Shown one piece after another: positions 1 through 64,000 of a stretch of DNA of 64,000 nt. Position 1 is the first letter of the stretch; every line of letters begins with the position of its first letter. Source of the DNA: Erythrobacter sp. SCSIO 43205. GTDB taxonomy: Bacteria; Pseudomonadota; Alphaproteobacteria; Sphingomonadales; Sphingomonadaceae. The notes beneath the pieces were generated by a model, which was not told the origin of the DNA, did no database searches, and saw nothing but the letters and a program-made list of their open reading frames with translations. A program made the position numbers and the translations under genes. The stretch is taken from assembly GCF_019904235.1 (NCBI RefSeq), contig NZ_CP063202.1, positions 2,232,001 through 2,296,000 on the forward strand. Direction: 5' to 3'.

Positions 1-1
1 G

Positions 2-388
2 CTGGTGGCTGAGGCCGATATCCTGACGCTGCATTGCCCGTTGACTGAGGAGACACGCGGGCTGATTGATGAGCGACGGCTCGGATTGATGAAGCCGGGA
101 TCGTGCATCGTGAACACTGCTCGCGGTGAGATTATCGATCAGGAAGCATTGATCGCAGCCCTGCAATCAGGGCATTTGGCTGGCGCTGGACTTGACGTGT
201 ACCCGGCTGAGCCGCTGGTTGACCCGCGCCTGATCCGCCACCCCAATGTAATGACGCTCCCCCACCTTGGCAGTGCAACGGTCGAGGGTCGTGAAGCATC
301 AGGCGAAAAGGTAATTGCCAATATCCGCTTTTGGGCGGACGGGCATAGGCCACCTGATCAAGTGCTGACGGCGCTGGTGGGAAGCTAA
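2..388 (+). CDS. D-isomer-specific 2-hydroxyacid dehydrogenase, C-terminal fragment
   Basis: This is the last 128 codons of a gene that begins left of the window. It should be a cytosolic NAD(P)-dependent dehydrogenase of the D-2-hydroxyacid family (glyoxylate/hydroxypyruvate or D-glycerate type). Visible family landmarks are HCPLTEETRGLID, the NTARGEIID strand carrying the catalytic Arg, AGLDVYPAEP carrying the catalytic Glu, and LPHLGSAT carrying the catalytic His. The Rossmann GxGxxG motif and the N-terminal substrate domain lie outside the window, so the exact substrate cannot be decided. Its stop overlaps by 4 nt the stop of the convergent acetyltransferase gene. Confidence 0.88.
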   Translation: MVAEADILTLHCPLTEETRGLIDERRLGLMKPGSCIVNTARGEIIDQEALIAALQSGHLAGAGLDVYPAEPLVDPRLIRHPNVMTLPHLGSATVEGREASGEKVIANIRFWADGHRPPDQVLTALVGS

Positions 389-837
389 AGCTTAAGTGAA
401 AAGAGTTGATTAAACTCACCGGGGATGTAGCCAGCAAAGGGCTCACAAGTCTTGAAACCAAAGCTTTTGTAGAGATCAAGGGCTGCTTCGAAAACTGACC
501 CTCTGCCTGTTTCAAGTTTCACTTCTTCAAAACCAAGTTCGCGCGCTCGGTCAAGGAGGTGGATCAGCATCGCTTTGCCAGCCCCCTTGCCGCGAGCATC
601 AGGATGGGCGCGCATGGATTTCAGCTCGCCAAAATCATCGTGCAACTTAAGGGCACCAATGCTGAGCAATTTCTCACCATCCCAAGCCGCAAAGACTTCA
701 ACCTCGGGCACTTTGAGTCCGGATAGGTCAAGGAAGTGACACGTATCCGGCGGATGGCCAGCAGACATTTCGCGGCCATGCAGTTCAATCAGCGCAATGA
801 CTTCTGGTTCAGATAGATCAGTGCGCCGAATTTCCAT
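385..837 (-). CDS. GNAT family N-acetyltransferase
   Basis: A 150-residue single-domain acetyl-CoA-dependent N-acetyltransferase. The acetyl-CoA pyrophosphate-binding motif A is visible as RGKGAGKA around residues 83-90, preceded by the usual beta4 strand (ELKSMRAHPDA). The segment LYKSFGFKTCEPF near residues 122-134 is the typical motif B and C-terminal region. The substrate cannot be told from sequence; proteins of this size include amino-acid and small-molecule acetylases. It lies 6 nt downstream of fabB on the same strand and could be co-transcribed with fabAB. Its end overlaps the convergent dehydrogenase gene by 4 nt. Confidence 0.85.
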   Translation of the reverse strand: MEIRRTDLSEPEVIALIELHGREMSAGHPPDTCHFLDLSGLKVPEVEVFAAWDGEKLLSIGALKLHDDFGELKSMRAHPDARGKGAGKAMLIHLLDRARELGFEEVKLETGRGSVFEAALDLYKSFGFKTCEPFAGYIPGEFNQLFSLKL

Positions 838-843
838 GATGCT

Positions 844-2073
844 TTACCCTTCAAATTTGCTCATCAGCATTGAGCCATTGGTGCCACCAAAACCGAAGCT
901 GTTGGTCATGACAGTGTCGAGCCCTGCGTTCTCGACAAGTTCTGTCTCAATTTCTTCAGGTTTCAAGGCCGGATCAAGATTTTCAACATTGATGGACGGA
1001 ATGATGAAGTCGTTCTGAAGCGCAAGCAGGCAATAGACCGCCTCTTGCGCGCCAGTTGCGCCCTGACTGTGCCCGGTCATCGACTTGGTCGAGCTAACCG
1101 GCGGGGTCGAGCCTTCACCGAACACGCGGCGTACCGCCTCAATCTCGCCGACATCGCCTACCGGGGTCGAGGTGCCGTGCGCGTTGATGTAGCTGACCTT
1201 GCGGCCTTCTGGCAGGGTCTTCAATGCCCCGGCCATAGCCCGCTCGCCGCCCTCACCCGAAGGCGCTACCATGTCCGCGCCATCTGAGGTCGCGCAAAAG
1301 CCGGTGACTTCGGCATAGATTTTCGCGCCGCGCGCTTGTGCGTGTTCAAGGCTTTCCAGCACGACCATCGCGCCGCCGCCGCCAATCACAAAGCCGTCGC
1401 GGTCTGCGTCAAAAGCGCGGCTCGCCCGTTCTGGCGTATCGTTATACTTGCTCGACATCGCGCCCATCGCGTCGAACAGGCACGAGAGCGTCCAATCGAG
1501 CTCTTCGCCGCCGCCGCCAAACATCACATCTTGCGTGCCAAGCGCGATCTGCTGCGCCGCCATGCCGATGCAGTGGAGCGAGGTCGAGCAAGCAGAAGTA
1601 ATCGAGAAATTCATGCCCTTGATCTGGAAAGCGGTCGCAAGGTTCGCGCTGACCGTCGAGGACATGGTTTTAGGCACAGCAAGCGGCCCAATACGCTTGG
1701 TCGCGCCTGATTTCAGGACAGTCTGATGCGCTGCAAACATGGCAGAAGTTGACGGGCCTCCAGAGCCAGCGATCACCCCGGTCATCGGATTTATCACGTC
1801 TTTCTCTTCAAGCCCCGCATCGGCAATTGCCTGCTCCATGGCGATGTAGGCGTACGCAGCGCCCGGCCCCATGAACCGCAATGTCCGCTTGTCGATGGCC
1901 TCTTTGATGTCGAGATCAATCGCACCCGCGACTTGCGAGCGAAATCCGTGTTCGGCCATGTCTTCGTTAAAGCTGATGCCGGACTTGCCAGCCTTCAAAG
2001 AAGCTGTGACTTCGTCAGCGTTGTTCCCGATTGAGGAAACAATCCCCAGTCCCGTTATCACTACACGGCGCAT
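844..2073 (-). CDS. fabB: 3-oxoacyl-ACP synthase I (beta-ketoacyl-ACP synthase I)
   Basis: A 409-residue condensing enzyme that elongates acyl-ACP with malonyl-ACP in type II fatty-acid synthesis; FabB specifically extends the cis-unsaturated branch started by FabA. The Cys-His-His triad is complete: Cys162 in SACSTSLHC, His299 in [11 protein letters not shown] and His335 in [10 protein letters not shown], with Lys330 (STKSMTGH) also in place. The glycine-rich end FGFGGTNGS is typical. It starts 51 nt after fabA on the same strand, the classic fabA-fabB pair, which separates it from FabF-type paralogues. Length matches the family. Confidence 0.96.
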
Positions 2074-2124
2074 TTTATCCCCTAATGTCTCGCGGAAATT
2101 ATTACACTTGTCTGGAGCGCCCGA

Positions 2125-2646
2125 TCAGGCCTCCGACAATGCAACTTTCATGTCTTTAACCTGATAAATGACTTCGCCGTCGGCTTCTACCACGCCATCG
2201 GCAACCCCCATGGTGAGGCGGCGGGTTTGCACCGCCTTGGTGAAATTCACGTAATATTTGAGCATCTTGCGGTCAGGGCGCACCATTCCGGTGAGCTTTA
2301 CCTCGCCAACGCCAAGCGCATATCCGCGCCCCTTCCAACCGCGCCAACCAAGATTGAAGCCGGTCAGCTGCCACAGGCCATCAAGCCCCAGGCACCCCGG
2401 CATAATCGGATTGCCGGGAAAGTGGCAGTCAAAGAACCAAAGTTCTGGATTGATGTCGTATTCGGCGATGACATGGCCCTTCCCATGCTCACCACCGTCG
2501 CCCGAAATATCAGTGATCCGGTCCATCATCAGCATAGGCGGCGCTGGCAATTGCGCATTACCGGGACCAAACAATTCCCCGCGTGCACATTTGAGCAAAT
2601 CTTCGCGATCAAAGCTGGTTGGATAGCTGGTTTCGATTTCAGGCAC
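2125..2646 (-). CDS. fabA: 3-hydroxydecanoyl-ACP dehydratase/isomerase
   Basis: A 173-residue bifunctional dehydratase-isomerase that makes trans-2- and cis-3-decenoyl-ACP, the branch point for anaerobic-type unsaturated fatty-acid synthesis. The hot-dog helix motif [19 protein letters not shown] contains the active-site His75 and Asp89, matching His70 and Asp84 of the E. coli enzyme with the same 14-residue spacing. The start is GTG at 2646, with a GGAG about 10 nt upstream. fabB follows on the same strand. No other fatty-acid genes or an irr/fur regulator are linked here. Confidence 0.96.
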
Positions 2647-2760
2647 CCCGGCGACACTCCATTCGTTTATGTATTTAGTGCCCTGCCGCCTAGCACTGCG
2701 TCTAAACGATGAAAAGGGGATGCGGGGGTGTACGTGGACAAGTGGTGCCAGCCCTTGCCG

Positions 2761-3489
2761 CTACTTGTTTGTGCACACCTCAATCGCGCTTGGCTCGGTG
2801 CGCTCGTCCCCGCGTTCGAAGCGCGTGAAATAGCTTTTGATGTCAGGCCGCTCGACAAACTCGACAAGCTTGTATCCAACCGCCTGCATCTCGCAGAACA
2901 GCAATTGCGGCGGGATACCGCCAGCATAAGTGGGCCTGTTATATTCAACAATGATAACCTCACCCCCTCGCGCAAGCGCGGGCCACATACGCCACATAAA
3001 GGCATAAGGTTCGCTCACTTCGCTATAAACATGGACAAGGAATATGCGATCAAAGCTGTCCACGGGAAGCTGGGGATCGTCTGTTTCGCCAAGCTTGATA
3101 GAGATATTTTCCAGTCGCTCACGCTCGACCCTGCGCCCCAAACGCTCCAAAGCATCGCGGTCGATATCCTGAGCGAGCACTCGGCCATCTTCGCCAACGC
3201 TGGTTGCCAGACGTACGGTGTAATAGCCCTCGCCCGCCCCGATATCAGCAACCGTCATACCCGCCGCGATATTCGCAAGATCAATCACCGTTTGCGCTTC
3301 GCCAAGTTCCTCGCGCGCATCCTCGTCGGGAAACGGGTCCGCTTCGCGTGATGGCGTTCCGGGAACAGACCGGTCGGCTGCGGGAAATTCAGCCACCCCA
3401 TCGGGGCGACCGGGCATCGGCGCGAGAGCATCGCATCCTGAAAGAAGGACAAGCAAAGCCGGAGCAAGGCAAAGAAAACGCAAAGTCAT
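2761..3489 (-). CDS. Predicted lipoprotein with a class I SAM-dependent methyltransferase fold
   Basis: A 242-residue protein with an N-terminal lipoprotein signal (LLVLLSGC, lipidated Cys19), a Pro/Asp-rich linker to about residue 60, then a Rossmann methyltransferase domain. Motif I is ADIGAGEGYY at residues 81-90, followed by an acidic loop (AQDIDRDAL) that would bind the SAM ribose, and a motif IV-like FDRIFLVHVYSE. The conflict is that an exported protein would have no known SAM supply outside the cytoplasm, so either the signal is misread or the domain has another job. The substrate is unknown. It lies 114 nt upstream of fabA on the same strand. Confidence 0.75.
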   Translation of the reverse strand: MTLRFLCLAPALLVLLSGCDALAPMPGRPDGVAEFPAADRSVPGTPSREADPFPDEDAREELGEAQTVIDLANIAAGMTVADIGAGEGYYTVRLATSVGEDGRVLAQDIDRDALERLGRRVERERLENISIKLGETDDPQLPVDSFDRIFLVHVYSEVSEPYAFMWRMWPALARGGEVIIVEYNRPTYAGGIPPQLLFCEMQAVGYKLVEFVERPDIKSYFTRFERGDERTEPSAIEVCTNK

Positions 3490-3567
3490 ACGCCCCGCCC
3501 TCTAGACTCAGCCTGCACTCAAGGCAAAACAGATCTGTCTAAATGCCGCCGTTCGCCGACCCGCATC

Positions 3568-4044
3568 TCAACTGCGTGATGGATAAATGCCTTGGAGCGC
3601 GATGCACGTAGTGATTGCAAGATAGGGTTGGCGCGTGTCTTCGGCCATTCCACCGCGAGTTGCAGAAGTGTCTGCACTGGCGGAACCATCAACACCCACG
3701 GTCGGACTAGTGACCTTCTCGCGGCCGCCTTTTTCACCCCAGCGATAGTTCGATAGACCTGGCCCCTGACCAACGCCTACAGCCACTCTTCCGCGAAGAT
3801 CGGGAAGGCCAAACGTGGTGCGTCCATCGCCGCCATAGGCCGTCCCCAAAAGCGAAAACAGGGCGCTGTACTGACTGATCGGGAGCAGTTGCCCTTCCGT
3901 CTTGGCCCAGCCACGCGGGCAGAAATTGCCGCCAAATTGCATAATCTCGCCAATGAACGGTTCGCGGGCCTGAGCGGGTGCGCTCATGTTGAGAAACGAT
4001 GCAGCCAGCGCGGCTACACCTGCGGTAAGAACGCCTTTTTTCAT
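3568..4044 (-). CDS. Secreted phage tail-collar domain protein
   Basis: A 158-residue protein with a cleavable signal peptide (ends near APAQA, about residue 26) followed by a tail-collar fold of the kind found in short tail-fibre and microcystin-dependent (MdpB-like) proteins. Family landmarks are IGEIMQFGGNFCPRGWAKTEGQ, of which the Gly-x-Ile-x-x-Phe and Cys-Pro-x-Gly-Trp elements are diagnostic, then SQYSALFSLLGTAYGGDGRTTFGLPDLRGR. No phage genes are nearby, so it is a stand-alone chromosomal member. Function in bacteria is unknown; a cell-surface or secreted adhesive role is only a guess. Confidence 0.82.
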   Translation of the reverse strand: MKKGVLTAGVAALAASFLNMSAPAQAREPFIGEIMQFGGNFCPRGWAKTEGQLLPISQYSALFSLLGTAYGGDGRTTFGLPDLRGRVAVGVGQGPGLSNYRWGEKGGREKVTSPTVGVDGSASADTSATRGGMAEDTRQPYLAITTCIALQGIYPSRS

Positions 4045-4094
4045 CGAAATTTCCCCTCGATCAGCTGTCAGGACGATTATTGGGGAAAGAGTAT

Positions 4095-5222
4095 CTACTC
4101 GACGTCTTCCACGTCAACCTTTTCGCCGGTCACACGCTGCGCCAGCGCTGCAGAGATGTAGCCGTCGATCTCGCCATCGAGCACCTTGTCGGGCGATGAG
4201 CTGGTAAACCCAGTCCGCAGGTCTTTCACCATCTGATAGGGTTGCAGGACGTAGGAGCGGATCTGGTGGCCCCAGCCAATCTCGCTCTTTTCCTGATATT
4301 CACCGGACGCTTCGGCTTCGCGGATTTGCATTTCGCGCTCAAACAGCCGCGCTTTGAGCATATTCATCGCGGTTGCGCGGTTCTTGTGCTGCGAACGGTC
4401 ATTTTGAGAGGCGACCACGATCCCGGTGGGTTGGTGGGTAATTCGAACCGCGGAATCGGTGGTGTTCACGTGCTGACCGCCCGCACCTGATGCGCGGTAA
4501 GTGTCCACCTTGAGGTCAGCTGGGTTGATCTCAATGTCGATGTCATCGTCGATAACCGGATAGACCCAGACGGAAGAAAACGACGTGTGACGCTTGGCCG
4601 CGCTGTCATAAGGGCTGATGCGGACAAGGCGGTGGACGCCGCTCTCGGTCTTGGCATAGCCGTAAGCGTTCTCACCTTTGATCAGCAGCGTTGCCGACTT
4701 GATACCCGCTTGGTCACCCGCTTGATATTCGACCGTCTCAACTTTGAAGCCGCGGCGTTCGGCCCAGCGGCCATACATCCGGAACAGCATTTCGGCCCAG
4801 TCCTGGCTCTCGGTGCCGCCTGCGCCTGCGTGGATTTCAAGATAGGTGTCGTTTGCATCCGCCTCGCCTGACAAAAGCGCCTGCACCTTGTCAGCGTCGG
4901 CCCGCTCGGCGAGTTTTTCAAGGCTCGTAAGGCCATCATTGACGATGCTCTCTTCGCCCTCAGCCTCGCCCATTTCGATAAATTCAATCGCATCACCCAT
5001 TTCGGCAGTGATCTGATTGACGGTGTTGACCGCGCTTTCGAGCTGCTTTTGCTCGCGGCTCACTTTCTGAGCTTCTTTGGGATCGTCCCACAGGTTGGGG
5101 TCTTGAACCCGCGCGTTCAATTCATCCAGACGGCGCAGCGCGCGCTCCCAATCCAGCGATTGGCGCACAAGATCGAGCGCTGCTTCGATCCGGTCGATAT
5201 GGGCTTGGGCCTCGGCCCGCAT
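4095..5222 (-). CDS. prfB: Peptide chain release factor 2
   Basis: A 375-residue class I release factor that recognises UAA/UGA and triggers peptidyl-tRNA hydrolysis. The catalytic GGQ is at residues 248-250 (SGAGGQHVNTTDSAV). The anticodon-like tripeptide region reads SPYDSAAKRHTSF at 203-215, with SPY in place of the SPF of E. coli RF2. The whole protein, including the N-terminal helical domain that aligns with E. coli RF2, is in one frame, so no programmed +1 frameshift is needed. It stands alone, about 70 nt downstream of the peroxiredoxin gene on the same strand. Confidence 0.96.
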   Translation of the reverse strand: MRAEAQAHIDRIEAALDLVRQSLDWERALRRLDELNARVQDPNLWDDPKEAQKVSREQKQLESAVNTVNQITAEMGDAIEFIEMGEAEGEESIVNDGLTSLEKLAERADADKVQALLSGEADANDTYLEIHAGAGGTESQDWAEMLFRMYGRWAERRGFKVETVEYQAGDQAGIKSATLLIKGENAYGYAKTESGVHRLVRISPYDSAAKRHTSFSSVWVYPVIDDDIDIEINPADLKVDTYRASGAGGQHVNTTDSAVRITHQPTGIVVASQNDRSQHKNRATAMNMLKARLFEREMQIREAEASGEYQEKSEIGWGHQIRSYVLQPYQMVKDLRTGFTSSSPDKVLDGEIDGYISAALAQRVTGEKVDVEDVE

Positions 5223-5293
5223 AACAAATTCCTAAACGAAAAAATGGGTCGCCCCGATGAACGTCGGAGCAATGGTTGTAAAGTGAGCGGCCG

Positions 5294-5824
5294 CTATTTG
5301 GAAAGAGCGCGGACCGCTGCCAAGGTTTTGGCAACGTGGCTGCGATAGTCGCTGTCAGAGTGGACCATCGCAATGCGGCCATCGGTAGCGATAACGTATG
5401 AGGTGCGGCTCGCAAGGCCTGAAGAGCCCAACGCCACGTCATAAGCATTGATCAAGTCAAGGCCCGCAACGCCCACTGGAAACGCATCGCGGCATTCCTC
5501 TTTGCTAAAGCGTTTGAGTGTGTCGATGTCATCGTTGGACATTCCCACAACGCTTGCGCCCGCTGCACGAAATTGCGGCATCGCCTCAGCGAAAGCATTA
5601 GCCTCCAGCGTGCACCCTTGGGTGAAAGCCTTGGGATAGAAGTACAACACCACTGGCCCTTGGCGGAGCGCGGAACTGAGCGAAAATCCCATTTGTTTGC
5701 CCGCAAGGGCTGCACTGGTCGTAAACTGAGGCGCTGAGGCGCCTTTGGGCAATTCAGCGAGAGCGGGCGCAGTCAACATCGCTCCAGCCACACCAACACC
5801 AAAGGCCCATTTCAAAAGTCGCAT
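5294..5824 (-). CDS. Exported peroxiredoxin (BCP/AhpC-TSA family)
   Basis: A 176-residue thiol peroxidase with a signal peptide ending near APALAE (about residue 23), so it probably acts in the periplasm. The peroxidatic cysteine sits in PKAFTQGCTLEANAF, the place of the PxxxTxxC motif in bacterioferritin comigratory proteins. A second cysteine (KEECRDAF) about 40 residues later could be the resolving one. It would reduce H2O2 or organic hydroperoxides using a thiol donor. Its start overlaps the PBP1A stop by one base, so the two are likely co-transcribed. Confidence 0.88.
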   Translation of the reverse strand: MRLLKWAFGVGVAGAMLTAPALAELPKGASAPQFTTSAALAGKQMGFSLSSALRQGPVVLYFYPKAFTQGCTLEANAFAEAMPQFRAAGASVVGMSNDDIDTLKRFSKEECRDAFPVGVAGLDLINAYDVALGSSGLASRTSYVIATDGRIAMVHSDSDYRSHVAKTLAAVRALSK

Positions 5825-8343
5825 CAGTAAATGCCTCCCTGGTCCTCAGCAAAGTTTGCCGGTTCCCCTTCATTGCGCGCCCTTGGTCCCTCGCGGCTCG
5901 TGCGGATCAGCTCCAATATCTCGTCACGCTTAGCGGCGATCTCATCCTGCCGGGTTGATCGTTCAGGCACGGTGTCGGGCTTGAATGCTTCCCAGATGAT
6001 CGAAGATTTAGCGTCGCCCGAAGGCCAGCCATCGAGCACGCGCTTGCCCGTCCGGCGGTCAACCCGCACCATCCGAATACCTTCAGGTGCGATAGCGGGA
6101 AGGTCAGACCATTTGCGGCGCGAGCTTTTGATCAAATCCTTGATTATCGGGGCAACGATGGTCCCGCCAAAAGCATATCCGCCCATATTGCGCGGCGTGT
6201 CAAAGCCCATATAGGCGCCAGCGACAAGGCGTTGCGTCCCGCCAACAAACCACACATCTTTAGGGCCACTGGTCGTCCCGGTTTTACCAAACAAGGGCAG
6301 TCCCAGATCGTTCAAAGTGGTCGCCGTCCCGCGGCTCACCACGCCTTCGAGCATATGCATGATCTGAAACGCTGTGCGCGCATCCATGGCTTGCCGCCCC
6401 TTAATGCCAAAGCGCGGCATGGGCGAGCCATCATAAGCGGCCATATTACAGCCATTGCAAGGACGTCGATCAGCTCGCCAGATGACTTTCCCATTACGAT
6501 CCTGAACGTAATCAATCACCGTAGGCGTATTCAATCGGCCATGGTTGGCAAGTGCGCCATACGCAGCAACAAGGCGCGAAACGGTTGTCTCCTCTGAACC
6601 CAGGGATGTTGCCGCATAGGGGTCTGCATCATCGCTGATATTCATTGTTTTGATCGTCTCGACGACATTATCCATGCCCGCTTGCATCCCGATTTGCACG
6701 GTCATGATGTTCTGCGACTGCTCAAGCCCGTAACGCATCGGAAACTGGCCTGCACGGCCACCGCGGATGCATTTTTGCCCCAGTTGGCGGCCCTGATAAT
6801 AGCAATAGCGCGTGTTATCGATTTGCGTGGAAGGGGTCATCCCATTGTCGAGGCCGGTGGCGTAGACGAAGGGCTTGATCGTGGAACCCGGCTGGCGATA
6901 GGCCTGTGTTGCACGGTTGAAATCGGACAGGCGATGGTCAAACCCGCCCTGCATCGCAAGCACGCGGCCTGTCTGAGCATTTTGGACCACAATCCCGCCT
7001 TGCGCCTCTGGAATTGTCTCGACCCGGTAACCATTGCCCGATGGACTGACCGCAATGACATCGCCCGCTTTCAATGCGTTAGGCAGATTGGTGAGCGGAG
7101 CCTCTTCGCCATCAGTGAAGCCGACTGTTGCAGACGAGCCCGTCCGGGTGGTCACAACGCCCACACGCCAGTCTTCATAACGCACGGACAGGAACGAGCT
7201 GGCAAGCTGGCTTGCCCATGGCCCATCATCGAAATTAATGGTCGCAATGGGCCCTGACCACGCGCGGCGACCATGGTAACGCATGAGCCCCCGGCGCAGA
7301 CTGTCGCGCGCCGCTTCCTGCATTTCGACATCAAGCGAGGTGCGCACCCAAAGGCCGCCTGCATAGACGCTGTTCTCGCCGTCTTCGGCTGTTTCGCCAA
7401 AATCCTCAATCAGCTGGCGGCGCACTTCTTCAAGGAAATAGCCCGCATCCGCGCTGCGCTGCGAACGCTGCTGGACAAGGCCAAGAGGCTGGGCAGCAGC
7501 GGCAGCACGCTCAGCTTCGGTAATGAAACCGTTTTCCTCCATTTGCCTGAGCACGAAATCGCGCCGCGCCAAAGCCGCGCTTTCCTGTCCCTCACGGCCA
7601 TATCGCTCCGGCGCTTTGGGAAGGATGGCGAGGAAAGCAACCTCATGCAGGTCAAGCTCACCCACATCCTTGTCAAAGTAAGCGCGCGCCGCCGCCTGAA
7701 CCCCGAAAGAGCGGCGACCAAGAGGAATCTCGTTCAAATAAAGTTCAAGGATTTCCTCTTTTTCAAGAACGCCTTCAATCCGGCTCGCAAGGATCATCTC
7801 CTTTAGCTTGCGCGAGATAGAGTATTCGTCGCCGAGAAGGAGGATTTTCGCCAATTGCTGCGTGATGGTGGAACCGCCCACCGCGCGTTCCCCCGAACCA
7901 AATTTGATCGCGTAATCAAACACCGCATTGGCCGTGCCCGTTACATCCACGCCGCCGTGGCTGAAGAATGTCTTGTCTTCAGCCGAGAGATAGGCTTCGA
8001 CCAATTGCTCAGGAAAATCAGCATATTGCAGCTGAACCCGGCGTTCGCGCGCATAGGAATGGACGATCTCGCCATCTGCGCCGCGCACAACCGTGGGGAG
8101 CGGAGTTTGGTATTCAACAAGACTTTCCGCCTCCGGCAAATCGCTTGCCAACCAAAGCCACAACGCCAGCCAGAGCAGCATGGCTCCCACCACAGCGCAG
8201 GCAAAAAGCTTGAACAGAAAGCTCGAGCGCCATTTTTGCGCAAACCACGAAAGCGCGCCGCCCAGATCACGCTTAACGCGGTATCCGAAATAGGCTGGAA
8301 AAGAGAGATCGCCGGGTTCAGCGCTGGATACTTCGTTGCTCAT
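5824..8343 (-). CDS. mrcA: Penicillin-binding protein 1A, bifunctional glycosyltransferase/transpeptidase
   Basis: An 839-residue class A PBP that polymerises lipid II and cross-links peptidoglycan at the outer face of the inner membrane. Domains in order: cytoplasmic tail, one membrane helix at about 43-67, GT51 glycosyltransferase with catalytic Glu122 in LSAEDKTFFSHGG and GGSTITQQLAK (156-166), an OB-like region at about 385-445, and the transpeptidase with Ser487-x-x-Lys490 (PGSTIKPF), SQN at 543-545 and KTG at 687-689. Downstream of the amidase gene on the same strand (gap about 50 nt) and followed with a 1-nt overlap by the peroxiredoxin, it belongs to a cell-wall cluster. Confidence 0.95.
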   Translation of the reverse strand: MSNEVSSAEPGDLSFPAYFGYRVKRDLGGALSWFAQKWRSSFLFKLFACAVVGAMLLWLALWLWLASDLPEAESLVEYQTPLPTVVRGADGEIVHSYARERRVQLQYADFPEQLVEAYLSAEDKTFFSHGGVDVTGTANAVFDYAIKFGSGERAVGGSTITQQLAKILLLGDEYSISRKLKEMILASRIEGVLEKEEILELYLNEIPLGRRSFGVQAAARAYFDKDVGELDLHEVAFLAILPKAPERYGREGQESAALARRDFVLRQMEENGFITEAERAAAAAQPLGLVQQRSQRSADAGYFLEEVRRQLIEDFGETAEDGENSVYAGGLWVRTSLDVEMQEAARDSLRRGLMRYHGRRAWSGPIATINFDDGPWASQLASSFLSVRYEDWRVGVVTTRTGSSATVGFTDGEEAPLTNLPNALKAGDVIAVSPSGNGYRVETIPEAQGGIVVQNAQTGRVLAMQGGFDHRLSDFNRATQAYRQPGSTIKPFVYATGLDNGMTPSTQIDNTRYCYYQGRQLGQKCIRGGRAGQFPMRYGLEQSQNIMTVQIGMQAGMDNVVETIKTMNISDDADPYAATSLGSEETTVSRLVAAYGALANHGRLNTPTVIDYVQDRNGKVIWRADRRPCNGCNMAAYDGSPMPRFGIKGRQAMDARTAFQIMHMLEGVVSRGTATTLNDLGLPLFGKTGTTSGPKDVWFVGGTQRLVAGAYMGFDTPRNMGGYAFGGTIVAPIIKDLIKSSRRKWSDLPAIAPEGIRMVRVDRRTGKRVLDGWPSGDAKSSIIWEAFKPDTVPERSTRQDEIAAKRDEILELIRTSREGPRARNEGEPANFAEDQGGIY

Positions 8344-8396
8344 TACAGGGTCGATTTAAAAGGGTTTGACACGAAATGCTAGCGCCTAAGACGCGT

Positions 8397-9299
8397 TCAT
8401 TGGGAAGCTGCAGGAGCAGTGTCGGCACGCCTCGCCAGATAGACCCGGATCGCGCGCTCCAATGTGTCGACATAAGCGCGCCTTCCCTCCTTATCCATGA
8501 GTTTGGCAAGGTCATTGCGGTTAGTCACAAACCCGCTTTCAAAAAGAACACCGGGCACATCAGGCGCGCGCAGCACTGCCAGTTCGGCAGAGCGTTTGGC
8601 GAAGGGATGAAATTTGATCTTGCCTTGCCCTTCACGCAGGATCAGCTCAGCCAGCTCGACCGCGTCTTCCTGCGTGCGCGATTGTGATAGCTCGACCAAT
8701 ATCTCGCTCACCGCACTGCTGTCGGTTTCAACTTCAATGCCGTTCAAACGGTCGGCAGCATTTTCACGCTCGGCAAAGCGTGCGGCGGCCTCGCTCGATG
8801 CTTCGTTGGATAAAGTGTAAACCGTTGCCCCGGAAACTTCCGCGCGGTCCCCTGCTGAATCGATGTGGATCGAAACAAACACGTCTGCATCCAATTGACG
8901 CGCAATTTCAGGGCGATAGGCCAATGGAATGATACGGTCATCCTCGCGTGTCATCGCCACACGCACACCGCCGCTTTCCAGCAGTCGGTCACGCAGTTCG
9001 AGTGACAAGGCAAGGACGATGTCCTTTTCGTAAACCTCGCGGCCACTGGAAAGTCTCTGCACCTTTCCCGGATCACGTCCGCCGTGCCCTGCATCAATGA
9101 CAACCAAGGGCCGAGTGGTATCAGAAGGCCCCTCAACCTTAGGCAATTCAAAGGCAGGGGGTTCAGGCGCAAAGGTAAAGCGCATGACATAATCGCGGCC
9201 CCATTCGGGAACCGGAATTTCTATACCAAGCGCCCGCGCCCCGCCCAGCACAAGGGCCGGCACGGCGAGGATCATCAAAAGGAGCGTGCGCACACTCAT
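8397..9299 (-). CDS. N-acetylmuramoyl-L-alanine amidase (Amidase_3)
   Basis: A 300-residue zinc amidase of the AmiA/B/C catalytic type, which cuts the MurNAc-L-Ala bond of peptidoglycan during daughter-cell separation. The ATG at 9299 is chosen because it places a hydrophobic export segment (residues 4-24) at the N-terminus; an in-frame start 21 codons upstream would bury it. Zinc and catalytic residues are visible: His72 (IDAGHGGRDPGK), Glu91 (REVYEKDI), His145 (FVSIHIDSAG) and catalytic Glu254 (VLFESGFVTN). No AMIN domain is present before the catalytic domain. It is followed by the PBP1A gene. Confidence 0.9.
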   Translation of the reverse strand: MSVRTLLLMILAVPALVLGGARALGIEIPVPEWGRDYVMRFTFAPEPPAFELPKVEGPSDTTRPLVVIDAGHGGRDPGKVQRLSSGREVYEKDIVLALSLELRDRLLESGGVRVAMTREDDRIIPLAYRPEIARQLDADVFVSIHIDSAGDRAEVSGATVYTLSNEASSEAAARFAERENAADRLNGIEVETDSSAVSEILVELSQSRTQEDAVELAELILREGQGKIKFHPFAKRSAELAVLRAPDVPGVLFESGFVTNRNDLAKLMDKEGRRAYVDTLERAIRVYLARRADTAPAASQ

Positions 9300-9794
9300 A
9301 ACGCGACCCGGATTAGATTGTTGCGCATGGATAGCGCAATAGTGTTGCGGGCGACTTCCCACGGTGCTAGCTGTTTCAAGGAAGGCGCTAAAGATTTGCC
9401 AAGTAAGGCAGCTTTATGAAGTTTTCGCTTTACCCGCGTTTGCGATTTATTCGTTTATGCGGTCTATTCACAGGGCCGAAAAGCATGGGACATCCTCCAT
9501 CGCTTGGCCCCTTACAGGTTGATGCAGTGACGAGACGCTCCTCCTCGCAAATTTTCGCTCAGCGCGTTGGCGCGGGCAAAATTGCGAGTCGCAGCGCGGT
9601 AACAAACCGCAGCTCGTTTACAGCAGACACGTTTATGGCGTTCATCGGTCAAATGACACAGGACGCTGTTTCTTACACCAGCGCGCACAGCGAGGGGCAC
9701 GAGCCTCTCCTGAGAACGCGCGCTCATTACCCCAACAATTCACGCCGCTCGCGCGCTTTAACGCCGCGAGATTTAGGCGTTCGGAGACAATTAC
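9300..9794. other. Intergenic region: rne leader and divergent promoters
   Basis: This 495-nt stretch between the amidase start (minus) and rne start (plus) has no convincing gene; the only ORFs overlap rne in other frames. It probably holds the amidase promoter and a long rne 5' untranslated region. The rne Shine-Dalgarno is GGAGA at 9783-9787, 7 nt before the ATG. RNase E genes commonly carry long autoregulatory leaders, so an RNA element here is plausible, but I cannot fold it by eye with confidence. Confidence 0.5.
9440..9468 (+). promoter_or_regulatory. Candidate sigma-70 type promoter of rne
   Basis: TTGCGA at 9440-9445 and TCTATT at 9463-9468 are separated by 17 nt. Transcription from here would give an rne leader of roughly 320 nt. 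Both hexamers are imperfect, and this was read by eye only. Confidence 0.35.
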
Positions 9795-12545
9795 ATGGCA
9801 ACGCGTATGCTCATCGATGCGCGCCACTCGGAAGAGACCCGGGTGGCGGTGCTCAAAGGCAACCGGATTGAGGAATTCGATTTTGAGTCTGCTGAACACA
9901 AGCAGATCAAAGGCAACATCTATCTAGCAAAAGTCACGCGGGTCGAACCCTCGTTGCAAGCTGCATTTGTGGACTTTGGTGGCAATCGCCACGGCTTCCT
10001 CGCGTTCAACGAAATCCACCCGGATTATTATCAGATCCCGCAAAGCGATCGCGAAGCGCTGCTTGCTGAAGAGGCCGAAGCGGCTGAAGAGGAAGCGCGG
10101 CTTCGCGCCGAAGAAGAGGAAGAAGGCGTTACCCCCGGCGAAGAATATGACGCCGAGGAAGAAAGCGCCGAAGCCCTTGCCGAGGATTTGGCTGAAGACG
10201 GTCTGGAAGAGATCGACACCTCGGACAAGGACAAAGTGTCCACCATCGAAGACGGCGCGTCAGATGACGACGGCGAAGACGATGATGACGAAGATGATCC
10301 TGACGAAGATAATACCGATGAGTCTTCTGAAGATGGCGAAGATAAGCCGCGCCGTGGCCGCCGTGGCCGTGGTCGCCGCCGTCAGGGGCGCGGCAAGAAA
10401 GGTAACGGCCGCAGCCGCGCCAAAGAAGTCGATGAAGTGCGCGCGAAACGTATGGCGCTTCGCCGCCGTTATAAAATTCAGGATGTTATCCAGCGCCGTC
10501 AGGTACTGCTGGTACAGGTCGTCAAGGAAGAGCGCGGCAACAAGGGCGCAGCCCTTACCACATATTTAAGCCTTGCGGGCCGTTACACCGTGCTCATGCC
10601 GAACAGCAGCCACGGTGGCGGGATCAGCCGCAAGATCAATTCTGCGAGCGACCGTAAACGTTTGAAAGAGGTTGTGGCCGGGCTTTCTCTGCCAAAGTCC
10701 ATGGGGCTCATCGTGCGCACAGCGGGCCTCTCGCGTACCAAGACCGAGATCAAGCGTGATTTCGATTATCTCGCTCGCCTGTGGGATGGTATTCGCCAGA
10801 CCACCCTCTCTTCGACCGCGCCATCACTGATCCATTCGGACAGCGACCTTATCAAGCGCGCGATCCGCGACATCTACAATCGTGAAATCGAAGAGGTCGT
10901 CGTCGAAGGCGAAGAGGGCTACAAATCGGCCAAGGCGTTCATGAAGATGCTGATGCCCAGCCACGCGCGCCGGGTAAAAGCCTATTCTGATCCCGTGCCG
11001 CTGTTCCAACGCTATGGCGCCGAGGATCAGCTGCGCGCGATGTATGATCCGATGGTTCAGCTGAAATCAGGCGGCTATCTCATCATCAACCCGACCGAGG
11101 CGCTTGTCTCGATCGACATCAACTCTGGCCGCTCGACCAAAGAGCACGGGATCGAGCAGACCGCGCTTCACACCAACTTGGAAGCCGCACGCGAAATCGC
11201 ACGGCAACTGCGTTTGCGTGACATGGCGGGCCTCGTTGTGATCGACTTTATCGACATGGAGTACAACTCCAACGTTCGTAAGGTCGAGAAAGCGATGAAA
11301 GAAGCGCTCAAAAACGACCGTGCGCGCATTCAAGTGGGCCGTATTTCGAGCTTTGGCCTGATGGAAATGAGCCGGCAGCGCCTTCGCACTGGCGTGCTTG
11401 AAGCGACGACGCGCGAATGCCCGCACTGCGACGGCACTGGCCTTGTCCGTACGGCATCTTCCGCCGGTCTTTCTGCGCTGCGCCTTCTCGAAGATGAGGC
11501 AGCCAAAGGCAAAGGCACCATCATCAAGCTTGCCGCAAGCACTGAAGCGGCGATCTATCTGCTCAATGAAAAGCGCAGCGAGCTTGTTGAGATTGAACAG
11601 CGCTATGGCGTCACCATCGAAGTGTCGCCTGAGGGCGAGGATGAAGGCGCAAAGATGAGCGTCTCAAGCGCTGGTCCGCGTCCGACCGAAGCGCCCAAGT
11701 TTGAACCCATTGTCGATGAAGACGAGGACGACGACATCCCCGAAGAAGATTCTCACGAGGATGACGAGGAAAAGCCGAAGAAAAAACGTCGCCGCCGCCG
11801 TGGTGGACGTGGCCGCAATAAAAAGCGCCAAGATGAAAATTCGGGCGAAAATGACGAGGGTTCGGACGACAGCTCTGGTGATGAGGACGGCGACGAGAAG
11901 TCTTCCGATGATAGCGGCGATGAAGGCGACGACAAGCCCAAGCGCCGCCGCCGCCGTGGTGGCCGTGGTCGCCGCCGCAAGCAGGATGGCGAAGCCGATG
12001 AAAAGGCAATCGAAGAGGGAGCCGAGGCTCTCGAAGAGGTCGCCGAGAAGGTCGAAGAGGATGTAGCGGTCGTTGCTGCACCTGACGGCGAAGAAGATGC
12101 TGTTTCGGAGGTCCAGGAAGAGCCCGTCAAGGAAGAAAAACCCAAGCGCAAGCGCGCTCCGCGTAAGAAAAAGGTTGAGGCCGAAGCTGATGTCTCGACT
12201 GAGGATGCGGCTGAGGAGAAGCCCAAGCGCAGACGCGCTTCTGCCAAGAAGGCAGATACGAAAGACGCCGATGCAACCAATGATACGGCAACACCAGAGG
12301 CCGCAAGCGAAGAGAAACCCAAGCGCAAGCGTGCACCACGCAAGAAAAAGGCAGAATTAGAAGTAGAGGCTCAAACTCCTGAAGCCGACGCAGCTGCTAA
12401 GCCTGCTGCAGATGATACAGCACAATCTGAAGTGGCCCAGTCTGAAGCACCTCAGTCTGAAGCGCTGGATGCCGACACACAGACGGACGCTAAAGATAGC
12501 GGCCCGAAAAAACGCGGATGGTGGCAACGCACTTTTGGTGAGTGA
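9795..12545 (+). CDS. rne: Ribonuclease E, degradosome scaffold
   Basis: A 916-residue endoribonuclease for mRNA turnover and rRNA/tRNA processing. Order: RNase H-like part and S1 domain (1-80 and from about 223), the S1 being split by an insertion at about 82-222 that is Glu/Asp-rich, then Arg/Gly-rich; 5'-sensor; DNase I-like catalytic core with metal ligands Asp441 (SIDINSGRST) and Asp484 (VVIDFIDM); Zn-link with Cys542 and Cys545 (ECPHCDGTG). From about 640 the tail is disordered, alternating acidic blocks with Arg-rich blocks (PKKKRRRRRGGRGR) and three PKRKRAPRKKK-like repeats. It ends in KKRGWWQRTFGE; a GWW tail binds PNPase in Caulobacter, so the same contact is inferred. The gene stands alone. 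Confidence 0.96.
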   Translation: MATRMLIDARHSEETRVAVLKGNRIEEFDFESAEHKQIKGNIYLAKVTRVEPSLQAAFVDFGGNRHGFLAFNEIHPDYYQIPQSDREALLAEEAEAAEEEARLRAEEEEEGVTPGEEYDAEEESAEALAEDLAEDGLEEIDTSDKDKVSTIEDGASDDDGEDDDDEDDPDEDNTDESSEDGEDKPRRGRRGRGRRRQGRGKKGNGRSRAKEVDEVRAKRMALRRRYKIQDVIQRRQVLLVQVVKEERGNKGAALTTYLSLAGRYTVLMPNSSHGGGISRKINSASDRKRLKEVVAGLSLPKSMGLIVRTAGLSRTKTEIKRDFDYLARLWDGIRQTTLSSTAPSLIHSDSDLIKRAIRDIYNREIEEVVVEGEEGYKSAKAFMKMLMPSHARRVKAYSDPVPLFQRYGAEDQLRAMYDPMVQLKSGGYLIINPTEALVSIDINSGRSTKEHGIEQTALHTNLEAAREIARQLRLRDMAGLVVIDFIDMEYNSNVRKVEKAMKEALKNDRARIQVGRISSFGLMEMSRQRLRTGVLEATTRECPHCDGTGLVRTASSAGLSALRLLEDEAAKGKGTIIKLAASTEAAIYLLNEKRSELVEIEQRYGVTIEVSPEGEDEGAKMSVSSAGPRPTEAPKFEPIVDEDEDDDIPEEDSHEDDEEKPKKKRRRRRGGRGRNKKRQDENSGENDEGSDDSSGDEDGDEKSSDDSGDEGDDKPKRRRRRGGRGRRRKQDGEADEKAIEEGAEALEEVAEKVEEDVAVVAAPDGEEDAVSEVQEEPVKEEKPKRKRAPRKKKVEAEADVSTEDAAEEKPKRRRASAKKADTKDADATNDTATPEAASEEKPKRKRAPRKKKAELEVEAQTPEADAAAKPAADDTAQSEVAQSEAPQSEALDADTQTDAKDSGPKKRGWWQRTFGE

Positions 12546-12593
12546 TTAATTGAGTGATTAACAGGGCGGCTCGGAAAAATGTGTGCGCGAGGA

Positions 12594-13244
12594 TTACTCG
12601 CCCACTTTCCGGGCCGCTCCCCACTCATTCCACATCGCCCATCGCGGCGACTTGGGCATATAACCCCGGCCTAATTCTTCGACCTCAAAGCCAGCATTGG
12701 CAAAGGCGGAGGAAATTGGCCGGGTCAAATGGCACCCACCGGCCAGATGCTTCCACAAAGGTTCAATCCTGTCCTGCCATTTGGCAACACTGGCATCAGG
12801 CGCGCGCCCGTGTTCAAGGAACAGCGCCGTGCCTGCGGGCCTCAAGATCCGGCGCATTTCGGAAAGCACCTGCGCCGGCTCTTGCACCGAGCAAAGCGTA
12901 AAGGTGCACACAACCGTATCGAAAGAATTGTCAGCAAATGGAATATCTTCGCCTATCCCCTGGCGCATATCCACTTGCTTCATATGATCTGGCCAACCCT
13001 TTTTCGCTGCTGCCTCGCGCGCGGTTTCCAGCATCCCTTCGTGCGGATCAATCCCGGCATAGCTGGTCACAGCATCGACGTCATAAAACTCCTGATTGAT
13101 CCCGCAGCCACAACCCAGTTCAAAGACATCGCCCTTGGCAAGCGGCACCACAAGTGAGCGGCGCTTCATCACCTGTCCCATACCGCAAGCGCAGCCGATC
13201 ACCTTGGGCACGATATTCGCATCGTACCAATCGCCCAACCCCAT
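12594..13244 (-). CDS. Class I SAM-dependent methyltransferase
   Basis: A 216-residue cytosolic methyltransferase of the Methyltransf_11 type. Motif I is VFELGCGCGINQEFYD near residues 40-55, an acidic post-I position is in YAGIDPHEGML, and the region FDTVVCTFTLCSVQEP is motif IV. It resembles small methyltransferases that act on lipids or quinone precursors (UbiE or phosphatidylethanolamine methylases), with a Cys-rich start (IGCACGMGQVMKRR), but the substrate is not identifiable. It is convergent with rne, with 48 nt between the stops, and it lies downstream of the SDR gene on the same strand (gap about 78 nt). Confidence 0.82.
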   Translation of the reverse strand: MGLGDWYDANIVPKVIGCACGMGQVMKRRSLVVPLAKGDVFELGCGCGINQEFYDVDAVTSYAGIDPHEGMLETAREAAAKKGWPDHMKQVDMRQGIGEDIPFADNSFDTVVCTFTLCSVQEPAQVLSEMRRILRPAGTALFLEHGRAPDASVAKWQDRIEPLWKHLAGGCHLTRPISSAFANAGFEVEELGRGYMPKSPRWAMWNEWGAARKVGE

Positions 13245-13322
13245 ACACTCGCTCCCCTCATATGTTTACGGTGAGTGTTGCCTATCTCATTCGACTTGCC
13301 AAGATGCGTCAGGACAAAGCAC

Positions 13323-14093
13323 TTATGGCTCAATCACCTTTCCCGCAAAGTCAAACACTTGGCCTGATTGTTCGGGGGTGAGACTTGCCAAAACAGCGAT
13401 CAAGTTGTCCGCCGCCTGCATCGCATCGGTCAACTGACCTTCAGGCAGACCTTTTTGAAACGGCTCAGATAGCGCGGTATCGACAGTGCCAGGATGAAGC
13501 CCTGCAACCACACCTTGCTCATGGGTCCGCCCCATCTCAATCGCGAAGTTCTTAAGCAGCATATTAAGCGCGGCCTTGGACGCTCTGTAAGAGTGCCAGC
13601 CCCCCAGCCCATTGTCCCCAATCGACCCCACCCGAGCGCTCATCGCGGCAAAGGTGAACGGGCGGGTCCGGGGCATCAGGCCCAGCATATGTTTGGCGAT
13701 CACAGCTGGCCCTATGGCATTGATAGAAAACACTTTTGCCATGACATCGGGGTCAAGCCGCCGATAACTGCGCTCTGGTCCGGTGCCATCGTCTAGCGTT
13801 AATACACCGCTTGCCACCACGACCCATTCAGGCGGCGCATCGCGCATCATGTCAGCCGCGTTTCGGATGCTTGCCTCATCCTCAAGGTCGAAGCGAAACG
13901 GTGTGACGTTAGAGCTCTGATACCCCTCCCCCGAACGCGATCCGGCGTAAATCTGCGTGGTGCCCAACTGCTCAAGCCTTCGGACAAGGGCATCGCCAAT
14001 TCCGCCGCTTGCGCCAAAGATCGCTGCACTCGCCGGAGCCGCGCGGTGGTTCACCTGCCTCGATGAGGCGCTGTCATTTCCTAGATCTGTCAT
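13323..14093 (-). CDS. SDR family NAD(P)-dependent oxidoreductase (C-factor-like)
   Basis: A 256-residue short-chain dehydrogenase/reductase. The dinucleotide motif AIFGASGGIGDALVRRL is at about residues 24-40 and the catalytic Tyr-x-x-x-Lys is in HSYRASKAALNML; a Ser precedes it in AAMSARVGSIGDNG. It resembles the CsgA/C-factor subgroup of SDRs, which are often annotated as cell-cell signalling proteins, but this cannot be tested from sequence. The N-terminal 20 residues are extra and polar, so a slightly later start is possible. It is divergent from sdhB across a 274-nt gap. Confidence 0.82.
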   Translation of the reverse strand: MTDLGNDSASSRQVNHRAAPASAAIFGASGGIGDALVRRLEQLGTTQIYAGSRSGEGYQSSNVTPFRFDLEDEASIRNAADMMRDAPPEWVVVASGVLTLDDGTGPERSYRRLDPDVMAKVFSINAIGPAVIAKHMLGLMPRTRPFTFAAMSARVGSIGDNGLGGWHSYRASKAALNMLLKNFAIEMGRTHEQGVVAGLHPGTVDTALSEPFQKGLPEGQLTDAMQAADNLIAVLASLTPEQSGQVFDFAGKVIEP

Positions 14094-14310
14094 GACAGCT
14101 ATAGTGAGCGAGACTTAACCTTGTTCCCCAAAGCAAAGAAAGTTGGGAAAGTGTCAAATTTACAATTTCACTCAAACCACTGAGAAATAGAAACTATCGG
14201 GGTGAACGCTGTTGGATTTGCTTGGCACTTGTGTCTAATTTCGCCGCCAAGTCCGCGCGCAAATTGAGTGATTGGCAAGGGCTATCCCAAAGTGTGCAAT
14301 AGCCACTCTC

Positions 14311-14338
14311 TTGCCACAAGGCGCGAAGGCGCTAGATA
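14311..14338 (+). promoter_or_regulatory. Candidate promoter of sdhB
   Basis: TTGCCA at 14311-14316 and TAGATA at 14333-14338 are spaced 16 nt apart, which would give a leader of roughly 20-25 nt before the sdhB ATG. The 274-nt divergent gap (14094-14367) is AT-richer than its flanks. I saw no RNA gene in it. Confidence 0.35.
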
Positions 14339-14367
14339 GGACCAAACGCAATTAGGGATAAGCGATC

Positions 14368-15150
14368 ATGGCGACTTTCACGCTGCCGAAAAATTCAAAA
14401 ATCAAAAGCACTGGCAAGGTTCACAAGGCCTCTGGCGGCTCGCGGATAAAATCATTCAAGATTTATCGCTACGATCCCGACACGGGCGAAAACCCGCGCT
14501 ATGACAAGTTCGAGATCGACCTTGATGAATGCGGTCCGATGGTTCTTGATGCCCTGTTCAAGATCAAGAATGAGATTGATCCCACGCTGACTTTCCGCCG
14601 CTCATGCCGCGAGGGAATTTGCGGGTCATGCTCGATGAATTTGAACGGCAAGAACGGTCTTGCCTGCACCACCGCGATTGAAGACTTGAAAGGCGAGATT
14701 CGTATCACTCCCCTGCCCCACATGGATGTGATCAAGGATCTGGTGCCTGATTTCACACACTTTTATGCGCAATACGCCTCAATCAAGCCATGGCTACAAA
14801 CGGTGAGCACGACGCCATCTGGTAAAGAGCGCCTGCAAAGCCCGGCTGAACGGGAAAAGCTCGACGGTCTTTATGAGTGCATCTTGTGCGCGTGCTGTTC
14901 GACCTCGTGCCCGTCCTACTGGTGGAACTCTGACAAATTCCTGGGTCCAGCCATCCTTCTTCAAGCCTATCGCTGGCTCGCCGATAGCCGCGATGAAATG
15001 ACGGGTGAGCGTTTGAACGAACTCGAAGATCCGTTCCGCCTTTATCGTTGCCACACGATCATGAACTGCGCGAATGTGTGCCCCAAGGGCCTTTCGCCAG
15101 CCAAAGCGATTGCCGAAACCAAGAAGATGATGGCCGAACGCGCCATCTAA
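14368..15150 (+). CDS. sdhB: Succinate dehydrogenase iron-sulfur subunit
   Basis: A 260-residue subunit of respiratory complex II that passes electrons from FAD in SdhA to ubiquinone through three Fe-S clusters on the cytoplasmic face of the inner membrane. Ligands are visible: [2Fe-2S] Cys80, Cys85, Cys88 and Cys100 ([10 protein letters not shown] and after); [4Fe-4S] and [3Fe-4S] ligands in [12 protein letters not shown] (171, 174, 177, 181) and [14 protein letters not shown] (228, 234, 238). Unusually, sdhC, sdhD and sdhA are not next to it nor anywhere in the window; the gene starts its own plus-strand unit with a thioesterase and zapE. Confidence 0.96.
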
Positions 15151-15161
15151 GCTTGGCTGCG

Positions 15162-15638
15162 ATGTCTCTTCGCGAAGAATATTTCGACGATGGTCCGTGC
15201 CCGGACAACCCCGGTTGGCGGCAGTGGAACGTCAAGGACAAGACTATTTTCAACGGCGCGGTGATGGGGCATCTCATTACCCGCGTCGATGACGACGGCA
15301 AGGCGCGCCTGCGGATGTTTCCGGAGCGCCGCCATGAAAACCTGCAAGGTATGATCCACGGCGCGATCAGCCTGTCGCTGATCGACATATCCATGTTCAC
15401 GACCATGCACATGATCGGCAGCGGAAATGCTGGCCCGTCGGTAACTCTGGAATTGTCGACCCAATTTGTGGGAGCTGGTGATCCGGCCCTTCCGCTTGAT
15501 GCGGTGAACGAGATTGTGCGCGAAACAGGAAAGCTGGTCTTTGTGCGCGGGCAAGTGGTTCAGGGCAACAACGTTATCGTCTCCCATTCGGGCATCGTGC
15601 GCAAATTTTCGAGCACTCGCACTGACGCAAAATCATGA
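15162..15638 (+). CDS. PaaI-family hot-dog thioesterase
   Basis: A 158-residue hot-dog-fold protein, probably an acyl-CoA thioesterase. The fold's central region HENLQGMIHGAISLSLID carries the HG-x-x-x-x-x-x-x-D pattern (His-Gly then Asp at the helix end) used by PaaI thioesterases. The ATG at 15162 is preferred: an in-frame ORF extends upstream but only by overlapping sdhB in another frame. It begins 11 nt after the sdhB stop and ends with a 4-nt overlap into zapE, so the three form a likely operon. The substrate is unknown. Confidence 0.83.
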   Translation: MSLREEYFDDGPCPDNPGWRQWNVKDKTIFNGAVMGHLITRVDDDGKARLRMFPERRHENLQGMIHGAISLSLIDISMFTTMHMIGSGNAGPSVTLELSTQFVGAGDPALPLDAVNEIVRETGKLVFVRGQVVQGNNVIVSHSGIVRKFSSTRTDAKS

Positions 15639-16759
15639 CGGGGACGCTGGCGCGTTATGAGCAGCTGATCGCTAATGGAGAGCTGCGCGAAGATGCGGAT
15701 CAAAGACGCGCAGCAGCCCGGCTTGACGCCTTGCAAAAAGAGCTGGAGGCCGAAAAACCCGGCGGGCTTTTAGCTCAGCTGTTTGCGAGCAAACCGACCC
15801 GCCCTCAAGGTGTTTACATGGTGGGAGGCGTTGGCCGGGGTAAATCCATGTTGATGGACCTGTTCCACGACAATCTTGGGATTGCCGAAAAACGCCGCGT
15901 GCACTTCCACGCTTTCATGCAGGAAGTCCACGCCGAAATGCGCGAGGCGCGAAAAGCGCATGAAGGCGACCCCATTCCGCCAGTCGCTGCCAAACTTGCC
16001 AAGGGCGTCCGGGTTCTCGCGTTCGATGAAATGGTAGTCACCAATTCAGCCGATGCCATGATTATGAGCCGGCTTTTCACCCAGTTGATTATGGAGCAAG
16101 GCGTTACCATCGTAACCACCTCCAACCGTGCGCCCAGCGAGCTTTACAAAGACGGGCTCAACCGCGAGCATTTCCTCCCCTTCATCGACCTGATTGAGGC
16201 CGAGCTTGATGTGATGACGCTCGATGGCCCGACCGACTACCGGCTTGATCGGATCGGAGGGTTAGAAACATGGTATTCGCCCCTGGGGGACGAAGCCACG
16301 GCCAAAGTGCGCGAGGTGTTCTTTCGTCTCACAGATTTCGCCCCGGAGGATGCGGACAATGTGCCATCTGGTGAACTTGCGATTGGCGCGAAGCGTACGC
16401 TGCACGTTCCCAAATCATTGAAAGGCGTCGCAGTTTTCAGCTTCAAGCGCCTTTGTGCAGAGGCTCGTGGGGCGCCCGATTACCTTGCGATAGCGCGCGA
16501 ATATCACACGGTAATCCTCGTCGGCATCCCGCAAATGGGCCCCGAAAACCGGAATGAAGCGGCGCGGTTCGTCACCTTGATTGATGCCCTTTATGAGCAC
16601 CGCGTCAAACTGTTCGCGACCGCTGCAAGCGAGCCTGAAGCGCTCTACCCCTCAGGCGATGGCAGTTTCGAATTCGAGCGCACGGTGAGCCGCCTCAATG
16701 AAATGCAAAGCGATGAATATATGGCACTGGGCCACGGGTCAGACGGCAGCGAAGGATAG
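15635..16759 (+). CDS. zapE: Cell division protein ZapE (AFG1-like ATPase)
   Basis: A 374-residue AAA-type ATPase of the ZapE/AFG1/LACE1 family. Walker A is GGVGRGKSMLMD at about residues 64-75 and Walker B is VLAFDEMVV near residue 130. In E. coli ZapE binds FtsZ and destabilises Z-rings under stress; the mitochondrial homologue Afg1 helps degrade oxidative-phosphorylation subunits, which fits a neighbour encoding complex II. Its ATG overlaps the thioesterase stop by 4 nt. The stop lies 6 nt from the convergent crotonase stop. Confidence 0.92.
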   Translation: MTGTLARYEQLIANGELREDADQRRAAARLDALQKELEAEKPGGLLAQLFASKPTRPQGVYMVGGVGRGKSMLMDLFHDNLGIAEKRRVHFHAFMQEVHAEMREARKAHEGDPIPPVAAKLAKGVRVLAFDEMVVTNSADAMIMSRLFTQLIMEQGVTIVTTSNRAPSELYKDGLNREHFLPFIDLIEAELDVMTLDGPTDYRLDRIGGLETWYSPLGDEATAKVREVFFRLTDFAPEDADNVPSGELAIGAKRTLHVPKSLKGVAVFSFKRLCAEARGAPDYLAIAREYHTVILVGIPQMGPENRNEAARFVTLIDALYEHRVKLFATAASEPEALYPSGDGSFEFERTVSRLNEMQSDEYMALGHGSDGSEG

Positions 16760-16765
16760 ACCCAC

Positions 16766-17731
16766 TCAGGCCGCGGCAAGCCTGTCAGCAAGACGCCCCT
16801 GCGCGGATACCAGACGGCTCATCACTTTAAGATCGTGATCGGAAAGTTTGAGCGCGGTATCCGCCCAAAGCTCAGTGATCTCGTTGAGTTCGTCCAATTG
16901 TATCGGCCAGACCTTTTTCATGGCTTGATATGCGCCAACGATACCAGAGTGGCGACGTTCCGACTTCTTGATGAAGTCGCGTACAGCGCTAACGCCTTCG
17001 CCTGGCTCCGCAATCTGGTGGACGAGGCCAAGGTCGTACATCTCTTGCGCGGTATACGTCTTGTTCGACAAGATAATGCGCTCCGCCATCGCGGTGCCCA
17101 GTTTGCGAGCGAGAAAGGCGTGCGCGCCCATTCCGGGATAAAGGCCGAACATGATCTCAGGCAGGCCAAAGGTCGCGTGCCGTTCTGCAATGATATAATC
17201 GAATGAAAGGAGAGCCTCGAACCCACCGCCAAGCGCTGCGCCCTGGACAAGACCGATCGTTACCATCGGCAATCCCAGTGAACGAACATTGCGGTCAAGG
17301 ATGGCACAGCAGCGGTGACCGTACTGTACTAAGGCATCGCGGTTCTTGGTCCGGATCAGATGTTGAAACAACTCAAGATCACCGCCAAAACAGAAGACAT
17401 CCTGCGAGCGGCTGCCAAGCACGAGATAGCGCAGCGGAACTTTGTCTTCGCCAAAACCGGTCGAGATCAACTCCTGCCACCGCTCGAAATCTCCGAGCAT
17501 GGCCGGCGTGAAGCTTGGCCGGCCCTTGGGACGCATATAGGTCCACAATGCCGCATCACGATCATCGTAAAGAACATCGAGCTCACGAAGCTCAAACAAA
17601 CCATCTGGAACGGCGTTATTCAGAAGGCTCTCGGAAAGTGCCTCCTCGTCCCCTGAAAACGGGAGAGGATTTCCCGCGCTGCTGTCCATCGCACCATTCT
17701 CCGGACTCGACCCAAAGTCCGCCAGACTCAT
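16766..17731 (-). CDS. Crotonase-family DSF synthase homologue (RpfF-like)
   Basis: A 321-residue crotonase that resembles Xanthomonas RpfF, which converts 3-hydroxyacyl-ACP to the diffusible signal cis-2-enoic acid by dehydration and thioester cleavage. Shared segments include FGGDLELF (RpfF FNLGGDLALF), GLVQGAALGGGFEALLS, GLPEIMFGLYPGMGA and ITELWADTALKL. The catalytic glutamates of RpfF (141 and 161) correspond to Glu172 and Glu192, with the same 20-residue spacing. Start: ATG 17731 gives 321 residues; a longer frame reaches 17860 across a likely regulatory repeat, and ATG 17689 has a good Shine-Dalgarno (CCGGAG, about 9 nt upstream) and would give 307. It follows the XrtA cluster on the same strand, 185 nt after the amidotransferase. 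No rpfC/rpfG is visible. A plain enoyl-CoA hydratase is the alternative. Confidence 0.8.
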   Translation of the reverse strand: MSLADFGSSPENGAMDSSAGNPLPFSGDEEALSESLLNNAVPDGLFELRELDVLYDDRDAALWTYMRPKGRPSFTPAMLGDFERWQELISTGFGEDKVPLRYLVLGSRSQDVFCFGGDLELFQHLIRTKNRDALVQYGHRCCAILDRNVRSLGLPMVTIGLVQGAALGGGFEALLSFDYIIAERHATFGLPEIMFGLYPGMGAHAFLARKLGTAMAERIILSNKTYTAQEMYDLGLVHQIAEPGEGVSAVRDFIKKSERRHSGIVGAYQAMKKVWPIQLDELNEITELWADTALKLSDHDLKVMSRLVSAQGRLADRLAAA

Positions 17732-17783
17732 GCCTTGGCGGTTTGCGCAGACTTCTTTGGCCCGCGTCGAAGTCAAATTAGTC

Positions 17784-17803
17784 CGATTTTGCACGATTTT
17801 GCA
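17784..17803 (-). repeat. Perfect tandem 10-bp repeat upstream of the RpfF-like gene
   Basis: CGATTTTGCA occurs twice head to tail (17784-17793 and 17794-17803, plus strand), about 53-72 nt upstream of the ATG at 17731. A one-helical-turn tandem in a promoter region is a typical layout for an activator or repressor site. AT-rich sequence with a TATAAC-like -10 on the minus strand lies nearby at about 17866-17875. The rest of 17732-17916 shows no gene. Confidence 0.4.
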
Positions 17804-17916
17804 AATAGATAATTTACCATCTTCGACAGTCTTGATCACCACTGTGACAAAATGGGACAAATAAATGTTATATTATTTCACCAACTTTGAAGGTGTTGCT
17901 GTGGCCCGGCGCATCG

Positions 17917-19815
17917 TCACAATTGAACATTGAGATTGACCAAGGATTTTTCCAGCATCAGCAACTGCCACAAGGTGCGCGAATGATCACTGCGCCCGGA
18001 AATGTGGGCGTTGGCCAATTTGCCCGCTTCGGACGGGTTTGCCCAACCCATTTGGACAAGTCGGGAGGACGATGCGATTGCTCTGATCTCGTGCGCCAAC
18101 GGACCTCGCATCCATTGTGCGATTGGCGTTACAAACCCTTGTTTTGGGCGGTATAAAACATCCTGCGGGAGGTAGCGCTCCATACATTTTTTGAGCAAAT
18201 ATTTGCCGGTCCTCCCACGCACCCTCAAACTTTCAGGCAATTTTGCGGCAAATTCGACCAATCGATGATCAAGCAGTGGCTCGCGCGCTTCGAGGCTTAC
18301 CGCCATGCTGGTGCGATCAACCTTGGTAAGGATATCACCGGGCATCCAAAATTTAAGGTCAGCGTATTGAGCCCGGTCGAGGCCCGATCGCGCAGGCGCC
18401 TTTCGCAAAACTTCAGTAAGCTCGGCTTCGGAGGAAAATCCCGCCAGTTGAGAATTGAACTCAGGCGTAAAGATCCGCGAACGCAGGTCAGGATTGGTTA
18501 CGCTTAACGCATTTGCATAACTCTGCTCCCCCTCCTCAGCGAGTGACAGCAGAGTTGTCTTGGCGCGAAAGATTTGTGGTGCCCAGTCTGCCTTGGGCCA
18601 CAATCGGCCAAGGCCGCCAAACATGGGTTCGCGCAAGCCGCTTGGCAAAAGCGAACGCACACGCTCTTCGTTATGATGGAAAACCTGCCTGCGATAACCT
18701 GCAAACGCCTCATCCGCGCCGTCGCCGGAAAGAGCCACAGTGACCTTTTCACGCGCCAATTGACACACACGCCAAGTTGGCAGGGCCGAGGCATCGGCGA
18801 AAGGCTCATCGAACATCGCGGCCAGAGCATCAATCTCGCCAAAGTCGTCCTGGCTGACGGTTCGTACCTCATGCGATGTCGCAAATTGTTGGGCAATCTT
18901 TTGCGCATAGCCCGTCTCGTCAACCGACTTAACGTCAAAGCCAATGGAGCAGGTTTGTACAGGCTGGGCGCTGGCCTCGCTCATCAAGGCGACGACGCTT
19001 GAGGAGTCAACGCCGCCGGACAGAAACGCGCCAAGCGGCACGTCCGATACCATGCGCGATTGCACTGCCTCCCTCAGAAGATGGACAAGCTCTGCAGACA
19101 GATCGCCTTCTTTGCCTTTGAGGCGTTCTTCAAAGCTGATGTCCCACCAACGGCGCTGCGCTGGCATCGGCTTGCCGTGTTCAAGCAGAAGGAAATGCCC
19201 GGCCTGGAGCTTCGTCACACCGCTCAGAATCGAATGACTATCGGGCACATAACCCCAAGTCATGTATGCCTCGACCGCCTGCGGATTAATCCGACGGCGC
19301 ATCATTGGATGAGCCAGGAGCCCCTTAAGCTCCGAGGCAAAGATCAGGCTGCCGTCTGACAAGTGCGAGAGGAAGAGTGGCTTCACCCCGAAACGGTCGC
19401 GCGCGAGAAAGAGTTGACGCTTGTCCAGATCATAAAGCGCAAAGCCAAACATACCATCGAGATGTGAAAGGCAGTCCGGGCCCCAGCGCTGCCAAGCGGC
19501 AAGGATGACTTCGGTATCGCCAGAGGTGCGAAATTGCGCGCCATCGCGTTCCAATTGTGTGCGCAGTTCGCGAAAGTTGTAAATCTCTCCATTAAAGACG
19601 ATGGCCGCCCTGCCATCGCCAGAGAGCATTGGTTGAGGCGATCCTTCGAGGTCGATGATCGATAAGCGGCGATGGCCCAGCCCTATGCCCGCCTCGGTCC
19701 AGACACCTGCCCCGTCCGGCCCACGATGGACCATGGCGTCACACATTCGTTCAACCCGAACTGGATCGACCGGTTTTGGCGTCTCTCGATGAAATATCCC
19801 GGCGATCCCGCACAT
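17917..19815 (-). CDS. XrtA/PEP-CTERM system amidotransferase (asparagine synthetase B-like)
   Basis: A 632-residue class II glutamine amidotransferase fused to an ATP-pyrophosphatase synthetase domain. The nucleophile Cys2 follows the initiator Met (MCGIAGIF), with glutaminase motifs VHRGPDGAGVW, HRRLSIIDL and VFNGEIYNF; the synthetase PP-loop SGGVDSS is at 266-272. Paralogues in exosortase A loci are thought to amidate a sugar or other building block of the exported polysaccharide rather than make asparagine. It starts 12 nt after the exosortase A stop and ends the tightly packed run of XrtA genes. Confidence 0.92.
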   Translation of the reverse strand: MCGIAGIFHRETPKPVDPVRVERMCDAMVHRGPDGAGVWTEAGIGLGHRRLSIIDLEGSPQPMLSGDGRAAIVFNGEIYNFRELRTQLERDGAQFRTSGDTEVILAAWQRWGPDCLSHLDGMFGFALYDLDKRQLFLARDRFGVKPLFLSHLSDGSLIFASELKGLLAHPMMRRRINPQAVEAYMTWGYVPDSHSILSGVTKLQAGHFLLLEHGKPMPAQRRWWDISFEERLKGKEGDLSAELVHLLREAVQSRMVSDVPLGAFLSGGVDSSSVVALMSEASAQPVQTCSIGFDVKSVDETGYAQKIAQQFATSHEVRTVSQDDFGEIDALAAMFDEPFADASALPTWRVCQLAREKVTVALSGDGADEAFAGYRRQVFHHNEERVRSLLPSGLREPMFGGLGRLWPKADWAPQIFRAKTTLLSLAEEGEQSYANALSVTNPDLRSRIFTPEFNSQLAGFSSEAELTEVLRKAPARSGLDRAQYADLKFWMPGDILTKVDRTSMAVSLEAREPLLDHRLVEFAAKLPESLRVRGRTGKYLLKKCMERYLPQDVLYRPKQGFVTPIAQWMRGPLAHEIRAIASSSRLVQMGWANPSEAGKLANAHISGRSDHSRTLWQLLMLEKSLVNLNVQL

Positions 19816-19827
19816 AATAAGAGCGCG

Positions 19828-20859
19828 CTAGCCGATTGCGACAGGGGCAGCAATCATCGCTGTCCCGCCTGCCAGAATACAAAGCGCCAGTGTCCCTGCC
19901 AACACCTTCATGGGGGAGGCATGATAGGGCTCAAGCCGCTTGAGGATTTCGAACCCGTGCACCTCGTCAACGCTCCAGCCGTAATCTTCCGGGTCGCGTT
20001 CGAAATATCTCCACGCAAGACCGAGGATGAGGATCACGACAAAGGCGAAGAAGAACCAGCCATAAAACACATGGTCAAAGCCCGCAGCGAACTCAACGCC
20101 CTGGCTTTGGGCGATAAAGATAGTGCCCCAAGCGCGGATACCGTTTGCGATGATGGGAATTATGATTGAGGCCGCCAGAAAGGCTAACCTTCGCGACCAG
20201 CTGGTAAAGCGGGTATATGCCACAAGCACCGCAAGCGTGATCATTGCGATCAGGAAACGCACGCCTGAGCAAGCCTCTGCCACGATAAAGAGGCCAACAG
20301 GGGTGTCGATATATATCCCGTCTGAAAACGCCGGGATGCCGCTGAGATGGGTCAAAACAATCGCAATCTCAGCCGTAATAACTTGGAGGGGTTCTATGAT
20401 TTCATCGCCAAAAGGCACGAGAAAAACCCCAAAGCACAAAGGCAAGGCGATGATGGTGCAAGCTCTTGGGCCAAGAGATGCGATGACGATCCCTTGAAGC
20501 GTGCCCACGGCACCGGCATGAGCGATGAGGTTGGTGTCGGTCATCCTCCCCACGAACCAAAGCACAAGGCCCATTGCGATGACACCAAGGCCAGGCAGCC
20601 ATGGCTTAGGGGCAATTTGGGCAAGTTCACTCGCCTTGAGCGCGACGAGCCAGCCGATGATGAAGGGGATAAGCAAAATGTGTGAATAGGTGTCGATGTT
20701 CCACCATTGGTGAAACATTTCGCCCCATTCGCGCATCGTCACTGCAAGGCTCGCTAATGAGCCCAGAACAAGCAGTCCCAAAGCCTCGCGCCAGTGAGGG
20801 GCGATGCGCGAGACGAGCCTGTGAGTATTCGGGCTTTCAAGCGTCACGTCAGGCGGCAT
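19828..20859 (-). CDS. xrtA: Exosortase A
   Basis: A 343-residue polytopic inner-membrane transpeptidase predicted to cleave PEP-CTERM sorting signals and link proteins to the envelope or exopolysaccharide. The catalytic residues sit in or next to membrane helices: Cys197 in VAEACSGVRFL, Arg242 in ANGIRAWG and His263 in FDHVFYGWFF. About eight helices precede a cytoplasmic segment (285-312). The protein ends right after one further helix (316-340, MKVLAGTLALCILAGG...), which looks like the start of the EpsI domain fused to many XrtA proteins, the rest being absent. ATG 20859 is preferred over an in-frame GTG at 20883 because of its Shine-Dalgarno. It overlaps the glycosyltransferase gene by 11 nt. 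Confidence 0.93.
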   Translation of the reverse strand: MPPDVTLESPNTHRLVSRIAPHWREALGLLVLGSLASLAVTMREWGEMFHQWWNIDTYSHILLIPFIIGWLVALKASELAQIAPKPWLPGLGVIAMGLVLWFVGRMTDTNLIAHAGAVGTLQGIVIASLGPRACTIIALPLCFGVFLVPFGDEIIEPLQVITAEIAIVLTHLSGIPAFSDGIYIDTPVGLFIVAEACSGVRFLIAMITLAVLVAYTRFTSWSRRLAFLAASIIIPIIANGIRAWGTIFIAQSQGVEFAAGFDHVFYGWFFFAFVVILILGLAWRYFERDPEDYGWSVDEVHGFEILKRLEPYHASPMKVLAGTLALCILAGGTAMIAAPVAIG

Positions 20860-22072
20860 CACGCGCGTCTCCCCTTCCTGCACTCACGAGCCACTCAAGC
20901 GGAGCAAGCATCGCGTTCCAATTGTGATGATCGAGTACAAACTGGCGTGCCGCCTTACCCATTGCCCTGGCAGCGCTTTGGTTCGCGCGAAAAGCGTCGA
21001 TGCGATTTTGCATGGCCTGGGGCTCTAGCTCGCACAGCATCCAGTGCTCGCCATCAGCCGCATCAATTCCTGTTGCCGCTTCGCTAGTCAGCAGCACTGG
21101 TCGGGCCATGGCCATGGCCTCCAACACTTTGTTCTGAACCCCACGCGCGATTGACAATGGCACAATCACACTATCAGCCGCTGCGATGAACGGACGCACA
21201 TCGGGAACCTCTCCCCAAATGATTACACCCTCACCAGCTTTGTCCTGCAATCGCTTGGTCGGATTGCGGCCGACGATGTGTAATTCCGCATCGGTGTGTT
21301 GCGACTTGTACAAGGCGAAAAACGACTCAATTGCCCAAAGTGCCGCTTGTTCGTTGGGTGGATAATCCATTTGTCCGGTGAAGACGAAGTGGGGTCCGGG
21401 ACGCCGTGACAGTTCAGGATGAGGCGAGGTGCGAGATGGGTCGAAAAAGTCTGAATCAATCCCATTACCGATCACCTGCACATTTGTTTTGTGAGGGACC
21501 GTTAGGCGCGAGCGGAACAGCTCAGCTTCGTTGTCGCTAATCAGGATCGTTGCATCGGCCCGCGCGGCCAAGCGCTCTTCTTCTCGTGCCAGCAAGCGGC
21601 CTTCTCGCGAGTTCAGCCTCACGCGCTGTCCTGCGGCTGCATAGTTTTCGAACTTGGCGCTATCGACATCGCACAGGTCAATCACCACCCGGCCAGCAAA
21701 ATCGTCAGGGATATATTGGCCCATCTGCCCTGAAAAAACGAAGATTGTGGTTATGGGACGAGTGGCGAGCGTGTGGCGCACCCATTCTTCAAGGCGGGCA
21801 GAATGAAAGGCGGTGAGGCTCACAGGCTTGCCAGTCAGAACCGCTTCTGCCCCTGCAAGGACCAGTGGCTTGCTGCGATTGACCACGCAATGCGATGCGG
21901 CAATCGCTTCAACCTCTTTGCCCCCTGCCCGGTCTTCGGCATTCTCGGCAAAGCAACCCACATGAACAGGCGCGAGGCTTGCGAGCTTTTTGAGCAGATT
22001 GGAGCTGCGGATCTTATCTCCGCGATTGGGCGGAAAGGGAACCCGGTGCGCTAGGAAAAGAATCTCACCCAT
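20849..22072 (-). CDS. XrtA/PEP-CTERM system glycosyltransferase (TIGR03087-like)
   Basis: A 407-residue GT-B fold glycosyltransferase. The N-terminal domain starts LFLAHRVPFPPNRGDKIRS, typical of this exosortase-linked family. The C-terminal domain has the GT4-like signature FTGQMDYPPNEQAALW followed by HIVGRNPT and a donor-binding stretch AADSVIVPLSIARGVQNKVLEAMAM, where the Glu of NKVLEAMA is the usual nucleotide-sugar contact. It would add a sugar to the lipid-linked repeat unit in the cytoplasm. It overlaps xrtA by 11 nt downstream and lies 12 nt after the FemAB-like gene. Confidence 0.92.
   Translation of the reverse strand: MGEILFLAHRVPFPPNRGDKIRSSNLLKKLASLAPVHVGCFAENAEDRAGGKEVEAIAASHCVVNRSKPLVLAGAEAVLTGKPVSLTAFHSARLEEWVRHTLATRPITTIFVFSGQMGQYIPDDFAGRVVIDLCDVDSAKFENYAAAGQRVRLNSREGRLLAREEERLAARADATILISDNEAELFRSRLTVPHKTNVQVIGNGIDSDFFDPSRTSPHPELSRRPGPHFVFTGQMDYPPNEQAALWAIESFFALYKSQHTDAELHIVGRNPTKRLQDKAGEGVIIWGEVPDVRPFIAAADSVIVPLSIARGVQNKVLEAMAMARPVLLTSEAATGIDAADGEHWMLCELEPQAMQNRIDAFRANQSAARAMGKAARQFVLDHHNWNAMLAPLEWLVSAGRGDARDAA
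20869..20878 (-). promoter_or_regulatory. Shine-Dalgarno deciding the xrtA start
   Basis: The minus-strand sequence GGAAGGGGAG ends 9 nt before the ATG at 20859. It lies inside the end of the glycosyltransferase gene and favours that ATG over the upstream GTG at 20883, suggesting translational coupling. Confidence 0.6.
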
Positions 22073-22084
22073 ACGAGCACCTCC

Positions 22085-23146
22085 TCACGCAAGCCCGCGC
22101 GCGATAAAGGGGCCAATGGTGTTGGCTACTGGCAATGGGAGCTTTTTCCAAAGCTCAATCTTGCGGCTGTATGCCTCGCTTGTCGGGTCCACATCGCGCG
22201 GCTCTGCGCCCGGCGGCGTCCAATGCCCATAGGTGAGCGGTTGAGGTTCAAAGCCCCAGTTCTTTTTGAATTTGGCAGGCCCGCTTCCAACCTTTGAACG
22301 ACCAAAGTCGAACCGCGTCATCCCGCGCGCCCGGGCATGGCGCATAAGTTCGTAATACATAAGCTCATTCGCCCGCGCACCACGAGCGGCAAAGCTTCCG
22401 CCGCCCCAGAACGGAAGCACTGCCTCGTTGTGATAGAATGACAGAACGCTCGCGAGCGGCGTGCCATCGCGCGCAATTGTCAGAATGTCGCTACCGGCTG
22501 GGAACGCCTCTAGCATCTGGCGAAAGAGCGCCTTAGGGAAGACCGGTGTCCCCAAATTCCGCACGCTTTCTGAATAGCAGGCATAGTGCGCAGTCAAATC
22601 TTGAGCAGATCGGCCAATGCGCACCTCAAGGTTATTCTTCAGTCCCTTGCGCACCTCTGCACGCGATTTGCGAGGGATTGCGAGAAGCTCTGCCTCATCG
22701 TCTGCGGAAAGCCTTCGTCCGAAACCGCAATGCTTGTCTGTGACCGCCTGCCAGCCATCGGGCACTTCGCCCCCGCGAAGCTCGACGCTTGTAAAGCCGT
22801 GAGCCTTTGCATGGTTCTGCGCCGCCTCAGCGAGTTTCGCTGCGACTTCTGCCCGTTCAGCACAAATGCCGCCGCCGACGCCAAAACCGCTTGAGACAAG
22901 TGCTTTGCCGAAAAGGAATGAACGCACTTCAGTCAGAGGTAGCCAGCCTTGGATAACGCCCAATTGCTCGATCACAAAACCGCCCGCGCGCTGTCCGGTC
23001 GCTTTCTCTACGGCCAAGAGCCAGTTTGGCCTGTGAAAGACGCTCGCACCCATTTCCTGCACAAAGCAATCAATGCGCTCGCACATCCGGGCGTCGGCCA
23101 GATCAACCGCTTGGGCTTTCAGAGAAAGGCTGACGGGCGCATTCAT
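22085..23146 (-). CDS. FemAB family XrtA/PEP-CTERM system-associated protein
   Basis: A 353-residue double-GNAT protein of the FemAB/Acetyltransf_6 type. The best-marked part is the C-terminal acceptor region: GTPLASVLSFYHNEAVLPFWGGG, of which the hydrophobic-His-x-x-x-Val pattern is typical, then NELMYYELMRHARARG and FDFGRSKVGSGPAKFKKNWG, a stretch conserved in this family. FemAB relatives use aminoacyl-tRNA or acyl-CoA; here the probable role is aminoacylation or acylation of a surface polysaccharide or linkage product. Its start overlaps the deacetylase stop by 4 nt. Confidence 0.9.
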   Translation of the reverse strand: MNAPVSLSLKAQAVDLADARMCERIDCFVQEMGASVFHRPNWLLAVEKATGQRAGGFVIEQLGVIQGWLPLTEVRSFLFGKALVSSGFGVGGGICAERAEVAAKLAEAAQNHAKAHGFTSVELRGGEVPDGWQAVTDKHCGFGRRLSADDEAELLAIPRKSRAEVRKGLKNNLEVRIGRSAQDLTAHYACYSESVRNLGTPVFPKALFRQMLEAFPAGSDILTIARDGTPLASVLSFYHNEAVLPFWGGGSFAARGARANELMYYELMRHARARGMTRFDFGRSKVGSGPAKFKKNWGFEPQPLTYGHWTPPGAEPRDVDPTSEAYSRKIELWKKLPLPVANTIGPFIARGLA

Positions 23147-24069
23147 TGCTTACCCCCCAGAGCGGCCACAGGAAAATCAATCGCCCGGCGCGCTTCAATC
23201 TCAGCAATTGCGTCCATGCGGTCCCAGTGAAATTCCTTCACAAGCTTGCGAAGCTTATCCGCCATCTTGCCAAGGTTGGTGTAGTGACGCAGCTTTGATC
23301 GCATCGGCGCATCGCCAACGCGTGGTTGACCGGGATCGACTTCCCATGGGTGGAAATAGAATACCGCGGGGCGTTCATCTTCTTGGTTTACCTGAGAGAT
23401 GGCCCACCGAGAAAAGGCATAAGGCAGGACGCGGAAGAACCCGCCTCCACCTGCTGCCAATCGGCGCGAGCCAAAGAGAGCGGTCGTCACCGGAATTTCG
23501 ACCATGTCTGATCCTGCAACCGGGCGGAAGGCGAAACGCGGGGCCTCTCGCCATCCGTAATGGTCATGCACGATTGGCGCGACGCTGGAGGAGTATTTAT
23601 ACCCCTGAGCGGCCAGCACATCGAACGCCCAAAGCGAGCGCGGATCAATCGAAAAGCTGGGAGCGCGATAGCCGACAACCGCTTGGCCTGAGGCATCCTC
23701 AAGGATTTCGCGGGTCACCCGGATGTCTTCGGCAAACTTTACTGCATCAAGCGTGAAAACGCGCGCATGGTCATAGCCGTGGCTGGCGATCTCATGACCG
23801 GCATCAGCAATCTCGCGCATGATGTGCGGATAGCGTTCAGCGATCCAGCCCAGCGTGAAAAACGTCGCGCTGACGCCAGCCTCGCCGAAAAGCGTAAGAA
23901 TCTCATCGACATTGCGCTCGACGCGGGCTTCGAGGTCATCCCAATCGCCTCGCTCGATGACATTCTCAAATGCTCCGACCTGGAACCAGTCCTCGACATC
24001 GACCGAAAGCCCATTGGCAATCGGACCCGCAATGGCGTTGTTAAAACCGATGGGGCTTTGCGCGTTCAT
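23143..24069 (-). CDS. XrtA system polysaccharide deacetylase (NodB/CE4 family)
   Basis: A 308-residue CE4-type deacetylase expected to remove N-acetyl groups from the nascent exopolysaccharide. The NodB motif 1 appears as SVDVEDWFQVGAF (catalytic base and metal Asp), motif 2 as ASHGYDHARVF with the metal His residues, and motif 3 as GYRAPSFSI with the Arg. A late motif FYFHPWEVDPGQPR carries the general-acid His. No signal peptide is evident, as in other members of this exosortase-linked subfamily. It is coupled by 4-nt overlaps to the ATPase gene before it and the FemAB gene after it. Confidence 0.93.
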   Translation of the reverse strand: MNAQSPIGFNNAIAGPIANGLSVDVEDWFQVGAFENVIERGDWDDLEARVERNVDEILTLFGEAGVSATFFTLGWIAERYPHIMREIADAGHEIASHGYDHARVFTLDAVKFAEDIRVTREILEDASGQAVVGYRAPSFSIDPRSLWAFDVLAAQGYKYSSSVAPIVHDHYGWREAPRFAFRPVAGSDMVEIPVTTALFGSRRLAAGGGGFFRVLPYAFSRWAISQVNQEDERPAVFYFHPWEVDPGQPRVGDAPMRSKLRHYTNLGKMADKLRKLVKEFHWDRMDAIAEIEARRAIDFPVAALGGKQ

Positions 24070-25343
24070 GCCGCCTCGCGCGACTTATCATCCTCAAGCC
24101 ATTCGATCAGCATCGTCATCACATGGCGGAAAGAACGCTCTTGCTCTTCAAGTCGTGCCTCGATCCGGGTCAATGCTTCGCCGACATCGCCGTCAAGCGA
24201 TGCGTGCTCTGCGCCATTTGATGCAAAGCCTGGTGCTGCGCCAGCTGCTTGCAACTCGCCGATGGCCGCCTCCAGTTCAGCGGCCCGAGCATCGCGCTGT
24301 GCCATCATCGCCGCGACTTCGCTTGCCGGGATGCTTTCAATTTCGACTTCTGTTTCAGGATCGAGCGGCTCTGCTGATGTGTCGGCGACGGCCTCGGCTT
24401 CGGGCTGAGCTTCAACCTGTTTCACTTCATCGTAGATTGGCTCATCAACCTGTGTTGCGACGGCTTCTTCTTCACCTGCCTCTTGCGGGGCAGGATCACC
24501 CGTTACCGAACGCAGGCCACCACCACGCAATTGGTCCTCTGACATTTCTTCCAGAACAGCATCGAGCATGGACAAGCCAATTTCGTCGCGTTCTTCGATT
24601 GCTCCAAGGAGAAGCAAGCGGTTCATGATCTGGTTCACACGGCGCGGGATGCCTCCTGTCGCCTTGTAGAGCGCAGACAAGAGCCCGTCTTGAAGAGAGG
24701 GTTGATGCTCCCACCCCACACGAGCCAGACGGTGGTGCACATAGTCTTCGAGCTCTTCGGCATCCAGTGCCTCAAGGTGATGCGAGGCGATGATCCGCTG
24801 CCGCAACTGGTCAAGGTTTGGGTGATGCGCCAATGTGCGGCGAAACTCCGGCTGTCCCAGCAACAGGCTCTGCAAGAGCGGGTGCGCACCCAATTGGAAG
24901 TTGGAGAGCATTCGCAGCTCTTCCAATGCCGTGAACTCAAGGTTCTGGCACTCATCCACGATGAGCAGGCAGCGACGCCCAGCGCGCGCTTCATCTTGAA
25001 GGAATTGCTCAATCGCGCCCAATGCGCCCGCTTTGTCTTTGCCGTCGACCGCGATGCCGAAAGATTGCGCGACCACGTGGATCAACTCTTCGCCGTCAAG
25101 CGCAGATGTGACCACCTGCGCCACGGTCAGCGCCTCTGGATCAATTCGCTCCATCAGATGCGCGACAAGAGTGGATTTACCCGCCCCAACCTCGCCGGTG
25201 ATGACAATAAATCCCTCACCCTGATTAAGCCCATAGCCAAGATAGCTCATCGCCTTTTTGTGGCTGGCGCTCTCGAAATAGAAATCGGGATCAGGGGTCA
25301 GCTGAAACGGTCGTCCAGTGAAGCCGTAATATGAATCGTACAT
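24066..25343 (-). CDS. XrtA/PEP-CTERM system-associated ATPase (ExeA-like AAA)
   Basis: A 425-residue AAA ATPase. It opens MYDSYYGFTGRPFQLTPDP, the ExeA/GspA-like start, with Walker A GEVGAGKST at 50-58 and Walker B LLIVDECQNL near 145. After the AAA domain (to about 270) there is a long low-complexity Glu/Ala-rich segment (about 285-400) and a short C-terminal helix. In exosortase A clusters this protein probably energises or positions the polysaccharide assembly machine at the inner membrane. It lies 24 nt after the beta-barrel gene and overlaps the deacetylase start by 4 nt. Confidence 0.91.
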   Translation of the reverse strand: MYDSYYGFTGRPFQLTPDPDFYFESASHKKAMSYLGYGLNQGEGFIVITGEVGAGKSTLVAHLMERIDPEALTVAQVVTSALDGEELIHVVAQSFGIAVDGKDKAGALGAIEQFLQDEARAGRRCLLIVDECQNLEFTALEELRMLSNFQLGAHPLLQSLLLGQPEFRRTLAHHPNLDQLRQRIIASHHLEALDAEELEDYVHHRLARVGWEHQPSLQDGLLSALYKATGGIPRRVNQIMNRLLLLGAIEERDEIGLSMLDAVLEEMSEDQLRGGGLRSVTGDPAPQEAGEEEAVATQVDEPIYDEVKQVEAQPEAEAVADTSAEPLDPETEVEIESIPASEVAAMMAQRDARAAELEAAIGELQAAGAAPGFASNGAEHASLDGDVGEALTRIEARLEEQERSFRHVMTMLIEWLEDDKSREAA

Positions 25344-25367
25344 AAGCCCTAACGCTCCATGAAACTT

Positions 25368-26996
25368 TTAAAAGTCGTAACGAAGACCAAGCAGCGCGGA
25401 GGCTGTGGCAAAATCTTCGTCAGAGAATTCGCTATCGAAATAGTCGAGTGACACCGCTGCGCGCGCTGACAAACGGCCAGCAAGGTTGCGACTGTATGCG
25501 GCTGATGCACCCACCGCAGTCAGGTCGCCATTGCCTGAGTTCGACGTGAACCAGTTGGCATAGGCTGTCGTCGAAAGTGCGCCGCTGCGGCCAACATCGG
25601 TGCTCAATGTGCCTGTGACGTAATAGCTTTCATCGCGGATGCCATCGACGCTCTCAAGCGCGCTTCCGGCGGCTGCGATAAAGGTGCGGCGGTCGTAACC
25701 AACACCGATGGCGGCATTCATCCGGCCAAGCTGTGTTGTGTAGCTGGCGTTGACGCCGCGGCCACGGAAAGCGGACGAGCGGATCGAGCCAAGCGCACCT
25801 ACGAGGCCAACGCCCTCATCGCTCGATACAAGGCCACCAAAGTCGCCTGAGAGTGGGTTACGCTGCACCTGAAAATCGCTCGACAAGCGTGAAAGCGAGT
25901 TGTTTATAACCCCGCCAAAGCCCGAGATGCCATCGTAGACCGCGATTGCGAGCGAATCTCCGGGCGTAGGTTGATAGCTGAAGGTGCCGTAATAGGTTGT
26001 GCTGTCATAACGGCGGCCTACACGCGCTTCGAGATTGGTGCGCGAACTTGGTCGCCACAAAACGCCAACATCCCACAACAGACCATCGACATCGAAGGCC
26101 AAAAGGCGCGGCGAGCTGCTGTCGGTGACGAGGCGACCATTATTGTCGAAAATCGGATCGCCATTTGCATCACGCAAAGCGTCGCGGCTAGACACCTCGA
26201 CATCTTCATAGCCAACACCGCCTACCACAGCGAGGGAGGAGGTCACTGGCACGGTCACATCAGCGCGTGCATAGACATCGCGCACCCGTTGATCGAGGTT
26301 GGAGAGGTCTTCCTGAAAACCGCCTGCGCTTACCGCAACGCCAACGGGCAGAACGTCGCCCGGACGCGTGCCTGCCGCGATCTGGCCTGAATAGGTCACA
26401 CTATCATCGAACACATCAACTTGGTCGCCATTCACATCGAAGACCGCATTGTTAGCTTCAAAGCGGTTGTAGCCGACGCGCGCATTGCCCGACACCTCAA
26501 CCGCGCCAGCACGGGTGCGGAATTCTGGCCCGAAATATGCGCTGTAAACCTGATTAGTCGCATCTTCGCTTGCGAGCGGGTTAGCCGATACCGCGCCCCC
26601 GCCATCAACGCGGGTGCGGCTTGCCAATGCGCCCGCTTGCAGGGTCAGGCTTTGCGGAATTACCGAAAGATAGCCGCGCGCAATGCCGCTAACGGTATCG
26701 GTATCGACCTGATCGTCACCATAGCTGATATTGCGCTCATAACGCACCGAAACCGACGCACCGCTGCGCCGGCCTTGAACCGATGTGTCAACGCCTGCTG
26801 CAACCTGAGTGAAGGTCAGTTGATCACTCACCGGCTCCAGTTGTGCGGTAAGGATCTGAGACACCTCAATATAGGGCTGGAACGTGGTTCTGCGCTCGTC
26901 GCTGGCGCCGCGTTCGTCTTGAGCAAGCGCAGGGGACGCGGCTGCGACCGAGGCAATGCCTGTAAAAAGGATTCCGGTAAGAAAACGCATGATCAT
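25368..26996 (-). CDS. XrtA system outer-membrane beta-barrel protein
   Basis: A 542-residue protein with a signal peptide ending near ASPALAQ (about residue 26) followed by repeated amphipathic strands of alternating polar and aromatic/small residues, ending in LLGLRYDF, the C-terminal aromatic that marks beta-barrels inserted by the Bam complex. It corresponds in position and type to the PEP-CTERM-associated outer-membrane protein of these loci, a candidate polysaccharide channel or export partner. Its ATG overlaps the tyrosine-kinase stop by 4 nt. Sequence alone cannot say whether it conducts sugar or is a scaffold. Confidence 0.88.
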   Translation of the reverse strand: MIMRFLTGILFTGIASVAAASPALAQDERGASDERRTTFQPYIEVSQILTAQLEPVSDQLTFTQVAAGVDTSVQGRRSGASVSVRYERNISYGDDQVDTDTVSGIARGYLSVIPQSLTLQAGALASRTRVDGGGAVSANPLASEDATNQVYSAYFGPEFRTRAGAVEVSGNARVGYNRFEANNAVFDVNGDQVDVFDDSVTYSGQIAAGTRPGDVLPVGVAVSAGGFQEDLSNLDQRVRDVYARADVTVPVTSSLAVVGGVGYEDVEVSSRDALRDANGDPIFDNNGRLVTDSSSPRLLAFDVDGLLWDVGVLWRPSSRTNLEARVGRRYDSTTYYGTFSYQPTPGDSLAIAVYDGISGFGGVINNSLSRLSSDFQVQRNPLSGDFGGLVSSDEGVGLVGALGSIRSSAFRGRGVNASYTTQLGRMNAAIGVGYDRRTFIAAAGSALESVDGIRDESYYVTGTLSTDVGRSGALSTTAYANWFTSNSGNGDLTAVGASAAYSRNLAGRLSARAAVSLDYFDSEFSDEDFATASALLGLRYDF

Positions 26997-28003
26997 TCCT
27001 CCCTTTCGCCATAGTCGCCGAAGCGGCGACCGGACGGGCTGAACTGTGTTGCATTAAGAAGCAGTTTGATGTCGTCGCACGCCGACAAAAGCTGGATTGC
27101 ATCGTCTAACGCTGCCCGGCTTGTGTCGTCGGCGCGCACCACAAGGACGGCTTGACCCACATGAGCGGCAAGCTCAGCTGCAGGCGATGCGGCAAGCGCT
27201 GGCGGGGTATCGAAGATAAGAAAACGGTTCGGTGCACCGCGCGTCAGGCGGTCAAGCACCTGGCTGGTGCGCGCGCTGGTAAGATATTCAGAATCGCGCG
27301 CGCTGCTTGTGCCCGCGGGAAGGATGAAGAGCCCGTCAATATCAGTCGGTGAGACAAGGTCTTCGATCCGCAAGCTTTTATCCGCCAGCGCATCCATCAG
27401 CCCGACGCCAGTTTCGATCCCAAGGCGGTCCGAGACAGAGGGATTGAGCACGTCGGCATCGACAAGCACCACCTCAATATCGCGTTCAGCCGCCATGGCG
27501 ATTGCGAGATTGGTTGCGCAATAGGTCTTGCCCTCACCCGAATGTGGCGAGCAGACAAGGATGCGGCGCGCGGTGTCGTCGCCCGCCTCACGGGCATCGG
27601 CAAGAAGCTCGCGCTTGATAATGCGGAATTCTTCGAGGAGCCCCGTGACAGGCGCTCCGGGAGAAATCAGGCCTTCTTCTTCGAGCACTTCGTGGTCGAC
27701 ACGCACCTTAGGCCCGCGAAGGGCAACCGCGCGTTCTGCAGGTTTTGGCGGTGGAGCGGCTTGCTCATGAGGGGCGCCTGAAGCTTGTGCTTGTGGCAGG
27801 TCGCGTTGATTGACATGGGCATTGCGTTGGCGAGGCGGAGCAAAAGCACGCGGCCCATCGGGCAGGTTGGCAGGCACCGGCTTTACGCCAAACCCATCAA
27901 GGCCAAAGGCCACATCCGCACGCTCAAACAAAGAGGTGCGGCGCGCAGGCGAGCGCTGTGGTGAACTGGCGGTTTTGCGAGAGAAGTTGCTTTGTTCAGT
28001 CAT
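26993..28003 (-). CDS. XrtA-associated tyrosine autokinase (CpsD/CapB family)
   Basis: A 336-residue BY-kinase that regulates polysaccharide polymerisation together with the chain-length protein. The N-terminal 130 residues are Pro/Arg-rich and probably disordered. The P-loop is CSPHSGEGKTYCATNLA near residues 149-165, Walker A' follows as VVLVDADVLNPSVSDRLG, and Walker B as FLIFDTPPAL. The tail RRFGDYGEREE carries a single tyrosine, not the usual cluster, so autophosphorylation may be limited. It starts 9 nt after the chain-length gene and overlaps the beta-barrel gene by 4 nt. Confidence 0.92.
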   Translation of the reverse strand: MTEQSNFSRKTASSPQRSPARRTSLFERADVAFGLDGFGVKPVPANLPDGPRAFAPPRQRNAHVNQRDLPQAQASGAPHEQAAPPPKPAERAVALRGPKVRVDHEVLEEEGLISPGAPVTGLLEEFRIIKRELLADAREAGDDTARRILVCSPHSGEGKTYCATNLAIAMAAERDIEVVLVDADVLNPSVSDRLGIETGVGLMDALADKSLRIEDLVSPTDIDGLFILPAGTSSARDSEYLTSARTSQVLDRLTRGAPNRFLIFDTPPALAASPAAELAAHVGQAVLVVRADDTSRAALDDAIQLLSACDDIKLLLNATQFSPSGRRFGDYGEREE

Positions 28004-28012
28004 AATGCATCC

Positions 28013-29536
28013 TCACGCAATCGTCCCAATCGAGACGACCTCGATCACCAGAAGAACACAAAGCACGCCGACCAGTGCGGCGCAGGCTCCGGCAAATTGC
28101 CTCAAGCGCCGTTTGCGCAAGGACTGTGCCGCTTCTGAAAGGTTAAGCGAAACCGACCCGATAACTGGCAGCCCCACCGATTTTTCGAGCTTTCCCGCCG
28201 TCGCATAGCCAGAGCGCAGTTGACCCATGATCCAGGCAACGCCAATGCCAGCGCCAATCCCGGCGATCAGAACGCCGAGAAGCAGAAGTGGGCGGTTGGG
28301 TGCAGCAGGCTTTTGCGGCACCACGGGCGGATCAACCAGATCGAATTTATACTGGCTCGTCTCATCCACCACATCGCCGCGCGTGCGCAGTTTCTCGCGA
28401 TCTTCGAGCAGCTTTTCATAATTGTCGCGCAGCACTTCATAGTCGCGGCTGATGCGATTGGCCTCTGCTGCAACGGCAGGTTCCGTTGCCTGACTGGCCG
28501 CGAGCGATGCCATTTGCGATTGCAAGGCAGCGCGGCGCGATTGCAGCGATTCAATCGAAGCCTGACGATCAGCGCGAAGTGCGACCAACGAAGAATAAGC
28601 CGGGTTGGGAGTGCCCGACACCTCATTTGGACCAGACGCTGCGACCTGCCGGGTGAGAAGTTCAACCTGACGTTTGGTCGACACCACATCGGGGTGCTCT
28701 TCGGTAAGCCCGCGCGAGCGAAGACCTGCCAATTGTGTTTGCGCTTGAAGCAGGGCCGCTTGTGGTCCCACCGCGTCCGCCGAACCAACAAGAGTGCGAG
28801 GCGTGCTGGCGATCTGATTGTTGAGCGCTGCAAGAGCGCTTTGTGCAGCCGCCAGATCGGCATCAATATCGCGCAGCTCGGTGCGCGATTGCTGAACGCG
28901 CGTGGACAGAGTTTGCGTGCCGCCGACAAGGTCAGGGTATTGCGCCTCAAACGCCACCCGGCGCGCTTCGGCTTCTTCAAGCTCGACTTTGCGCTCTTCA
29001 AGCTGTTCATTCAGGTCGTTGATCGCCCCGCTGATTTCTGCGCGGTTGCCGGCTATGTGTTCTTCGCGGAAGATGTCGAGCAGCTTTTGCACCACATCGC
29101 GCGCAAGGACCGCGTTCTCAGCATCGCTCAAATCGCCTTTGCCCACCGATGCAGTGATCGAGAAAAGGTTGTCCTCTTCGCTTTGGATTTCAACGTCCTT
29201 GCTCAAGGAAGCGATCGACCGCTCAAGCGCCTGACGATCAGAAATACCATCGCCGAGTTTCGTCGTGGTGATCACCTTTTCAAGATTGACCGAGCTTAGA
29301 AGCGTCTGGCGAACCCGCGCAATCTCTTCCTTACCATCACCCGCAATGCCGAGTTGTTCAGACAGAACGTCTTCGACATCGACGTAAATGCGTGCTTTGG
29401 ACTCGTAAGAGTTCGGGATAAGCGCCACGACGAGCCAGCCCAAAAGGCACACCCCCCAGGCAACAGCCAGCGCGATCCAGCGGCGGTGCCAGACCGAATA
29501 AAGCGCTGTGCGCAGCTCTTCAAATAGCTCGTGCAT
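28013..29536 (-). CDS. XrtA system polysaccharide chain-length determinant (Wzz family)
   Basis: A 507-residue polysaccharide co-polymerase. The N-terminal membrane helix is at about residues 19-40, followed by the Wzz domain (ESKARIYVDVEDVL). The periplasmic part is a long coiled coil (about 160-400, many EL/EE/QLE repeats). A second helix sits at about 423-445 (LLLLGVLIAGIGAGIG) and a third at about 478-500 near the C-terminus, one more than in classical Wzz. It would set chain length and pass signals to the kinase encoded next, 9 nt downstream; the export lipoprotein gene precedes it by 18 nt. Confidence 0.92.
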   Translation of the reverse strand: MHELFEELRTALYSVWHRRWIALAVAWGVCLLGWLVVALIPNSYESKARIYVDVEDVLSEQLGIAGDGKEEIARVRQTLLSSVNLEKVITTTKLGDGISDRQALERSIASLSKDVEIQSEEDNLFSITASVGKGDLSDAENAVLARDVVQKLLDIFREEHIAGNRAEISGAINDLNEQLEERKVELEEAEARRVAFEAQYPDLVGGTQTLSTRVQQSRTELRDIDADLAAAQSALAALNNQIASTPRTLVGSADAVGPQAALLQAQTQLAGLRSRGLTEEHPDVVSTKRQVELLTRQVAASGPNEVSGTPNPAYSSLVALRADRQASIESLQSRRAALQSQMASLAASQATEPAVAAEANRISRDYEVLRDNYEKLLEDREKLRTRGDVVDETSQYKFDLVDPPVVPQKPAAPNRPLLLLGVLIAGIGAGIGVAWIMGQLRSGYATAGKLEKSVGLPVIGSVSLNLSEAAQSLRKRRLRQFAGACAALVGVLCVLLVIEVVSIGTIA

Positions 29537-29554
29537 CGTGATCCCAGCGCTCCC

Positions 29555-30196
29555 TTAGAACCGGCTTTCAGGAATGATGATTGTGTCGCCGGGACGCAGC
29601 ATGACATTGGCCGAGCTATCGCCTTTCTTGATCAGGTCAGACAGGCGCAGGCGGTACTCTTTTTGCAGGCCAGTGTTGCGATCAATCCGCAGCAGCTTTG
29701 CCCGGTTGCCTGACGCAAATTCGCCAAGACCGCCAACCGCGATCATCGCATCAAGCACGGTCATATTGGCGCGGTAGGGCAGCGACGCGGGTTGTTCGGT
29801 AGAACCAACGACACGAATTTGCTGGTCAAATGTCGAATTAAACTCATTGACGATGACCGAGACAATCGGCTGTTCGATATATTGGACAAGTACATCACGG
29901 ATGTCGTCCTGAAGCTGGGTCGCGGTTTTACCCACAGCCGGCATATCGCGCACGAGCGGGATCGTGATCCTGCCATCGGGGCGCACCTGAATATCTTCAG
30001 CGCTCAGCTCAGGATTGCGCCATACGTGGATCGTAATCTGATCGAGTGGACCGATGATGTATTCATCAACAGGGGCCGTCTGCGCATCTGCATAACTTGC
30101 AGTCGGGAGCTCAGGCCCCGTTCCAGCGCAAGCCGTCAGCGCAAGAGACGCTAGGGACACGCCAGCAAGACGGGCAAAAATGGGCGAATTTGGCAT
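29555..30196 (-). CDS. XrtA system polysaccharide export lipoprotein (Wza-like)
   Basis: A 213-residue outer-membrane export protein. A lipoprotein signal is visible (SLALTACAGTGPELP, lipobox Leu-Thr-Ala-Cys at about residue 23), followed by the Poly_export domain (YIIGPLDQITIHVWRNPELS) and a SLBB-type beta-grasp domain (RVVGSTEQPASLPYRANMTVLDAMIAVGG). It is far shorter than Wza, as usual in exosortase loci, and lacks the C-terminal outer-membrane helix. The ATG at 30196 has a Shine-Dalgarno GAGGAA about 8 nt before it. It begins the assembly part of the operon after a 179-nt gap. Confidence 0.92.
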   Translation of the reverse strand: MPNSPIFARLAGVSLASLALTACAGTGPELPTASYADAQTAPVDEYIIGPLDQITIHVWRNPELSAEDIQVRPDGRITIPLVRDMPAVGKTATQLQDDIRDVLVQYIEQPIVSVIVNEFNSTFDQQIRVVGSTEQPASLPYRANMTVLDAMIAVGGLGEFASGNRAKLLRIDRNTGLQKEYRLRLSDLIKKGDSSANVMLRPGDTIIIPESRF

Positions 30197-30375
30197 CGAT
30201 GCAATTCCTCAAGGTCGTGATGCGAAAGCTGTCTGCATTTGTGAGGAGCGACCTCACGCAAACGGGTTTTTCGCGAATGACCCGGAGTTACTCGCCGATA
30301 ATGGTGAACATAATGTTAGTGATAACGCGATTAATGCGGTGCGTTCCCAATTCGGGACAATCGAATTAATAGAGA
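30197..30375 (-). promoter_or_regulatory. Likely internal promoter region of the XrtA assembly genes
   Basis: This 179-nt gap between the decarboxylase stop and the export gene is the largest inside the minus-strand cluster and is AT-rich at its upstream end. The best minus-strand match is TTGTCC at about 30353-30358, then 17 nt, then GCATTA, which is weak. No gene is seen. A separate transcript starting here is inferred from spacing. Confidence 0.3.
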
Positions 30376-31608
30376 TTAAACAATCATCTCTGCCGCTGGA
30401 CCATGGCCAAGGAAATTAGCAGGCGAGGCGCTTGCGCCATAGGCCCCGGCACAGAAAACGGCGACCAGATCGCCCACTTTTGCTCTTGGCAATTCAGCCA
30501 TATCAGCAAGCCTATCAAGCGGCGTGCAAAGGCATCCAACAACGTTTACGACCTCGTCAGGCTCGGCTGAAAAACGCGTGGCGATGGCAACCGGGTAGTT
30601 GCGCCGCACCACGGTTCCAAAGTTGCCTGACGCCGCCAATTGGTGATGAAGTCCGCCGTCTGTGATCAGGTAAGTCTGGCCGTGGCTAACTTTTTTGTCG
30701 ATCACCCGGCACAGATAAACGCCTGCTTCGCCCACCAGATAACGGCCAAGCTCAAGGCATAGCTCGGTATTCGTCATAGCTGCCTCATGCTCATCCAAAA
30801 GGTCATGGAGCGCAGCCCCAACCGCGGAAAGATCAAGCGGCTCATCACCGGGGAAGTAGGGGATACCAAAGCCACCGCCCATGTTGAGCTTTGGAAGCGG
30901 CTGGCCAATCTGGGATGCAAGAGATGCAGCCAAATTCAAAACATTGCTTTGCGCCTCTGTAATGGCATCTGCGCTTAGGGTTTGGCTGCCGGTAAAGATA
31001 TGGAGCCCGCGCCACTCGGCACCTTGCGCAATGATGTGCTTTGCCAATGCTGGCACACGTTCAGCATCCACGCCAAAGGGTTTCGCACCCCCGCCCATCT
31101 TCATGCCAGAACCCTTGAGCTCGAAATCCGGATTGACCCGGATTGCTATACGCGGCGTCTTGCCCAGCCTTTGCCCGATGGCAAGAGAACGCTGCGCCTC
31201 GCCCTCGGACTCGCAGTTCAATGTGACGCCCGCCGAAATCGCAGCCTCAAGCTCATCATCGCGTTTGCCGGGGCCAGCAAAGCTCACGCGCGCAGGGTCA
31301 ATCTGGGCCTCTTGGATCATCCGCAACTCGCCCGAGGAGGCAATATCGAAGCCATCGACCAAGGGCTCCATGTGCGCGATCACATCTGCGTGCGGGTTTG
31401 CTTTGACAGCATAATTGATCCCGATGCGCGCCGGTATGGCTGCGCGTAATTCAGCGACCCTCGCATCGAGGTGCGCCTTGGAATAGACGAACAGCGGCGT
31501 GCGGCCTGCTTTTTGAGCAAGAACGCTTACCTTTCGTCCACCAATCGCCAATTCGCCGTCCATAACATCATAGCCCGCAGGTATGGGGCCCAGAGGTTTG
31601 ATCTTCAT
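30376..31608 (-). CDS. PLP-dependent decarboxylase, exosortase A system-associated
   Basis: A 410-residue fold-type III PLP enzyme related to ornithine/diaminopimelate decarboxylases. The PLP lysine lies in GINYAVKANPHADVI at about residues 60-74; the glycine-rich phosphate-binding strand is KLNMGGGFGIPYF; the second active-site region is DLVAVFCAGAYGAS, with the usual catalytic Cys followed by a Gly-Ala-Tyr. Within exosortase A loci these enzymes are found beside the acyl-AMP ligase and an ACP, so the substrate may be an amino acid bound to a carrier. It overlaps the ligase stop by 4 nt. Confidence 0.91.
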   Translation of the reverse strand: MKIKPLGPIPAGYDVMDGELAIGGRKVSVLAQKAGRTPLFVYSKAHLDARVAELRAAIPARIGINYAVKANPHADVIAHMEPLVDGFDIASSGELRMIQEAQIDPARVSFAGPGKRDDELEAAISAGVTLNCESEGEAQRSLAIGQRLGKTPRIAIRVNPDFELKGSGMKMGGGAKPFGVDAERVPALAKHIIAQGAEWRGLHIFTGSQTLSADAITEAQSNVLNLAASLASQIGQPLPKLNMGGGFGIPYFPGDEPLDLSAVGAALHDLLDEHEAAMTNTELCLELGRYLVGEAGVYLCRVIDKKVSHGQTYLITDGGLHHQLAASGNFGTVVRRNYPVAIATRFSAEPDEVVNVVGCLCTPLDRLADMAELPRAKVGDLVAVFCAGAYGASASPANFLGHGPAAEMIV

Positions 31609-33164
31609 CGCATTGCCCCCTCAGCTTCGCCTTCGGTCAATTCACGGTACAACGCCGTGCGATCAATCTTGCCATTGGGATTGAGCGGAAGTGCGTCTTT
31701 CCAGTGGATCACTTGCGGTTGCATGAAATTGGGAAGTTCCTTGAGCAAAGCTTTGGGAAGTGTGGCTTCTTCCACTCCTTCGCTTCCGCGCCTTACCACC
31801 AGATGCACCGCTTGCCCAAGCCTTGTATCAGGGATCCCGAGCGCGACCGCTTCGGCCACCATTCCGGTTGCCAACGCAGCTTCCTCGATCTCTTGCGGGC
31901 TAATCCGATTGCCCGCACTTTTGATCATCGCATCGCGTCGTCCAACGAAATAGAGAAGGCCGTTCGCATCACGCTTCACCCGGTCACCGGACCACACTGC
32001 CGTCCCGCCGTAGTGCGAGCCATCCGGTGCCGGCTTGAACCGTTCCGAAGTGCGTTTTTCGTCCTGCCAGTACCCTTTCGCAACCAGTGGACCACAATGG
32101 ACCAGCTCGCCTTCCTCATCTGCACCTGCAATCTCGCCATCGTCGTTGATGACGAGAATCTCTGCGAAAGGAATGGCCTTGCCCATGCTTGTCGGGTGAC
32201 TTTCGACCAGCGTGGGATCGAGATAGGTCGAACGAAACGCCTCTGTCAGGCCATACATGGGATAGAGGTCTGCGGCGGGGAAAAGCGCGCTGAGATCGTT
32301 CACCAAATCAGTGGTCAGCGCGCCGCCACTATTGGTAAGCCTGCGCAATGGCGTAGACGCGTCCTGCGGCCAATCGATCTCAGTCAACTGAACCCAAAGC
32401 GGCGGAACGGCGGCAAGTGTTGTAATTTGATGCTTCGCGCAAGCTTTCGCCACGTCGCGGGGGAAGAGGAAATCTAGCGGCACCACACTACCCCCTGCAT
32501 ACCAGGTCGAAAGCAGCTGGTTCTGCCCATAGTCGAAAGAGAGGGGCAACACCGCGAGGGTCACATCATCGCTCGCCAATTTGAGGTAATGCGCAACGCT
32601 CACCGCCCCTAGCCACAGGTTTGCATGGCTCAGCACGACGCCTTTTGGACGGCCCGTTGAGCCGCTGGTGTAGAGGATAGCGCAAACATCATCGGGGTTG
32701 GCACTCGACGGCTCCATCGCTACTTCTGCGTCCCATGCTGCTTCTAGCGCAGCGGTCTCTTCAAACTTCACGCAATCGGCCGGCACATCGCCCTCTTCCA
32801 GCGATTTTAGCCGTGAAGGCGTCGCGATCAGCAATTGTGCCCCACTGTCCGCCAAAATATGTGCAGCCTGTGCGCGCTTCAAAAGCGGATTGATCGGCAC
32901 ATGGATCAGCCCCGCCCTTGCCGCTGCCAATGGCAAAAGACACGTAAGCTCACCCTTCGCCGCCCAGCTCGCAATGCGCGCACCCTTTTGAGGCACTTCG
33001 CGCGCAAGCCACCCGGCAAGGTTACTCACACGCTCTCTTAACGCATTGTGGTTAAGGACTTCGCTGCGAAGCACCAGCGCAGGGCTTTCGCCATGACCGT
33101 TTTGACGCGCTCGTTCTACGAGGTGGTCCAGCGGATAAGGCGTAGGGTCTGGCGGCGGTGTCAT
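31605..33164 (-). CDS. Acyl-AMP ligase, exosortase A system-associated
   Basis: A 519-residue ANL-superfamily adenylating enzyme. The ATP motif is ILYTSGSTGRPKGVVLSH at about residues 168-185, the mid-domain ADLYPMYGLTEAFRST is the A5 motif, and the C-terminal LPLNPNGKIDRTALY carries the catalytic Lys. It would activate a carboxylic or amino acid and load it onto a phosphopantetheine carrier, presumably the ACP encoded on the other strand 1.1 kb away. It begins the minus-strand part of the locus; its ATG lies inside the longest form of the divergent gene. Confidence 0.92.
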   Translation of the reverse strand: MTPPPDPTPYPLDHLVERARQNGHGESPALVLRSEVLNHNALRERVSNLAGWLAREVPQKGARIASWAAKGELTCLLPLAAARAGLIHVPINPLLKRAQAAHILADSGAQLLIATPSRLKSLEEGDVPADCVKFEETAALEAAWDAEVAMEPSSANPDDVCAILYTSGSTGRPKGVVLSHANLWLGAVSVAHYLKLASDDVTLAVLPLSFDYGQNQLLSTWYAGGSVVPLDFLFPRDVAKACAKHQITTLAAVPPLWVQLTEIDWPQDASTPLRRLTNSGGALTTDLVNDLSALFPAADLYPMYGLTEAFRSTYLDPTLVESHPTSMGKAIPFAEILVINDDGEIAGADEEGELVHCGPLVAKGYWQDEKRTSERFKPAPDGSHYGGTAVWSGDRVKRDANGLLYFVGRRDAMIKSAGNRISPQEIEEAALATGMVAEAVALGIPDTRLGQAVHLVVRRGSEGVEEATLPKALLKELPNFMQPQVIHWKDALPLNPNGKIDRTALYRELTEGEAEGAMR

Positions 33165-33193
33165 TAGATTCCTTATCGAAGGGCACTCAATTA

Positions 33194-34219
33194 GTGATCG
33201 AAGCGCGGTATCACGACGAGGTTAACGTCTTGCAAGAGCTGTTTGAAGATAGCTCCCTTGCAAAACCGCGTGCGCCCTTTGACCGCGCTTCATGGTATGC
33301 GCTGCTGGCCGAGGCGGGTTTGCGCCCCTTGATCGCGATTGCGAGTGATCAAAACAATGCAGCTGCACTCGCGTTGACCGAAAATCACGGGCATATCACT
33401 CCGCTTCGCAACTGGTACAGTTTCACTTGGAGGCAATTGGCACCTGAAGGCGATCGGGGCGATGCGCTCCTTTTGGAAATCGCAAAACAGCTCAAAAACA
33501 GGTCGCATCGTGTCACTCTCGAACCCGTCCCTGATGAAGATGGCTCCGCGACACGCCTCGCCGCTGCTTTCAATAGTGCGGGATGGCGCGTTGAGGTGGT
33601 GCAGTGTGACACGAACCATGTCCTGCACGTCAATGGTCGCAGCTTCGACGATTATTGGCTCTCGCGCCCCGGCCCGCTGCGCACGACGCTGAAACGCAAA
33701 GGTGCCAAGGTTAAAACGCGCATTCTGACCCATTTCGATGCCGATGCGTGGGACGCATATGAGACGATATACGAAGCAAGCTGGAAGCCGTCTGAGGATA
33801 ATCCAGAAATGCTGCGCCGATTTGCTGAGCAAGAAGGTGAGGCAGGTCGCCTGCGATTAGGGCTCGCTATGTGCGAGGGGATTCCGGTCGCGGCCCAATG
33901 TTGGACCGTCGAGAATGGCTGCGCCTATATTCACAAGCTTGCGCACCTTCAAAGTGCGCGCAAATTGTCCGCTGGCACAACGCTTTCAGCTGCGCTTTTC
34001 AAGCACGCGATCGATGTGGACGGCGTTGGTCTGGTTGACTTTGGTACGGGCACACAAAGCTATAAGGCGGATTGGATGGAGGACGTGCGTCCGCGCTATC
34101 GCATTGACTGTTTCAACCTCTCATCCCTGCACGGTTGGCATGATCTGGCTCGTCTCACTGCAAGACGCCTTACTCTGCCAGAGGTGCCTATGCTTGCACC
34201 AAGCCCTCCACGCAGTTAA
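33194..34219 (+). CDS. GNAT/BioF2-like acyltransferase of the XrtA locus
   Basis: A 341-residue Acetyltransf_6 (CelD/BcsL-like) protein. The C-terminal half shows the domain pattern: GIPVAAQCWTVENGCAYIHKLAH, of which the His-Lys-Leu stretch is characteristic, then GTTLSAALFKHAID and VDFGTGTQSYKADWM. The start chosen is GTG 33194, about 9 nt after AAGGGC; a longer frame from GTG 33158 would overlap the start of the divergent ligase gene by 7 nt. It probably transfers an acyl or aminoacyl group supplied by the ACP encoded next. It heads the plus-strand unit of four locus genes. Confidence 0.84.
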   Translation: MIEARYHDEVNVLQELFEDSSLAKPRAPFDRASWYALLAEAGLRPLIAIASDQNNAAALALTENHGHITPLRNWYSFTWRQLAPEGDRGDALLLEIAKQLKNRSHRVTLEPVPDEDGSATRLAAAFNSAGWRVEVVQCDTNHVLHVNGRSFDDYWLSRPGPLRTTLKRKGAKVKTRILTHFDADAWDAYETIYEASWKPSEDNPEMLRRFAEQEGEAGRLRLGLAMCEGIPVAAQCWTVENGCAYIHKLAHLQSARKLSAGTTLSAALFKHAIDVDGVGLVDFGTGTQSYKADWMEDVRPRYRIDCFNLSSLHGWHDLARLTARRLTLPEVPMLAPSPPRS

Positions 34220-34287
34220 GGGCCCTCCCGCAGGGCGCGTGTAAGGGTGCCCGTGGGTCAAACGCCTCAGAAGAAGGATCGCAAGGG

Positions 34288-34602
34288 ATGGGTTCTCAGC
34301 CGGCTAAAGCAGACGCAGTGCCAGAGGAACAGGCGCCACAAGAACAAGCATTGGCAATTCAGCTGAAATCCATCATCGCCGATGTGCTTGGCATTGATGC
34401 CGAAGATGCAGCCGCACTTGATGAAGACAGCGGCCTGTTCGGACACCTGCCCGAACTTGACTCGATGGCCGTCGCTGGGCTTTTGACGGAAATCGAAGAC
34501 CGTCTCGACATCGTAATTGAAGATGAGGATGTGGACGGCGAAATGCTTGAAACCTTTGGCGGATTGTTGGCCTTTGCAAAGGCGAAGCTGGCCGAGGGCT
34601 GA
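34288..34602 (+). CDS. Acyl carrier protein of the exosortase A locus
   Basis: A 104-residue dedicated carrier protein. The 4'-phosphopantetheine attachment Ser is in LPELDSMAVAGLL, the DS(M/L) motif, at about residue 54. The body is strongly acidic as in other ACPs, with an extra 20-residue Gln/Glu/Ala-rich N-terminus. It would hold the acyl or aminoacyl group made by the adjacent ligase and decarboxylase. It follows the acyltransferase gene by 68 nt, a gap containing a GCCCT-loop-AGGGC hairpin near 34219-34237, and precedes hydrolase 2 by 6 nt. Confidence 0.92.
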   Translation: MGSQPAKADAVPEEQAPQEQALAIQLKSIIADVLGIDAEDAAALDEDSGLFGHLPELDSMAVAGLLTEIEDRLDIVIEDEDVDGEMLETFGGLLAFAKAKLAEG

Positions 34603-34608
34603 TCAAGC

Positions 34609-35313
34609 GTGAACGCGCCTGAGCCACGCATGATAGCGACTTGGCGCGCCCCCTCTTTGGGTGGCAAGTCTGCCGAAGAATTACTGGTTTCCTTTGACCG
34701 AGGCCGGGCAAGACGGGTGCTCGTACTTCCTGCCCTGTTTGATGAAGCGAACAAGCTGCGTCATTTCACTGTACAAGTCATGCGTGCGCTTGATGAGCTT
34801 GGGTTGGACAGTTTTCTGCCCGATCTGCCGGGATGTAATGAGAGCTTGGTCCCGCTAGAAGATCAGACGCTGGAAGGCTGGAAAGAGGCAGCCGCCTTTG
34901 CGGCTGAAAGTTTCTCTGCCACCGAAATTTTGACCATCCGCGCTGGTGCGTTGTTTGCGCCTGACGCGATCCCCACGTGGCAATATGCGCCTCAAACGGG
35001 GGCGAAGCTGCTGCGCGCGATGATCCGCGCCCGGATCATTGCAGCGCGCGAAGCGGGACGCAGCGAAACGCAGGAGCAATTGCTCGAAGCCGGGCGTGAC
35101 AAAGGCCTAACCTTGGCGGGATGGCCCATTGGCGCTGCCATGCTGCGCGAGCTGGAGGCGGCCGTTCCCGGCAATTCGGAAAACCAAGCCATTATTGCTC
35201 AGGCGCAGGTTGGCGGGGCTGGACTATGGCTGCGCGCAGAACCATCGCATGATCAAGCGCAGGCTGAAGCCCTGGCTCAAATCATTGCTGCGAATAAGAG
35301 GAGCACGCCATGA
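34609..35313 (+). CDS. Exosortase A system-associated hydrolase 2 (alpha/beta-hydrolase-like)
   Basis: A 234-residue alpha/beta-hydrolase-like protein by its order of strands (VLVLPALFDEANKLRH, then FLPDLPGCNES, the oxyanion and strand 4 region). No GxSxG nucleophile elbow is seen: the equivalent segment reads ILTIRAGALF, so either another residue acts or the fold is non-catalytic. It is recognised mainly by its place next to the ACP and hydrolase 1, and by the match to the exosortase A hydrolase 2 family. Its GTG start is 6 nt after the ACP stop, and its stop overlaps hydrolase 1 by 4 nt. Confidence 0.84.
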   Translation: MNAPEPRMIATWRAPSLGGKSAEELLVSFDRGRARRVLVLPALFDEANKLRHFTVQVMRALDELGLDSFLPDLPGCNESLVPLEDQTLEGWKEAAAFAAESFSATEILTIRAGALFAPDAIPTWQYAPQTGAKLLRAMIRARIIAAREAGRSETQEQLLEAGRDKGLTLAGWPIGAAMLRELEAAVPGNSENQAIIAQAQVGGAGLWLRAEPSHDQAQAEALAQIIAANKRSTP

Positions 35314-36098
35314 GCCGGCTGCACTTTGACTTCGGCTCAGAAGGCATCAAGCTCGCCGGTTCGCTCGACACGGCTCCGGGTGTCACCGGCCTTCTTATAG
35401 TCAATGGCGGAAATGAAATCCGTTCCGGCGCCTTTGCCGGACAGTCCCGGCTTGCGGCCCGGATCGCCCAAAAAGGCTTTCCAGTCTTTCGCTTTGACCG
35501 TGCCGGAACGGGAGATAGCGAAGGCGACAATCAAGGCTATCGAAACAGCGCCAGCGACATTACAGCCGCTCTCGAAGCTTTCCGCGCAATGGCCCCGCAA
35601 GTTGAACGCGTGCTCGGCTTTGGCAATTGCGATGCGGCTTCCGCGCTAATGTTGATGGGCGGTGCAGGCTTTGACGGGCTAATCTTGTCGAACCCCTGGA
35701 CATTCGAGGATGACGAGAGTGAAGGCGATGAGCCAACGCACAGCGCAGAAGCGATCCGTTCGCGCTATCTTGCGAAGCTGAAAAACCCGAGCGAAATCAT
35801 GCGCCTGTTAAAAGGTGGTGTGAATTTGCGTAAACTTGTCAAGGGGCTTGGTGGCGCTATCCGGCCGTCGAGCAATCCTTCCAGCCTTACAGATGAAATG
35901 CGCCACTCGCTTACGCGGTTTGGCGGCCGCGTCCACTTTCTCCTCGCTGGTGCAGATCGCACGGCGCAAGCATTCGATGCGGCGTGGGACAAAAATGATC
36001 CGCGCATCAGACACTGTGAGGGGGCAGGCCATGCTTATGTTGAGCCTGAGCATCGCGAATGGCTAGAGGCTCAAATTTTAAGCGCTCTGCGGGCTTAA
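35310..36098 (+). CDS. Exosortase A system-associated hydrolase 1
   Basis: A 262-residue alpha/beta hydrolase. The elbow reads LGFGNCDAASALML, with Cys where the usual Ser nucleophile sits (GxCxA), a feature of this family, and FRFDRAGTGDSEG precedes it as strand 3 and its turn. The C-terminal HCEGAGHAY provides the His. A thioesterase or transferase role on the ACP-bound intermediate is a reasonable inference. Its start overlaps hydrolase 2 by 4 nt, and its stop overlaps the convergent RNA methyltransferase by 4 nt, marking the right border of the locus. Confidence 0.88.
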   Translation: MSRLHFDFGSEGIKLAGSLDTAPGVTGLLIVNGGNEIRSGAFAGQSRLAARIAQKGFPVFRFDRAGTGDSEGDNQGYRNSASDITAALEAFRAMAPQVERVLGFGNCDAASALMLMGGAGFDGLILSNPWTFEDDESEGDEPTHSAEAIRSRYLAKLKNPSEIMRLLKGGVNLRKLVKGLGGAIRPSSNPSSLTDEMRHSLTRFGGRVHFLLAGADRTAQAFDAAWDKNDPRIRHCEGAGHAYVEPEHREWLEAQILSALRA

Positions 36099-37297
36099 CG
36101 TTCGAAAAGGCTCACCAACTCGACGTGGGTTGACCAACGAAATTGCCCCACGGGGCGCAGTTTTGTGAGCTTGAATCCGGCATTTGCCAGCACTGCACCA
36201 TCACGGGCCCAGCTCGATGGATTGCAGCTGACATAAACGACGCGCGAAAGGGTGCTGGCCGCAATCTCAGCCACTTGCGACTTCGCTCCGGCGCGCGGTG
36301 GGTCAAGCAGCACCGCGTCAAACCGGCTCAGTTCTGTTGCTTGTAGAGGGTTACGAAACAAATCGCGATGGAGCGCGATGACCTTGCCGCCAGTACGTGC
36401 GGCTGCAGATTTACAGGCCAGATGCGCTGCTTGATCAGCTTCAGCGGCTAGAACCTTGCGCCCTTGTGGACCCATTTTCGCGAGAGCAAAGGCGAAAGTA
36501 CCGAGCCCCGAAAAAAGGTCAGCAACCACACGAGCCTCATCAAGCCAAATAGTCGCATCCTCGATCATACGCGCTTCGGCATCAGGCGTGGCTTGCAGGA
36601 AAGCTCCTGGCGGCATCGCTACAGGCAGTCCGGAAAAGGTGATACTAACGGGCTCCGGCTCCCACACGGTTTCCGGGCCGTATCCTTGGTCGATGGTGAT
36701 ACGCGCAAGGCCATGCTCACGCGCGAAGTCGGAAATCGCCTCTGTCGCGGCCAGCCCTTCCAGCGGGAAATGTGTGAGCCCCAGATCAACACCCTGATCG
36801 CTAAGCGAAAGAGTCAAATCGACGTTGCCTTTGGGGCCATGCAGCGCGACCAATGTGCGCAAAGGTTCGATCAGGCTAGCAAGCTTAGGGTCCAGAACAG
36901 GACAAGCCTTAAGGTCCACCAGCCTGTGCGAACCCGCCTCCCGGTATCCAATAAGAGCGCCGCCCTTGACCTTTAGTGCGTGGAGCCCTGCTCTGCGACG
37001 GGAATGCGGCGGCGAGAGGTGTTCAGGCAACAGCTCGCCGACCTCTAGCTCCTGACCTGTCGCGGCATTGGCCACACGCTCGCGCACGAAACGCGCCAAA
37101 ACATCATCATCGCCATGCTGCAATTGGCATCCGCCACAGGTGCCAAAATGCGGGCAAGGCGGGTTTGCATGATGCGGACCATGGGTAAGCGAGCCGTCGG
37201 CTTCTAGCACATCACCGGGAACGCTCATCGCGACGTGAGTGCCATCCTCGGCGACTCCGTCACCTTTGGCTGCAATGCGGATAATTTCTTGGGCCAT
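36095..37297 (-). CDS. RNA m5U methyltransferase (RlmD/TrmA family)
   Basis: A 400-residue SAM-dependent uridine C5 methyltransferase. After the start (MAQEIIRIAAKGDG, a short TRAM-like segment) come Fe-S cluster cysteines in CPHFGTCGGCQLQH and CPVLD. The methyltransferase part has FSGLGTFAFALA (motif I), the DPPRAG motif and catalytic Cys in VYVSCNPSSWARD. The ATG at 37297 is preferred, as the in-frame upstream extension (to 37408) runs into the preceding gene; its ATG is 2 nt after that gene's TGA. rRNA or tRNA target is not decidable. Confidence 0.92.
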   Translation of the reverse strand: MAQEIIRIAAKGDGVAEDGTHVAMSVPGDVLEADGSLTHGPHHANPPCPHFGTCGGCQLQHGDDDVLARFVRERVANAATGQELEVGELLPEHLSPPHSRRRAGLHALKVKGGALIGYREAGSHRLVDLKACPVLDPKLASLIEPLRTLVALHGPKGNVDLTLSLSDQGVDLGLTHFPLEGLAATEAISDFAREHGLARITIDQGYGPETVWEPEPVSITFSGLPVAMPPGAFLQATPDAEARMIEDATIWLDEARVVADLFSGLGTFAFALAKMGPQGRKVLAAEADQAAHLACKSAAARTGGKVIALHRDLFRNPLQATELSRFDAVLLDPPRAGAKSQVAEIAASTLSRVVYVSCNPSSWARDGAVLANAGFKLTKLRPVGQFRWSTHVELVSLFER

Positions 37298-37299
37298 GA

Positions 37300-38691
37300 T
37301 CAAAGGCACTTTGTGAGCGCGGTTGGAACGCTGTGCGCCAATTGGAGCGGGGTGAAGGCAGGTCCGCAATGCCGCGCGGCTTCGCCATGCAGCCAGACGG
37401 CTTCGCAAGCCGCGTGGAAAGGATCAGCGCCATTGGCCAAGCGGCTAAGCGCGATCCCGGCGAGCACGTCGCCGCTTCCTGCAACTGACAGCCACGATGG
37501 CGCGGGCCTTGCCAATCGCAAGCGGCCATCTGGTGCGGCTATCACCGTGTCTGGGCCCTTGGCGAGAACAACGATGTTCGCCGCCCGAGCGAGCGCAAGC
37601 GCGCGTTCCCGCCGACCTTCTGCGATCACCGCAAAGCTTTTGCAAAGTGCCTCAAGCTCCCCATCATGCGGCGTCGCGAGAATGGGTTGATTCTCGCCGA
37701 GCATATCCGGCTTCAACAGCATTAGAGCATCGGCATCCAAAACCAGTGGCTTGCCCGAAGAGATGGCAGCGGTGAGGCGCGCTGTGGCCTTTTCATCGCG
37801 CCCAAGTCCGGGACCGACAAGAACCGCCCGGGTTCGTTTGTCGTCAAGCACGGGTTCCAAGTCACCCGACGTTTCGACGAGAGCCGGGTTGTCTCCAGTG
37901 GCTTCGCCTTGCCTCGCAAGCTTGATATAACCCGCCCCGCCGCGCATCGCCGCCTCCGCAGCAAGGCGCCCTGCCCCCGGCATTGCGCCGCCAACGATCA
38001 CTCCAAGACCGCGCGTGTACTTATGAGCGTCGCTTGCTGGCGCGCTGATATTGGGTTTGCGTAGCGGTTCAGCAGCCCCATCAACTGCCTCGACCCCAAT
38101 CGGAACAAGACGCTGCACGCCCATCTTGTTACGCCCCGGCAGCATGAAATGCGCAAATTTCCATGCGCCAAGCGCCAAGGTAGCATCGAAGCGCGGCAGT
38201 TTCTCATTGAGCAAGGCGCCTGTATCGCTTGCAATCCCGCTTGGCATATCGAGCGCGATACGAAACTGATGCCGTTCGGACAGATCGCGCAGGAGCAAAA
38301 AATGTGCTGCGCTCAACGGGCGCGTAAGGCCAGAACCAAACAGGCAATCGACGAAGACTTCGCCCTGCACCTCTCCGCCCGAGCTCACGACGCTCTTGCC
38401 CCACAGATCGCGAGCCTTTTGGGCTGCATCGGTTTTGGGCGGGTCGGGAGCGACCACCTGCACTTTGAGCCCGGCTTCGCTCAGGCGGTGCGCCATGACA
38501 TAGCCATCGCCGCCGTTGTTACCGGGACCGCACAGGATCGTGACCCTGCGCCCGGCGGCAATGCGCCTGACCCATTCGCTTGCGCGCCCTGAGGCAAGCT
38601 GCATCAGGTCAAAAACAGGCGTGCCTGCGTCGAAAATGCGCTGTTCGGCCGCGCGCATTTGCTCAACGGTGAGGATTTGCTCAACAGTCAT
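37300..38691 (-). CDS. nnr: Bifunctional NAD(P)HX epimerase/dehydratase
   Basis: A 463-residue repair enzyme that converts damaged NAD(P)H hydrates back to NAD(P)H. The N-terminal YjeF_N epimerase domain (to about 210) has ILCGPGNNGGDGYV, and the C-terminal ribokinase-like ADP-dependent dehydratase has VLVGPGLGRDEKA, LVLDADAL and the signature AGSGDVLAGIAL. ATG 38691 (MTVEQILTVEQM) is chosen because the longer frame reaches into the upstream lipoprotein gene. It lies 8 nt after that gene and 2 nt before the RNA methyltransferase, so the run is probably one transcript. Confidence 0.93.
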   Translation of the reverse strand: MTVEQILTVEQMRAAEQRIFDAGTPVFDLMQLASGRASEWVRRIAAGRRVTILCGPGNNGGDGYVMAHRLSEAGLKVQVVAPDPPKTDAAQKARDLWGKSVVSSGGEVQGEVFVDCLFGSGLTRPLSAAHFLLLRDLSERHQFRIALDMPSGIASDTGALLNEKLPRFDATLALGAWKFAHFMLPGRNKMGVQRLVPIGVEAVDGAAEPLRKPNISAPASDAHKYTRGLGVIVGGAMPGAGRLAAEAAMRGGAGYIKLARQGEATGDNPALVETSGDLEPVLDDKRTRAVLVGPGLGRDEKATARLTAAISSGKPLVLDADALMLLKPDMLGENQPILATPHDGELEALCKSFAVIAEGRRERALALARAANIVVLAKGPDTVIAAPDGRLRLARPAPSWLSVAGSGDVLAGIALSRLANGADPFHAACEAVWLHGEAARHCGPAFTPLQLAHSVPTALTKCL

Positions 38692-38699
38692 TTGTCCGC

Positions 38700-39056
38700 T
38701 CACGCGCCGGAGGGCGCAGGAATGGGCACGCGATATTGATCTCCATCGACCGAAAACTGCCAAGCACCTTGGACCGCTGAGTCCTGCATGATCGCGTTTT
38801 CAGCACCGTCGAGCGCGATCACTCCGCTGGCGTCTTCATTGACAGAAAAGCGGCGAAAACCGCCTTCGGGATGGTGGATCAGGAATTTCTGACCCACTTC
38901 ATCGCCAATCCATTCAAGAGTGCAAACATTCGCAAACTCAGCACCCGCACCGATCGCGCAATCAACCTTGTCGCCTTCGGGTTCGGGCGTTTCGCCCACT
39001 CCGCAAGCAGCAAGACCGATTGCGAGAAGGCCCGCACTAAATGTCCGCAAATACAT
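38700..39056 (-). CDS. Small lipoprotein of unknown function
   Basis: A 118-residue secreted lipoprotein. The ATG at 39056 opens a short signal ([19 protein letters not shown], lipobox Leu-Ala-Ala-Cys at residue 18), then a compact domain with Cys pairs ([18 protein letters not shown]) and a Trp-rich end ([19 protein letters not shown]). I recognise no family. A longer frame upstream would lie deep within ilvD. It overlaps the ilvD end by 20 nt and is followed by nnr, so it seems to ride on the ilvD transcript. Confidence 0.75.
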
Positions 39057-40752
39057 GAGTCTCCGCCTTTGCCCCTGGATGGGTGAGCGCGCCTTTTCGC
39101 GCTGGTCCCACGTTTTGAGCATAGCGCCAAAGCGCGCCGGATTGGTAGTCATTCATGCGCGGTTGCCACGCTTTGCGGCGTTCGACGAGCACGTCTTCGT
39201 CGACGAGAAGGTCGATTGTGCCCGATTCTGCGTCGATTGAAATTGTGTCGCCATCTTCGACCAAGGCAATCGGACCGCCATCTGCAGCTTCGGGCCCAAC
39301 GTGGCCAATACAGAAACCGCGCGTCGCGCCGGAGAAGCGGCCATCGGTGATTAGCGCCACTTTTTCGCCCATCCCCTGACCATAAAGGGCAGCGGTGGTG
39401 GAGAGCATTTCGCGCATACCGGGGCCGCCCTTGGGCCCTTCATAGCGGATAATGATGACTGACCCTTCGGCAATGTCGCGCTTCTCAACGGCGGCAAAGG
39501 CATCTTCTTCGCAATCGAATACGCGCGCCGTGCCAGTGAATTTAAGCCGCTCCATGCCGGCAACTTTTACGATGGCACCATCGGGAGCAAGCGAGCCTTT
39601 CAGCCCGACGACGCCGCCTGTCGGGGTGATCGGCTTTGCTACATCGTAAAAGACCTTCTGATCGGGGTTCCAGGTGATCTCCTCGATATTCTCACCCAAG
39701 GTTTTACCGGTGACTGTCATAGGATTGGGGTCGAGGAAACCTCCTTCCAGCAGTGTCTTCATACCCATATAGATGCCGCCTGCTTCGTGCATATCCTTGG
39801 CAACGTACTTACCGCCGGGTTTCAAGTCCGCGATGTAAGGTGTTGATTTGAAGATTTCAGCAACGTCAAACAAATCAAATTCAATCCCCGCCTCGCTGGC
39901 CATCGCCGGAAGGTGCAGCGCGGCGTTGGTTGAACCGCCGGTTGCTGCGACGACGCGCGCGGCGTTCTCAAATGCGGCCTTGGTGCAGATATCGCGGGGG
40001 CGTAGGTTAAGTTTCAAAAGCTCCATAACCTGTGAGCCAGCTGCACGAGCAATCTCTTCGCGCGACCGGAAAGGAGCGGGAGCCATATTGCTGTTTGGCA
40101 GTGACAAGCCGATGGCCTCGCCCACACACGCCATCGTGTTCGCCGTAAACTGACCACCGCAAGCGCCGTGACCGGGGCACGCAACTTTCTCAAGCGCGAT
40201 AAGCTCCTGCAGCGGGCAATTGCCAGCGGCGTGTTGCCCGACTTTCTCAAACACATCGACGACGGTCACATCCTCGCCATTATATGTGCCCGGAAGGATC
40301 GAGCCGCCGTAAACAAAAATGGACGGCACATTGAGCCGCAACATCGACATCATCATGCCGGGAAGGCTTTTATCGCAACCTGCAAAGCCAACGAGCGCAT
40401 CGTAGCAGTGTCCGCGAACAGATACCTCGACACTGTCTGCGATAACTTCGCGACTGATAAGGGAGCTTTTCATGCCCTGGTGCCCCATGGCAATGCCATC
40501 GGTGACAGTAATCGTGTTGAACCGGCGCGGAGTTCCGCCGTTTGCGATCACACCTTCGCGGCAGATATCGGCCTGCGCGTTCAAGGTTGTGTTGCACGGC
40601 GCTGAATCATTGCCCGCACTCGCCACAGCCACAAAAGGCTGTGCGATCTCTTCTTCGGTCATGCCCATGGCATAGTAATAGGAGCGGTGCGGCGCGCGCT
40701 CTGGCCCGACTGATACGTGACGCGAGGGAAGCTTGGATTTGTCGAACGACAT
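39037..40752 (-). CDS. ilvD: Dihydroxy-acid dehydratase
   Basis: A 571-residue Fe-S dehydratase that makes 2-oxoisovalerate and 2-oxo-3-methylvalerate in valine and isoleucine synthesis. Three conserved cysteines are visible, in [21 protein letters not shown] and [15 protein letters not shown], matching a [2Fe-2S] enzyme of the IlvD/EDD family; the IlvD assignment rests on [19 protein letters not shown] and on the rest of the sequence. Length is about usual (E. coli 616). No other ilv genes are near. The following lipoprotein gene overlaps its 3' end. Confidence 0.94.
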
Positions 40753-40794
40753 ATAATTACCCGTCAGATTTGATTTGAGTAACGCCCCCTGCCT

Positions 40795-41517
40795 TTAGTC
40801 GAGCGCGAGCGCAACCCTTCCGCACACATCCGCCACCAAAGCAGCCAAGCGCGCCTGATCCGCTCGCGTCGAAATCAGGTCATTGCGGATTTCAATCGCA
40901 CAATAGGGTCGGCCATGGGCTTCGGCGTGGCGGTTCATTGTCGCGTTCAATTGCTTGCCTGAATATGGCTCATTGTCGCCGACATTGAGCCCCTCGTCTT
41001 TGAACAGCCGGATTGCGTGGCGGGCGGCGCGGTCGTCTTCATTGTAGAGTAGGCCTACATCCCATGGGCGCCTATCACCGCCGCTTTCAAGTTTGGGAGT
41101 GAAGCTGTGCAGCGAAATAATCAGCTCCGGGCGCGCTGCATCAAGCCATTTGGCGAGCGCTGCGTGATAGGGGCGGTGATAGGTGTCGAGCCGCGCCTCG
41201 ACATTTGCGCCGATGTTACCGGGGATGAGGTGACCGTCGCTTTCCGTTGGCACGACATGGGGATGATCTTCCTCGCGGTGGAGGTCGATCACAAGGCGGC
41301 TCACCTGCGCCATATGGGCAGGGATGCCGTGTCGCCGCGCCATACGATCAACGATCCCGCCTGCGCCGATATCAATCGCGATATGATTTTCGAGCAGACT
41401 TTCGGGAATGCCCAAGTGCACATCTTCAGGCACAAAATTCGATGCATGGTCGCATACGCTCACTATGCCGCCCGGCTTCACATCGCCAATGTGTTTGTAT
41501 GGCAACCCATCGATCAT
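40795..41517 (-). CDS. N-formylglutamate amidohydrolase family protein
   Basis: A 240-residue zinc amidohydrolase of the HutG/FGase family. Landmarks are SVCDHASNFVP near the N-terminus, VIDLHREEDHPHVVPTESDG, HRPYHAALAKWLD and ELIISLHSFTPKL, plus AIEIRNDLI at the C-terminal end. The ATG at 41517 forms an ATGA overlap with the ispE stop, the reason this start is preferred over one 8 codons earlier. The family includes enzymes that act on N-formylglutamate in histidine degradation, but without other hut genes nearby the substrate is open. Confidence 0.88.
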   Translation of the reverse strand: MIDGLPYKHIGDVKPGGIVSVCDHASNFVPEDVHLGIPESLLENHIAIDIGAGGIVDRMARRHGIPAHMAQVSRLVIDLHREEDHPHVVPTESDGHLIPGNIGANVEARLDTYHRPYHAALAKWLDAARPELIISLHSFTPKLESGGDRRPWDVGLLYNEDDRAARHAIRLFKDEGLNVGDNEPYSGKQLNATMNRHAEAHGRPYCAIEIRNDLISTRADQARLAALVADVCGRVALALD

Positions 41518-42338
41518 CTCAGTTTCCCGCCGAGCGTCCACCAGTCGGGACGCTCTGTCTTTAACCGCTTAAGCGCGTCGTCACGGGCGCTCTCTTCTTC
41601 GTACAACGCAAAACAGGTCGCTCCTGATCCCGACATACGGGTGAGCCACGCATTATCCTTGGCCAGTTCAGCGAGAACCTCGGGGATAACGGGGCAAAGA
41701 GCAAAGGCCGGTTCATCAAGGTCGTTACGGCCCTGCTCTGCAATATCACGCGCGGTCCCTTCGGGGAGCGGGCCAAGGTCCTTTTGGCCCCAAGCTTTGA
41801 ACACGCTCGCCGTTGAGAGCGTTATGCGCGGGTTGACCAGGAGGACCGGTGTGCCTTTGAGATCGTCCTCAAGCGGCTCCAATTCGGTGCCCGTGCCCCG
41901 CCCAATTGCGGTTTCGCTGCGCACGCATGAGGGTACATCTGCACCGAGTTTCGCTGCGCGCTCCTGCCAGTCGTCGGGGAGGCCGTGGAGGCGCTCGACC
42001 AGCCGGAAAACAGCGCCTGCGTCCGCCGAGCCTCCCCCAAGGCCAGCGGCGACGGGGAGATTCTTTTCGAGGGTGATGTTTAGGCCCTGTTCGAAATCAC
42101 GCGGTCGCGGGAGTACGGACAGTGCCTTGGCCACCAGATTGTCGAAGGGATCGTCGATCCCGGCTGCGAATTCGCCGAGTGTGGTGACTTGGTCCTGCTC
42201 GCTGGTTTGAGCGCTCAGCGTGTCGCCGGCGTCGACGAAGGCGAACAGCGTTTCAAGCTCATGATAGCCATCCTCACGCCGCTTGCGGACATGCAGCGCA
42301 AGGTTGATCTTGGCGTAGGCGGTTTCATTATAAGTCAT
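41514..42338 (-). CDS. ispE: 4-diphosphocytidyl-2-C-methyl-D-erythritol kinase
   Basis: A 274-residue GHMP kinase that phosphorylates CDP-methylerythritol in the MEP isoprenoid pathway. The start ETAYAKINLALHVRKRREDGYHELETLFAF carries the IspE N-terminal substrate motif (Lys in AKINL), and the ATP motif is PVAAGLGGGSADAGAVFRL at about residues 92-110. The C-terminal MSGSGATCFALYE is the third GHMP motif. It precedes the amidohydrolase with an ATGA overlap and follows the small lipoprotein gene on the same strand. Confidence 0.94.
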   Translation of the reverse strand: MTYNETAYAKINLALHVRKRREDGYHELETLFAFVDAGDTLSAQTSEQDQVTTLGEFAAGIDDPFDNLVAKALSVLPRPRDFEQGLNITLEKNLPVAAGLGGGSADAGAVFRLVERLHGLPDDWQERAAKLGADVPSCVRSETAIGRGTGTELEPLEDDLKGTPVLLVNPRITLSTASVFKAWGQKDLGPLPEGTARDIAEQGRNDLDEPAFALCPVIPEVLAELAKDNAWLTRMSGSGATCFALYEEESARDDALKRLKTERPDWWTLGGKLR

Positions 42339-42357
42339 ATTTAGGCGCCAGCGCCAA

Positions 42358-42675
42358 TTATTCGATCATTGCTGCGCAAGCATATTCCACTTCTCGACCG
42401 CTTTCATTCATTTCCTCTGCAAATTCAGAGCATGCCTGAAAGTTATCGCCGTATCCGTAAAATACAGCAGTCCGGTCATCTGGAGCCATGGATGACACTT
42501 TAACGAGCCATGCGGGAGAAGATCCCAGTCCCTCGGTGTTTCCCTTCAGAGCTTCTTGAAGGCGCGCGTCACGGTTTTGGTATTTATCGCCCTCTGCCTC
42601 AAAGCACGCGGAGGTTGCCAATAGCACGAACAACACCAGAGCCAGATCGCCACGCATGCTCATCACTCCCATCAC
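42358..42675 (-). CDS. Small lipoprotein of unknown function
   Basis: A 105-residue lipoprotein: a hydrophobic signal (LALVLFVLLATSACFEAEG) with lipobox Ala-Thr-Ser-Ala-Cys, lipidated Cys24 (or Cys18 from the second start MRGDLAL), then a polar domain with paired cysteines (QACSEFAEEM and EYACAAMIE). I do not recognise the family. Its first ATG overlaps the ETF-QO stop by 4 nt, making it the tail of that transcript, ahead of ispE. Confidence 0.7.
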   Translation of the reverse strand: MMGVMSMRGDLALVLFVLLATSACFEAEGDKYQNRDARLQEALKGNTEGLGSSPAWLVKVSSMAPDDRTAVFYGYGDNFQACSEFAEEMNESGREVEYACAAMIE

Positions 42676-44318
42676 ATATTCGGATAGTTAGGACCGCCCA
42701 TCCCCTCTGGGGTCACCCAGTTGATGTTCTGGTTGGGGTCCTTGATGTCGCAGGTCTTGCAGTGGACACAGTTTTGCGAGTTGATTTGGAAGCGAGGTTC
42801 TTTGCCCTCTTCCTCAATCCACTCGTATACGCCCGCTGGGCAATAGCGCGAGGAAGGTCCGCCAAAGACGTCGTATTCGCTGGCCTTCTGAAGATCGAGA
42901 TCACCCACCTGCAAGTGAACCGGTTGGTCCTCTGCGTGGTTGGTGAAGGAATAGGCCACATTGGTCAGGCGGTCGAAGCTGATCACACCATCCGGCTTTG
43001 GATAGTCGATCTTGGGATACATATCCGCACGGCCCGTCATGGTGTAGTCGGGGTGGTGCTTCATGCTGATCGGCAGTCCGATTTTGAGTGTGCGCATCCA
43101 CATATCGGCGCCGGCAAGGATGGTGCCGATGTCTTCGCCATATTTCGCAACGGCTGGCTCTGCGTTTTGAACCAGTTTGAGCTCGTCCGCGATCCAGCTT
43201 GAACGAACGGCAGGCTCGTAGCTTTGCAGTTCCGGCTGGCTGTCGTGGTTGCCGATTTCTTCAGCAATGGCTTCTGCACACAGCATCGCGCTCTTCATCG
43301 CGGTGTGCGAGCCCTTGATGCGCGGCACGTTTACGAAACCAGCTGCACAGCCGATAAGAGCACCGCCGGGGAAGGCGAGCTTTGGCACAGACTGCCAGCC
43401 GCCCTCGTTAATCGCACGCGCGCCATAGGCCACGCGGGTGCCCCCTTCGAGCATTTCGCGGATCGCGGGGTGCTGTTTCCAGCGCTGGAACTCCTGATAG
43501 GGTGAAACCCAGGGGTTTGCGTAATCAAGCGCGGTGACAAAGCCGATTGCGACCTGATTGTTCGCCTGATGGTAGAAGAAGCCGCCGCCCCAGGTGCCGC
43601 TTTCTGAAAGCGGCCAGCCTTGCGTGTGGATCACACGGCCCGGAACGTGCTTTGCAGGGTCGATGTCCCACAGCTCTTTAATGCCAAGGCCATAAACCTG
43701 CGGCTCGCAATTGGCCTCAAGGTCGAATTTCGCCTTGATCGATTTGGTCAGGTGCCCGCGCGCGCCCTCGGCAAAGAGGGTGTATTTCGCCTCGATATCC
43801 ATGCCGGGCTGATAATCGGGCTTTTTGCTGCCATCTTCGGCGATGCCCATGTCCTGTGTAGCGACGCCTTTGACCACGCCATTGTCGTCATAGAGGACGC
43901 CTGAGGCAGGGAAGCCGGGGAAGACCATCACGCCAAGCGCTTCGGCCTGTTCGCCAAGCCAGCGGGTCATATTGCCAAGCGAGCCAGTGTAGCAGCCCTT
44001 ATTGCTCATCAATGGCGGCATGATGAAGTGCGGCAGAGAGGTTTTGCCAGTCTTCGAAAGCGACCAGTGCCAGTTATCCGTCACCGGCGTTTCGGCCATC
44101 GGGCAATCCATATCGCGCCAATCGGGGAAAAGTTCATCGAGAGCTTTGGGATCGACCACCGCGCCCGAAAGAATGTGCGCGCCGATTTCTGATCCTTTTT
44201 CAAGGACTACGACTTCGAGTTCTTCGTTCAGTTGCTTCAAACGGATCGCAGCGGAAAGGCCGGCTGGCCCACCACCCACAATCACAACGTCGCATGGCAT
44301 TGATTCGCGTTCGCTCAT
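42672..44318 (-). CDS. Electron transfer flavoprotein-ubiquinone oxidoreductase
   Basis: A 548-residue membrane-associated flavoprotein that passes electrons from ETF, fed by acyl-CoA and amine dehydrogenases, to ubiquinone. The FAD motif VVIVGGGPAGLSAAIRL is at the N-terminus. The ubiquinone-side segments GCYTGSLGNMTRWL and GALIGCAAGFVNVPRIKGSHTAMK are of the ETF-QO type. The C-terminal [4Fe-4S] ligands are in NCVHCKTCDIKDPNQ; the protein ends GGPNYPNM. It is the usual length. A perfect palindrome lies in its upstream region, suggesting regulated expression. Confidence 0.95.
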   Translation of the reverse strand: MSERESMPCDVVIVGGGPAGLSAAIRLKQLNEELEVVVLEKGSEIGAHILSGAVVDPKALDELFPDWRDMDCPMAETPVTDNWHWSLSKTGKTSLPHFIMPPLMSNKGCYTGSLGNMTRWLGEQAEALGVMVFPGFPASGVLYDDNGVVKGVATQDMGIAEDGSKKPDYQPGMDIEAKYTLFAEGARGHLTKSIKAKFDLEANCEPQVYGLGIKELWDIDPAKHVPGRVIHTQGWPLSESGTWGGGFFYHQANNQVAIGFVTALDYANPWVSPYQEFQRWKQHPAIREMLEGGTRVAYGARAINEGGWQSVPKLAFPGGALIGCAAGFVNVPRIKGSHTAMKSAMLCAEAIAEEIGNHDSQPELQSYEPAVRSSWIADELKLVQNAEPAVAKYGEDIGTILAGADMWMRTLKIGLPISMKHHPDYTMTGRADMYPKIDYPKPDGVISFDRLTNVAYSFTNHAEDQPVHLQVGDLDLQKASEYDVFGGPSSRYCPAGVYEWIEEEGKEPRFQINSQNCVHCKTCDIKDPNQNINWVTPEGMGGPNYPNM

Positions 44319-44346
44319 CGGCTTTTCTATCCCAATCTGTCGTTTC

Positions 44347-44360
44347 GCGAGCTTTCTCGC
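44347..44360 (+). repeat. Small inverted repeat in the divergent gap
   Basis: GCGAG-CTTT-CTCGC occupies 44347-44360. It lies in the 97-nt gap between ETF-QO and the UDG-like gene, near the putative ETF-QO transcription start, and could be an operator half-site or a hairpin in the ETF-QO leader. The inverted repeat is exact, but its function is uncertain. Confidence 0.3.
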
Positions 44361-44371
44361 ATATTATGTGC

Positions 44372-44385
44372 GCAAGTGCACTTGC
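44372..44385 (+). promoter_or_regulatory. Perfect 14-bp palindrome, candidate operator of ETF-QO
   Basis: GCAAGTGCACTTGC is its own reverse complement. On the minus strand it overlaps the spacer of a promoter-like pair, TTAGCA then 16 nt then TAATAT, reading toward ETF-QO; a repressor bound here would block polymerase. The regulator is unknown. The gap also serves the divergent UDG-like gene. Confidence 0.5.
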
Positions 44386-44415
44386 TAAGCGTTAGTCTCA
44401 CAGTCAAGGGGGGCT

Positions 44416-45234
44416 TTGAACACTATGACTTTAGCCGACCCTACCTTAAGCTACGAATTGAAGGCCGCCATGGATTGGTGGCGGCTGGCGGGCGTGGACA
44501 GCGACTTTGTCGATGACGCTACGGATTGGCTTGGCCGGGGCGAGCAGCTGGACGGCGGAAACGCGCCTGAAAATGCGTGCCTCCCTGTGTCAGACGAGAA
44601 GTCGGCGCAGCACCCAAAACAAAGCGATCAAAGAAGCCAAAATCGCTTGGCTCCTGAACCAAAGGTGGTTGAGCGGGTCGATTTGCTGGGCGCGAATCCC
44701 CCTCAGACGCTCGAAGAGTTCCGCGAATGGTGGCTCACCGCACCCGGCCTCGATGCCATCGGCCCGCGCGGGCGGGTCGCGCCAAGGGGGCCACAGAACG
44801 CTGATCTGATGGTTCTGGTCATCGACCCTGAACAATCAGATCGCGACACGCTTTTAAGCGGGCCGCAAGGTCGCCTCCTCAACCGAATCATTGCGGCTAT
44901 GGGAATTAACCAGGAATCGGTCTATTTCGCCTCTGCCTTGCCTCGCCACACGCCAATGGCGGACACTGCGGCAATTGCTGCATCGGGAATGGATGAAATA
45001 ACCAAGTTTCACGTTAACCTTGTTTCCCCGCAGCGCGTCTTGGCTTTCGGCGCAGGCATCCCGCCGCTTTTGGGCCACGGATTAACGAATGACCTCTCGC
45101 TTTTACGCGAAATCAACCAAACAACGCGATCTCTACCGCTGTTCGTGACCGAGGGGCTGGATGCCATGATGGCAATGCCCCGATTGAAGGCGCGGTTCTG
45201 GCGGAGATGGATCGAATGGTCGGTCAAGGGATGA
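44416..45234 (+). CDS. Uracil-DNA glycosylase-like protein (degenerate family 4/5 type)
   Basis: A 272-residue protein whose C-terminal two-thirds resemble the family 4/5 UDG fold: a strand then GPQGRLLNRIIAAMGI, VYFASALPRHTPM, and QRVLAFGAGIPPLLG. It lacks the Fe-S cysteines of those families (only one Cys, near residue 56), and the catalytic pocket motif reads VIDPEQSDRDT instead of Gly-Glu/Gln-Ala-Pro-Gly. The N-terminal 100 residues are low-complexity. Catalysis is doubtful. Its stop overlaps by 4 nt the start of the lytic transglycosylase gene. Confidence 0.72.
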   Translation: MNTMTLADPTLSYELKAAMDWWRLAGVDSDFVDDATDWLGRGEQLDGGNAPENACLPVSDEKSAQHPKQSDQRSQNRLAPEPKVVERVDLLGANPPQTLEEFREWWLTAPGLDAIGPRGRVAPRGPQNADLMVLVIDPEQSDRDTLLSGPQGRLLNRIIAAMGINQESVYFASALPRHTPMADTAAIAASGMDEITKFHVNLVSPQRVLAFGAGIPPLLGHGLTNDLSLLREINQTTRSLPLFVTEGLDAMMAMPRLKARFWRRWIEWSVKG

Positions 45235-47015
45235 ACTTGAAATCAATGCGTAAAGCTCTTGCCGGGATTGCGGTGTTGTCCTCTGCTGCCTTTGCGCCTG
45301 TTGTGACGGTTGAAGCGTCCGCGCAAAACGGCAGTCTGGTTGCGCAATACGACCGCTCAGGTCCGCAAAACAGTTCTATCCCGACGCAGCTCAGCCAAGC
45401 CGAGCGCCAGCATTACGCCCGCGTTTTTGCAGCGATTGATGCTGAGAACTGGGACGAGGTGAGCGCGCTTCTCAATCAGCGCAGTGACAGCATTTTGCAT
45501 CAAGTCGCACTCGCTGAGTTTTACACCCACGCCAACAGCCCCAAGGTGTCCGCCGAACAAATCTCCGAATGGTTCAACTACGGCACTCACCTGCCTCAGG
45601 CTGAACAACTTGGTCGGCTGGGGACGAAGCGCGGGCTTGAATGGCTGCCCGCTTTTCCGCGCACAATTGATCTGGCGCGCCAACCCGGCATCACCAAACG
45701 CACCCGCCCACGCTCCATTGATGATGGCACCATGCCAGCGCAAAGCCGCTCTGCCATCCTTGATGCCATCCGCAATGACGATCCCATGGGCGCTTATGCG
45801 ACCCTTCAGGAAGTTGACCCATACCTGAGCTCAGAAGCACGCGCAGAATGGCGGCAACGCGTTGCATGGAGCTTTTATATCGAGAACGATGACCAGAACG
45901 CTCTCGCGCTCGCTCAGGTCGTATCGGAAGGGTCCGGCCCGTGGGTGGCTGAGGGCGAATGGGTCGCTGGCCTTGCCGCGTGGCGGCTTGGCTCATGTCA
46001 GGAGGCCGCAGACGCCTTTGCCAGAGCAGCAGACCGGTCCACCAACGCCGAACTGACATCGGCAGCACATTATTGGGCGCACCGCTCGCTCATCCGGTGC
46101 CGCGATCCGCAGGCGGCGCAAGTGCACCTGCAAAACGCGGCGCGTTACAGCGAAACCCTCTACGGCCTTCTTGCGGTTGATCAATTGGGTATCGAAGTTC
46201 CCTCGGCTGCTCCGGTCCAACCGCTTTCCAGCGACGAGTGGAGCACTATTGCGCAGCGCCCTAACGTGCGCACTGCCAAAGCGCTGGTCGAAATTGGTCG
46301 CCACGCCCTTGCCGATGAAGTGCTGCGCCATGAAGCGCGCACCGGATGGGCCGATGACTATTATGCCGTCGCCAAACTTGCGCGCGAGCTTGGCCTTCCC
46401 TCAACACAGCTGTTCATGGCGAATTATGCCCCGCGCGGGATGCGCGCCGATCCCTCGCTGCGCTTCCCGGTTGCGCACTGGCAGCCACGCACAGGTTGGC
46501 GGGTGGACCCTTCGCTCGCCTTTGCTCACGCATTGCAGGAAAGCAATTTTCGCGCTCGTGCCGTCAGCCCAGCCAACGCGCGCGGCCTGATGCAGATTAT
46601 GCCGGGCACAGCGCGCGATCATAACCGCCGTTTGAACCTTGGTGCGTCTTACGCCGATCTCAACGATCCAGAGGTGAACCTCGCATACGGCCAGCAACAC
46701 CTTGAGATGCTGCGCGATTCCGGTGCGACACAAGGCCTGCTGCCGAAGATCATGGCTGCCTATAACGCCGGCCTTACCCCGGTTGATCGCTGGAATTATG
46801 AGATCAACGATCAGGGCGATCCGCTCTTGTGGATGGAATCGATCCCTTATTGGGAAACGCGCGGTTATGTCGCCATCGTGATGCGCAATTACTGGATGTA
46901 TGAGCGCGCCGCTGGCGTCCCCTCACCTAGCCGCCGCGCACTTGCGCAAGGGCAATGGCCAACCTTCCCGCTTCCAGCTAGAACCCGCTCTGCACGGATC
47001 GAATATCAGCAGTAA
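45231..47015 (+). CDS. Soluble lytic murein transglycosylase (Slt-like)
   Basis: A 594-residue periplasmic lytic transglycosylase. A signal peptide (MNLKSMRKALAGIAVLSS, cut near VEASAQN) is followed by an alpha-superhelical region (about 50-420) with repeated helices, and the SLT catalytic domain. The catalytic Glu is in FAHALQESNFRARAVSP, then ARGLMQIMPGTARD. The ATG at 45231 forms an ATGA overlap with the UDG-like gene stop and places the signal peptide correctly; the longer frame adds 8 codons. It produces 1,6-anhydro muropeptides. Confidence 0.92.
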   Translation: MNLKSMRKALAGIAVLSSAAFAPVVTVEASAQNGSLVAQYDRSGPQNSSIPTQLSQAERQHYARVFAAIDAENWDEVSALLNQRSDSILHQVALAEFYTHANSPKVSAEQISEWFNYGTHLPQAEQLGRLGTKRGLEWLPAFPRTIDLARQPGITKRTRPRSIDDGTMPAQSRSAILDAIRNDDPMGAYATLQEVDPYLSSEARAEWRQRVAWSFYIENDDQNALALAQVVSEGSGPWVAEGEWVAGLAAWRLGSCQEAADAFARAADRSTNAELTSAAHYWAHRSLIRCRDPQAAQVHLQNAARYSETLYGLLAVDQLGIEVPSAAPVQPLSSDEWSTIAQRPNVRTAKALVEIGRHALADEVLRHEARTGWADDYYAVAKLARELGLPSTQLFMANYAPRGMRADPSLRFPVAHWQPRTGWRVDPSLAFAHALQESNFRARAVSPANARGLMQIMPGTARDHNRRLNLGASYADLNDPEVNLAYGQQHLEMLRDSGATQGLLPKIMAAYNAGLTPVDRWNYEINDQGDPLLWMESIPYWETRGYVAIVMRNYWMYERAAGVPSPSRRALAQGQWPTFPLPARTRSARIEYQQ

Positions 47016-47032
47016 CGCAGGAAGGCATAGAA

Positions 47033-47563
47033 GTGGCGATTGACGAGAGCAGGACGTTCAAACCGATTAACATCGCCGTTCTGACAGTCTCTGACACGCG
47101 CACATCTGAAAACGACACGTCAGGCGATATTCTGGCCGCGCGGGTGACAGATGCAGGTCACACGCTGGCCGCGCGCACAATCGTCAAAGATGACGCAGAG
47201 GCCCTCACCGCTCAATTCAACGCGTGGATCGATGATCCTCAAGTGGATGCGATTGTCTCCACCGGAGGGACCGGGCTGACAGGCCGCGATGTCACTCCCG
47301 AGGCGTTCTCGATGATCGAGGGCGCACGCGATATTCCCGGTTTTGGCGAATTGTTCCGTTGGCTCTCCTACAAGACCATCGGCACCTCCACCGTTCAATC
47401 GCGGGCTTGCGCAATCGTTGCACGCGGCACCTATCTCTTTGCCCTTCCCGGCTCTAACGGAGCGGTCAAAGACGGCTGGGACGGCATCCTTGCCGAGCAA
47501 CTCGACAGCCGCAATCGCCCGTGTAACTTTGTCGAGCTCATGCCGAGGCTTAGCGAGAGATAG
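47033..47563 (+). CDS. moaB: Molybdenum cofactor biosynthesis protein B
   Basis: A 176-residue protein of the MoaB/Mog (MoCF biosynthesis) fold that acts on molybdopterin adenylylation. The signature STGGTGLTGRDVTPEAF is at about residues 72-88, and the loop ALPGSNGAVKDGWDGIL is typical of MoaB. The start is GTG 47033, with AGGAAGG 7 nt upstream. It follows the transglycosylase by 17 nt and precedes the TPR gene by 22 nt in the same direction. No other moa genes are linked, so it may serve a general molybdoenzyme supply. Confidence 0.92.
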   Translation: MAIDESRTFKPINIAVLTVSDTRTSENDTSGDILAARVTDAGHTLAARTIVKDDAEALTAQFNAWIDDPQVDAIVSTGGTGLTGRDVTPEAFSMIEGARDIPGFGELFRWLSYKTIGTSTVQSRACAIVARGTYLFALPGSNGAVKDGWDGILAEQLDSRNRPCNFVELMPRLSER

Positions 47564-47585
47564 CTGCAAAAAGGGGGGCGACACG

Positions 47586-49577
47586 GTGCAGCTTTCTCAA
47601 GCGGATAAAGAGGCCCTTATCGCGCTGTTCCAACGCGGCGACTTCGAGAAATGCTTTGCGCGCGCCGACATCTTGACGCGCACCCACCCAAATGCGTTGG
47701 ATGCGTGGAATTTGCGCGGTGCAGCCGCCTTCCAGCTGGAACGGATCGACGAGGCGGAGCTAAGCTTTCGACAGCTTGAAACGCTTGCACCTGATCTTCC
47801 CAGCGGGCCCTATAACCTTGGGCAGGCGCTTGAAAAAACGGGTGCATGGGAAGATGCGGCCAAAGCCTACCAAAGAGCGATCCACTTAGCGCCAGAGTCC
47901 GCACTGGGACACCTTAGCCTCGGCCATCTTCATCTGCGTCTTGGCAGTCTGGACCTTGCTCTTGCGCATTCAGAGCGCGCCGCTCAATTGCAGCCGACTT
48001 CGCCTGAGGCGCACAATAATCTTGGCACCGTCCTCGAACGGCTGGGCCGATTGGAAGAGGCGCAAGCGGCCTTCGAGCGCGCAGTGCAGATCAAAGGCGA
48101 TTTTGTCCCCGCGCTCTACAATATCGGGACAGTCGAAAGCGCGCACAGGCGGCACGGCGCGGCAGCCGATGCCTTTCGCAAAGTTCTTTCAGTCGAACCC
48201 AATCATGCGCTTGGAAAGGCCATGTTGCTCCACGAACTCAGCCACCTTTGCGCCTTTGACGAGATGGCTGAGCACAGCGACGCAATCCCCGATCTGGGCG
48301 TAAAAGGCGCAGCGGTCCCGCCGTTTGTGATGCTGCCACTAGAGGATCATCCCGCGCATCAACTGACCCGCGCGCGCAATTGGGCAGAGGCGAGATACGG
48401 CTCACTCTCCCCCACACAGCGCACCTTTGCAAAACCCAAATCGCGTCCCAATCGTTTGCGCATTGCTTACTTGAGCGCAGACTTCCGCGATCACCCCGCA
48501 ATGCGATTGATGTCGGGAGTGCTTGCCGAGCACGACCGCTCACGTTTCGAAGTGCACGCGATCAGCTATGGCCCCCACAGCTCCGATGAATGGCGCGCAA
48601 AAGCAATAAACGCAGTCGATCATTTTCACGATGTTCATGACCAAGCAGACAGCGAGGTTTTCGAGCGTTTGGAAGCCCTTGACCTCGACATCGCAATCGA
48701 GCGCCAAGGGTTCACGCAAGGCACCCGCATCGACTGGCTCGCCCGTCGCATCGCGCCGGTTCAAATCAGCTACCTTGGCTATTGCTCTGGCACTTCGCTG
48801 CCATTTATCGACTATATGGTCGCGGATAAGGTTATAATCCCTGAGCAGTTGCGCGCGCATTATGACGAGAATATCATCTGGCTCCCGGACAGCTATCAAC
48901 CGGGTAACAACACGCTGGAAATCGCGCAGGAGCGGACCACGCGGGAGCAGCATGGCCTGCCCGATGATGCGATAGTGCTTTGCTGTTTCAATAGTCTTCA
49001 CAAACTAAGCCCGCAGGTTTTCGCAATCTGGATGCGGATTTTGCAGCGCATTAAAGGCAGCGTCTTGTGGCTGCTCGGCTCAAATGACGAAGCGCATGGC
49101 AACCTTCGCGATGCGGCCGTGCGAGCGGGGATTGACCCTGCGCGCCTGATCTTTGCGCAGCGCATCCCCCACGCAGAGCATTTGGAGCGACACGCCCACG
49201 CCGATCTCTTCATCGACACAGCCCCCTACGGCGCTCACACCACCTGCAATGATGCGCTTTGGGCGGGCCTTCCGGTGATCACTATGGCCGGGCAGCAAAT
49301 GTCTGCGCGCGTTGCGGCAAGCGTACTGACGGCAGCAGGTTTGCCGGAGCTTATTACGCCGAACTGGCAGGCGTATGAGGAGCTGATTGTCGATCTTGCA
49401 GGAGATAAAACGCGGCGCGATAGTTTCAGCGCAAAGCTTGCAATGGCGCGGGGGACAGCACCCATGTTCGACACCGCGCTTTACACCCGCCATCTCGAAG
49501 ATGGATTTGATGCCGCCTATGCACGGTTCTTGAAAGACGAACCGCCCGCAGACATCACGGTTCAAAAGCGCGATTGA
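47586..49577 (+). CDS. TPR protein with O-GlcNAc transferase-like (GT41) domain
   Basis: A 663-residue protein. Residues 1-260 form about six tetratricopeptide repeats (LNLRGAAAFQLERIDEAELSFRQLE-type helices, for example PEAHNNLGTVLERLGRLEEA), and residues about 290-655 form the GT41 catalytic region found in SPINDLY and OGT: RLRIAYLSADFRDHPAMRL, VQISYLGYCSGTSLPFIDY and FNSLHKLSPQVFAIWMRIL. It may glycosylate flagellin or other proteins. GTG 47586 is chosen because AAGGGGGG precedes it; the open frame continues 81 codons upstream within moaB. Confidence 0.88.
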   Translation: MQLSQADKEALIALFQRGDFEKCFARADILTRTHPNALDAWNLRGAAAFQLERIDEAELSFRQLETLAPDLPSGPYNLGQALEKTGAWEDAAKAYQRAIHLAPESALGHLSLGHLHLRLGSLDLALAHSERAAQLQPTSPEAHNNLGTVLERLGRLEEAQAAFERAVQIKGDFVPALYNIGTVESAHRRHGAAADAFRKVLSVEPNHALGKAMLLHELSHLCAFDEMAEHSDAIPDLGVKGAAVPPFVMLPLEDHPAHQLTRARNWAEARYGSLSPTQRTFAKPKSRPNRLRIAYLSADFRDHPAMRLMSGVLAEHDRSRFEVHAISYGPHSSDEWRAKAINAVDHFHDVHDQADSEVFERLEALDLDIAIERQGFTQGTRIDWLARRIAPVQISYLGYCSGTSLPFIDYMVADKVIIPEQLRAHYDENIIWLPDSYQPGNNTLEIAQERTTREQHGLPDDAIVLCCFNSLHKLSPQVFAIWMRILQRIKGSVLWLLGSNDEAHGNLRDAAVRAGIDPARLIFAQRIPHAEHLERHAHADLFIDTAPYGAHTTCNDALWAGLPVITMAGQQMSARVAASVLTAAGLPELITPNWQAYEELIVDLAGDKTRRDSFSAKLAMARGTAPMFDTALYTRHLEDGFDAAYARFLKDEPPADITVQKRD

Positions 49578-49604
49578 GAAACTCTGGACGGGCGAATACC
49601 GTTT

Positions 49605-49619
49605 GTTCTATATATGTTC
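49605..49619 (+). promoter_or_regulatory. LexA (SOS) box of alphaproteobacterial type
   Basis: GTTC-TATATAT-GTTC, GTTC repeats separated by exactly 7 nt, matches the direct-repeat LexA consensus of alphaproteobacteria. It ends 5 nt before the ATG of the radical SAM gene and covers a likely -10 (TATATAT), so the gene is probably repressed by LexA. Confidence 0.75.
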
Positions 49620-49624
49620 TCATC

Positions 49625-50734
49625 ATGAAAGCACCGAACCACCCCGATTCTGTCAAAGGCCGAGGCGCGCCGTCTTCGGATGTCTCCACGCGCTTTGGGC
49701 TTGCCACGCGCGAGACGGATGGCGACTGGCGCGATTATGTGGCGAGCCTTGGATCAGACGACGCGCCGCCAGTTAAATTGCGTACGAGTGTGACTGAGGA
49801 GGCGCCTAAGACTATCCTTTCCTTCAACGCCTCACCCGATGTGCCGTTTGATCGTTCGGTCAACGCCTATCGCGGGTGCGAGCATGGGTGCATCTATTGC
49901 TATGCGCGCCCCACCCATGCCTACCATGATCTGTCGCCCGGCCTGGACTTTGAAACGCAGCTTTTTGCCAAACCCGATGCGCCTGAACTCTTGCGCAAAA
50001 CGCTGGCGAAACGCGGGTACAGGCCTGCACCGATTGCGCTTGGCACCAACACTGATCCGTATCAACCGATTGAGAAACGGTATGAAATCACGCGGCGGAT
50101 TCTGGAGGCGTGCCTTGATGCGCGCCATCCGGTGACGATCACCACGAAGTCAGACAGGGTGCTGCGCGATCTTGATTTGCTTGAGGAAATGGCAGCGCGA
50201 AGGCTTGTGGCGGTGGCGGTTTCCGTGACCTCGCTCGACTCTGTGCTATCGAGCAAATTGGAGCCGCGCTGTGCGGCCCCTGCCAAACGGATTGCGGCGC
50301 TGGGCAAGCTGGCTGCTGCTGGTATTCCGGTTCATTGCTCAGTCTCCCCTATTATCCCTGCGATCACCGATGAGTTCATGGAAGAAATCATCGCGCGCGT
50401 TGCCGATGTGGGCGTCAAAAGCGCCAAGTGGATCCCCCTTCGCCTTCCGCACGAAGTCGCGCCCCTGTTCCGCGAGTGGCTCGCCGTCCACTACCCCGAC
50501 CGGTCAAGCAAGGTGATGCGTATCGTGCGCGAGATACGGGGCGGGCGCGATAATGACCCCGGCTTTCACACAAGGTTCAAGCCAAGCGGCGTGTGGGCCG
50601 ATATGTTCCGCGCACGCTTTCGGCTTGCTTGCAAGCGCGTTGGCGTGGGTCATGGCAAAACGGCGCCCAAATTTGAGCTGGATTGTTCGCAATTCCGCGC
50701 ACCTGAAGTGGGCGGGCAAATGCGGTTGTTGTGA
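49625..50734 (+). CDS. PA0069 family radical SAM protein (SplB-like)
   Basis: A 369-residue radical SAM enzyme. The [4Fe-4S] motif is Cys85, Cys89, Cys92 in YRGCEHGCIYCYARPTHAY (CxxxCxxC), with the following ALGTNTDPYQPIEK, VTITTKSDRVLRDLDLLEEM and VSVTSLDSVLSSKLEPR typical of the family related to spore photoproduct lyase. The ATG at 49625 is used since it directly follows the LexA box; no clear Shine-Dalgarno is present, so the mRNA may be leaderless. A DNA repair role is suggested by the LexA box and the family, not shown. Confidence 0.88.
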   Translation: MKAPNHPDSVKGRGAPSSDVSTRFGLATRETDGDWRDYVASLGSDDAPPVKLRTSVTEEAPKTILSFNASPDVPFDRSVNAYRGCEHGCIYCYARPTHAYHDLSPGLDFETQLFAKPDAPELLRKTLAKRGYRPAPIALGTNTDPYQPIEKRYEITRRILEACLDARHPVTITTKSDRVLRDLDLLEEMAARRLVAVAVSVTSLDSVLSSKLEPRCAAPAKRIAALGKLAAAGIPVHCSVSPIIPAITDEFMEEIIARVADVGVKSAKWIPLRLPHEVAPLFREWLAVHYPDRSSKVMRIVREIRGGRDNDPGFHTRFKPSGVWADMFRARFRLACKRVGVGHGKTAPKFELDCSQFRAPEVGGQMRLL

Positions 50735-50755
50735 GCACACCGCACACCATCCAAA

Positions 50756-50836
50756 CGTCACCCCAGCGAAGGCTGGGGTCTAGGGCTTCAAAATGCTCGC
50801 TTGCCGCTAGAGATCCCAGCTTTCGCTGGGATGACG
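50756..50836. repeat. REP/BIME-like palindromic element
   Basis: Two arms of 26 nt, beginning CGTCACCCCAGCGAAGGCTG (50756) and ending in GCTTTCGCTGGGATGACG (50836), are inverted copies with 3 mismatches. Each arm is itself a hairpin (CCCCAGC-GAAG-GCTGGGG and CCCAGC-TTTC-GCTGGG), so the whole can fold as a nested cruciform. It sits between two plus-strand genes, about 21 nt after the radical SAM stop. Similar intergenic repeats are common in related genomes. Confidence 0.8.
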
Positions 50837-50865
50837 GGAGAGAAGCAAGGCGCTATGTATAGACG

Positions 50866-51294
50866 ATGAAACGTCCCGAAATCATAGCCGACTTGCAAAA
50901 GCTCTATAATGGCGGAGTTAGCGTGAGCGGTTGGGCTGGTGACGCGGGAGAAGAAACCGTAAGGCACTTCTCGAAGAAGATGAACATTGCTGAAGAGGTC
51001 GTTCTCAATGACATCGCGTTAGACACCGCGCGAGGATTTCTTGCAGGCGAGCTGACTTGGGAGTTCGGCGACTGGGTGGCAAATAAGTGCCTCTTTTCAG
51101 GCATCACCAATTTCGGGCTGAGTGGCGGCACTGTCGATGCTCCCGAACTATGGTGGGAGGTATACCTAGCATTTGATCACAGCGAAACTGTAAGCGAGAA
51201 TACGGCCGAGGTCGCAAGAGACGAGCTTTTAGAAGTGTTCTCAAGCAGAGGCTTGGACCTCACCCAAAGCCCCCACCCGTCTCACCTGGCTTAA
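50866..51294 (+). CDS. Hypothetical acidic protein
   Basis: A 142-residue protein with no family I recognise. It is acidic (many Glu/Asp in ELTWEFGDWVANK and VDAPELWWEVYLAFDH), Trp-containing and without signal or membrane segments. It starts right after the REP-like element and is AT-richer than its neighbours, so it may be acquired. Its 3' end overlaps the convergent DUF1330-like gene by 35 nt. Its size and acidity are loosely like an immunity or antitoxin-type protein; that is speculation. Confidence 0.55.
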   Translation: MKRPEIIADLQKLYNGGVSVSGWAGDAGEETVRHFSKKMNIAEEVVLNDIALDTARGFLAGELTWEFGDWVANKCLFSGITNFGLSGGTVDAPELWWEVYLAFDHSETVSENTAEVARDELLEVFSSRGLDLTQSPHPSHLA

Positions 51295-51700
51295 AACGCA
51301 TCAGTCGGCTGTCCAACAATGCCGCCGTCCGGTTCACCACGGCTAGCTGATAGTCGGGATCCTTGATCATAGCGAAGAAGGCGGCGGAATTGGGGTATTC
51401 GGCGACAAAGCCATCGTGCCAGACTTTTTCATCGGGTTCGGGCCCAGTGACCATCGTTTGAAACGCGCCTCGCCAGACGATTTTGCCGCCTACGCCTGCG
51501 AAAATAGGCCCGGAGGTCTTGCCATATTCCTGATAGGCGCGCCGACCGGTCCAGCCATTGCCGTGGTGCTCATGGCCCTCCGGATATTCCGCCAGATCGC
51601 GGTAGCGCAACAGGTTGAGCATATGGATAGGCTCATCGCGCGGCAGGTCTTTGAACGCCTGAAAATTGGCAGGTGACGGGTCGATATAGACTTTGGCCAT
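51260..51700 (-). CDS. DUF1330-like protein
   Basis: A 146-residue protein with a ferredoxin-like dimeric alpha/beta-barrel type sequence: HMLNLLRYRDLAEYPEGHEH, AYQEYGKTSGPIFAGVGG, WHDGFVAEYPNSAAFFAMIKDPDYQ and RTAALLDSRLMRF match the DUF1330 pattern. The ATG at 51700 is chosen; an open frame 18 codons longer overlaps the DUF411 gene. It follows that gene by 26 nt on the same strand, so they may be one transcript with the acyl-CoA synthetase gene upstream. Confidence 0.82.
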   Translation of the reverse strand: MAKVYIDPSPANFQAFKDLPRDEPIHMLNLLRYRDLAEYPEGHEHHGNGWTGRRAYQEYGKTSGPIFAGVGGKIVWRGAFQTMVTGPEPDEKVWHDGFVAEYPNSAAFFAMIKDPDYQLAVVNRTAALLDSRLMRFKPGETGGGFG

Positions 51701-51726
51701 GGGGCCTCTCCTTGAATTGTCAGCGA

Positions 51727-52194
51727 TCAGGCAGAAGGGCCGTGGGTTGACCATACGCGGTGGCGGCCATCGCGCATGATGAGCACCACCTGATAGCGAT
51801 CAACGCGCCCGCCCTGCTCCATCCCGGGAGAGCCCACAGGCATTCCGGGAACGCTGAGCCCCACGGCATCGGGCCGCTCAGCCAGCAGGCGCTTGATGTC
51901 TTCGGCAGGCACGTGGCCTTCGATGACATAGCCCTCAATCATGGCGGTGTGGCAACCGCGCAGGTTTCGCGGCACTCCTGCAGCATCAGCGACCGGGTTG
52001 AGGTCCTCGACGTTGCGCACCTCCGTCGTGAAGCCCGCCGCCTTCATGCGTTCGACCCATACAGCGCAGCAGCCGCACCACGGCGTCTTAGCCACATTAA
52101 TGACACTCGCAGCAGCTGAGGATGTGCAAGCGAGAAGAGCAAACGGCGCGATCAAAGCCGCAAGGCGAGAACGGGTCAGCGTCATAACTCTCAC
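51727..52194 (-). CDS. DUF411 exported protein, putative metal-binding
   Basis: A 155-residue protein with a signal peptide (FALLACTSSAAAS) and a DUF411 domain. The diagnostic Cys motif is KTPWCGCCAVWVERMKAAGF, near residues 37-56, with a CGCC that is thought to bind copper or other metals; a second conserved region is VPRNLRGCHTAMIEGYVIEGHVP. DUF411 proteins are often linked to copper resistance. Its start overlaps by 4 nt the stop of the acyl-CoA synthetase gene. Confidence 0.86.
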   Translation of the reverse strand: MRVMTLTRSRLAALIAPFALLACTSSAAASVINVAKTPWCGCCAVWVERMKAAGFTTEVRNVEDLNPVADAAGVPRNLRGCHTAMIEGYVIEGHVPAEDIKRLLAERPDAVGLSVPGMPVGSPGMEQGGRVDRYQVVLIMRDGRHRVWSTHGPSA

Positions 52195-53801
52195 GCCTCC
52201 AATTTATAGTCGGCGAAGCGGTCGCGCAGATCTTTCTTCGAAATCTTGCCGGTCGCTGTGTGCGGAATGTCGTCCACGAACTCGACCGCATCAGGCAGCC
52301 ACCATTTCGCGATCAGCGGCTTCAAGTGTTCGATTATATCATCGGCGGTCACATCTGAGCCTTCCTTGCGAACGACAAAGAGCACAGGACGCTCGTCCCA
52401 TTTGGGGTGGAACATTCCAACGCACGCTGCCTCGGCAACGCCCGGATGGCCGACGGCTGCGTTCTCAAGCTCAACCGAGCTGATCCATTCACCGCCGGAC
52501 TTGATCACATCTTTGGTCCGGTCGGTCAGCTGCAATGTGCCATCAGGATGAATGATGCCCACATCGCCTGTGTCGAACCAGCCTTCGTTATTGGCTGCAT
52601 CCTTATCCGCCTTGAAATAGCGCTTGATGATCCACGGCCCGCGAATTTGCAGCGCGCCCGAAGTCTTGCCATCGCGCGGCAATTCGGTTGCCATATCGTC
52701 CAAATCCACCGTGCGCAGCTGCACTCCGTAAATCGGGCGGCCCTGCATACAGGTTTTGTCGACTTTCTCCTCAAACGAAAGCTGATCCCAGTCAGCGGTC
52801 GGTCCGCCAACGGTGCCGATGGGCGAGGTTTCGGTCATGCCCCATGCGTGCTGAACGCGTGTGCCGTTTTTCATGAGCCGCTCGACCATAAAGCGCGGCG
52901 CGGCTGACCCGCCAATAGTGGCCGCCTTCAATGGTGGCAGGTCGATGCCTTCCTTGTCGCAATATTGGAAATGCGCAAGCCATACGGTGGGAACGCCAGC
53001 GCTGTCAGTCACGCCTTCGTCCAGCATCAGCTGGTGCAGAACCGCAGGGTCGTTAACGGCAGAGAAGACGAACTTCACCCCTGCCATCGCGCCCGCATAG
53101 GGAAGCCCCCAGGACGCCGCGTGGAACATTGGCACCACAGGCAGCATCACGGATGAACCGGAAAAGTTGAACGAAGCCGGCTGCATCCCCGAAATTGCGT
53201 GCAGCATTGTGGAGCGGTGTTCGTATTGCACGCCTTTGGGATTGCCGGTGGTCCCGCTGGTGTAACAGATCATGCAAGGGTCGCGCTCGTCTCCCATGTA
53301 CCATTCGTAATTGCCGTCTTGCGCACCGATCCAGTCTTCAAAGCTCTGCGTGTGCTCGCCGGAATCGAAGCAAATATAATGTTCTACGGTCGTCCAGCGC
53401 TCCTTCATCTTGTCGATGATCGGCTGGAATGCCGCGTCGTAAATCATCACCTTATCTTCGGCATGATTGACGATGTATTCGAGCTGATCTTCAAATAGGC
53501 GCGGGTTTACCGTGTGCAGCACCCCGCCCATACCAGCAACGCCATACCAGCTGACAAGGTGGCGCGAGTGGTTCATCGCCATGCTGGCAACACGCTCTCC
53601 GGGTTTGAGGCCAAGCGCCTCCAACGCCTGCGCCATTTTCAGCGCATCTTCGCGGACCCCCGCCCAATTGGTGCGGGTGATCGAACCGTCGGCCCACCGG
53701 CTCACAATCTCGCGCGTCCCGCTTTCTCGCGCGGCATGGTCGATCACGCCATTGATCCGCAAAGCCTGCGATTGCATTTCGCCAAGGGATTGGGTGCGCA
53801 T
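52191..53801 (-). CDS. Acyl-CoA synthetase (AMP-forming), medium/long-chain type
   Basis: A 536-residue ANL enzyme that activates fatty acids to acyl-CoA. ATP motif: MICYTSGTTGNPKGVQYEH (about residues 177-195); A5: HAWGMTETSPIGTVGG; A8-like GWFDTGDVGIIHPDG; C-terminal TATGKISKKDLRDRF with the catalytic Lys. It resembles the FadD3/medium-chain ligase subgroup. ATG 53801 has a GGAGA about 10 nt upstream and is preferred over a start 6 codons earlier. Its own transcript includes the DUF411 gene with a 4-nt overlap. Confidence 0.9.
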   Translation of the reverse strand: MRTQSLGEMQSQALRINGVIDHAARESGTREIVSRWADGSITRTNWAGVREDALKMAQALEALGLKPGERVASMAMNHSRHLVSWYGVAGMGGVLHTVNPRLFEDQLEYIVNHAEDKVMIYDAAFQPIIDKMKERWTTVEHYICFDSGEHTQSFEDWIGAQDGNYEWYMGDERDPCMICYTSGTTGNPKGVQYEHRSTMLHAISGMQPASFNFSGSSVMLPVVPMFHAASWGLPYAGAMAGVKFVFSAVNDPAVLHQLMLDEGVTDSAGVPTVWLAHFQYCDKEGIDLPPLKAATIGGSAAPRFMVERLMKNGTRVQHAWGMTETSPIGTVGGPTADWDQLSFEEKVDKTCMQGRPIYGVQLRTVDLDDMATELPRDGKTSGALQIRGPWIIKRYFKADKDAANNEGWFDTGDVGIIHPDGTLQLTDRTKDVIKSGGEWISSVELENAAVGHPGVAEAACVGMFHPKWDERPVLFVVRKEGSDVTADDIIEHLKPLIAKWWLPDAVEFVDDIPHTATGKISKKDLRDRFADYKLEA

Positions 53802-53882
53802 AAGAATATCTCTCCTCAAAGTCTCTCTTTGAGGGGCAGAATGGCGTGAGAATGCGCGCTTTGCAATTGCCCTTTCAGGGAT

Positions 53883-56800
53883 TTATGCGACGAGCTTCAG
53901 ATTGGCGCGCCCGCGTGCGGGGGTCAGGGTCACGTTCGAAATACCTTCCACCCCTGTCAGCCGTTCAGCCAGATCGCCATTCAACGCATAGTTTGTGCCT
54001 AACCGCACATGGGCTTCTTCATCATCACCCAAGATCAGCCGCAAAAGCACTTCGCCCTGCGCCGCTGGGGCGGTAACAAGCTCCAGCTTCAGTTGAGTGA
54101 TCGCATCGAGCGAACTTACATCAGCGCGAAGGATCATCGGGATTGAGCCGGAGACTGCCGCCAATGGCCTTGCACCGCGTACAGTCAAGCGTGGAGGCTC
54201 GCCCGGATTGGGGCTGTCGAGTTCCACGGTCAACAACACACATTCGCCACTGGCTGCCCATTCTGGGAATTTATCGACCAGGCTTTCCTCAAAGCACGCG
54301 CTGGAAAACTGGCCCGAAGCGTCCGAGAAGTCGGCTCGAATGAATTCAGCACCTCGTTTGGTGCGCCCCTTGCTCGCGCCTTCAACCATGGCAGCGATCA
54401 TGGCAGTTGAGCGGCCACCGGCGGGAGCCCCGCCTTCCATCAGGCTTTGATAGGTGCGCGCGCCATGAGCGGATGCCGCCTCGCGATATTGCTGCACCGG
54501 ATGGGCGGAAAAATAGAAGCCGAAGTTTTCGCGCTCCTTCGCCATCTGGTCAATCCGTGACCAGCTTTCTGCAGGTTGCAGCCGCAAGCCCTCTTGCGGA
54601 GCATTGTCGCCCCCGAATAATCCGCCCTGCCCGCTGGACCGCTCGCGCGCTGCGGCCTCTGCAGTCGCGAGCAGCATATCAGCATTGGCAAATAGCTCCC
54701 CGCGATTGGGATGCAAGCCGTCGAGTGCACCTGCGCAAATAAGGCCCTCCAATTGTCGGCGGTTCATTGAGCCTTGGGGAATGCGCTCGAAAAAGTCTTT
54801 CAGGCTTTCATATTTGCCATTCGCCTCACGCTCGGCAACGATGGCCTCCATCGCCTTTTCCCCGACGTTGCGAATGCCTGCAAGCGCATAGCGGACCGCG
54901 TAACCATGATCGGTTTGTTCTGTGGTGAATTTGGCTTGTGAGAAGTTGACATCCGGCGGCAGAACTTCAACGCCGTTACCCCCTTCGCGCTCCACCGGGT
55001 AGCGGCGGGCATCATCGACGAAGACGCTGAGCTTTTCCGATTGGTGCATATCAAAGCACATGGACGCAGCGTAGAATTCTTCCGGGTAATGCGCCTTCAA
55101 CCACGCGGTTTGATAGGCAAGCAGGGCGTAAGCGGCTGCGTGCGATTTGTTGAAGCCGTAGCCTGCGAACTTGTCGATCAAGTCGAACAATTCATTCGCC
55201 TGCTTCGCCTCAATATCTGAGACTTCTTTGCACCCTTCGACAAAGCGGCCGCGCTGAATGTCCATCTCAGCCTGGACCTTCTTACCCATAGCGCGGCGCA
55301 GCAAGTCTGCATCGCCCAGCGAATATCCGGCAAGGATCTGCGCTGCCTGCATCACTTGTTCCTGATAAACGAAGATGCCGTAGGTTTCCTTGAGGATGCC
55401 TTCGAGCTTAGGGTGCGGATATTCAATCGGCACCTCGCCCGCTTTACGCTGTCCGAACAGCGGGATGTTGTCCATCGGGCCGGGGCGATAGAGCGAGACG
55501 AGTGCGATAATGTCGCCAAAGTTCGACGGCTTCACGGCTTTGAGCGTGCGCCGCATCCCTTCCGATTCAAGCTGGAAGACGCCGACGGTGTTACCGCTTT
55601 GCATGAGGTCGTAAACGCCTGTGTCATCCAGCGGCAGCGCGCCCAGATCAATCTCGATCCCGCGCTCTGCCAGAAGGTCCACGGCCTTGCGCAAAACAGA
55701 GAGCGTCTTGAGTCCCAAGAAGTCGAATTTAACAAGGCCGCTGCTCTCGACATTCTTCATGTCATATTGCGTCACCGGCATATCCGAACGCGGATCGCGG
55801 TAGAGCGGAACGAGCTGCGACAAAGGCCTGTCGCCAATCACAACGCCCGCTGCGTGGGTCGAGCTGTTGCGCGGTTGCCCTTCCAATTGCAGCGCAAGAT
55901 CAACGAGGCGTTTCACCTCATTGTCATTGTCGTACTCTTTCTTGAAATCCGCCGCGCCATTTAATGCGCGCGGCAGAGTCCACGGATCGGTCGGGTGATT
56001 GGGCACCATCTTGCACAAGCGGTCGACCTGACCATAACTCATCTGCAAAATACGCCCGCAATCGCGCAGCACCGCGCGCGCTTTCATCTTACCAAAGGTG
56101 ATGATCTGCGCGACGTGATCGGCCCCGTATTTACGTTGTACATAGCGGATAACTTCACCCCGCCGCGTCTCGCAAAAGTCGATATCGAAGTCAGGCATGG
56201 ACACACGTTCCGGGTTCAGGAACCGTTCGAACAGCAGGCCCAGTTTGATCGGGTCAAGGTCGGTGATCGTCAAAGCCCACGCGACGATTGAGCCCGCACC
56301 AGAACCACGTCCCGGCCCCACCGGAATGCCGTGATCCTTCGCCCATTGGATGAAATCGGCAACGATCAGGAAGTAGCCGGGGAAGCCCATGTTGACGATG
56401 ATGCCGATCTCATAGTCAAGCCGGTCGAAATATGCCTTGCGATCCTCTTCGCTGAGGTCTTCGTAGGCCGACAACCGCACTTCAAGCCCCGCTTTGGATT
56501 GCTCGGCCAGCATTTTCGCCTCGCCCTCCAGATCGCCTGCAAGGCTGGGGAGGATCGGTTTACGGTAAGGCGGCGCATAGGCGCAGCGCTGCGCCACTAC
56601 GAGCGAGTTGGAGAACGCTTCGGGTATGTCGATGAAAGTGTCCCGCATCATATGCGCCGACTTCACATAGGCGTCCTGGTTTGTGCGCGGGCGCTCTTCG
56701 TTTTCGATATAAGTCGAATTGGCGATGCACAGCATGGCGTCATGCGCCTTGTGCATATGAGGCTCTGCAAAGTTGGCGGGGTTTGTCGCAACCAGCGGAA

Positions 56801-57383
56801 TATTGCGCGCGTAAGCCATGTCGATCAGCGCATCTTCCGCGCGCTCGCACACCGGATCGCCGTGTCGGGCAAGTTCGATGTAGAGGCGGTTCGGGAAAAG
56901 CATCTCCAGCTTTTCAACCAATGCGCGCGCGGCGTCCGCCTGCCCCTCAGCGAGAAGCCGCGTCAAGGCCCCCTCGCCCGCACCCGTCAATGCGATCAAC
57001 CCGTCGGAATGACCTTCGAGCGAAGCCAGTTCGACATGGGGTTCAAGTTCAAGCGGGCGGTCAAGGTGCGCGGCAGAGACAAGATGGCACAAATTGTCAT
57101 AGCCCGCCTCATCCTTCGCAAAGAGCGGGAGATAATCGACGAGCTTGCCCTCTGACCCCTCTCGCGCAACACCAAGGAGCGTTCCGATGATCGGCTGCAC
57201 TCCCTCGGACTTGCAGGCGTTGGCGAACATGACCGCACCATAAAGTCCATTGCGGTCGCATATGGCGATAGCGGGAAATTCGCGTTCCTTTGCCAGCTTG
57301 GCAATCGCTTTTGGATCAATCGCCCCTTCGAGCATCGAATAGGACGAAAAAACGCGTAAAGGGACGAATGGAGCGTATGGCAT
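53883..57383 (-). CDS. dnaE: DNA polymerase III subunit alpha
   Basis: An 1166-residue replicative DNA polymerase (DnaE1 type). Order: PHP domain at the N-terminus (FVPLRVFSSYSMLEGAIDP), the polymerase core with the catalytic aspartates in PDFDIDFCETRRGEV, HAAGVVIGD and GYGFNKSHAAAYALLAYQ, helix-hairpin-helix elements, and a C-terminal OB-fold (about 970-1080) with tau-binding tail. Length is that of DnaE1, not the shorter error-prone DnaE2. It is preceded by the gpx gene on the same strand, with a repeat in between. Confidence 0.96.
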   Translation of the reverse strand: MPYAPFVPLRVFSSYSMLEGAIDPKAIAKLAKEREFPAIAICDRNGLYGAVMFANACKSEGVQPIIGTLLGVAREGSEGKLVDYLPLFAKDEAGYDNLCHLVSAAHLDRPLELEPHVELASLEGHSDGLIALTGAGEGALTRLLAEGQADAARALVEKLEMLFPNRLYIELARHGDPVCERAEDALIDMAYARNIPLVATNPANFAEPHMHKAHDAMLCIANSTYIENEERPRTNQDAYVKSAHMMRDTFIDIPEAFSNSLVVAQRCAYAPPYRKPILPSLAGDLEGEAKMLAEQSKAGLEVRLSAYEDLSEEDRKAYFDRLDYEIGIIVNMGFPGYFLIVADFIQWAKDHGIPVGPGRGSGAGSIVAWALTITDLDPIKLGLLFERFLNPERVSMPDFDIDFCETRRGEVIRYVQRKYGADHVAQIITFGKMKARAVLRDCGRILQMSYGQVDRLCKMVPNHPTDPWTLPRALNGAADFKKEYDNDNEVKRLVDLALQLEGQPRNSSTHAAGVVIGDRPLSQLVPLYRDPRSDMPVTQYDMKNVESSGLVKFDFLGLKTLSVLRKAVDLLAERGIEIDLGALPLDDTGVYDLMQSGNTVGVFQLESEGMRRTLKAVKPSNFGDIIALVSLYRPGPMDNIPLFGQRKAGEVPIEYPHPKLEGILKETYGIFVYQEQVMQAAQILAGYSLGDADLLRRAMGKKVQAEMDIQRGRFVEGCKEVSDIEAKQANELFDLIDKFAGYGFNKSHAAAYALLAYQTAWLKAHYPEEFYAASMCFDMHQSEKLSVFVDDARRYPVEREGGNGVEVLPPDVNFSQAKFTTEQTDHGYAVRYALAGIRNVGEKAMEAIVAEREANGKYESLKDFFERIPQGSMNRRQLEGLICAGALDGLHPNRGELFANADMLLATAEAAARERSSGQGGLFGGDNAPQEGLRLQPAESWSRIDQMAKERENFGFYFSAHPVQQYREAASAHGARTYQSLMEGGAPAGGRSTAMIAAMVEGASKGRTKRGAEFIRADFSDASGQFSSACFEESLVDKFPEWAASGECVLLTVELDSPNPGEPPRLTVRGARPLAAVSGSIPMILRADVSSLDAITQLKLELVTAPAAQGEVLLRLILGDDEEAHVRLGTNYALNGDLAERLTGVEGISNVTLTPARGRANLKLVA

Positions 57384-57435
57384 GGCGCAGAATATGCGCT
57401 TTCACCGCTGTTTCGCCAAGGGCAGCTTCCACAGG

Positions 57436-57524
57436 AAAAAAGCCCACCCGCAACCCCTCCCGCAAGCGGGAAGGGGAGCGAGACTTTGCAAGCCGCAGGC
57501 GTGCTTGGTCGCAGCGGGGTGGGC
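57436..57524 (-). terminator. Repeat element with terminator-like end after gpx
   Basis: GCCCACCC at 57442-57449 pairs with GGGTGGGC at 57517-57524, enclosing an inner hairpin CCCCTCCCGC/GCGGGAAGGGG (57454-57476). On the minus strand the outer stem is followed by six T (57436-57441), so in that orientation it resembles an intrinsic terminator for gpx. The element looks like a dispersed intergenic repeat. 57384-57539 otherwise has no gene. Confidence 0.55.
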
Positions 57525-57539
57525 CGACGCGCTAGTCCT

Positions 57540-58019
57540 TTAAAGCAGCTTCTCAATGTCCTTAGCGATGGTCTTTGGCGCGTCCTGCGGGCCATAGCGC
57601 TTCACAACGTTGCCATCGCGGTCGATCAGGAATTTGGTGAAATTCCATTTGATCGAAGTTGAGCCCATCAGACCCTTCTTCTCCGATTTCATCCAATCGA
57701 ACAGGGGCGATGCGTTTTCGCCATTCACATCAATTTTCGCCATGAGCGGGAAAGTCACGCCGAAATTCACCTTACAAAACTCGGCAATCTCATCGGCATT
57801 ACCGGGTTCCTGCGCGCCAAACTGGTTGCACGGGAAACCCAGCACTTCGAAATCCTGATCCTTGAATTGCTGATAAAGCTTTTCGAGCCCGTCATATTGC
57901 GGGGTAAAGCCGCATTTCGACGCGGTGTTCACAACGAGCAGAACCTTGCCCTTCTTGGTCGAAAGATCGAGCGTCTCACCGCGGTTCGTGGTCACTTGAA
58001 AATCGGCAATAGTGGTCAT
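57540..58019 (-). CDS. Glutathione peroxidase (Cys type)
   Basis: A 159-residue thiol peroxidase. The peroxidatic Cys36 is in NTASKCGFTPQY, Gln70 in FPCNQFGAQEPG and Trp in SIKWNFTKFLIDRDG form the catalytic group of GPx; Cys64 is the usual resolving-like residue. No signal peptide is present, so it acts in the cytoplasm against H2O2 or lipid hydroperoxides, often with thioredoxin. It lies upstream of dnaE on the same strand, separated by a repeat. Confidence 0.93.
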   Translation of the reverse strand: MTTIADFQVTTNRGETLDLSTKKGKVLLVVNTASKCGFTPQYDGLEKLYQQFKDQDFEVLGFPCNQFGAQEPGNADEIAEFCKVNFGVTFPLMAKIDVNGENASPLFDWMKSEKKGLMGSTSIKWNFTKFLIDRDGNVVKRYGPQDAPKTIAKDIEKLL

Positions 58020-58058
58020 GGGAATCTGCCCTCTAAGGCTGGATTGAAGTCGCGTTTC

Positions 58059-58334
58059 CTATGACGGAAAATCATCCCGACTTGCAAGCGCCACGGCCTC
58101 TTCGGCTGAATATTCGCGGTCGCCTTTTTTCTCGATCACATATTTGCCGCGCTCTTCTTCGGGCAGCATGGTGATATGCTTGATCATCTCAGCGAAGGTG
58201 CCGCGGCGGATGGCACTGGCGCCCGAAAGCACGCCGTCAGCACTTGATTTGTCGTGCAGCGATGCGCGATCGTCCCATGCGAGCTCGCCGGTTTTGAGCG
58301 GGGTGCCTTTATAACTGCTTGGATGGTCTGCCAT
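58059..58334 (-). CDS. Conserved-looking hypothetical protein
   Basis: A 91-residue hydrophilic protein starting MADHPSSYKGTPLKTGELAW, with a Lys/Glu-rich C-terminus (EEERGKYVIEKKGDREY). No signal peptide or membrane helix is visible, and I do not recognise a family. It has a GGAG 8 nt before the ATG at 58334. It sits between lolD and gpx on the same strand. Confidence 0.6.
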   Translation of the reverse strand: MADHPSSYKGTPLKTGELAWDDRASLHDKSSADGVLSGASAIRRGTFAEMIKHITMLPEEERGKYVIEKKGDREYSAEEAVALASRDDFPS

Positions 58335-58381
58335 TTTCGTTCTCCTTTAAATGGCTTACCCATCACATCGCCACTGGTTCC

Positions 58382-59056
58382 CTATTCCAGCACGCCGTCA
58401 TGCAGTCGCACAACGCGGTCCATACGCTGTGCAAGCCGTTCGTTGTGAGTGGCAACCAAAGCCGCGCTTCCCTCACCGCGCACAAGCTCAAGAAACTGGC
58501 CAAGGACGGTGTCCGAAGTCGCTTCATCAAGGTTGCCCGTGGGCTCGTCAGCCAGCACCAAGGTCGGGCGATTGGCAAGCGCTCGTGCGACGGCCACGCG
58601 CTGTTGCTCACCGCCGGAAAGCTGGCTTGGCCGATGGGTGAGGCGGTGGCTGAGGCCAAGACTGGTCAGAAGGCTCTCAGCGCGCGCCTTCGCCTCGTCT
58701 TCGGGCGTTCCCGCCACCATTTGCGGCATCACAACGTTTTCGGTCGCGTTGAAATCGGGCAGCAGGTGGTGGAATTGATAGACAAAACCCAAATGCTCAC
58801 GCCGAACGCGGGTGCGCTGATCCGATGCCATATTCTCGGCCCGCTCGCCCGCTATGTTGATGGAGCCTTCAAAGCCCCCTTCAAGAAGCCCCACAGCTTG
58901 CAGCATAGTCGATTTGCCCGACCCCGACGGCCCCAGAAGCGCCACGATTTCGCCCGGCATAATGTCGAGATTGACCCCGCGCAGCACATCTATGCGCGTG
59001 CCGCCCTGCTCAAAGCTGCGTTTCAGGTCGCGCAGTTGAACAATTGGCTCACTCAT
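58382..59056 (-). CDS. lolD: Lipoprotein-release ABC transporter ATPase LolD
   Basis: A 224-residue ABC ATPase that drives LolCDE extraction of lipoproteins from the inner membrane. Walker A is [13 protein letters not shown] at about 40-52, signature [15 protein letters not shown] near 141, Walker [17 protein letters not shown]. The start overlaps the lolC stop by 8 nt, typical of the lolC-lolD pair. It matches MacB/LolD-type proteins more generally; the LolC neighbour makes LolD the best call. Confidence 0.92.
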
Positions 59057-60287
59057 AACGAAGCACCTGAACAGGGTCAGTGTTGGACGCTTTCAACGCA
59101 GGATAAAGCGTCGCAAGGAAGCTCAGCCCGATGCCCAGGACTGTGATCCCGGCAATCTCCCACGGATCAACTCGCATCGGCAGCGTGGTCAGGAAGCGCA
59201 CTTCGGGATCCCACAATTGCGCGCCAGTGAGGAAAGAAATGCCGTCAACGATGTTGTTACGGAAAAACAGGAGAAGAAAGCCGAGCACAAGCCCTGCCCC
59301 CGTTCCAATCGCGCCAATCGTCGTGCCGGTGGTCACAAAAATCTTTAAAAGACTGCGCCGTGTCGCGCCCATCGTTCGCATGATGGCAATGTCGCGCGTC
59401 TTTGCCCGGACCAGCATCACAAGGCTCGACAGGATGTTAAAACTCGCCACCAACACCATGAAACTGAGAACAAATGAGGTGACCATCCGGTCGATTTCAA
59501 GTGCTTCGAAAAGGGTGGAATTGATCGTCTTCCAATCCGCGATCACTGCTTTTCCCTGAAGTTCCGGTTCAAGGCTGCCCAATATACCGCCGACATTATC
59601 GGGGTCGGTCACTGTCACTTCGATCAGGCCAATCTTGTCGCCTAAAAGGAGCAGCGTTTGCGCATCCTCCATCGGCATGACGACGAAAGTTTCGTCAAAA
59701 TCATACAAGCCGATCTCAAAAATCGCGCCCACCTCATAACCAACCTGACGGATCGACGTGCCAAAAGGCGTGGTTCGCCCTTGCGGGTTGATGATGGTGA
59801 TCGTGTCACCCACGCGAATGCCCAGATTGCTCGCCAACTGAATGCCCAGCGCAACCTTGCCAGAGCCCGGCGTCACACTCGCCATGTCGCCAAGGACGAC
59901 CTTGTCAGAAAGCCCCGCGATATCCTCTGCCGTGTTGCCACGCACAAAAATCGCTGCATTGCGGCCATTGTATCCGGCGATCAGCGGTTGTTCGATCAGG
60001 GGCGAGGCGCTGGTCACGCCTTCGGTTGCCTGCACTTTTGCAAGCACATCTTTCCACCCTTCAAGCTCACCGCCGTACGCCTGAATGACCGCATGGCCGT
60101 TGAGGCTTGAAAATTTGTCGAGCATTTCGCTGCGAAAGCCGCCCATAACGCTCATCACAGCGACCAGAAGCGCCACAGAAAGCATCACAACGCATACAGA
60201 GATGCCCGCAACAAGCGCGATAAATGCCTCGCCTTTTCCGGGCCATAGATAGCGCTTGGCGATCATTTTTTCGAAAGGGGTGAGCAT
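59049..60287 (-). CDS. lolC: Lipoprotein-release ABC transporter permease LolC/LolE
   Basis: A 412-residue FtsX-type permease: a first helix near residues 23-45 ([23 protein letters not shown]), a large periplasmic MacB-PCD domain (about 50-260), then three helices near 275-300, 315-345 and 375-400. The conserved cytoplasmic loop [23 protein letters not shown] and the C-terminal end [20 protein letters not shown] are typical. The ATG at 60287 ([16 protein letters not shown]) is the LolC family start; the longer frame is spurious. It is followed by lolD with an 8-nt overlap. Confidence 0.93.
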
Positions 60288-60536
60288 GGGGGAAGCGCTT
60301 TTGTAGGACAGTGTGTGAACGCAGGCTTTAAGCGCGCAGTCGCCAGCGCACAATGCGCTTTTGGCGGTTACCCGGTTCAATCTGTGCGTAAATGGCTCTC
60401 GTGCATCGCCACCCCCCGCGCTTAAGCAAAATCTCGTGGAGCGGCCCGGAAGAATCCTTGTAATTGATCGGTAACATCGCCATTGACGCTGCCAACAGCA
60501 GGACACCACGCGAGCGGGGCAGCAGGCGAGGAAGCT
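60288..60536. promoter_or_regulatory. Divergent lolC-purF promoter region
   Basis: A 249-nt gap between divergently oriented genes. It must hold promoters for both; no clear hexamer pair stands out. The purF Shine-Dalgarno GAGGAAG at 60528-60534 lies just before the chosen ATG. No gene is visible in the gap. Confidence 0.4.
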
Positions 60537-62057
60537 ATGGCATTCACCGATACAGGTTATCTAGCGGGCAATCTCACTCACCCCTTCCTCGACGAGGATG
60601 GCGATAAACTGCGCGAAGAGTGCGGGGTTTTTGGTGCAATCAACGCTGAGAAAGCCTCAGCCGCAACCGCATTGGGCCTTCACGCTTTGCAACATCGCGG
60701 ACAGGAAGCCGCCGGCATCACCAGTTTTACCGGTAGCGAATTCATCTCGCGCCGGGGTCTTGGTCATGTGGCGGAAAATTTTTCCAGCCAGGAAGCGATT
60801 GACGAACTTCCAGGGACAATGGCGGCTGGCCATGTGCGCTATTCCACCACCGGCGGCGCAGGGCTTCGCAATGTGCAGCCGCTTTACGCAGAGCTTGCCA
60901 GCGGCGGCTTTGCGATTGCGCATAATGGCAATATTTCCAACTCTCTTGCTCTTCGCAAGGATCTGGTTGGCAAAGGCTCAATCTTCCAGTCGACCTCTGA
61001 CACCGAAGTCATCATCCACCTTGTCGCGACCTCGCGCTATCCCACGGTGGCCGACCGCCTGATTGATGCGCTGCGCTTGGTCGAGGGCGCTTATGCGCTC
61101 ATCGTAATGACGCCAGAGGGCATGATTGCCTGCCGCGATCCGCTCGGCATCCGTCCGCTGGTCATGGGCGAAATGGTGAATGGCGACGGCAGCAAAGCGG
61201 TTCTCTTCGCCAGCGAAAGCGTCGCCTTCGACGTAGTGGGTGCACAGTTCATCCGCGAGGTTGAACCGGGTGAAATGCTGCAAGTGGGCTTCGACGGCGA
61301 GATCAAGAGCATCCGCCCCTTCGGCAGCCCTGCCCCTCGCCCCTGCATTTTTGAGCACGTTTATTTCAGCCGCCCGGACAGCACATTTGCCGGGCACAGC
61401 GTGTATGAAGCGCGAAAAGCCATTGGGCGCGAGCTTGCGATAGAATCCCCCTGTGATGTCGACCTGATCGTGCCCGTGCCCGACAGCGGCGTTCCTGCCG
61501 CTATTGGATATGCGCAAGAATCAGGCGTGCCTTTTGAGCTTGGGATTGTGCGTTCACACTATGTCGGGCGCACCTTTATTCAGCCATCGGACGGCGCGCG
61601 CGACAGCTCTGTCAAGCGCAAGCACAATGCCAACCGCGCTCTGATCGAGGGCAAGCGGATCGTGCTGATTGACGATTCCATTGTGCGCGGAACCACCAGC
61701 CTGAAAATCGTGCAGATGATGCGCGATGCAGGCGCGAAGGAAGTGCATTTCCGCGTCGCCAGCCCGCCGACCGCGCATTCGTGTTTCTATGGCGTCGATA
61801 CGCCGGAGCGACACAAGCTGCTCGCCGCGCGCATGGAGATTGAGCCCATGCGCGAATATATTCAGGCCGACAGCCTTGCCTTTATCTCGATCAACGGGCT
61901 TTACCGTGCGGTCGGATCGAAGAAGGGCCGCAACAAGGCTTGCCCGCAGTTTTGCGATGCCTGTTTTACCGGCGACTATCCAACCTCGCTCACCGATCTG
62001 AACAACACGCAGGAAGGCAGCGATGAGCTCCCTTTTGCTGATCCACGAGCTGCTTGA
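60537..62057 (+). CDS. purF: Amidophosphoribosyltransferase
   Basis: A 506-residue enzyme for the first step of purine synthesis, using glutamine and PRPP. The nucleophile Cys29 follows a 28-residue propeptide (DGDKLREECGVFG), an arrangement also found in B. subtilis PurF. The PRPP motif is VLIDDSIVRGTTS near residue 385, and the Fe-S ligands include CPQFCDACFTGDYP near the C-terminus and AHSCFYGVDTPE. The ATG at 60537 with GAGGAAG upstream is preferred over an in-frame ATG 18 codons earlier. The SDR gene follows 12 nt downstream. Confidence 0.95.
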   Translation: MAFTDTGYLAGNLTHPFLDEDGDKLREECGVFGAINAEKASAATALGLHALQHRGQEAAGITSFTGSEFISRRGLGHVAENFSSQEAIDELPGTMAAGHVRYSTTGGAGLRNVQPLYAELASGGFAIAHNGNISNSLALRKDLVGKGSIFQSTSDTEVIIHLVATSRYPTVADRLIDALRLVEGAYALIVMTPEGMIACRDPLGIRPLVMGEMVNGDGSKAVLFASESVAFDVVGAQFIREVEPGEMLQVGFDGEIKSIRPFGSPAPRPCIFEHVYFSRPDSTFAGHSVYEARKAIGRELAIESPCDVDLIVPVPDSGVPAAIGYAQESGVPFELGIVRSHYVGRTFIQPSDGARDSSVKRKHNANRALIEGKRIVLIDDSIVRGTTSLKIVQMMRDAGAKEVHFRVASPPTAHSCFYGVDTPERHKLLAARMEIEPMREYIQADSLAFISINGLYRAVGSKKGRNKACPQFCDACFTGDYPTSLTDLNNTQEGSDELPFADPRAA

Positions 62058-62069
62058 GATTCTACAACC

Positions 62070-62783
62070 ATGACCGATACGAAACCACTTTCGGGGCAAA
62101 CCGCCCTTGTTACTGGCGCAAGCCGCGGGATTGGCGCGGCCACCGCGATTGCCCTGGCGCAAGCAGGCGCACACGTGATTATCACCGCGCGCAAGGTCAA
62201 GGATCTGGAAGCGGTCGAAGACAAAATCCACGAGAGCGGCGGCACTTCCACCATCGCGCCGGTCGATCTGATGGAGCCCGATGCCATCGGTCGTCTGGCC
62301 AATGCCATTGCCGGGCGCTGGGATACGCTTGATATTATGGTGATTTCAGCAGCTTATCTGCCAGAGCTGACCCCGCTTAGCCAGATTGACCCCAAACAGT
62401 TCAACACAGCGATCCTGACCAATGTCGTTGCGACACAGGCGCTTCTGGCTGGGTTTGATCCGCTTTTGCGGCGCTCCAAAGCGGGCAAGATCATTGGCCT
62501 TACCAGCAGCGTTGGCGCGAGCCCCCGCGCCTTTTGGGGGGCCTATGGATCGACTAAAGCCGCCTTCGACAATCTGCTCGACACCTACGGGCAAGAGGTT
62601 GAAAAGCTTTCGGAACTGCGCGTTGCTATCGTTGATCCGGGTGCCACGCGCACCGCCATGCGCGCACGCGCATATCCGGGTGAAAACCCCGATACGCTCA
62701 AAGGTCCAGAAGTGGTCGCAGAGCGCATTGTCGCTCTTGCCAGCGAAGGCTTTGAAACCGGGCACCGCGAGCGTGTCGATTGA
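62070..62783 (+). CDS. SDR family NAD(P)-dependent oxidoreductase
   Basis: A 237-residue short-chain dehydrogenase. The cofactor motif is LVTGASRGIGAATAIAL at about residues 12-28 and the catalytic Tyr-x-x-x-Lys is in GAYGSTKAAFDNLL, with Ser in LTSSVGAS. The substrate is unknown. It begins 12 nt after the purF stop on the same strand, so it is probably co-transcribed with purF. Confidence 0.9.
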   Translation: MTDTKPLSGQTALVTGASRGIGAATAIALAQAGAHVIITARKVKDLEAVEDKIHESGGTSTIAPVDLMEPDAIGRLANAIAGRWDTLDIMVISAAYLPELTPLSQIDPKQFNTAILTNVVATQALLAGFDPLLRRSKAGKIIGLTSSVGASPRAFWGAYGSTKAAFDNLLDTYGQEVEKLSELRVAIVDPGATRTAMRARAYPGENPDTLKGPEVVAERIVALASEGFETGHRERVD

Positions 62784-62860
62784 TTGAAATCGCCCGCTAG
62801 GACGCGAGGGCATTAAGACCGATTTAACCACAGTCTTCAAGATTCTTTCAGGAATAGGCG

Positions 62861-62894
62861 TGGCATACCGCGTGCGTGTATCGAGCCGTATACT
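62861..62894 (+). promoter_or_regulatory. Candidate promoter elements of the PilZ gene
   Basis: TGGCATACCGCGTGC at 62861-62875 has the GG/GC spacing of a sigma-54 -24/-12 promoter but a poor -12 side. Alternatively TATACT at 62889-62894 is a good -10 with a poor -35. Neither is decisive. The 138-nt gap (62784-62921) has no gene. Confidence 0.25.
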
Positions 62895-62921
62895 GACTGA
62901 AGGAAGGTTTGAAGACGCGCT

Positions 62922-63269
62922 ATGCCGACCGCAGACAAAAGCTATCTCACCGCAGCACAAGAAGATCGCTGTTCACCGCGCACGCGCCTGGTGATCCCTG
63001 CTTCCTTGCGCGCGTCAGGTGGCCGCGCCTTTCAAACCAATGTGCAAGACCTTTCGATCTCCGGCTTTTCAGCCAATTCGATTAACCGGATGCACGAAGG
63101 CCAAATGTGCTGGCTCACCCTGCCCGGCCTTGAATCGCTTCAGGCGCAGGTCGTGTGGTGGGAAAACTGCATCGTCGGCTGCGCGTTTGAGGAGCTTTTA
63201 AGCCCCATCGTGCACGACAACATCCTGATGCGTTATTCCAGCACGGGTGTTAGCCGTCCGATGATCTAA
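62922..63269 (+). CDS. PilZ domain protein
   Basis: A 115-residue single-domain c-di-GMP receptor. The N-terminal RxxxR ligand motif is RCSPR, and the second motif is NVQDLSISGFSANS (D/N-x-S-x-x-G), both needed to bind c-di-GMP. Behind it lie beta strands including MCWLTLPGLESLQAQVVWW. It may control motility, exopolysaccharide or surface attachment, which fits a genome with an XrtA polysaccharide locus. It is a single gene, separated from the SDR gene by 138 nt. Confidence 0.9.
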   Translation: MPTADKSYLTAAQEDRCSPRTRLVIPASLRASGGRAFQTNVQDLSISGFSANSINRMHEGQMCWLTLPGLESLQAQVVWWENCIVGCAFEELLSPIVHDNILMRYSSTGVSRPMI

Positions 63270-63274
63270 GCATG

Positions 63275-63294
63275 GGGGCGCCGGATAGCGCCCC
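63275..63294. terminator. Hairpin between convergent genes
   Basis: GGGGCGC-CGGATA-GCGCCCC (7-bp perfect stem, 6-nt loop) lies between the PilZ stop and the serine hydrolase stop. No T-tract follows on either strand, so it would be a weak or Rho-assisted bidirectional terminator. Confidence 0.45.
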
Positions 63295-63313
63295 TCGCGC
63301 AAAATCTTCCCGC

Positions 63314-64000
63314 TTAATCCAACGCCGCAATCCGGTTCGCAATATCGCGCCAGCTTGCGCGGTAATCATTGCTGGTTGCGGTGGGCCAATTGCTCACCAC
63401 GGTGAGCACCAGTTCCTCCTCCGGAATGATGGTGATCGACTGGCCAAAGATACCTTGCGCACCATATCCTTGCGGATAGGTCCACCACTGGTAGCCATAG
63501 CCAAATCCCGTATCGCCAAAATCAACAAGGCTGTCGCCTGCTTCAGCAAACCAGCCGTCAGGAACCGTATCGCCGCCCCCTTCGAGAGCGAAAATTCCCA
63601 TACGGGTGTAATCGCCAAGGGTCAGTGACAGGCAGCATCCCCCAATGCTTCCCCCGCGGGTATCAGACATCCAGAACATCTGGCTTTCAAACCCGGCAGG
63701 CTCGACGATTTTCTCTTGCGCATATTCAGCCAATGACAGGCCGACAGCGTTTTCGACCACCATGCCGATCAGGTTGGTTTCGCCGGTTTTATAAAGCCAT
63801 TTGTCACCCGCAGGTGCCTCACGGCCCAATCCCTTAAGCTGTGTGACCATCGCCTCTGACCCATATTTCACCATGAAGTGGTTCATCTGCGCGACGTCGC
63901 TATTGGGGTCTGTGTAATCTTCGTTCCACGCCACACCGCTGGTCATGGTTGCGATCTGCCGCACGGTTACGCCATCGTAAGAAGAGCCTTTAAGTCCAGG
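63314..64000 (-). CDS. Serine hydrolase (beta-lactamase/class C-like), N-terminus outside window
   Basis: About 229 codons of a gene that continues past the right edge. It is a class C beta-lactamase/D-Ala-D-Ala carboxypeptidase-type serine hydrolase. The Tyr motif region is KWLYKTGETNLIGMVVENAVG (Y-x-T in place of Y-x-N), and the later FGQSITIIPEEELVLTVVSNW fits the C-terminal strand before the KTG-type region; the nucleophile S-x-x-K is off the window. An in-frame GTG inside the window is not the true start because the frame stays open to the edge with coherent sequence (YDGVTVRQIATMTSG). Confidence 0.85.
   Translation of the reverse strand, partial: PGLKGSSYDGVTVRQIATMTSGVAWNEDYTDPNSDVAQMNHFMVKYGSEAMVTQLKGLGREAPAGDKWLYKTGETNLIGMVVENAVGLSLAEYAQEKIVEPAGFESQMFWMSDTRGGSIGGCCLSLTLGDYTRMGIFALEGGGDTVPDGWFAEAGDSLVDFGDTGFGYGYQWWTYPQGYGAQGIFGQSITIIPEEELVLTVVSNWPTATSNDYRASWRDIANRIAALD

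Follow-up and report, generated by a model that had tools for sequence, protein, structure and literature searches.

A DSF-synthase homologue at the exosortase A locus of Erythrobacter sp. SCSIO 43205 and a candidate membrane GGDEF-EAL sensor

Signaling by diffusible signal factors (DSFs) has been described mainly in plant and human pathogens, with two core types of receptor, and both core perception pathways, RpfC/RpfG and RpfR, are linked to cyclic di-GMP (c-di-GMP) turnover (PMC4504480). To make its signal, RpfF dehydrates a 3-hydroxyacyl-acyl carrier protein (ACP) and sets the acid free, and its gene and rpfR converge (PMC6361424). In a 2022 review on c-di-GMP sensing, the DSF receptor named for such networks is RpfR (PMC8846402); for Burkholderia, BCAM0227 and DsfR are added in a review of 2026 (PMC12838280). 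Most subscription journals lay outside our literature search, and absence in print is unproven; within that scope we found no report joining exosortase with rpfF, and those on rpfF with Erythrobacter or Novosphingobium dealt, by title, with other subjects only.

The locus described here shares features with each of these systems. As in the RpfF-RpfC-RpfG system of Xanthomonas and Stenotrophomonas, there is an RpfF-family synthase, and an RpfC-like kinase gene converges on it in 16 of 116 synthase-bearing relatives; unlike in that system, the genome studied here (G000) lacks the RpfC-like input domain, as judged by a profile of that domain (A2) that gave no match at E ≤ 1e-6 or 1e-12. Besides, RpfG is an HD-GYP protein, whereas, at the relatives' loci read, the gene upstream of the RpfC-like kinase encodes, by similarity, a REC-PAS-GGDEF-EAL protein. 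As in the RpfF-RpfR system of Burkholderia and Cronobacter, a GGDEF-EAL protein gene is convergent with the synthase gene in 25 of the 100 relatives that have both synthase and sensor; however, where RpfR has its cytosolic FI-PAS part, the relatives' sensor carries a membrane domain of six helices, and sensor and synthase are unlinked in the present lineage. RpfS, BCAM0227, PA1396, and DsfR are likewise receptors of the same signal family, but they are kinases or an acyl-CoA ligase, and none is described as a membrane GGDEF-EAL protein in the available parts of the two papers that cover them (PMC4504480, PMC12838280). Finally, the synthase gene neighbors the amidotransferase gene of XrtA/PEP-CTERM exopolysaccharide loci in 58 genomes with a listed position, although at least 127 of 243 genomes with that amidotransferase have no synthase. 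The synthase adds a member to an established family. The receptor candidate, a membrane enzyme of c-di-GMP turnover, comes from a domain without a Pfam name and seems to be of a hitherto undescribed receptor type. We propose, with a probability of about 0.7, a DSF-type circuit in which a signal synthase works with a separate membrane GGDEF-EAL sensor that replaces RpfC/RpfG or RpfR and acts via c-di-GMP.

The synthase gene and its family

The window, i.e., the whole stretch of DNA analyzed, comprises 64,000 nucleotides of Erythrobacter sp. SCSIO 43205. An initial annotation had placed an RpfF-like crotonase at 16766..17803, next to the XrtA amidotransferase gene, and an intact gene was indeed found there, although it lies on the minus strand (plus-strand frame 1 of the interval contains four stops) and probably begins further in. 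The open frame extends up to 17860; translation most likely begins with the ATG at 17689, which would yield a 307-aa product (MDSSA...) encoded at 16766..17689 (minus strand); exactly this length recurs in 12 of the 42 homologous frames called among relatives. A gap of 227 bases (17690..17916) separates the likely start codon from the stop of the XrtA/PEP-CTERM amidotransferase gene at 17917..19815 (minus strand; TIGR03108, 950.6 bits against a cut-off of 816.9), the conserved upstream neighbor, and no match to a sigma-70-like consensus was found within 16500-18200. On the other side, an AFG1-family ATPase gene at 15635..16759 (plus strand), which is the other conserved flank of this position, converges on the synthase gene with six bases from stop to stop. 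Exosortase A is encoded at 19828..20883 (minus strand; TIGR03109, 308.8 bits, cut-off 208), followed farther upstream by glycosyltransferase, FemAB, deacetylase, ATPase, chain-length, and export genes and, beyond the latter, by genes for an exosortase-associated decarboxylase, an acyl ligase, an ACP-like protein, and two hydrolases. At 33158-34602, a second GNAT-type (FemAB-like) protein and the ACP-like protein are encoded beside the exosortase-associated acyl ligase. The genome, a single contig of 3.38 Mb, holds one strong match to the synthase and ten weaker ones (best E = 2.5e-12), and the closest named relative of the protein is from a Qipengyuania sp. (L009), the two agreeing at 83% in tblastn and at 86% in the alignment used for the tree.

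The crotonase fold and the catalytic glutamates are held in common with ordinary enoyl-CoA hydratases of fatty-acid breakdown, and Pfam assigns the protein solely to general ECH families. The glutamate pair does sit 20 residues apart at the positions of RpfF Glu141 and Glu161, as had been noted; its numbering as 172/192 does not hold, since the residues are Glu158/Glu178 from the ATG at 17689 and 196/216 in the longer frame of the initial annotation. However, both RpfF glutamates correspond to residues of enoyl-CoA hydratase (PMC9864630), and among six hydratase paralogues of the same genome, four have Glu at the first position, two at the second, and two at both. The pair is therefore weak and nondiagnostic evidence, and its spacing was rejected as proof of RpfF.

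The distinction comes from elsewhere. In a phylogenetic tree, the protein grouped with proven DSF synthases, apart from the six hydratases of its own genome (100/100), with the hydratases and DfsA forming long branches. All seven acyl-pocket residues listed for the RpfF of Xanthomonas campestris pv. campestris (Xcc) (PMC9864630) are present, namely Gly85, Leu136, Gly137, Gly138, Met170, Trp258, and Leu276 in Xcc RpfF numbering. Furthermore, the predicted structure (pLDDT 82) is nearest in fold to DSF synthases, with DfsA and Cronobacter RpfF the closest. The two outcomes that the initial annotation had set as refuting RpfF homology, clustering with enoyl-CoA hydratases and lack of the acyl-pocket residues, were thus not observed. 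DspI of Pseudomonas aeruginosa, a proposed maker of cis-2-decenoic acid, ranked 27th in this comparison, among ordinary hydratases, so the structure test supports the RpfF/DfsA branch only. Because the tree, the pocket residues (RpfF Trp258 and Leu276), and the predicted structure agree, the gene is a member of the RpfF/DfsA family of DSF synthases and not an ordinary enoyl-CoA hydratase; the latter explanation was rejected on these three grounds and is very improbable.

The match of the protein to NCBIfam NF006452 (PRK08788) is much too good for a chance one (E = 3.6e-106), scoring 354.5 bits where the cut-off is 177, and the fragments of proven synthases that we scored reached 395.7 (Xcc RpfF), 381.7 (Stenotrophomonas maltophilia RpfF-1), and 399.6 bits (DfsA); the public name of this model, crotonase/enoyl-CoA hydratase family protein, makes no mention of signaling. 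The top four matches in a sequence search of the PDB were DSF synthases by their entry titles (E = 1.1e-50 to 1.5e-43), and the next protein dropped to E = 5.6e-17. Against the narrow RpfF equivalog NF053515, the protein scored 209.2 bits, under the cut-off of 550; since DfsA also falls below it (fragment scores of 186.1 for DfsA, 524 for Xcc RpfF, and 511.8 for S. maltophilia RpfF-1), this model marks the xanthomonad group rather than function, and its cut-off was set aside as a function test. The best NCBIfam model of the protein is not an exosortase-associated one.

Two sensor types beside the synthase in relatives

Outside the xrtA locus, the synthase gene adjoins and converges on the gene of either an RpfC-like hybrid kinase or a membrane GGDEF-EAL protein. 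The kinase, labeled RpfC-like from its architecture and position, has a hydrophobic N-terminus, an input domain that we take to resemble that of Xanthomonas RpfC, HisKA, HATPase, and REC domains in all five proteins scanned, and Hpt in four of the five. The gene upstream of it resembles that of the REC-PAS-GGDEF-EAL protein of L037 at all 15 loci read in the family, by similarity, with the Pfam domains checked in L037 and L109. Three loci (L031, L041, and L042) have the kinase gene at a short distance from the synthase gene (1.3-1.8 kb) rather than directly adjoining it.

The membrane partner is about 660 aa long and combines GGDEF and EAL domains with a hydrophobic N-terminal part that matches nothing in Pfam; this part is homologous, at 32-40% identity, among the first three linked proteins (L030, L038, and L039). 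The size of the adjacent GGDEF-EAL gene would suggest rpfR, but this identity was rejected because the encoded protein begins with a membrane domain and has no PAS there. In the genome of the window, the corresponding gene (L062:5087-7018) lies about 211 kb from the synthase gene, beside malate dehydrogenase, and its GGDEF, EAL, and DDFGTG motifs are intact. The initial annotation had supposed that the sensor of the signal would be elsewhere or of a new type, and this candidate answers to both descriptions. A model of a homologue (P0008; pLDDT 81.7, pTM 0.47), whose N-terminal region is 79% identical to that of our sensor, predicts six helices (26-47, 50-72, 82-109, 114-134, 139-160, and 163-211), the last of which continues into GGDEF; hydropathy scans of single sensor sequences gave four to six well-separated segments. 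A membrane domain of this kind, without a periplasmic part, would fit a lipophilic ligand.

Comparisons of the sensor domain with known domains were negative within the following bounds. No PAS domain matched in the N-terminus, and no RpfF-binding part was recognizable in the sensor domain. Weak Pfam matches (E = 0.021-0.56) to unrelated transmembrane families, each in one of seven members, were regarded as chance. Besides, hhalign found no relation to the RpfC-like input domain (probability 0.1-0.2), and the idea that the membrane sensor is a variant of that domain was rejected on this ground. A search of the genome for other FI-PAS-GGDEF-EAL proteins, in which a PdeR-type GGDEF/EAL model rather than RpfR was the query, returned 17 matches (L129-L145), none of which extended into the first 218 positions of the model.

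Partition of sensors among synthase genomes

We surveyed the co-occurrence of synthase and sensors in two samples of genomes. The sample of the order comprised 147 genomes, 20 with the synthase and 114 with the amidotransferase. A profile (A1) built only from the three linked N-termini (L030, L038, and L039) matched 16 of the 20 synthase genomes, two of which (G100 and G110) had supplied query rows; that of the window was among them (E = 6.2e-39), and the remaining four were those with a full RpfC-like gene. Among the 127 genomes without synthase, A1 matched 11, nine of them strongly, and the RpfC-like profile matched four, in shorter frames.

The sample of the family comprised 347 genomes, and its counts of synthase, sensors, and amidotransferase are to be read with the note that many genomes had only part of their first-look candidates scored. 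The sensor profile used there (A3) had seven rows, six of them from sampled genomes, and the RpfC-like profile A2 had five, two of them from this sample; both were built from genes of synthase-positive genomes. The synthase was present in 116 genomes, the membrane sensor in 121 at E < 1e-30 (126 at 1e-12), and the RpfC-like kinase in 16 at E < 1e-40 (21 at 1e-12). At the thresholds used, the 116 synthase genomes were divided between the membrane sensor (100) and the RpfC-like kinase (16), with none having both and none having neither. Dropped before this count were five sensor matches in genomes without synthase (G388, G331, G184, G182, and G219; E = 1e-17 to 1e-13), five RpfC-like matches of 561-642 aa, also in genomes without synthase (G031, G086, G403, G121, and G123; E = 1e-24 to 1e-32), and three RpfC-like matches in G394, a genome with the synthase and a full RpfC-like gene. 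Without correction for kinship, the association of synthase and membrane sensor had a Fisher p of 5e-48. In the 12 genera where some genomes have the synthase and others lack it, the sensor was found in 30 of 30 positive and 13 of 46 negative genomes (Mantel-Haenszel p = 4e-9) in a table compiled by hand from named genomes only, in which unlisted negatives are missing and one genome (G095) comes from the sample of the order.

These counts bear on the possibility that a DSF-type signal is made while the membrane GGDEF-EAL protein is an old neighbor that senses something else, the true receptor being another protein. The synthase was absent from 21 of the 121 genomes with the membrane sensor (one of them, G405, counted on a frame of just 344 aa) and from none of the 16 with the RpfC-like kinase, so the sensor may have another input; besides, synthase and sensor are far apart in the genome of the window, which has 17 matches to the GGDEF/EAL model. 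On the other hand, the membrane sensor and the RpfC-like kinase complement each other without overlap over all 116 synthase genomes, the association of sensor and synthase persists within genera, and where the two genes are neighbors they lie end to end, with stop codons -70 to +58 bases apart at all 23 convergent loci read (22 of the 25 sensor-adjacent genomes of the family sample plus L030). We therefore regard the old-neighbor explanation as unlikely and retain the membrane protein as the candidate sensor of the circuit.

Four of the genomes without synthase (G121, G031, G086, and G123; loci L085-L088) encode proteins of 561-584 aa with the RpfC-like membrane input domain, and it is possible that these are listeners to the signals of other species.

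Location and history of the pair

The membrane sensor gene is adjacent to the synthase gene in 25 of the 100 genomes, convergent in every one, and in trans in 75. Amidotransferase positions are absent or unlisted for 33 of the 116 synthase genomes. Where they are listed, the synthase lies within 1 kb of the amidotransferase in 52 and within 8 kb in another six of 58 sensor-in-trans genomes, and near it in none of the 25, out of 41 genomes with an adjacent sensor of either type, for which a position is listed. Thus, the xrtA position is a conserved second location of the synthase, seen only with the sensor in trans (58 of 58 listed).

Eight of the 17 other sensor-in-trans loci (L036 and L122-L128) and a Novosphingobium locus (L029) were also read; xrtA-locus genes lie beside the synthase in eight of these nine, and L126 has only AFG1 and SdhB within 12 kb. 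At L036, L122, and L123, leftover genes of the xrtA locus (ATPase, decarboxylase, and ligase) stand beside the synthase. At L033-L035, ABC transporter genes separate the amidotransferase from the synthase, identified as an ABC ATPase and an ABC-2 permease by Pfam in L033 and by similarity in L034 and L035.

Such proximity could mean that the protein is an RpfF-family acyl-ACP dehydratase/thioesterase in the service of the xrtA locus, acting on the ACP-like protein (34288-34602) together with the exosortase-associated acyl ligase and hydrolases, and that its product is an acyl component for the exopolysaccharide system instead of a signal. The locus does encode an ACP-like protein, an acyl-CoA ligase, and two hydrolases, and every listed sensor-in-trans synthase is close to the amidotransferase. 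Nevertheless, in all 25 sensor-adjacent genomes with a listed position, the synthase is beside the sensor and far from the amidotransferase, more than half of the amidotransferase genomes (at least 127 of 243) do without it, and L036, L122, and L123 retain it with no match to xrtA or the amidotransferase in the fetched stretch. We consider this explanation improbable. The same observations weaken the earlier suggestion, drawn from the xrtA neighborhood, of cell-density control of surface assembly, as the sensor is the tighter partner: on the partition of 100 plus 16 among 116 genomes, the synthase is tied more tightly to a sensor than to xrtA.

In the tree of sensors, all those encoded in trans fall into a single clade (100/100), nested next to the pairs that are still linked (L099/L102, L106, and L096/L101), and in the tree of synthases the xrtA-sited ones occupy the corresponding place, with weak support for some deep forks there. 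Protein distances of synthase and sensor were correlated (0.90 over 37 pairs, a value reached by 0 of 2000 permutations), a parallelism that partly reflects shared species history. Because the two trees run parallel, the pair was probably first linked and then split. The simplest account is that the two genes were neighbors in the ancestor and were separated a single time, the synthase going to xrtA and the sensor to the place where the in-trans gene is found, beside malate dehydrogenase and succinate-CoA ligase, and that losses of the synthase followed.

In the proposed DSF-type circuit, the synthase, by analogy with its proven homologues, would dehydrate a 3-hydroxyacyl-ACP and free a cis-2-unsaturated fatty acid. 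This signal would be bound by the separate six-helix membrane protein, whose GGDEF and EAL domains are both intact, and would tip c-di-GMP turnover toward either synthesis or breakdown; the change may then control surface or biofilm functions, perhaps including the XrtA genes. We also lean toward the wider reading that, next to RpfC and RpfR, the six-helix domain with GGDEF-EAL makes up a third core class among DSF receptors. It would be a one-protein system whose membrane domain takes up the lipophilic signal and adjusts c-di-GMP without an intermediary, and would be the usual receptor of Erythrobacter-type bacteria; in one clade, the synthase would have relocated to the exosortase locus, so that the signal became coupled to surface assembly. 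A large Erythrobacter-type group of alphaproteobacteria appears to run a circuit of the DSF kind with a receptor lacking a Pfam name, one clade keeps the synthase inside a polysaccharide and protein-sorting locus, and in each genome the candidate for the missing sensor is narrowed to one particular gene.

Two other families of the order have an RpfF-like protein with a C-terminal extension, a fused haem-oxygenase-like domain (PF14518, iron-containing redox enzyme; L041:7019-8911 and L042:7320-9386), encoded near RpfC-like and other kinase genes, and this domain may serve a further modification of the product.
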